Positions 1-20,733 of a stretch of 20,733 nt of DNA are shown in pieces. How positions within the stretch are numbered: position 1 is the stretch's first letter; every line of letters starts with the position of its first letter. The DNA is from a virus. The notes below the pieces were generated by a model, which saw only the letters and a list, made by a program, of their open reading frames with translations, was not told the origin of the DNA and ran no database searches. Where the stretch lies: positions 1 to 20,733 of IMG/VR virus record IMGVR_UViG_3300028175_000457, one strand, 5' to 3'. Position numbers and translations under genes: made by a program.

Positions 1-30
1 TAACTCCACTTTAAATAAACTAAATTATTT

Positions 31-831
31 CTACTGGGTGTTATTATAGATATATTCATCATAGCCCACCTTTGTTTCTTTTAATATTATAAATTTACAA
101 TTAAGAAAATCAACTATTTCTTGTTTTCTTCGTTCATCTCGTTCTATTTGTCTTTTATGCCATTTCTCGTAATATTCTATAACCACATTTTTTTCTTTGT
201 CATATCCATCTACGAAATACCCAATAACTTGAACTTCACCACCATTTGTAGCATGTTGAAAATTGTACCCATTTTCTTTCCCATAATTTTCTATAATAGG
301 GATTGAATTTTCGTTATATGATGGTACAACATTCTGCCTATTCATTCGTTCAATAGCCTTTAATCTAAGTTTTTTCCTAACTTCCGGTCTTTTAGATGGA
401 TTTTTATCCCCACTCATATCTGGCATATTTTCTTTAATCTTTTCAATAGTTTTAGCAGAATGATGCTTCCCATACATGGGGTGTTTCCCCCCAGCAAATT
501 GACCCTTTCTAATTTTTCTCCAATGAAATTTTGTTTCTTCTGAATGTCGTTTCCTAAAAAATGGATTTTTTTCACCAGTGGTGGCGACTCTTATTTTTAA
601 TCTTGTTTTCGTCGGCATACCATTTTTAAATTGTTCCAATGCCTTAATTCTTAATACTTTCTTTGTTTTTTCTGAATGTGACTTGAAATGTTTACCATTA
701 GCAGTAATTTTATTACTGCAACTTTTACAATATGTATCATTTTTAATTGCAATGTTTAATCCAATTATAGTCTTATAACATTGTTCTTTATTACAATTAT
801 TACATCTTTTTTTGTAATTTACGTGACTCAA
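31..831 (-). CDS. Free-standing homing endonuclease: Cys cluster, NUMOD3 repeats, Vsr/EDxHD-like nuclease domain
   Basis: 266 aa. Residues 10-38 hold Cys pairs (C10/C13, C35/C38) fit for a zinc finger. Three NUMOD3-type DNA-binding motifs follow: GEKNPFF..HSEET (about 86-100), GKHPMYGKHHSAKT (115-128) and SGDKNPSKRPEVRKK (140-154). The C-terminal ~70 residues (D208, then EYYEKWH at 219-225, then ERDERR and NCKFIILKE) resemble the PD-(D/E)XK/Vsr-like cores of EDxHD-type phage homing nucleases. The usual E-x-D-E of that motif reads E-Y-Y-E here, so activity is not certain. The start is TTG at 831, chosen because GGAG lies 7 nt upstream and the nearby ATG is followed at once by a stop. It overlaps the end of the RHH gene by 32 bp, so the two are probably co-translated. 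The likely role is cutting a cognate site to spread itself. The family call is firm; the nuclease-fold assignment is a motif-level inference. Confidence 0.82.
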   Translation of the reverse strand: MSHVNYKKRCNNCNKEQCYKTIIGLNIAIKNDTYCKSCSNKITANGKHFKSHSEKTKKVLRIKALEQFKNGMPTKTRLKIRVATTGEKNPFFRKRHSEETKFHWRKIRKGQFAGGKHPMYGKHHSAKTIEKIKENMPDMSGDKNPSKRPEVRKKLRLKAIERMNRQNVVPSYNENSIPIIENYGKENGYNFQHATNGGEVQVIGYFVDGYDKEKNVVIEYYEKWHKRQIERDERRKQEIVDFLNCKFIILKETKVGYDEYIYNNTQ

Positions 832-949
832 GCCATTTCTCCAATAATTGTTCTACTAATAAAGATTTATTTGGTAATTCATTTCTGGATATTGAATCCA
901 ACTTTTCCAACAAATCTTTAGATATATTATATGATACTCTCTTTTTCAT
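800..949 (-). CDS. Small ribbon-helix-helix (Arc/CopG-like) protein
   Basis: 49 aa, beginning MKKRVSYNISKDLLEKLD and ending in KKM. The pattern is a short basic beta-strand (KKRVSYNIS), a first helix (KDLLEKLDSIS), a turn with LPNKS, and a second helix (LLVEQLLEKWLESRKL), which is the RHH plan. Family members act as dimers, often as autoregulators, antitoxins or phage transcription factors. The start at 949 has a strong Shine-Dalgarno, AGGTGA, 5 nt upstream. Three abutting 8-bp repeats sit directly in front of the start codon and could be its operator. Its 3' end overlaps the homing endonuclease by 32 bp, suggesting it travels with, or regulates, that gene. No toxin partner is seen, so a toxin-antitoxin role has no support here. 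Fold likely; target unknown. Confidence 0.72.
   Translation of the reverse strand: MKKRVSYNISKDLLEKLDSISRNELPNKSLLVEQLLEKWLESRKLQKKM
839..842 (-). promoter_or_regulatory. RBS that fixes a TTG start (homing endonuclease)
   Basis: GGAG on the minus strand, 7 nt before the TTG at 831-829 and lying inside the upstream RHH gene. The only other candidate, an ATG within the spacer, runs into a stop after two codons. Confidence 0.6.
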
Positions 950-973
950 TTTATTCACCTATTCGTTTATTCA
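950..973 (-). promoter_or_regulatory. Three abutting 8-bp repeats before the RHH gene: candidate operator
   Basis: On the minus strand the 24 bases directly before the ATG at 949 read as three consecutive octamers: TGAATAAA (973-966), CGAATAGG (965-958) and TGAATAAA (957-950). The outer two are identical and GAAT recurs every 8 bp. The array covers the AGGTGA ribosome binding site. RHH proteins of the omega/CopG type are known to bind short tandem repeats cooperatively, so repression at this site is plausible. Chance in AT-rich DNA cannot be excluded. Confidence 0.4.
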
Positions 974-996
974 CTTCAATAATAAATATCAAATAT

Positions 997-1176
997 TTAA
1001 AAAATCACTCCAATTTTCTTCAAACTGATTAGCAAAAATTCTTCGGTAGAAGCGTCATCTGCCATACATATCTCGTGTATATACCCCAAATTCTTCCGTA
1101 TTGATGTGTAGGCCCACTTTAGGTATTTTAAATTGTTTCTTGATGGTTGTATGAAACTTATTACTTTCTCATTCAT
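997..1176 (-). pseudogene. Truncated GT2 glycosyltransferase (N-terminal fragment)
   Basis: 59-codon open frame starting at the ATG at 1176, in an ATGA overlap with the preceding GT2 gene. Its first ~44 residues are a typical GT2 N-terminus: a beta-strand with VISFIQPSRNN, a helix with LKYLKWAYTSIRKNL, then EICMADDAST, the nucleotide-binding DD motif. After DDAST the similarity ends; 15 unrelated residues follow before a stop. A complete GT2 domain needs about 200 residues more. In a different frame, from 1054 to 992, there is an open tail ending IFANQFEENWSDFLNI that looks like the natural end of some protein. This suggests that a gene start and a gene end were joined out of frame near 1040-1050. 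Whether a short product is made is unknown; it could not be an active transferase. Confidence 0.75.
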
Positions 1177-2081
1177 TTAAACGGCCACTCTATTTTATTT
1201 GGGTTATTTGTATTAGTTATTGGTACAACAAAACTATCTTCATTTTCTTCGGGTAATCTACCCCACTTCTCGATAAATCTTTGTGTTGCTCTTCTCTCCC
1301 ACTCCACTAAATGTGGTGGTCTTTTATTATTATCTAAGGTCTTTGTACCATCGGGAAACCTTGATGTTCTTGATGTGAAATGCCAGATAAGAGATTTACT
1401 TGTCATTATGAACTTATAGTCTTCCATTTGCATTCTCATAAATAAATCTTTATCTTCCCAATACATCGGTTCAAATCTTGGATCATTCCCACCCATATTA
1501 ATATGGTCTTCTACCCTACAAAAGTATCCAGCTCCACCGGCTTTCCTAACTCGTACATCATTATCATTTGTAAATTCAGCAGCCCAATCATCAAAATAAT
1601 TCTGTTCAAAATTATCCTCATGTTCACCAAATTGTTCAAATGGAACGAACACCGTACCAGGTCGATAGTCGGGATCATTTGGAAATATATTTGGTTGTAT
1701 CCTAAATGACGAAGCAATCAATCTTTCACCTGGTTCTATATCATCGTATAATTTCAATAATTCAATGTCTTGATTAGGTCCTACCCAAAAGTCTGAATGT
1801 AATATATTGACAAACTCTGTTTTCACTTTACTGACACATAAATCAATACCGCCACCTATACCTCGTTGGTCGTCCCTATCCATACCAGTCTCTATATAGT
1901 ATTCAATTCCAAGTTCGTCAGCGTTCTCCGCTAACCATTCATTAGTACCATCAGTACAATTCTCAGCAAAGATAAAGATAGGCATATCATTGTAATAACA
2001 ATTTTGTCTAACGGATTTTACCGTTAGTTTTAAAAATGGTAAATTATTAAAGGTTGGTATTACTGATGTTATTTTATGCAT
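1173..2081 (-). CDS. GT2-like (GT-A fold) glycosyltransferase
   Basis: 302 aa. It starts MHKITSVIPTFNN, the usual first strand of GT2 enzymes, followed by FAENCTDGTNEWL (about 38-50) in place of the common DNGSTDGT nucleotide-binding motif. LHSDFWV (94-100) sits where the DxD metal motif is expected, with D97 the likely ligand. GGAGYFCR (182-189) and WEDKDLFMRM (208-217) match the acceptor loop and the ED catalytic-base region of the family. No signal peptide or membrane segment is seen, so it should act in the cytoplasm. The start at 2081 has AGAGG 7 nt upstream and overlaps the previous gene by 13 bp. Donor and acceptor cannot be told from sequence. It directly precedes the broken GT2 gene. 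Confidence 0.85.
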   Translation of the reverse strand: MHKITSVIPTFNNLPFLKLTVKSVRQNCYYNDMPIFIFAENCTDGTNEWLAENADELGIEYYIETGMDRDDQRGIGGGIDLCVSKVKTEFVNILHSDFWVGPNQDIELLKLYDDIEPGERLIASSFRIQPNIFPNDPDYRPGTVFVPFEQFGEHEDNFEQNYFDDWAAEFTNDNDVRVRKAGGAGYFCRVEDHINMGGNDPRFEPMYWEDKDLFMRMQMEDYKFIMTSKSLIWHFTSRTSRFPDGTKTLDNNKRPPHLVEWERRATQRFIEKWGRLPEENEDSFVVPITNTNNPNKIEWPFK

Positions 2082-3025
2082 TTAAATACCTCTTTTATAT
2101 TTTTATAAACTTCACTATAATCCCTATAACCTCTATTGATTATATCATCTTTTTTATCAACTACTGGATATATTGGAGCATTAGATAATTTTCTAAAATA
2201 AGAATTTTTATCAAAATAACCTGGTCTAATATCACAAGATGTGTTTACATAGATAACTACTGGCTTTCCAAAGCTACTGCACAATATACTAGAACCACCA
2301 CCCATAGATACAAATCCAGATGACCTAGCAAATATATTTAATTGACTTTCGTTATATCCTCTTCCTATTTCAGAAATCAAATCGTCCATTAAAAATACAT
2401 TATCATAATGATTAACCAATTCATAATCTGTCATAAGACCATAACCATCAACATTAGCAGTTATGTCTAAATCTAAAAGTTCGTTAGAATCAGTAGCAAA
2501 CTCTGTATTTTTTGGTCTTTTGTATACTACATTATATCCATTGTTTTTAAAATATTCAAATAAATTATATAAAGATTCTATATCAAAATGCCCTATTGGT
2601 GGATCACCATGCTCTAAATTATATCTATTAGAAATGATAATATATTTTTCCGGTAAATCTAATGTAGAATCAAAATAAATTTCTTTAAATGGTGGACACT
2701 CCCATTGTGAATAATCCAACCACCCATTTGCTGTTACTTTTTCACCATCGGTCAAGTCATTATAATCTCTTCCAAAGTTAGCAACTGCATTATGATGAAT
2801 CCAACCGTTAGGTAAATTTTGAACACCATTTGTAAAATTATCCATACTTCTAAATTTATATTTTTCTTCAACATTATCACAAAAATAATAAAATGGTTTC
2901 ATTCCAATACAAGTAACAACACCACCTAATTCTCCACGCTCATGTAACCAATAAGCATAAGGAATTGAACATGCAATTTCATATCCAAACTCAGCACATA
3001 TATCAATAGTTTTTAATTTAGACAT
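2069..3025 (-). CDS. Probable GT-B-type glycosyltransferase, uncharacterised family
   Basis: 318 aa from the ATG at 3025 (MSKLKTIDICAEFGYE). An in-frame ATG at 3064 exists, but AAGG 6 nt before 3025 and the 8-bp overlap with the preceding gene favour 3025. The second half has YIIISNRYN (about 130 on), a helix-strand pair ending NVVYKRPKNTEF, NIFARSSGFVSMGGG, then SSILCSSFGKPVVIYV. A glycine-rich turn followed by a cysteine/serine helix and a GKPVV strand is what the donor-binding half of GT-B enzymes and UDP-GlcNAc 2-epimerases looks like. I do not recognise a named family. It follows the CapF-like gene, where a CapG-type 2-epimerase would be expected in an L-FucNAc cluster. However, the 2-epimerase signatures are not evident, so a transferase is the better guess. 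Confidence 0.55.
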   Translation of the reverse strand: MSKLKTIDICAEFGYEIACSIPYAYWLHERGELGGVVTCIGMKPFYYFCDNVEEKYKFRSMDNFTNGVQNLPNGWIHHNAVANFGRDYNDLTDGEKVTANGWLDYSQWECPPFKEIYFDSTLDLPEKYIIISNRYNLEHGDPPIGHFDIESLYNLFEYFKNNGYNVVYKRPKNTEFATDSNELLDLDITANVDGYGLMTDYELVNHYDNVFLMDDLISEIGRGYNESQLNIFARSSGFVSMGGGSSILCSSFGKPVVIYVNTSCDIRPGYFDKNSYFRKLSNAPIYPVVDKKDDIINRGYRDYSEVYKNIKEVFKCIK

Positions 3026-4085
3026 TAGCAACCTTTTCATAATAAGTATCCGCGTCATCTTCATTCAAAAGCTCGCTGATCCAAAATACAGTTCTAAGTA
3101 ATCCCTTACCAATATTCTCAATATGATGAGTATAAAATACTGGCATATCTATTACTTTTATTTCATCACTCGATACCTTATACTCGTCTATCTTATCATC
3201 CCCAATTTTTCTCATTCTTATAATTGCTTCACCCCCAACAACACAAAATCTTTCAAATTTTCGTGTGTGAAAATGTTCTCCCCTTTTAAATTTAGGATTT
3301 GTATCAGAAGTAAAAACTAGCCCCTCCGACATACTAACAGAAGCTAGCTCTGTTAAGCCTCCTCGCTCATCTTCATGAAGAGTAGTAGATATTAATCTGT
3401 CCTCCGATTTCATATAAGACCTAAAAGTATTAAATAAGTTTGAATAAAATCCTTTATCTAACTTTCCTATTGAACCACTAGTAAGATAATTATTTTTATA
3501 TGAACTCAATGTTTCCAATACTTCTGAAACTTTTATCTTTATTGTAGATTTTATATAAAGATCTTTATTAATTACTGACTCAAATTCTTTGACAACATCA
3601 GTTACGAATACAAGCTCAACTTCATTATCAGTTATAATTGTTGGTTGTTCATCATTACATAACTTATAGCAAAATGTAGCTATGAAAGAATTATAATTAG
3701 GTTTACCGAATGGTCCAAATACATTTACTAACCTTAATATTTTATGATTAGGAGAATTATCCATTATCATATTTTCACATTCTCTTTTAGATTTCCCATA
3801 TGAAGATTCATTATCAGCCTGAGCAGATGAAGCGAATATTATTTTTGTTTTATCTGCAATATTACTTAACAATTTGGATGTCAAATCAATATTAGTATTA
3901 TATATTTCCGTATCATCACCTCGATTCATACCTGCTAAATGAATAACCCAATCACATTCCTTTAATCTTTTATCATTTGCAAAATCCCTATTTAATTTAA
4001 TAAGTTCAAAATCCGTAGCATACTTAAAATAAGTATATGTGTGATATCCTATGAAACCTTCTCCGCCTGTTATTCCTACTTTCAT
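3018..4085 (-). CDS. CapF/FnlB/WbjC-like bifunctional SDR reductase with C-terminal cupin
   Basis: 355 aa. The N-terminal Rossmann domain has GITGGEGFIGYH (4-15), the NAD(P) motif, then FASSAQ (84-89) and Y96-G-K-S-K100, the SDR catalytic Tyr and Lys. From about 235 a cupin follows, with EHFHTRKFERF (270-280) and YTHHIENIG (318-326). H271, H273, E278 and H320 or H321 match the zinc site of CapF. In known systems CapF acts after the CapE/FnlA dehydratase: the cupin carries out a 3-epimerisation and the SDR domain an NADPH reduction, giving UDP-2-acetamido-2,6-dideoxy-L-talose on the way to UDP-L-FucNAc. The dehydratase-like gene ends one base upstream, which supports the pathway. The third enzyme, the CapG 2-epimerase, is not in the window. 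GGAG 8 nt before the ATG supports the start. Confidence 0.82.
   Translation of the reverse strand: MKVGITGGEGFIGYHTYTYFKYATDFELIKLNRDFANDKRLKECDWVIHLAGMNRGDDTEIYNTNIDLTSKLLSNIADKTKIIFASSAQADNESSYGKSKRECENMIMDNSPNHKILRLVNVFGPFGKPNYNSFIATFCYKLCNDEQPTIITDNEVELVFVTDVVKEFESVINKDLYIKSTIKIKVSEVLETLSSYKNNYLTSGSIGKLDKGFYSNLFNTFRSYMKSEDRLISTTLHEDERGGLTELASVSMSEGLVFTSDTNPKFKRGEHFHTRKFERFCVVGGEAIIRMRKIGDDKIDEYKVSSDEIKVIDMPVFYTHHIENIGKGLLRTVFWISELLNEDDADTYYEKVANV
3032..3035 (-). promoter_or_regulatory. RBS deciding the start of the GT-B-type gene
   Basis: AAGG on the minus strand, 6 nt before the ATG at 3025. It argues against the in-frame ATG at 3064, which would add 13 residues and a 47-bp overlap with the CapF-like gene. 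Confidence 0.5.
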
Positions 4086-5027
4086 TTATATAACTCCGCT
4101 GTCTCGTAGAAATTTATGGGCGTCAGAACTATCCATTAAATAATCAAACGAATTATATGAATGCTGTTCTACATTTATATTCTTGTTGCCTATCAAAAAA
4201 AAGTTATCAAGTTCTTCTGTTCTCATCCATTCCTCGGAAGAAACCATTTCTTCATGTAATTTTTCACCTGGTCTAATTCCAACTCCTCTTAACTTTACAT
4301 CCAACTCATAACTAGCTATCAAAACATTAGCAATATCTGTAACTTTAAGTGATTTGACTTTTGGTACGGCAATCTTGCCGTGCGAATCATCATACTCATA
4401 AGCCCATTCAATTAAATCAGTAGCTTGTTCTAACGTTAATAAAAATCTAGTCATATCAAAATGAGTTATGGGCAAATAATCCACACCATCTTCCAACAAA
4501 TCTTTAAAATATGGAATAACTGATCCCGTTGATTCCAATACATTACCATATCTAACCAATACAACTTTGGTATCTTTTTGTTGCTTCGCATAACCAACAT
4601 ACAATTGTTCACTTATAGCTTTACACATACCATATATATTTATAGGTTTGCAAGCTTTATCAGTAGATACAAATATTAAAGTCTCTATAGTTTTATGTGA
4701 ACCTACACATTCAATAACATTCTGATGCCCTACTATATTTGTCTTTACACTTTCATATGGATTAGCTTCACACATAGGTACATGTTTTAGAGCAGCTGCA
4801 TTAATAACCACATTAGGATTAAATCTTAACAAAGCATTCATAACCGCGGCTTTATCTCTAATATCACCGACAACTGATTTTATATTTGGATAGTCTTTTA
4901 ATAAATGATAATGTTTATGCTCATCTCTTGAAAGTACAATTATCTCATTATCATCATAATATCTTTTAATCAAAGTTTTACCTAAAGCGCCTGTGCCGCC
5001 TATCATTAATATTTTTTTATTTTTCAT
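4086..5027 (-). CDS. UDP-GlcNAc 4,6-dehydratase / 5-epimerase (FlaA1/CapE family SDR)
   Basis: 313 aa. MIGGTGALGKT (8-18) is the NAD(P)-binding loop. NAAALKHVP (76-84), VSTDKACKPIN (120-130) and VRYGNVLESTGSVIP are signatures of the FlaA1/PseB/CapE dehydratases, which convert UDP-GlcNAc to the 4-keto-6-deoxy sugar with inversion at C5. D123 and K124 are present, and the catalytic motif is Y132-G-M-C-K136. CapE/FnlA enzymes usually have Met where this protein has Tyr, so at this site it is closer to PseB. The immediate CapF-like neighbour points to the L-FucNAc route instead. RPGEKLHEEM and EEWMRTEELDNFF near the C-terminus also match the family. It is short of the large membrane forms (CapD/WbpM) and has no membrane segment. 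ATGA overlap with the fusion gene upstream implies coupled translation. Confidence 0.85.
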   Translation of the reverse strand: MKNKKILMIGGTGALGKTLIKRYYDDNEIIVLSRDEHKHYHLLKDYPNIKSVVGDIRDKAAVMNALLRFNPNVVINAAALKHVPMCEANPYESVKTNIVGHQNVIECVGSHKTIETLIFVSTDKACKPINIYGMCKAISEQLYVGYAKQQKDTKVVLVRYGNVLESTGSVIPYFKDLLEDGVDYLPITHFDMTRFLLTLEQATDLIEWAYEYDDSHGKIAVPKVKSLKVTDIANVLIASYELDVKLRGVGIRPGEKLHEEMVSSEEWMRTEELDNFFLIGNKNINVEQHSYNSFDYLMDSSDAHKFLRDSGVI

Positions 5028-7567
5028 TTTAAAGTTATAAACTCACATCCTCTATTTACTAATTCTTGATTATTTTCTTTGATATAATCAAAGAAGTTCC
5101 ATGCCAATACCAATATATTATCTGGTGGATTCTCATCTAATACACCATTTTTACCTTGAATCGGTATTCTTACTCCAGGTAACAACTTACCATGTTTTAG
5201 TTCATTATCTTCTATAATATAATCAATGGAGTTACTATCTATTCCATAATAATTTAAAACAGTTGTAGCCTTTGCTGGTGAACCATAACCTACTATTGAC
5301 TTACCACCATCTTTAAGAGTTTTAATTTTAGAAATTGAATCTTCTTTACACTTCTCTACTTTTCGTGCAAATTCTTTATAAGTTTCTAACTTGTCTAATC
5401 CAAATTCTCTTTCTTTCTTTATAAATTCAGATACGGATGAATTAACGAGATGATCTTGAGTACCCACATAAACTCTTATTGAACCACCATGAGTATCAAC
5501 ATTTTCTACATTTAAAATTTGCAATCCAAGATTTTTAAAGAAATTATTAAGTGATAAAACACTCCAATAGTTATAATGTTCGTGATAAATATTATCAAAA
5601 GTTACATCCTTTAATGTATCATACAAATACTGAACTTCGATTACAAAATGACCATCCGGTTTCATTATCTGAAATGCATTTCTGGTAATCTGTTCGAGAT
5701 TATCTGAATGTGCAAATACATTAAATGCCGTTACTAAATCTACCTCTTGTTTAATCTGACTTATAGTAGAATCATCTTCAAAATATCCATTGATAGTTGG
5801 AACTCCATTTTGTTCTGCAAGATAGGATAAGTTCTTTGCAGGTTCAACTCCACATACACTTATACCTTTCTCTTGAAGTGGTTTTAGAAACACCCCATCA
5901 TTACTACCAATATCAACCACAAGAGAACCTTCTTCCAAACCAAATTGTTCTGTAAGTGAATCAGCGGCATCTGAAAAGTGTTTTCTAAATGTTTCTGCAG
6001 TAGATGATACATATAGATACTCATTAAACATTTTCTCTCTTGGAACTGAATGAGATAATTGACAATTATAACATTCAGGACAATAGTTCATTTGTAATGG
6101 ATATAATTCATCTTCTTGATTTTCATCATTCAATAAATTATTTGCCAATGGTGAATTTCCAAGTGATACAACACATTCCAATCTTGAATTACCACAACTC
6201 CTACATTCTGGTTTATAATGTTTAAGTAATTCAACTCTCATTCTTTCGTCCACTAACTCATATGGTATTGTATGTTTACCAAAGTTTTCATGTTCTCTCT
6301 CGCCATTCACAAGATTTAGAAACAATGAATCTTCAAGGAATACCATTGTATGTGCAACTTGTGGTTCAGTTACTACCACATCACCTGGTTCCATAAGTTG
6401 AGTAGTCATTGGAGCGTTAGGTGTTTTCAAATCTTTAAACACACTAATATATCTACCACTAATCAAGATACACTTTTGTTGTTGTATTGGATGCCAATGG
6501 TTAGCTCTTACCGTACCTTTTTTAGACTCTATCCAACCAATCCAATTAATAGGTTCAGGTAACTCGTAATTAGTAATACGACCTCGTTCATCTACAAACT
6601 CTTTACCACCAGCAAATTTATATTCCAATACATCTCTTGAAACTGAACTATCTGACCATGCATCAATCATACCTTTTATATCATCTCGAATATTATTTCT
6701 AAACTCAAATCCAGTATCAAGTAGTTTTCTATTTGATAAAGTATAACCAAGATTAGGAATCTCATCATCGGTTTCTGTTAAGTCAAGAGCAGGAACAAAC
6801 TCTTTACAAATATCAGCGACTTGTTTAACTGACATATTCTCATTTCGTAAGTGAAATGTCTCTCTTTGAATATCATCTCGTTCTGCCATAAATTTCATAC
6901 AACGAGCTACATCAAACAATGATACAAGTGATTTCCATTGAACACCACCGCCGAATAGTTTTATTGGATTACCAGTTGCTGCCATTTTAGAAAATAGATT
7001 AGGCATTATATTAATTCTCATAGAATCCCCACCATAACCATAAACAGAACCTAATCTCAATACTATATAATTAACTGCTGATTTTCCTAAATCTATTTCT
7101 GACTGAACCTTTCCTTTTGAATAAGTTAATATTGGACAAGTTTTTTCATCCTCAGGTATATCAAAAAGAGTTTCGTCCAATCCTTCGTAAACAACATGAG
7201 TTGATGGAAATATAACTTTTGTATTCTCACCAACCGACTCGATTACATTACTTGTTCCGGTAACCCCAACCTCACGAATTTCTCTATCTTGTTTATCATT
7301 GGATTCGGCCTTTACATAAGCAACATCAGTAACTCCACCGAGATGATATACTACATCCGCATCTTTTAATAAACCTTTAAAAAATTTCTTATCTAATAAA
7401 TCTGATTGGTGGTATTTAAATCCCCAAGATTTTAACTCTTTTACTCTTTCGGGTAAAAATTTACGATCTACAATATGTACTTCATGTTGTAAATTTTCTT
7501 CTATGTATAGTTTAGATAATTGTGTACCAATATAACCCAAACCACCTGTTATGACTATTTTTGACAT
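5024..7567 (-). CDS. Three-domain fusion: SDR sugar epimerase/dehydratase + cupin + C-methyltransferase
   Basis: 847 aa from the ATG at 7567; residue numbers here count from the alternative ATG at 7576. Domain 1 (about 4-310) is an extended SDR with VITGGLGYIGT, PSTHVVY (124-130), Y152-S-K-G-K156 and RLGSVYG. Domain 2 (about 325-450) is a cupin related to dTDP-sugar 3,5-epimerase or WxcM-like isomerases, with NHWHP (359-363), EPGDVV and AHT (408-410). Domain 3 (about 455-850) is a sugar C-methyltransferase of the TylC3 type. It has a zinc site (C458/C461, C499/C502), GNSPLANNLL, the SAM loop VVDIGSNDG (553-561), YHEHYNYWS, and a C-terminal part with VGYGSPAKATTVLN and PGVRIPI. Known relatives of domain 3 methylate C3 of 4-keto-deoxysugars, so the protein may epimerise and branch one NDP-sugar. 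Having all three in one chain is unusual. The reading frame is intact. Confidence 0.85.
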   Translation of the reverse strand: MSKIVITGGLGYIGTQLSKLYIEENLQHEVHIVDRKFLPERVKELKSWGFKYHQSDLLDKKFFKGLLKDADVVYHLGGVTDVAYVKAESNDKQDREIREVGVTGTSNVIESVGENTKVIFPSTHVVYEGLDETLFDIPEDEKTCPILTYSKGKVQSEIDLGKSAVNYIVLRLGSVYGYGGDSMRINIMPNLFSKMAATGNPIKLFGGGVQWKSLVSLFDVARCMKFMAERDDIQRETFHLRNENMSVKQVADICKEFVPALDLTETDDEIPNLGYTLSNRKLLDTGFEFRNNIRDDIKGMIDAWSDSSVSRDVLEYKFAGGKEFVDERGRITNYELPEPINWIGWIESKKGTVRANHWHPIQQQKCILISGRYISVFKDLKTPNAPMTTQLMEPGDVVVTEPQVAHTMVFLEDSLFLNLVNGEREHENFGKHTIPYELVDERMRVELLKHYKPECRSCGNSRLECVVSLGNSPLANNLLNDENQEDELYPLQMNYCPECYNCQLSHSVPREKMFNEYLYVSSTAETFRKHFSDAADSLTEQFGLEEGSLVVDIGSNDGVFLKPLQEKGISVCGVEPAKNLSYLAEQNGVPTINGYFEDDSTISQIKQEVDLVTAFNVFAHSDNLEQITRNAFQIMKPDGHFVIEVQYLYDTLKDVTFDNIYHEHYNYWSVLSLNNFFKNLGLQILNVENVDTHGGSIRVYVGTQDHLVNSSVSEFIKKEREFGLDKLETYKEFARKVEKCKEDSISKIKTLKDGGKSIVGYGSPAKATTVLNYYGIDSNSIDYIIEDNELKHGKLLPGVRIPIQGKNGVLDENPPDNILVLAWNFFDYIKENNQELVNRGCEFITLK

Positions 7568-7568
7568 C

Positions 7569-8294
7569 TTATTCATTCTCCCAATTTATAAAATTTGATA
7601 ACCAAGGAATCTCCCCATGTGTAGAATAACCAGGTATAGGACTAATCAATTTTCTACCCTTTCCAGTCAACCCATACACCCACATAGAATGATCATAAGC
7701 CTTACCAGTCTCTTCATGTGTTTCGGGATGAAATCCAGATGTATATTCGCGAATTATAGATGCATCTTCTTTTAAAGTTTTTACTTTAGACGCAAAAGTA
7801 AGCGTTGTACTATTTGTTATTTTCCAATGAGTTGATTTACTACAATAAACTCTTGTCTCTTCGGGACCTCCTATATTAAATTTATTCCCACCATCTTCTG
7901 CTAGAATATATTTATCTGGATGGTCATATAATGTTACATAATCACTTTCCAACTCAAACCCCTCAAGTAAAATCTTTGCTGAATTTCCCCTATGTAGATA
8001 ATCATCTTCTAAAAAATAAACAATCGTTTCATCTTCAAGTAAAAGTGCTTGCTCAAATAGTAATGTAAAACTACCCGCGTTACCACCCTTAATATTAGTT
8101 CTCTGAATTTTACTAATTGGAACATATTTTTTTACCATTTCAAATGTATCATCGGAAACATTATCAGCGATTATATCAATATCCTTCCCAAAATGTTTAA
8201 CACAATTTTTTAAACAATTTTCATTATTAACATAATCAGGTTTAACTTTATTATAACCAGCATCAGATATTCTATAAAAAACTCGTAAGCTCAT
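7569..8294 (-). CDS. Putative GT-A glycosyltransferase with an LEDD motif
   Basis: 241 aa. IIADNVSDDTFEMVKKY (41-57) parallels the nucleotide-binding strand and loop of GT2 enzymes. YFLEDDYLHRGNS (93-105) supplies the acidic motif expected for metal and sugar-phosphate binding. A His-rich region near the end (GFHPETHEETGKAYDHSMW) may form the acceptor side. The layout is that of a compact GT-A fold without membrane segments. It sits between gmd and the SDR-cupin-methyltransferase fusion, which supports a role in glycan building. The start at 8294 has GGAATAAGAA before it, a moderate ribosome binding site, and lies 3 bp from the end of gmd. I cannot name the family, donor or linkage. A sugar-phosphate-binding protein without transferase activity is possible but less likely. 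Confidence 0.6.
   Translation of the reverse strand: MSLRVFYRISDAGYNKVKPDYVNNENCLKNCVKHFGKDIDIIADNVSDDTFEMVKKYVPISKIQRTNIKGGNAGSFTLLFEQALLLEDETIVYFLEDDYLHRGNSAKILLEGFELESDYVTLYDHPDKYILAEDGGNKFNIGGPEETRVYCSKSTHWKITNSTTLTFASKVKTLKEDASIIREYTSGFHPETHEETGKAYDHSMWVYGLTGKGRKLISPIPGYSTHGEIPWLSNFINWENE
7578..7582 (-). promoter_or_regulatory. RBS deciding the start of the fusion gene
   Basis: GGGAG lies only 1 nt before the ATG at 7576 but 10 nt before the in-frame ATG at 7567. The latter gives MSKIVITGG, a normal SDR N-terminus, and is preferred. Confidence 0.5.
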
Positions 8295-8297
8295 TTC

Positions 8298-9257
8298 TTA
8301 TTCCGATAAACGAGTTATATCACTACTAACCATTTTACTAACTAACTCTTCGAAAGTTGTTTTTGGTTGCCACCCCAACACATCTTTAGCCTTTGTAGCA
8401 TCTCCAGCCAAGTAAAATACATCCGCTGGTCTCATATATCTTGGATCCTGTCCAACATATTTACTCCAATCCGTTATACCAATATTTTTAAATGAACAAT
8501 CTAAAAATTCCCCAAGAGAATGTGTTTTTCCAGTCGCAACAACATAATCGTCTGGTTTATCCTGTTGCATCATTAACCACATTGATTCAACATAATCTGG
8601 AGAATATCCCCAATCTCTTTTAGTATCCAAATTACCCAACACAACCTTATCTTGTAATCCCAACTGTATTCTAGCAACCCCATCTGTAATCTTTCGAGTT
8701 ACAAATTCTATCCCCCTACGTTCTGATTCATGATTAAACAATATTCCGCAAACATTAAACATATCATAAGATTCACGATAATTTGTAGTAATCCAATGGC
8801 CATAAAGTTTGGCAACCCCATAAGGGCTTCTTGGATAAAATGGTGTATTTTCATTTGCAAACTTCTCCATCTTACCAAACATTTCTGATGTAGAAGCTTG
8901 GTAAAACTTAATTGGTTTTCCATACTCTCTTATAGCTTCTAACATTCTAAGCACACCAAGACCTGTAACATCACTTGTTTGTTCTGGTGTATTCCAACTC
9001 TCACCAACAAATGATTGAGATGCTAAGTTATAAATTTCATCTGGATCGGACTCCCTCAAACACCTTAACAATGAATTTTGATCTGACAAGTCTCCATTGA
9101 TAAAATTTATCTTACCTTCAAGATGATATGTATTTATTCTATTTTTAGATGAAGAACGCCTTTCCATACCATATACTTTATAACCTTTACTTAAAAGTAA
9201 ATCAGCTAAGTGACTACCGTCCATCCCATTTATACCTGTTATTAATGCTCTTTTCAT
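8298..9257 (-). CDS. gmd: GDP-mannose 4,6-dehydratase
   Basis: 319 aa. It converts GDP-D-mannose to GDP-4-keto-6-deoxy-D-mannose in the cytoplasm, the branch point to GDP-L-fucose, GDP-rhamnose, GDP-perosamine and related sugars. Clear signatures run through the whole protein: ITGINGMDGSHLAD (6-19, NADP loop with the GMD-specific D after M), NLASQSFVGESW (77-88), QASTSEMFG (120-128), YPRSPYGVAKLYGHW (141-155, with Y146 and K150 catalytic), FNHESERRG, FVTRKI and NLDTKRDWGY. It is slightly shorter than the usual 345-370 aa. No GDP-fucose synthase or perosamine aminotransferase is recognisable in the window, so the next step must come from the host, from elsewhere in this genome, or from one of the SDR-type neighbours. 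AGGT 9 nt upstream supports the start; a 21-bp gap separates it from the methyltransferase gene. Confidence 0.95.
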   Translation of the reverse strand: MKRALITGINGMDGSHLADLLLSKGYKVYGMERRSSSKNRINTYHLEGKINFINGDLSDQNSLLRCLRESDPDEIYNLASQSFVGESWNTPEQTSDVTGLGVLRMLEAIREYGKPIKFYQASTSEMFGKMEKFANENTPFYPRSPYGVAKLYGHWITTNYRESYDMFNVCGILFNHESERRGIEFVTRKITDGVARIQLGLQDKVVLGNLDTKRDWGYSPDYVESMWLMMQQDKPDDYVVATGKTHSLGEFLDCSFKNIGITDWSKYVGQDPRYMRPADVFYLAGDATKAKDVLGWQPKTTFEELVSKMVSSDITRLSE

Positions 9258-9278
9258 AATTCTATTACCTATAATTAA

Positions 9279-9848
9279 TTAAAATCTATATACAGCCAAT
9301 ACATCATCTGCTTTTGTCTGAATATTATCACCTATAAAAATTTCATCGAAATTATCCAATGATTCAAAGTGTTCCCTAACACCTTCTTCACTTATGTGCC
9401 CAACATCTTCAATAACATATATTCCACCTGGATTCATTTTTGACTTAAATATATTAAAGGTTGCTGTTTGATCTTGATACCAATGAGAAGCATCATCAAT
9501 TATTATATCAAATGTTGGATTTTCCAACATAGACAAATATTTTAGTATATCTGGTTTAGTAGCATCACCAAACATAACAATCATATTATCAGTTAGGCGA
9601 TTTTTCTGAAATTCTCTATCTTGATTATCTATTCCATATATACAAGAATCTGAAGAAAAATATTCTTGCCACATACTCAATGATTCACCATAGGCTATAC
9701 CAATTTCTAATATGTTAATTGGTTTATTTCTAAATTTAGAAAACAACATTTCGTACTTTTCAATATAGCTATGTATTGTACCCTTATCCCCATGTCCAAC
9801 ATTACCAGATTGTTTATAATTTTGATAAATTTCTTTTAATGATTTCAT
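9279..9848 (-). CDS. SAM-dependent sugar O-methyltransferase-like protein (MycE/CmcI-like)
   Basis: 189 aa from the ATG at 9848. GHGDKGTIHSYIEKYE (18-33) is a substrate-side motif typical of MycE/CmcI-type enzymes. LEIGIAYGESLSMW (47-60) is the SAM-binding motif I. YGIDNQ (71-76) ends the second strand, IIIDDASHWYQDQ (115-127) holds acidic residues used for metal or substrate binding, and GGIYVIEDV (141-149) closes the fold. The best-known relatives O-methylate sugars on macrolides or sit in cephamycin biosynthesis. In this cluster, methylation of a glycosyl residue or nucleotide sugar is the natural guess. An upstream in-frame ATG at 9872 was passed over because AAGG lies 6 nt before 9848 and the ATGA overlap with the upstream gene fits the local pattern. 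Confidence 0.75.
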   Translation of the reverse strand: MKSLKEIYQNYKQSGNVGHGDKGTIHSYIEKYEMLFSKFRNKPINILEIGIAYGESLSMWQEYFSSDSCIYGIDNQDREFQKNRLTDNMIVMFGDATKPDILKYLSMLENPTFDIIIDDASHWYQDQTATFNIFKSKMNPGGIYVIEDVGHISEEGVREHFESLDNFDEIFIGDNIQTKADDVLAVYRF

Positions 9849-10831
9849 TTTGTACCTTTTATTTTTTCCCAAACATCATCCCAAGTATAAAATTTAAAAT
9901 TGGGATTAAATATATTAGCATCATTTATCTTACAAAATTCATTTGCTATCGTATACCAATCAGTTGACTTTCGTTTATCATCTATATAATTTACATCATT
10001 TTCACCTAATATCCAAGATCTTTTTTTAGGATGTTTTCTATTATGTACAATTAAAATATTCCTAAAATGATATTGTGGTATATCGGGTAAAACTTTTTGA
10101 GCCATATGACCTAAAGCAGTATCATCAATAAAAAATGTACCTCTTGGTATATTTACTCCAGACTTAACAGCATCTGAACTTATCACAAATCCACAACCAT
10201 TAAATTTATGTGGTTTTATATTAACAATGTCCAAATCTTCTACTTCATCATTAAATTTATTCATCTCATCAATATTCATTGTATACCTAATACTCCACCA
10301 ATTATCTTCATCATCGTGAATAAATGGTTTATCCGTAAAATCAACATGTTCCAATGGTTTCCAAGAATCATCCCACATTTTATTTATACCAAAAGTTGCT
10401 AAATATTTAGGTGTAGTATTCTTAACTTGTTGATGTAACATATCTAATACTGTAAATGTTTGTTTAGGTATTAAAGCATCAGTTTCACCTTGTATCAATA
10501 CATCAACCTTTGTACAATACTCATCAAGAAACCATCTACGATAATCAGCTATCGTTATAAAATCATCATTAATTCTCCAATGAACTGTGCAGTCAAATGA
10601 ATGATCATATAAAGTATTAGCCATAACTCTGAATTTTTCGGTTAGTTCATCTAATGTAATAATAGATTCATCCACCTTTTCTAGCATCTGATTCACATTA
10701 AATGTAAAATCAACAATTATTTCACTATTATCCAGGTGTTTTAAAGATTGTTTTAAACTTTCAATATATTCTCCTACGATTTCTATCTCGTACCATTGAA
10801 CTAAACAACCTATTGCAAATTTAGTTTTCAT
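9845..10831 (-). CDS. Putative GT-A-like glycosyltransferase, uncharacterised
   Basis: 328 aa. It starts MKTKFAIGCLVQWYEIEIV, an opening strand and helix like those of nucleotide-sugar transferases. YRRWFLDEYC (97-106) followed by VDVLIQGETDALIPKQTF (109-126) has E-T-D where GT-A enzymes carry DxD. Further on are HDDEDNWWSIRY (about 171-182), GCGFVISSDA, and IDDTALGHMAQKVLP, where the two Asp may be the catalytic or acceptor side. No membrane segment or signal peptide is present. The start at 10831 is well supported by AAAGGGTAACT just before the ATG, and it overlaps the gene upstream by 11 bp. Its position between an O-methyltransferase and another transferase supports the call. Function is inferred from motif order and context; I know no characterised homologue. 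Confidence 0.5.
   Translation of the reverse strand: MKTKFAIGCLVQWYEIEIVGEYIESLKQSLKHLDNSEIIVDFTFNVNQMLEKVDESIITLDELTEKFRVMANTLYDHSFDCTVHWRINDDFITIADYRRWFLDEYCTKVDVLIQGETDALIPKQTFTVLDMLHQQVKNTTPKYLATFGINKMWDDSWKPLEHVDFTDKPFIHDDEDNWWSIRYTMNIDEMNKFNDEVEDLDIVNIKPHKFNGCGFVISSDAVKSGVNIPRGTFFIDDTALGHMAQKVLPDIPQYHFRNILIVHNRKHPKKRSWILGENDVNYIDDKRKSTDWYTIANEFCKINDANIFNPNFKFYTWDDVWEKIKGTK
9855..9858 (-). promoter_or_regulatory. RBS deciding the start of the O-methyltransferase gene
   Basis: AAGG on the minus strand, 6 nt before the ATG at 9848. The longer reading from 9872 would overlap the upstream gene by 28 bp and place this motif inside the coding region. Confidence 0.5.
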
Positions 10832-11558
10832 AGTTACCCTTTATTTTATCCCAAGTTTGCTGCATTAAAGGATGTCTCCAACTCTTATCAAAACCATTAA
10901 AATGCCAAACATAACCACAATCAATAAATACTAAATCATTCAATATTTCTTTTCTATCAAAATGTGTTAAATTAAATGTCTTTGGTAAATATTTAACATC
11001 AAATTCTGAACCCTTCACTATATAATTAACTGGTGTTTGATCTGTTCCTTTTGAGATTGTATTTTGTAAATGAATAAGTTGTTCATTATTTTTATCCCAA
11101 AAATCTATAATTCTATTACATATTTTTCTATGTCTTTTTGACATAACTACAAACCCAGTATTAAAATAATCTAACCAATGTATTTCAATATCTTTAAAAA
11201 ACTTTTTATAACCATCCAAACTTTGTTTTACCCAACCTATATTATCTTGATCCATAACAACCGAAAACTTATCTTCTGTTAAATCAAAAAAGTTTGGACA
11301 ATCCCACCTAACCATAGTATCCACATCAATTGCTGCTACCTTATCGCAATTTATACCATTAGCCTCAAGTATATCAAAAACATACCATCTCTGCCATGTG
11401 GGTTTCATAAAACTAGTATCTGATAATGGTTTATCTAAAATAAATAATTCTACATTATTTTTCTTACACCACCATTCCCAAGTATTAAAACAATATTGTT
11501 GATATGAAATATCTACCGCACCAGGCATTGAAGTTATAACTACAATATTTTTACTCAT
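10821..11558 (-). CDS. Putative GT-A glycosyltransferase with DVD motif (GT8/GT34-like)
   Basis: 245 aa. VVITSMPGAVDISYQQYC (6-23) is the first strand and helix, then WQRWYVFDIL (55-64). KVAAIDVDTMVRWDCPNFFDL (73-93) contains the DxD metal motif D78-V-D80 and a following loop very like those of GT8 and GT34 enzymes. YFNTGFVVMSKRHR (131-144) is the typical FNTGF acceptor strand. TDQTPVNY (172-179) gives the D-Q-x-x-x-N pattern of these folds, and VWHFNGFDKSW near the end resembles the terminal H-x-x-G loop that touches the donor phosphate. All of these are present and in order, so a retaining GT-A transferase is likely; the sugar and acceptor are unknown. It overlaps the upstream GT2 gene by 8 bp. 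Confidence 0.7.
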   Translation of the reverse strand: MSKNIVVITSMPGAVDISYQQYCFNTWEWWCKKNNVELFILDKPLSDTSFMKPTWQRWYVFDILEANGINCDKVAAIDVDTMVRWDCPNFFDLTEDKFSVVMDQDNIGWVKQSLDGYKKFFKDIEIHWLDYFNTGFVVMSKRHRKICNRIIDFWDKNNEQLIHLQNTISKGTDQTPVNYIVKGSEFDVKYLPKTFNLTHFDRKEILNDLVFIDCGYVWHFNGFDKSWRHPLMQQTWDKIKGNYEN

Positions 11559-12285
11559 ATCTATACTCAGCCGATAACTTTCTAAATTCCATAAACTTGT
11601 CCATCAATCCCATCGACTCCATATAACCAAACATACCTCTTTCAGCATTTTGACAATAAGTTTGTAAATCTAAATCACTCTTACCACTCTTATATGTATG
11701 AGCAGAATGATGTATCACAGGACATCTATCGACAACACCAACTTTCCAACCTTTTTTCTCACAAATAATACCAGATAAAGCATCTTGTCCCCATCCGTAA
11801 ATTAACTCATCAGGAAATTGTTTAATATGATTTATAAAATCTTTGTGCATAAGTGGTGCTTGAAAATCCACCCACTTGACATCTCGTGTACTATCTGCGT
11901 TCCAACAATGCATGTATTTCCACTTACATTGTTTTTCAACCTGCAATACACACGGCGATATTATTTTATAATCACCATTAAACATCTCCTGTCTAAGAGT
12001 GTTTATAAAATTATCACCTTGAAGTACAAGGTCATTATTTAATGATAATAAACTATCGTAAGTGCCCGACATCGTAAAGAAATCTAAAGCTATATTGAGT
12101 GCACCACCGAAGTATGTATTCTGTCCTGTTTCGTGTGTTGTATATTTAGACTTACCATCATCAGTAGAACCATTATCAATAAGAATCAAATCATAGTCAT
12201 CCCTTTCATGTGGTTTTAAAGCTTCCCACAAATTATCTGTCATCCCAGGAAGATTATGATTATATATAACTGCTAGTGTTTTCAT
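11551..12285 (-). CDS. GT2 family glycosyltransferase
   Basis: 244 aa. LAVIYNHNLPG (4-14) is the opening strand and LILIDNGSTDDG (33-44) the nucleotide-binding motif, as in rhamnosyl- and other GT2 enzymes. YFGGALNIALDFF (58-70) corresponds to the usual G-N-x-G-x-N helix. LLSLNNDLVL (79-88) carries the N-N-D version of the metal motif. QAPLMHKDFINH and YGWGQDALSGI supply the acceptor loop and the catalytic acid region, and VIHHSAHTYKSG ends the domain with His residues often seen there. The protein is a single short domain with no membrane anchor. The ribosome binding site is weak (GGAAAAAATAATTAA). It lies 4 bp downstream of the epimerase gene, which may supply its sugar, though this pairing is only suggested by position. 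Confidence 0.85.
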   Translation of the reverse strand: MKTLAVIYNHNLPGMTDNLWEALKPHERDDYDLILIDNGSTDDGKSKYTTHETGQNTYFGGALNIALDFFTMSGTYDSLLSLNNDLVLQGDNFINTLRQEMFNGDYKIISPCVLQVEKQCKWKYMHCWNADSTRDVKWVDFQAPLMHKDFINHIKQFPDELIYGWGQDALSGIICEKKGWKVGVVDRCPVIHHSAHTYKSGKSDLDLQTYCQNAERGMFGYMESMGLMDKFMEFRKLSAEYRYE

Positions 12286-12289
12286 TTAA

Positions 12290-13279
12290 TTATTTTTTCC
12301 AAAATTCATAAATACCTTTTTCTACTTCATAACTTTCCCAAAATTTTCTTGTATTATTAGGTTGGCTTTGAGCCCAATCCCACATTTGTTTTAATCCATC
12401 ATATAATAATGTTACATCTTCATATTCTAATAACTCTACTGATTTCTGCCATGTTGGATGTGCATTTTTAACTTCATGTCTTGGTTCTTTATGAACCTTT
12501 TTGCCATTTCCTATGACATCTCGTAAAATTTTATTTGCTTCATTGATAGTATAAAATTCCATTCCACCTAAATTAATAATTTGTTTTGAACAATTTTCTT
12601 GAATCCCAGATTTCCATAAAGGTTCAAGGGTATCATCAATAAAACTGAATGCTCTTTTTTGTTCACCATCACCAAAAATTGACATTGGTTCTCCATTCAT
12701 ATACTGACACATCCAAATACCCAAAACATTTCTATATTTATCCCAAATATTTTGTTTAATACCATAAACATTATGTGGTCTAATTATACACCAATCTAAA
12801 CCATGTTGTTCGCCCGCTACTTGAATGTCCATCTCACAAGCATACTTTGCTATACCATACGGGTCAATGGGAGTAGGTACATCTTCTTCATCAAAGGGTG
12901 GGTTGCCGTGCCCATACACCGCCATAGTGGAAGTAAATATTAACCTCTTTATTTCATAATTAATACAACAATTTATTATCTTAGCCGTGGAAATCAAATT
13001 ATTTTTATAATTAAAAGTTCGCATAAAAGGACTTAATCCTTCCGCGGCATAAGCGGCAAAATGATAAACTATATCAGGCATTTCCCTTTCAAAAACATGA
13101 TTTAATTGATCCCCCTCTACCAAATCAAATTTATAAAAACCCACATCTTTATGAACATTATTAATATACCCCCCACTTAAATCATCTATTCCAATAACTT
13201 TATGATCTGTATTTTCTATTATCCAATCAGCCAGCCTTGAACCTAACAAACCAGCTACACCTGTAATTAATATTTTCAT
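12290..13279 (-). CDS. NAD-dependent sugar epimerase (extended SDR, GalE-like)
   Basis: 329 aa. LITGVAGLLGSRLAD (4-18) is the NAD-binding loop, with G7, G10 and G13. IDDLSGG (31-37) follows the second strand, where GalE enzymes have D-N-L. HFAAYAAEG (73-81), FTSTMAVYG (115-123) and Y141-G-I-A-K145 are the catalytic signatures, and RPHNVYG plus FGDGEQKRAFSFIDD are the substrate-side motifs of UDP-glucose 4-epimerases and related enzymes. It probably interconverts a UDP- or other NDP-hexose at C4; a decarboxylase or 4,6-dehydratase activity cannot be excluded. Length is normal for the family. The start at 13279 has AGAGAAAATAA upstream and lies 9 bp after the preceding gene. It sits among transferases and probably feeds one of them. 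Confidence 0.85.
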   Translation of the reverse strand: MKILITGVAGLLGSRLADWIIENTDHKVIGIDDLSGGYINNVHKDVGFYKFDLVEGDQLNHVFEREMPDIVYHFAAYAAEGLSPFMRTFNYKNNLISTAKIINCCINYEIKRLIFTSTMAVYGHGNPPFDEEDVPTPIDPYGIAKYACEMDIQVAGEQHGLDWCIIRPHNVYGIKQNIWDKYRNVLGIWMCQYMNGEPMSIFGDGEQKRAFSFIDDTLEPLWKSGIQENCSKQIINLGGMEFYTINEANKILRDVIGNGKKVHKEPRHEVKNAHPTWQKSVELLEYEDVTLLYDGLKQMWDWAQSQPNNTRKFWESYEVEKGIYEFWKK

Positions 13280-13288
13280 TTATTTTCT

Positions 13289-14026
13289 CTAATTTTCATT
13301 ATGACTCAACAATTCATATCTCTCGAACACTTCCATTAAACTATCTGATATCAATCCCTTTTCTTGAAAATAACTTATTTCCTTATGATCTGGTTTAAAT
13401 GCTCCGACATATATTGGTTTGGTAGCCGAATTATATCTCATATCAAATTGGGTACAACCTACATTATATTGATTATTTAGTAATGTAAATCTATGTTGAA
13501 TATCTGGATATAAATTATGTACCATGTTTACTATGTTCTCATCGCCTTTATTATCTACTGCAGGATGATTTTTATTTTCTTTCATGAATTCTATAATCAA
13601 TGCCCATATATCAACACTACTAGGTTTTACAAATATAGAACCTGTATTCCATTGTTCTCCGTTGATATATTTACCCATTCCTATATCACCATCAAATGTT
13701 GGGAATTCAAATTTTTGTAAAGGCCAATCATCAAAGTCATGAAACCAAAATGGCTCATCAATTAATTTTTTATCTAATAATTCCCAGATTCCATATTGTT
13801 TATTAAAATACTTATTAAATCTACATTCATGTTCCAATCTAATTATTGAAACACCTTTATATTCAAATCCTAAATTTGTACATATAACGATATCTTCAGG
13901 AGCCCAACCTAAATTTAAACTGTTATCTACTTGAGCCCGAAAGTATTTAAATAACTCTTCTTGTTGCCATTGATGACCATAGGTAATATCATTAACAAAA
14001 TCTTGAAATATTACAACATTTTTCAT
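13289..14026 (-). CDS. Putative GT-A-like glycosyltransferase with DFDD motif
   Basis: 245 aa. It begins KNVVIFQDFVNDITYGHQW. WFHDFDDWPL (94-103) gives a D-x-D-D acidic cluster in the position of the metal motif of GT-A enzymes. GDIGMGKYINGEQWNTGSIFVKP (about 113-135) resembles the F-N-T-G-x-x-V acceptor strand seen in GT8-like proteins. GDENIVNMVHN (about 161-171) resembles the D-Q-x-x-x-N helix. The motif order therefore matches a small retaining GT-A enzyme, like the 10821-11558 gene but with little direct similarity. There is no signal peptide or membrane segment. The ribosome binding site is weak. Neighbours on both sides are glycan genes (GT2 upstream, epimerase downstream). This is an inference from fold-level patterns, so a non-transferase role is possible. 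Confidence 0.5.
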   Translation of the reverse strand: MKNVVIFQDFVNDITYGHQWQQEELFKYFRAQVDNSLNLGWAPEDIVICTNLGFEYKGVSIIRLEHECRFNKYFNKQYGIWELLDKKLIDEPFWFHDFDDWPLQKFEFPTFDGDIGMGKYINGEQWNTGSIFVKPSSVDIWALIIEFMKENKNHPAVDNKGDENIVNMVHNLYPDIQHRFTLLNNQYNVGCTQFDMRYNSATKPIYVGAFKPDHKEISYFQEKGLISDSLMEVFERYELLSHNEN

Positions 14027-14027
14027 A

Positions 14028-14651
14028 TCATCTTATAATCCCCGCATATTTTTCATTTTGCTGTTCTTGTTTTTCAATCGTCTTATGATGTAATATACAA
14101 AAGGGTTTTTCCGTAGGTAAGTGTGAATACGTCTGAAACCCAATCAACATCTCATGTACAGGTTTTTCCCATTTTATATTTGGTCTATTACGAAATACTC
14201 GACCTTGCCAATCAGGAAAATTAACCCAACCATCATCATTAACATTCCAATGCCAATATTTAGCATGTTGTTCAGTTAAACCATCTACTGTATTTATTCT
14301 TGGTAAGTAAATTAAATCAATTTCGTTCTCTTCAACAATACTATGTATGTTTTTTATCAACCAAAGACTTATCATCTCATCAGCATCAAGGTTAAAACTA
14401 TAATCTCCACTACACATACCTTTTAGATGATTCTTCTGTGAAGCAAAATCACCCAATAGATTTCGTTGTTCAAATACTATATCGTGTGCAGATACATAGA
14501 AATCTAATAATTGTTTTGTTTTTTTATCATCAGAATAATCATCAAGTATTACAATCTCATCTTCAGGTTGTTTCCACTTGATTAAGAACTTTAGTAACTT
14601 CTCTAATGAATTCGTTTCGTTATGAGTTAATATGGAATAACTAATCTTCAC
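14028..14651 (-). CDS. GT2 family glycosyltransferase (WaaE-like core)
   Basis: 207 aa from a GTG at 14651. The opening KISYSILTHNETNSL is the classical first strand of GT2 enzymes of the WaaE/KdtX kind. IVILDDYSDD (about 33-42) binds the nucleotide, and GDFASQKNHLKGMCSGDYSFNLDADE (about 67-92) is the G-F-x-x-x-K-N ... L-D-A-D-E block typical of this subgroup. WQGRVFRN and WEKPVHEML follow, matching the R-L-F-R and V-H-E motifs. At about 207 residues it is shorter than the ~250-aa family average, but all core motifs are there. The start is uncertain: TTG at 14660 is an alternative and neither has a good Shine-Dalgarno. It overlaps the preceding gene. LPS-core enzymes are the closest known functional relatives; the actual acceptor is unknown. 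Confidence 0.85.
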   Translation of the reverse strand: MKISYSILTHNETNSLEKLLKFLIKWKQPEDEIVILDDYSDDKKTKQLLDFYVSAHDIVFEQRNLLGDFASQKNHLKGMCSGDYSFNLDADEMISLWLIKNIHSIVEENEIDLIYLPRINTVDGLTEQHAKYWHWNVNDDGWVNFPDWQGRVFRNRPNIKWEKPVHEMLIGFQTYSHLPTEKPFCILHHKTIEKQEQQNEKYAGIIR

Positions 14652-15111
14652 TAATGCCAACCATGTTTAATTTAATATTCGTAACCTTTAGTGCTGTCAA
14701 CTTAGTTGTTTTGTAACTACGATATGCTTGTTTAAATACATTATCAGCACTAACGATATCTGAATAAAATCTTTTGGTAGTCATAGCAGAACGTTTCTTT
14801 GGGTTAGCTATTTGTATCCTAAAATACTCTTCCTTTAATGATATTAGATTTTCCCTTTCATCCACTTCAGTTTTTTTCATATCAATAACTTTAAATAGTT
14901 TTTTCACCTTACTTGCATTAATATAATTAATATTCAAACCCTCTAGTAAGTTAGTTTCTTTATCACGATGTAAGAATAATAAAACAGGTCTTGGATCCTT
15001 AACACCTGATTCCGAATAATTAAACGTCACAATCATACCAGGTAATATCTTACCAATAGGTAATGTTTGTTCTGATAGAATTATCTTACGATTGTTGTAT
15101 CTGGTCGCCAA
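14641..15111 (-). CDS. Uncharacterised phage protein, possible SH3-like/small beta-barrel fold
   Basis: 156 aa, basic. GKILPGMIVTFNYSES (about 20-35), then DPRPVLLFLHRD (39-50) and LLEGLNINYIN (54-64) suggest a run of beta-strands. P-G-M-I-V-x-F followed by R-P-V-L-L is also how MazF/PemK-like barrels begin, and some tailed phages encode conserved proteins with a similar G-x-N-x-x-Y-I pattern. No toxin active site is evident. The second half is Lys-rich and helical (KKLFKVIDMKK, ENLISLKEEYFRIQ) and ends with KVTNIKLNMVG. The start is TTG at 15111, favoured by GGAG exactly 7 nt upstream. It overlaps the zinc-ribbon gene by 26 bp and the GT2 gene at its other end, so it belongs to the operon. 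No function can be assigned. Confidence 0.6.
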   Translation of the reverse strand: MATRYNNRKIILSEQTLPIGKILPGMIVTFNYSESGVKDPRPVLLFLHRDKETNLLEGLNINYINASKVKKLFKVIDMKKTEVDERENLISLKEEYFRIQIANPKKRSAMTTKRFYSDIVSADNVFKQAYRSYKTTKLTALKVTNIKLNMVGISED

Positions 15112-15487
15112 GTGTTTTCTCCAATTTTTCTACCATTTTGTACGCATCACTAAAATGCGGAACTAAGACTTCGGTTTCTGGATCAGTTTGAGCAAATAAT
15201 CTCCACTTCAATACTTTCTTTTCCACCAACGGAACTACCATGTAATTTTCAGTTGTAAAAACCGATGGTGCCCACCACCTATCACTTAAATTCCTACATA
15301 CGTCTTTAAACTCTTGTGGAAATGGATTATTATCAATATGTGATTTCATTGCTCTATTTGAAGCAAAACCACAATGTAAACATTGCATATTCTGTTCATC
15401 ATCACCAAGCAATACTAACGAATCATCAATATCAATATCATCTAACAAACAACAGGGGCAAGTTACCCGCAAAGTCATGGGATTCAT
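15086..15487 (-). CDS. Zinc-ribbon protein, uncharacterised
   Basis: 133 aa from the ATG at 15487 (MNPMTLRVTCPCC). A GTG one codon earlier is possible; the ATG gives a TGATG stop-start overlap with the GT4 gene upstream. C10-P-C-C13 and C36-L-H-C39 form two Cys knuckles 22 residues apart, the layout of a rubredoxin-like zinc ribbon. The stretch between them is acidic (DDIDIDD). The rest has SDRWWAPSVFTTENYMVVPLVEK, a predicted beta-rich part, and a C-terminal helix (DAYKMVEKLEKTLGDQIQQ). Zinc ribbons of this size often bind nucleic acid or protein partners. Its place between a GT4 and a GT2 gene does not reveal its job. No family recognised. Confidence 0.65.
   Translation of the reverse strand: MNPMTLRVTCPCCLLDDIDIDDSLVLLGDDEQNMQCLHCGFASNRAMKSHIDNNPFPQEFKDVCRNLSDRWWAPSVFTTENYMVVPLVEKKVLKWRLFAQTDPETEVLVPHFSDAYKMVEKLEKTLGDQIQQS
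15119..15122 (-). promoter_or_regulatory. RBS that fixes a TTG start (156-aa gene)
   Basis: GGAG on the minus strand, 7 nt before TTG at 15111-15109 and inside the upstream zinc-ribbon gene. There is no in-frame ATG until codon 26, within the conserved-looking PGM segment. Confidence 0.55.
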
Positions 15488-16848
15488 CACGTTATCTTCT
15501 TTAATTTAGGTAGTTTTATCTTTGCTGGTTGACTTGGTGTGTCATTACCTATCTTTTTCAACTTAGGTAATTTCAAACTAACTGGTTGTGGTATGTGAGT
15601 TAAAACATTATCAAGTGTTTTATTAAATTTATTTGCCATAGCCTTTAATGAAAATTCTCGTCTATTTTTCTTACCTAATCGTTTTGCCTTCTTGGTTATT
15701 AATCCTTGTTTTTTATAAAACATTCTCAATTTTCTAACTACATCAGCTTCATTGACACTAAACCACTTTGATGGTTTAACAATAATTGGCTCCCATATCA
15801 TAGAGTCTGGAACTTCAGTTAAACTACCATTAATCAGTAATGATTCTGAATCACTTAGGAAATCCAAATGACCACTCCAATTAGAAGCGATGACTGGTAA
15901 ATCGCAACAAGTTGCCTCAGCCATTGGTCTACCATAACCCTCTCCATGTGTACAAGTTAAAAAGGCTTTTATCTTAGGGTTATTATATAATAAAGACATC
16001 TCTTCAATAGTCAAATCACCATGTATTAAATAAATATTTGGTACGTTATCTATTTGTGAAAATTCATCTTTAATTTGATTAATATTTTTAACAAGTTCAG
16101 CTTTATCCAAAACAGAAAAATTAGCACCACTTGTTTTCAATACTAATGCAGGTGATTTGGGTTTATTTGCAAATGCCTGTAAGAAACATTTAATCATCAA
16201 TGGTATATTTTTCCTATCTTCTCCATACTTACCTTTACCCCATTGACCTACATGAAGATAAGCCATATCTTCTTTAATTAAGTCATTTAATTCGTCTGTA
16301 AATTCTGATTTTAGTTCATGCCTATCCATTGGATAATATACGGATGTATCAACGCCCTCAAACAATACTTCAATTGGTTTCTCTAACTTAATTTGAGCTA
16401 CTTTTTGTTTTGAACCATCAGGTTTCTCTTCCATCTTATCGTAATTACATTTTTGAAATGTTTGTGCTGTAAAATTAGATGGTACTATATTCAAGTCCAT
16501 TTTATTCATACCAGCCAAAAACTCAGGAGAAACTATATCAGTTTCAACTCCAGCCGTGATTCCAATATTGAATTTTGCCCCATTTGAGAATTCATTTGGT
16601 ATTCTAATATCAATCAATACGTCAGGTTGTTCTTTAATGTTATTCCCATCAATGAACGTACCCAAGAGTTTTTTATGCCGTGGAACTTCAGGATTTAAAT
16701 GATTTCTTGGAGTACTACCCCATTTGACATCAATACATTTAATATCTAAATCATCTCTATCCATTATGGAATAAAATATTGACCTTGCGTGATCTCCATA
16801 ACCACTACGAGTATTGAATGGTGCAATCATTAAAACAAATTTCTTCAT
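15487..16848 (-). CDS. GT4-like (GT-B) glycosyltransferase with duplicated basic C-terminal peptide
   Basis: 453 aa. The N-terminal half opens KFVLMIAPFNTRSGYGDHAR (3-22), with the S-G-Y-G-x-H loop of GT4 enzymes, and includes GITAGVETD (96-104) and NIVPSNFTAQTF (120-131), also common in the family. The donor half has FEGVDTSVYYP, LHVGQWGKGKYGEDRKN and HGEGYGRPMAEATCCDLPVIAS (301-322). E303 and E311 form the E-x7-E motif for the nucleotide sugar. After the GT-B fold ends (about 410) a tail carries the octapeptide KLPKLKKI twice, at 426-433 and 445-452, the second almost at the C-terminus. Such a tail is not part of the transferase fold and may dock the enzyme to a partner. ATGA overlap with the next GT4 gene upstream and GGGGAAAGT before the ATG support the start. 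Confidence 0.9.
   Translation of the reverse strand: MKKFVLMIAPFNTRSGYGDHARSIFYSIMDRDDLDIKCIDVKWGSTPRNHLNPEVPRHKKLLGTFIDGNNIKEQPDVLIDIRIPNEFSNGAKFNIGITAGVETDIVSPEFLAGMNKMDLNIVPSNFTAQTFQKCNYDKMEEKPDGSKQKVAQIKLEKPIEVLFEGVDTSVYYPMDRHELKSEFTDELNDLIKEDMAYLHVGQWGKGKYGEDRKNIPLMIKCFLQAFANKPKSPALVLKTSGANFSVLDKAELVKNINQIKDEFSQIDNVPNIYLIHGDLTIEEMSLLYNNPKIKAFLTCTHGEGYGRPMAEATCCDLPVIASNWSGHLDFLSDSESLLINGSLTEVPDSMIWEPIIVKPSKWFSVNEADVVRKLRMFYKKQGLITKKAKRLGKKNRREFSLKAMANKFNKTLDNVLTHIPQPVSLKLPKLKKIGNDTPSQPAKIKLPKLKKIT
15493..15573 (-). repeat. Duplicated KLPKLKKI-coding segment
   Basis: Two 24-bp copies (15550-15573 and 15493-15516) at the 3' end of the GT4 gene code for the identical octapeptide. They differ at four bases, all synonymous (TTA/CTA, AAG/AAA, TTG/TTA, AAA/AAG). 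Identical protein with drifted DNA suggests the peptide itself is under selection. Confidence 0.8.
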
Positions 16849-18203
16849 ACTTTCCCCATCGTGTAACGTTTTTTAGGTTTCCAATTATCAAAAGCACCGT
16901 TCATTGAATTGATAAAGTTCTTACCCATCTCTTGACTTGTCATTTGATTTTCTTTACAGAACTCAGCACCCAAGTTACCAAGTCGTTTTCTTTCTTTCCT
17001 ATCTAAATCATAAAATTCACGTAGACTTACAGCAGCATCTTCAGGATTACATCTATCATCCCAAATATAAGGTGTCATCGGTGAACCCTGTAGTGATATT
17101 GAAGCTGGATAAACTGGCTTTACCCACTCACCATGAGTCTTGTATTTACCTCTATGGTTAGTACCGAGTTCAATATAATCTTCAGCAGTTAATAACTCCC
17201 CATCATCATCTCTGAATCCACATTGGTCTTGTAGTCCACCCGTTACATTAACGATAATTGGTGTCCCTACCGTAAGGGCTTCGGCACTACCTAATCCAAA
17301 TCCTTCATTGGATGCTAAATTAACATAAACATCAGATGTATTAAATAATAAATTCATCGCTTCGTCACTAAATGGTCCACTTTTATCATAAGTAAAACAT
17401 ATATCATAATCGGGACACAAATGCTTATGAACTCTTGGTAAATCAGTTCCATTATCATCTACTGGAGCACAATGAAATATCAATACACATTCATCTCGTT
17501 GTTCTGGAGTTAATCCATCCATAAAGTATTTATAAGCCAATAATACATCATTTGGTTGTTTCCTACGAATATTTCTATTGCTGTAGAGTATTTTATATTT
17601 CTTATCCAATATGCCAAACTTTTCATCAAAATCCATTAATTTGACATCATCATCTTGAACTTTGTAAAATCTCCGTGGCGATATACCGTGTGGTACAAAT
17701 GTAGTTTGCCAATCCTCATATTCAGGTAATAAACGATTATTAATACCATAAGTTTGTTTTGATATCCCCATTAATAAATCACTACTTTTGTAATAATTTG
17801 TATTGTATTGTGGATCTGGTAAATCATCCCAAATGTTATAATAGAAAATTGGAATATTACGTCTTATTTCAGCTTCCATATTATAGAACCAAATCCAAAA
17901 ACGTGGATCCGTATAGTGAAGAATAGCATCGGGTTTCTCTACTGCAAGTACTTCTCGTAATAAATCTTCATTTCCATAACCATCAACGGGATAAATTTTC
18001 AAATACCCATCTTTAATCCCAAACTCGTCAAGACCTTCAGACATATCAACAATCTTACCTGACTCAGGATGTTTGATTGCTCCACCCATTTGAACCCAAT
18101 CATATTCATTTAGTGTTTCCATAACTATATCTTTAGACACGGTAGCGACACCACTATGCATCCGTAAATCATCGGACATTAATAGAATTTTCTTTTTAGC
18201 CAT
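16845..18203 (-). CDS. GT4-like (GT-B) glycosyltransferase
   Basis: 452 aa. KKILLMSDDLRMHSGVATVSKD (4-25) is the N-terminal strand and G-V-A loop of GT4 enzymes. YYNIWDDLPDPQYN (121-134) and LLMGISKQTYG (143-153) follow, then VPHGISPRRFY (170-180), the linker before the donor half. ILYSNRNIRRKQPNDVLLAY (205-224) is the N-x-R-x-K phosphate-binding region. LASNEGFGLGSAEALTVGTPIIV (297-319) holds E300 and E308, the E-x7-E motif, and GGLQDQCGF is next. A 40-residue insertion (TAEDYIELGTNHRGKYKTHGEW...) precedes the last helix. The C-terminus is basic (WKPKKRYTMGKV). The start has AGAGG 6 nt upstream and overlaps the small gene before it by 8 bp. The two GT4 genes are adjacent and may act in sequence, but are too different to be a recent duplication. 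Confidence 0.9.
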   Translation of the reverse strand: MAKKKILLMSDDLRMHSGVATVSKDIVMETLNEYDWVQMGGAIKHPESGKIVDMSEGLDEFGIKDGYLKIYPVDGYGNEDLLREVLAVEKPDAILHYTDPRFWIWFYNMEAEIRRNIPIFYYNIWDDLPDPQYNTNYYKSSDLLMGISKQTYGINNRLLPEYEDWQTTFVPHGISPRRFYKVQDDDVKLMDFDEKFGILDKKYKILYSNRNIRRKQPNDVLLAYKYFMDGLTPEQRDECVLIFHCAPVDDNGTDLPRVHKHLCPDYDICFTYDKSGPFSDEAMNLLFNTSDVYVNLASNEGFGLGSAEALTVGTPIIVNVTGGLQDQCGFRDDDGELLTAEDYIELGTNHRGKYKTHGEWVKPVYPASISLQGSPMTPYIWDDRCNPEDAAVSLREFYDLDRKERKRLGNLGAEFCKENQMTSQEMGKNFINSMNGAFDNWKPKKRYTMGKV

Positions 18204-18435
18204 TTAAAACCTCTTTAGATCCTGTATTACCTTTAAAGTATTTTTGCAATACATTTAATTTTTCATCATAGTTAGCGATAACTTCTAATTCCTTTTCAAT
18301 AGTCTCTACTATATCTGGATGTTCTGCTACCCCTACTTGATTTTCAAGTAAATTTTCCACATTGATTTTATGTTTTTCAATTTGAGCTCTAAAATACAAC
18401 TCACTAACTTTAATTAAATCTTCTCGATAATTCAT
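18196..18435 (-). CDS. Small helical protein, uncharacterised
   Basis: 79 aa. Two long amphipathic helices are suggested, REDLIKVSELYFRAQIEKHKINVENLL and EHPDIVETIEKELEVIANYDEKLNVLQKYF, joined by a turn with NQVGVAEH. The heptad-like spacing of Leu, Ile and Val suggests a helical hairpin or coiled-coil dimer. Proteins with a similar layout (a segment ending in G-x-x-E-H followed by a helix) occur in tailed phages without known function. GGAG 9 nt before the ATG supports the start, and TAATG overlap links it to the RHH gene upstream. Its 3' end overlaps the first GT4 gene, so it is in the same transcript. A role in glycosylation is only implied by position. Confidence 0.65.
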   Translation of the reverse strand: MNYREDLIKVSELYFRAQIEKHKINVENLLENQVGVAEHPDIVETIEKELEVIANYDEKLNVLQKYFKGNTGSKEVLNG

Positions 18436-18632
18436 TAAAATCGACTCCCACTAGCATATAGTTTATCATAGTTTTCTATTTGTTCTTTAATAATTACGTT
18501 GTTCAAATATTGATGGACTGATCTATTAACTAATTTCTGTAAATTCATTGAAGAATTGACAGTTTTAAATTTGAATTGCTCGTATAGTGTTTTTATTATT
18601 TTAACGGATGTTAATTTTGTTTCATGCTTCAT
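18435..18632 (-). CDS. Ribbon-helix-helix-like small protein
   Basis: 65 aa from the ATG at 18632 (MKHETKLTSVKIIKTLYEQF). The order is a basic strand (KLTSVKI), a helix (IKTLYEQFKFKTV), a turn (NSSMN), and a helix (LQKLVNRSVHQYLNN), which is the RHH/CopG plan, with a C-terminal helical extension ending ASGSRF. T-S-V-K-I would be the DNA-contacting strand. A longer reading from 18710 would overlap the SLOG gene by 41 bp and lacks RHH-like content, while GTGGTAAGG precedes 18632. It may regulate this operon or another phage region. It is unrelated in sequence to the 49-aa RHH protein at 800-949 beyond the shared fold. Confidence 0.65.
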   Translation of the reverse strand: MKHETKLTSVKIIKTLYEQFKFKTVNSSMNLQKLVNRSVHQYLNNVIIKEQIENYDKLYASGSRF

Positions 18633-18669
18633 AACCTTACCACTTTTGTATATACATAAATATAAAACT

Positions 18670-19086
18670 TCAATCGATAACGAGTGTTTTTTTTCCAAAT
18701 TTATTAGCATAATTTATCGTAGACATAGAACCCTTTGATTCAACTCCTCTTGGTATGAATGCCACGACATATTCTGAATAGATAGCAATTATTTTATTAC
18801 GAGCAAAAAAGTTTTTCACACTATATGGTCTACCATAATCCTTTTGATTCTTTGGGCAATATAAATTCCAATTTTCATGTTGTGGTGGAAACTCTTGATA
18901 CTGCATTCCCAATTCTAAAGCATATTTTTTAGCGTAATAATCAGCGCCTGTTTTACACCCACCACTAACTATAATAGTATCTGGTCCTTTCTCGGTTTTT
19001 AATTTAAATATAAATTCCTTAATCTTTCTTCGGTTTTCATATTTTCTACTACCGACTATCCCTACTCTTAAAGTATCTTTCCCCAT
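18670..19086 (-). CDS. SLOG-superfamily nucleotide-binding protein (YspA/DUF2493-like)
   Basis: 138 aa. RVGIVGSRKYENRR (7-20) is the opening Rossmann-like strand with G-S-R. IIVSGGCKTGADYYAKKYA (38-56) is the S-G-G-x-x-x-G-A-D nucleotide-binding loop of the family. FPPQHENW (66-73), ARNKIIAIYSEYVVAF (95-110) and SKGSMSTINYANKFGK (117-132) complete the pattern of YspA/YAcAr-like proteins. These are believed to sense or process nucleotides or nucleotide derivatives and are common in phages and in anti-phage islands. At 138 aa it is a single domain with no fused effector. GGAG 8 nt before the ATG fits. It overlaps the nuclease gene upstream by 19 bp. Being one gene away from ClpP and two from Nmad1 hints at nucleotide handling or modification; the ligand is unknown. 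Confidence 0.8.
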   Translation of the reverse strand: MGKDTLRVGIVGSRKYENRRKIKEFIFKLKTEKGPDTIIVSGGCKTGADYYAKKYALELGMQYQEFPPQHENWNLYCPKNQKDYGRPYSVKNFFARNKIIAIYSEYVVAFIPRGVESKGSMSTINYANKFGKKTLVID

Positions 19087-19931
19087 TTACAATGCTCCGT
19101 TTTTACAAACTCACAGAACTTACAAGCACTACCAGGAGAAGCATTATAATCTCTGTCTATTTTGTGGTTTCCTTCTTCATCATAGATAGCTTCACGAAAT
19201 TCTGTGAATGCTTTCATGGTCTTATTGACACTAACTTTACCATTAGACGGTTCAAACCTCTGTAACCTACTGATTGGAAAATCACTTTGTTTTGCTATCT
19301 TTCTTTTTAATATCAAGAACTCTACTGTTATCTTATCCAACGGTACATTGAATTTCTCTGAATAGAATTGTTTATATATTAATAATTGAGCTTTCTTGTA
19401 AAAGTTCTTCTTATGATAATTTGTCCAACTTCTAGTTGATGTTTTTAAATCAATGATGGTTATTCTACCTGATATCTTATTTCGTATCACTACATCAAGA
19501 AAACTTTTTAACTCTACGTTCTCTTGTAGTTCCATAGTTATAGGCAACTCAATACCAACTAACTCGTAGTTCTTTTTCATAAAATACTTACCACGATGTT
19601 TTCTAAAGTGATCAAGTATAGCCAAACCATCTTGGTAAAACTCAATCATATCATCTTGACTACAAGGTAAGGTTTCTTGGTTTTCTTTTATCTTTGTAAA
19701 CTCACTCATCATCTCTTCTTTTAATCGAGACTCCATATTAAGTTTATCAGCAGCTATAATAGAAGTGCCATACATAACCGTGAGATATTCTTGTATGACG
19801 GTGTGGCAAGCTGATCCGAACAATGTATGAATATTACCTGTAAATGTTCCTAACTTATCTATATAACGAAGTTTCCATTTAAGGTTACATTCGTTATAAC
19901 TTACAAACTGACTATGTGATACGTGTCCCAT
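19068..19931 (-). CDS. PD-(D/E)XK nuclease, Cas4/RecB/AddB-like, with putative Fe-S cluster
   Basis: 287 aa. HSQFVSYNECNLKWKLRYID (6-25) is the family's opening motif, with C15. FGSACHTVIQEYL (38-50) carries H43. SFLDVVIR (143-150) and IIDLKTSTRSW (159-169) give the catalytic D146, D161 and K163, and KKAQLLIYKQFY (179-190) holds the Q-x-x-x-Y motif. C270, C273 and C281 near the C-terminus, with C15, are placed like the four Fe-S ligands of Cas4 and AddB. Relatives are 5'-3' or single-strand-specific DNA exonucleases in recombination or DNA processing. No Cas genes or CRISPR arrays are present, so a phage recombination or DNA-end-processing role is likelier. The start at 19931 has GAG 7 nt before it and a TAATG overlap with the protease gene. 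Confidence 0.88.
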   Translation of the reverse strand: MGHVSHSQFVSYNECNLKWKLRYIDKLGTFTGNIHTLFGSACHTVIQEYLTVMYGTSIIAADKLNMESRLKEEMMSEFTKIKENQETLPCSQDDMIEFYQDGLAILDHFRKHRGKYFMKKNYELVGIELPITMELQENVELKSFLDVVIRNKISGRITIIDLKTSTRSWTNYHKKNFYKKAQLLIYKQFYSEKFNVPLDKITVEFLILKRKIAKQSDFPISRLQRFEPSNGKVSVNKTMKAFTEFREAIYDEEGNHKIDRDYNASPGSACKFCEFVKTEHCKWGKIL

Positions 19932-20530
19932 TATACTATCTCGTCAATCATACCATAATCCAAACAAGTCTGAGCATCCCACAATAAATCACGTTTTAAT
20001 ATTTCATCAAGTTTTTTCATTGGTAGTTTAGTGTATTGTTTATAAACGTCTTTTATTGTTTTCATCATTAAATCTAAGTTTTTTTTCTCATCCTCAAAGT
20101 TAGAATATGTTCCCCAAAAGTTACTACTTAACTGATGAATCAACATATAAGAATTTCTACTCATAAATCTTTTATCACCAACAACAGTTAAAAAAGTAGC
20201 AGAACTAGCAGAAAATCCATCAACGTAAGTGTGAACTGGAACTTCTGTTCTTATTATCGTATCCATAGATGCGATACCAGTTACGATTGAACCCCCACCT
20301 GAATTGATAAATAACTTTATCGGTGGTGGTAATATACCAAGAGTTTTTGATAAAGTCAAGCTTTTACTTTCCATTTCTCCAATTTTTTTATTTAACTCAA
20401 CACAAGAGTTTCTATTTACGCCAGAATAAAAATAAATCTTATTATCCTGTACTGATATATGTTTTTCGTTATTGTCACCATTTGTCGTATTAGCTGATTC
20501 TTTTCTTTCTCCCCAATGTCTTTCCATCAT
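19931..20530 (-). CDS. ClpP-like serine protease (S14 family)
   Basis: 199 aa. IKLFINSGGGSIVTGIASMDTI (71-92) is the oxyanion-side strand with the G-G-x-x-x-x-G helix. VDGFSASSATFLTVVGDKRF (103-122) aligns with the G-x-A-A-S of ClpP, making S109 the nucleophile. SYMLIHQLSSNFWG (127-140) gives H132, and KRDLLWDAQTCLDYGMIDEIV (179-199) gives D181, so the triad is complete. The first ~25 residues are polar and the N-terminal axial-loop segment of bacterial ClpP is not recognisable, so partnership with ClpX or ClpA is doubtful. Phage ClpP-like enzymes may process capsid proteins or other virion proteins; which applies here is not shown. The start is one of two adjacent ATGs (20530 or 20527) after GTGGGG, overlapping the Nmad1 gene. 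Confidence 0.87.
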   Translation of the reverse strand: MMERHWGERKESANTTNGDNNEKHISVQDNKIYFYSGVNRNSCVELNKKIGEMESKSLTLSKTLGILPPPIKLFINSGGGSIVTGIASMDTIIRTEVPVHTYVDGFSASSATFLTVVGDKRFMSRNSYMLIHQLSSNFWGTYSNFEDEKKNLDLMMKTIKDVYKQYTKLPMKKLDEILKRDLLWDAQTCLDYGMIDEIV

Positions 20531-20733
20531 TTACCCCACTTTCCATTTTTTACGATTGTTGCCATTATACCATAGTTGGACATATCCAAAAAGGCATCTT
20601 CTAATGGTTCACCCTCTACGGCATTAACTCTTCCACCAATCAACAAGGTCTTTACTCTTTGGATTTTGTCATTAATTCTGAAGAACAATCCTGTAAGAGA
20701 TAGTTTTATATCTTCTTCTGTTTGTAATTGTGT
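20527..20733 (-). CDS. Nmad1/DUF1599 family protein, C-terminal part (5' end beyond window)
   Basis: 68 C-terminal residues are visible; the gene continues past the window edge. LTGLFFRINDKIQRVKTLL followed by EGEPLEDAFLDMSNYGIMATI and ending GKWGK is the characteristic end of the DUF1599 / nucleotide-modification-associated domain 1 family (F-x-R-x-x-D-K-x-x-R-x-x-x-L, then E-P-x-x-D-x-x-x-D-x-x-N-Y). These helical proteins resemble MazG-type NTP pyrophosphatases in pattern, with acidic residues likely to bind metal, and occur in phages with modified nucleotides. The exact reaction is not established. It ends at a TGA overlapping the ATGATG of the ClpP-like gene, placing it in the same operon. 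Confidence 0.75.
   Translation of the reverse strand, partial: TQLQTEEDIKLSLTGLFFRINDKIQRVKTLLIGGRVNAVEGEPLEDAFLDMSNYGIMATIVKNGKWGK

Follow-up and report, generated by a model that had tools for sequence, protein, structure and literature searches.

A conserved fusion of SDR, cupin and sugar C-methyltransferase domains in a viral glycan locus and in marine bacteria

The fusion gene and its neighbours

Nearly all long open reading frames of the 20,733-base IMG/VR window (the whole stretch of DNA analysed) lie on the minus strand, and one of them encodes an SDR, a cupin and a sugar C-methyltransferase in a single chain (Table 1). The frame gives 850 residues from Met1 and 847 residues from Met4; the original prediction of a single 847-residue protein was right in its coordinates, its length being that obtained from Met4. 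Residues are numbered here on the 850-residue protein. The fusion gene overlaps both neighbours slightly, as operon genes do: the upstream gene shares 8 bases (7569-7576) with its start, and the downstream gene shares 4 bases (5024-5027) with its stop.

Table 1. Positions of the fusion gene, its domains and the adjacent genes in the window
Feature	Position	Strand	Details
Three-domain fusion gene	5024..7576	-	850 aa, or 847 aa from a second possible start at 7567
SDR domain	6641..7564	-	residues 5-312; Pfam Epimerase, Cj1427 match, motif check
Cupin domain	6227..6634	-	residues ~315-450; AlphaFold, Foldseek, phmmer to CapF cupin, invariant residues
Sugar C-methyltransferase domain (predicted)	5027..6208	-	residues 457-850; zinc-binding, SAM-binding and C-terminal parts; phmmer, Foldseek, Pfam
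Zinc-binding Methyltransf_13 part	6026..6205	-	C458/C461/C499/C502; Pfam, conserved cysteines
GDP-mannose 4,6-dehydratase (GMD)-like gene	8298..9257	-	319 aa; TIGR01472 410 bits, cut-off 415
Probable glycosyltransferase (by eye)	7569..8294	-	overlaps fusion start; no Pfam or PHROG match
UDP-GlcNAc 4,6-dehydratase-like gene (PseB/CapE type)	4086..5027	-	Polysacc_synt_2 E 5e-79; PseB 269 bits, cut-off 408
CapF/WbjC-like SDR-cupin reductase	3018..4085	-	NF047837 E 5e-58 (below cut-off); Polysacc_synt_C E 4e-35

The window encodes many probable glycosyltransferases and a head maturation protease (PHROGs), and relatives of the probable glycosyltransferase that overlaps the fusion start are adjacent to the fusion or close to it in three other viral loci (L006, L015 and L019). 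The CapF/WbjC-like gene is a second, separate SDR-cupin protein of the same locus. A GMD gene lies within 8 kb of the fusion in the nearest phages (the window, L002-L005, L013 and L018), and L002 also has GDP-fucose-synthase-like and DegT genes near the fusion; several other fusion-bearing phages have no GMD in their 8-kb flanks. In L007, L010, L012 and L019, a GT2-like gene follows the fusion directly or one gene on, and large repetitive, tail-fibre-like proteins come after it (both recognized by eye).

Domains and catalytic residues

Searched as a whole against Pfam, the fusion protein matches Epimerase at residues 7-234 (E 3e-24), Methyltransf_13 at 458-517 (9e-17), Methyltransf_23 at 534-688 and Methyltransf_14 at 695-848 (3e-46), with no cupin match at the Pfam thresholds. 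The full-length AlphaFold model has a pLDDT of 83.9 and a pTM of 0.66, a value at which the packing between domains is not established. Pfam, the predicted structures and the sequence matches agree with the expected arrangement of SDR, cupin and sugar C-methyltransferase in one chain. The residues named in the original prediction (Y152/K156, H360/H362/H409, the zinc cysteines and the SAM loop) are all present; no essential residue that was inspected is lost on alignment, and Y152, K156, H360, H362 and H409 are invariant in 42 members.

The SDR domain is of the extended type, with a GGLGYIG NAD loop, Asp37, S125/T126 and Y152xxxK156. Asp37 is invariant in the 42-member fusion alignment, and an Asp at this position, at the end of beta-2, is of the NAD type and favours NAD(H). 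A motif check did not find the catalytic motif of 4,6-dehydratases (S/T-D/S-E, the D/E pair): the domain reads FPSTHVVYEG where dehydratases read TDEVYG or SSEMFG, and with STHVV in place of TDEV or SSEM it does not belong to that type of 4,6-dehydratase. Thus, of the 'epimerase/dehydratase' proposed earlier, the SDR part holds, while the dehydratase identity is ruled out by the absent D/E pair, and the domain is better read as an enzyme of C4 redox chemistry, whether dehydrogenase, epimerase or ketoreductase. The nearest SDRs by sequence and fold are Cj1427 and GalE-type enzymes. Cj1427 is the closest solved relative on both counts (E 2.8e-15, 22% identity), and the N-terminal 310 residues of the full AlphaFold model match it with a TMt of about 0.82 (Foldseek); at 22% identity, this resemblance points to kinship, not function. 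Cj1427 is described as a C4-dehydrogenase that binds NADH tightly and oxidises GDP-D-glycero-D-manno-heptose by a ping-pong mechanism, and in the Campylobacter pathway a C3/C5-epimerase and then an NADPH-dependent C4-reductase act after it (PMC10680097).

The middle segment is, judging from its modelled fold and its motif, a predicted cupin of the RmlC/FdtA/CapF type. When isolated, it gives Cupin_2 and Polysacc_synt_C matches, all below the curated Pfam thresholds, and the CapF cupin in a phmmer search of the PDB (E 0.006). Its AlphaFold model (pLDDT 88.5) matches the RmlC, QdtA/FdtA and CapF cupins in Foldseek with probability 1.00. The cupin fold is accompanied by the RxxHx(H/Q) motif of these sugar cupins, here R357-A-N-H360-x-H362, together with Q367 and H409, and all three histidines are invariant among the 42 aligned fusions. 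C3-, C5- and C3/C5-epimerase and 3,4-ketoisomerase cupins all match with similar scores; since the segment falls under every curated Pfam threshold, C3-epimerase, C5-epimerase and 3,4-ketoisomerase are not distinguishable.

The C-terminal domain is predicted to be a TcaB9/TylC3-type sugar C-methyltransferase with all known catalytic residues. Its phmmer matches are MtmC (E 4e-74), KijD1 and TcaB9, and the C-terminal 400 residues of the AlphaFold model match the same three proteins with TMt values of 0.89-0.93 (Foldseek). The Methyltransf_13 zinc part and the Methyltransf_14 C-terminal part both score above the Pfam gathering scores; the zinc cysteines C458, C461, C499 and C502 are conserved in the viral and 42-member alignments, and the SAM loop is kept. 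The catalytic Y76, H181, Y222, E224 and H225 of TcaB9, a set taken from the mutants named in PDB titles, align with Y520, H623, Y664, E666 and H667 of the fusion (read by hand from the phmmer alignment, allowing a two-residue offset of the chain numbering), and these five are invariant in 42 fusions. Sequence, fold and catalytic residues thus bear out the TylC3-type assignment made at the outset.

Occurrence in viral and cellular genomes

The viral search returned 19 loci with relatives of the fusion. Fourteen intact viral copies, the window included, align over their full length, the other 13 being 57-90% identical to that of the window; the 642-kb phage genome LR756502 has the fusion at 59% identity. 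Several viral copies stop at contig ends. Longer match spans in L009, L010 and L014 had suggested an insertion or intein, and the extra span proved to be a neighbouring SDR gene. Pairwise dN/dS is 0.01-0.19 in each of the three domains, and all three are under purifying selection.

That the fusion is a product of chance or artefact, or that one of its domains is dead, is extremely improbable. One viral copy (L016) is indeed broken by frameshifts within the SDR; against this stand 96 fused proteins of more than 800 aa, the low dN/dS of every domain, and a 42-member alignment in which the catalytic residues of the three domains vary little or not at all. Because the same fusion is repeated on many independent contigs, an assembly join is excluded, and the intact alignments likewise rule out a frame artefact, the objection foreseen in the original prediction. 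The fusion is a conserved, genuine trifunctional combination of known enzyme kinds.

Bacterial and archaeal genomes, when scanned, yielded 334 related stretches, of which the best 80 are full or nearly full fusions. These 80 are mostly from Pelagibacteraceae (SAR11), at 50-54% identity, and include SAR86, one Patescibacteria and one Nanoarchaeota MAG contig, the last two possibly misbinned. The search for the same three-way fusion in phages and bacteria, as first proposed, thus found it in viral contigs, SAR11 and SAR86, and the idea of a phage oddity did not hold. SAR11 are the ocean's most abundant bacteria, and the fusion is common there and in phages other than that of the window. The whole fusion is present in 21 of the 148 Pelagibacterales genomes sampled; stand-alone C-methyltransferases occur in many more, and in SAR11 they often adjoin RmlB, CDP-glucose dehydratase or GMD genes (by eye, from coordinates). 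In SAR11, lon and nuoA often flank the fusion and an adjacent GT17 gene, and the SAR86 fusion lies alone near rpoD and dnaG (lon, nuoA, rpoD and dnaG named by eye). In 58 of the 80 bacterial loci, a GT17 (PF04724; 48 loci) or GT2 (10 loci) gene is within three genes of the fusion, and an ORF with the dehydratase motif was found in the flanks (up to 8 kb) of 2 loci and was absent from those of the other 78. The Nanoarchaeota MAG locus (L023) has an HddA/HddC fusion near the three-domain fusion. In a quick tree with a midpoint root and long branches, the phage fusions group with the contigs labelled Patescibacteria, SAR86 and Nanoarchaeota, and SAR11 falls on the other side; with the phage copies so placed, a recent pickup by phages from SAR11 is not supported.

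Four gene families were compared between the 21 fusion-bearing and the 127 other SAR11 genomes, whose completeness is unknown and whose shared ancestry was uncorrected. Neither GMD (14/21 vs 92/127, p 0.61) nor HddA (4/21 vs 22/127, p 0.77) nor RmlB is enriched with the fusion, and CDP-glucose 4,6-dehydratase is weakly enriched (12/21 vs 40/127, p 0.028 without correction for the four families tested). GMD and RmlB are therefore rejected as fixed partners of the fusion, and GDP-manno-heptose as its fixed substrate. Three fusion-bearing SAR11 genomes (G114, G116 and G147), which may be incomplete, have no match above the chosen thresholds to GMD, RmlB or CDP-dehydratase.

Proposed function and comparison with known systems

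Based on the domains and their conserved residues, the fusion is probably a multifunctional synthase of C-methyl-branched nucleotide sugars, carrying out C4 redox chemistry, C3/C5 epimerisation and C3-methylation. All three domains would work successively on a single NDP-4-keto sugar. The methyltransferase would put the methyl group of SAM on the carbon beside the 4-keto group, in all likelihood C3; the cupin would determine the configuration at C3, C5 or both, and C4 redox chemistry would fall to the SDR. For the phages, the GMD-like enzyme of the same locus is a possible supplier of the 4-keto sugar, as GDP-4-keto-6-deoxymannose; in SAR11 and SAR86, where the gene is usually solitary or accompanied by a single glycosyltransferase, the 4-keto group may be formed by the Cj1427-like SDR itself. 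The recurrence of GMD, together with the GDP-fucose-synthase-like and DegT genes of L002, favours a GDP sugar in the closest phages, and GDP-4-keto-6-deoxymannose is a plausible guess for the phage substrate. Against a GDP-only view, the fusion overlaps the UDP-GlcNAc dehydratase-like gene in the window, which argues equally for a UDP sugar; against a branching enzyme supplied by GMD, that gene is not enriched in SAR11 and is missing near several phage fusions. The 4-keto-6-deoxy NDP-sugar named in the original prediction is thus plausible in GMD-carrying phages, whereas the SAR11 comparison shows no significant link to a 4,6-dehydratase apart from the weak CDP-glucose signal. Neighbouring glycosyltransferases presumably move the product onto a surface or virion glycan, and decoration of the virion or host surface is the natural reading of the locus. 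A compact route to a C-methylated sugar, as originally suggested, is plausible given three domains with conserved catalytic residues in a glycan locus.

How the SDR takes part admits two readings: it may reduce a 4-keto substrate made elsewhere, or it may oxidise C4 itself, whether or not it re-reduces the product. In the former case it would be an ordinary 4-ketoreductase, much as in the NovU/NovW/NovS and TylC pathways: an external 4,6-dehydratase would act first, the cupin would epimerise, the methyltransferase would methylate and the SDR would finish with NAD(P)H. This is possible, if somewhat doubtful. The GMD-like genes in the window and nearby phage loci are consistent with it, as are the dehydratase genes adjoining stand-alone SAR11 C-methyltransferases and the slight CDP-glucose 4,6-dehydratase enrichment. 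However, the bacterial fusion is usually without dehydratase neighbours, the three SAR11 genomes above (maybe incomplete) lack the dehydratases sought, and Asp37 favours NADH/NAD+, yet the known Campylobacter C4-reductases use NADPH (PMC10680097).

A self-contained redox cycle, in which the SDR with bound NAD+ would oxidise an ordinary NDP-sugar at C4, the cupin and methyltransferase would act on the short-lived 4-keto sugar, and the same SDR would re-reduce the product, is rather unlikely on balance. Such a cycle would dispense with an external dehydratase and ketoreductase. The NAD-type Asp37, the kinship with Cj1427 and GalE-type enzymes, the scarcity of dehydratase-motif ORFs in bacterial flanks, and the gene's position, alone in SAR86 and with only a GT17 gene added in SAR11, all point towards it, and the SDR comes first in the domain order, the place of the 4-keto-forming gene in unfused operons. 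On the other hand, even Cj1427 depends on alpha-ketoglutarate and on a C4-reductase that is a separate enzyme (PMC10680097), GMD lies nearby in the phage clade of the window, and a C3-quaternary product may resist re-reduction by the same SDR. The broader proposal that one portable gene constitutes a whole branched-sugar pathway with a closed redox cycle, spread among SAR11, SAR86 and large phages and often accompanied by one glycosyltransferase, is speculative and distinctly unlikely.

The known sources of C-methyl-branched sugars are chiefly antibiotics and a small number of LPS molecules. Conservation of the fusion in SAR11 and large phages points to such sugars being common, and so far unrecorded, on marine surfaces, so that the cell or virion surfaces of marine bacteria and phages would share them. 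As a single-gene enzyme, the fusion is open to direct testing. No description of the three-domain fusion was found in the open-access literature searched (subscription papers lay outside its coverage).

Among separate-gene systems, the unfused SAR11 operon (L102, L108-L110) has the SDR, cupin and C-methyltransferase in the same order as the fusion, followed by a Gfo/Idh oxidoreductase; a GT17 gene lies alongside it in L108-L110 (Pfam-confirmed in L108, flanking). Its SDR is RmlB-like with the D/E pair of 4,6-dehydratases, unlike that of the fusion, so the shared gene order is an analogy and not a direct ancestor. The proposed Coxiella virenose pathway, in which TylC3-type C3-methylation of dTDP- or GDP-4-keto-6-deoxyhexose is finished by an epimerase/reductase, uses separate genes without a fusion and is in silico only (PMC3539893). 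Cj1427 shares the aromatic-P-N/S-T motif with the fusion SDR, but it is stand-alone, without cupin or methyltransferase. The fusion gives no match at E 0.01 to the CapF equivalog model NF047837, which its CapF/WbjC-like neighbour matches below the cut-off. CapF (WbjC) of capsule FucNAc synthesis, like the fusion, has an SDR and then a cupin in one chain with a similar N-H-W-H cupin motif; unlike the fusion, it has no methyltransferase. Finally, the 3-C-methyltransferases TcaB9, KijD1, MtmC and TylC3 share with the fusion their three-part fold, their zinc cysteines and SAM loop, and the catalytic Tyr/His/Tyr/Glu/His; they are stand-alone enzymes acting on dTDP sugars in antibiotic pathways, whereas the fusion adds an SDR and a cupin.

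Divergence and integrity of the fusion gene

When the window copy of the three-domain fusion (SDR, cupin and sugar C-methyltransferase) was compared with that of phage contig L004, dS was 0.31 in the methyltransferase part and 1.6 in the SDR part, and this much lower value in the former suggests intragenic recombination. The copy on viral contig L016 is frameshifted, with its SDR part split over several frames, reflecting either sequencing error or a decaying gene.

Sugar-synthesis and other neighbours

An ORF adjoining the glycan cluster of the window carries NUMOD3 motifs (E 2e-12) and is probably of the homing-endonuclease type. Despite the CapE-like and CapF-like genes, no CapG-type 2-epimerase match was found among the window proteins checked; thus, this UDP-sugar route is possibly incomplete or different. 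On L004, the genes surrounding the fusion include a member of the GT29 sialyltransferase family (PF00777, E 4e-32), a NeuB-type synthase and a CMP-sugar cytidylyltransferase, so this phage may carry a sialic-acid-like pathway. The Nanoarchaeota-labelled contig L023 carries an HddC-HddA fusion for GDP-heptose synthesis, together with a GalE-like SDR, a few genes from the three-domain fusion.

Coordinates of the features discussed
Feature	Source	Position
NUMOD3 ORF	window	31-831
CapF-like and CapE-like genes	window	3018-5027
Fusion, compared region	window	5027-7576
Fusion, compared region	L004	6532-9078
Putative sialic-acid-type genes around the fusion	L004	5803-11226
Frameshifted fusion	L016	7998-10571
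HddC-HddA fusion and GalE-like SDR	L023	2941-5932

The fusion in SAR11 genomes

At SAR11 loci such as L042 and L045, the fusion shares the lon/nuoA gap with a GT17 gene read from the other strand, and in other SAR11 genomes the two are located elsewhere. Because their sites differ among genomes, they look like a small mobile glycan cassette.
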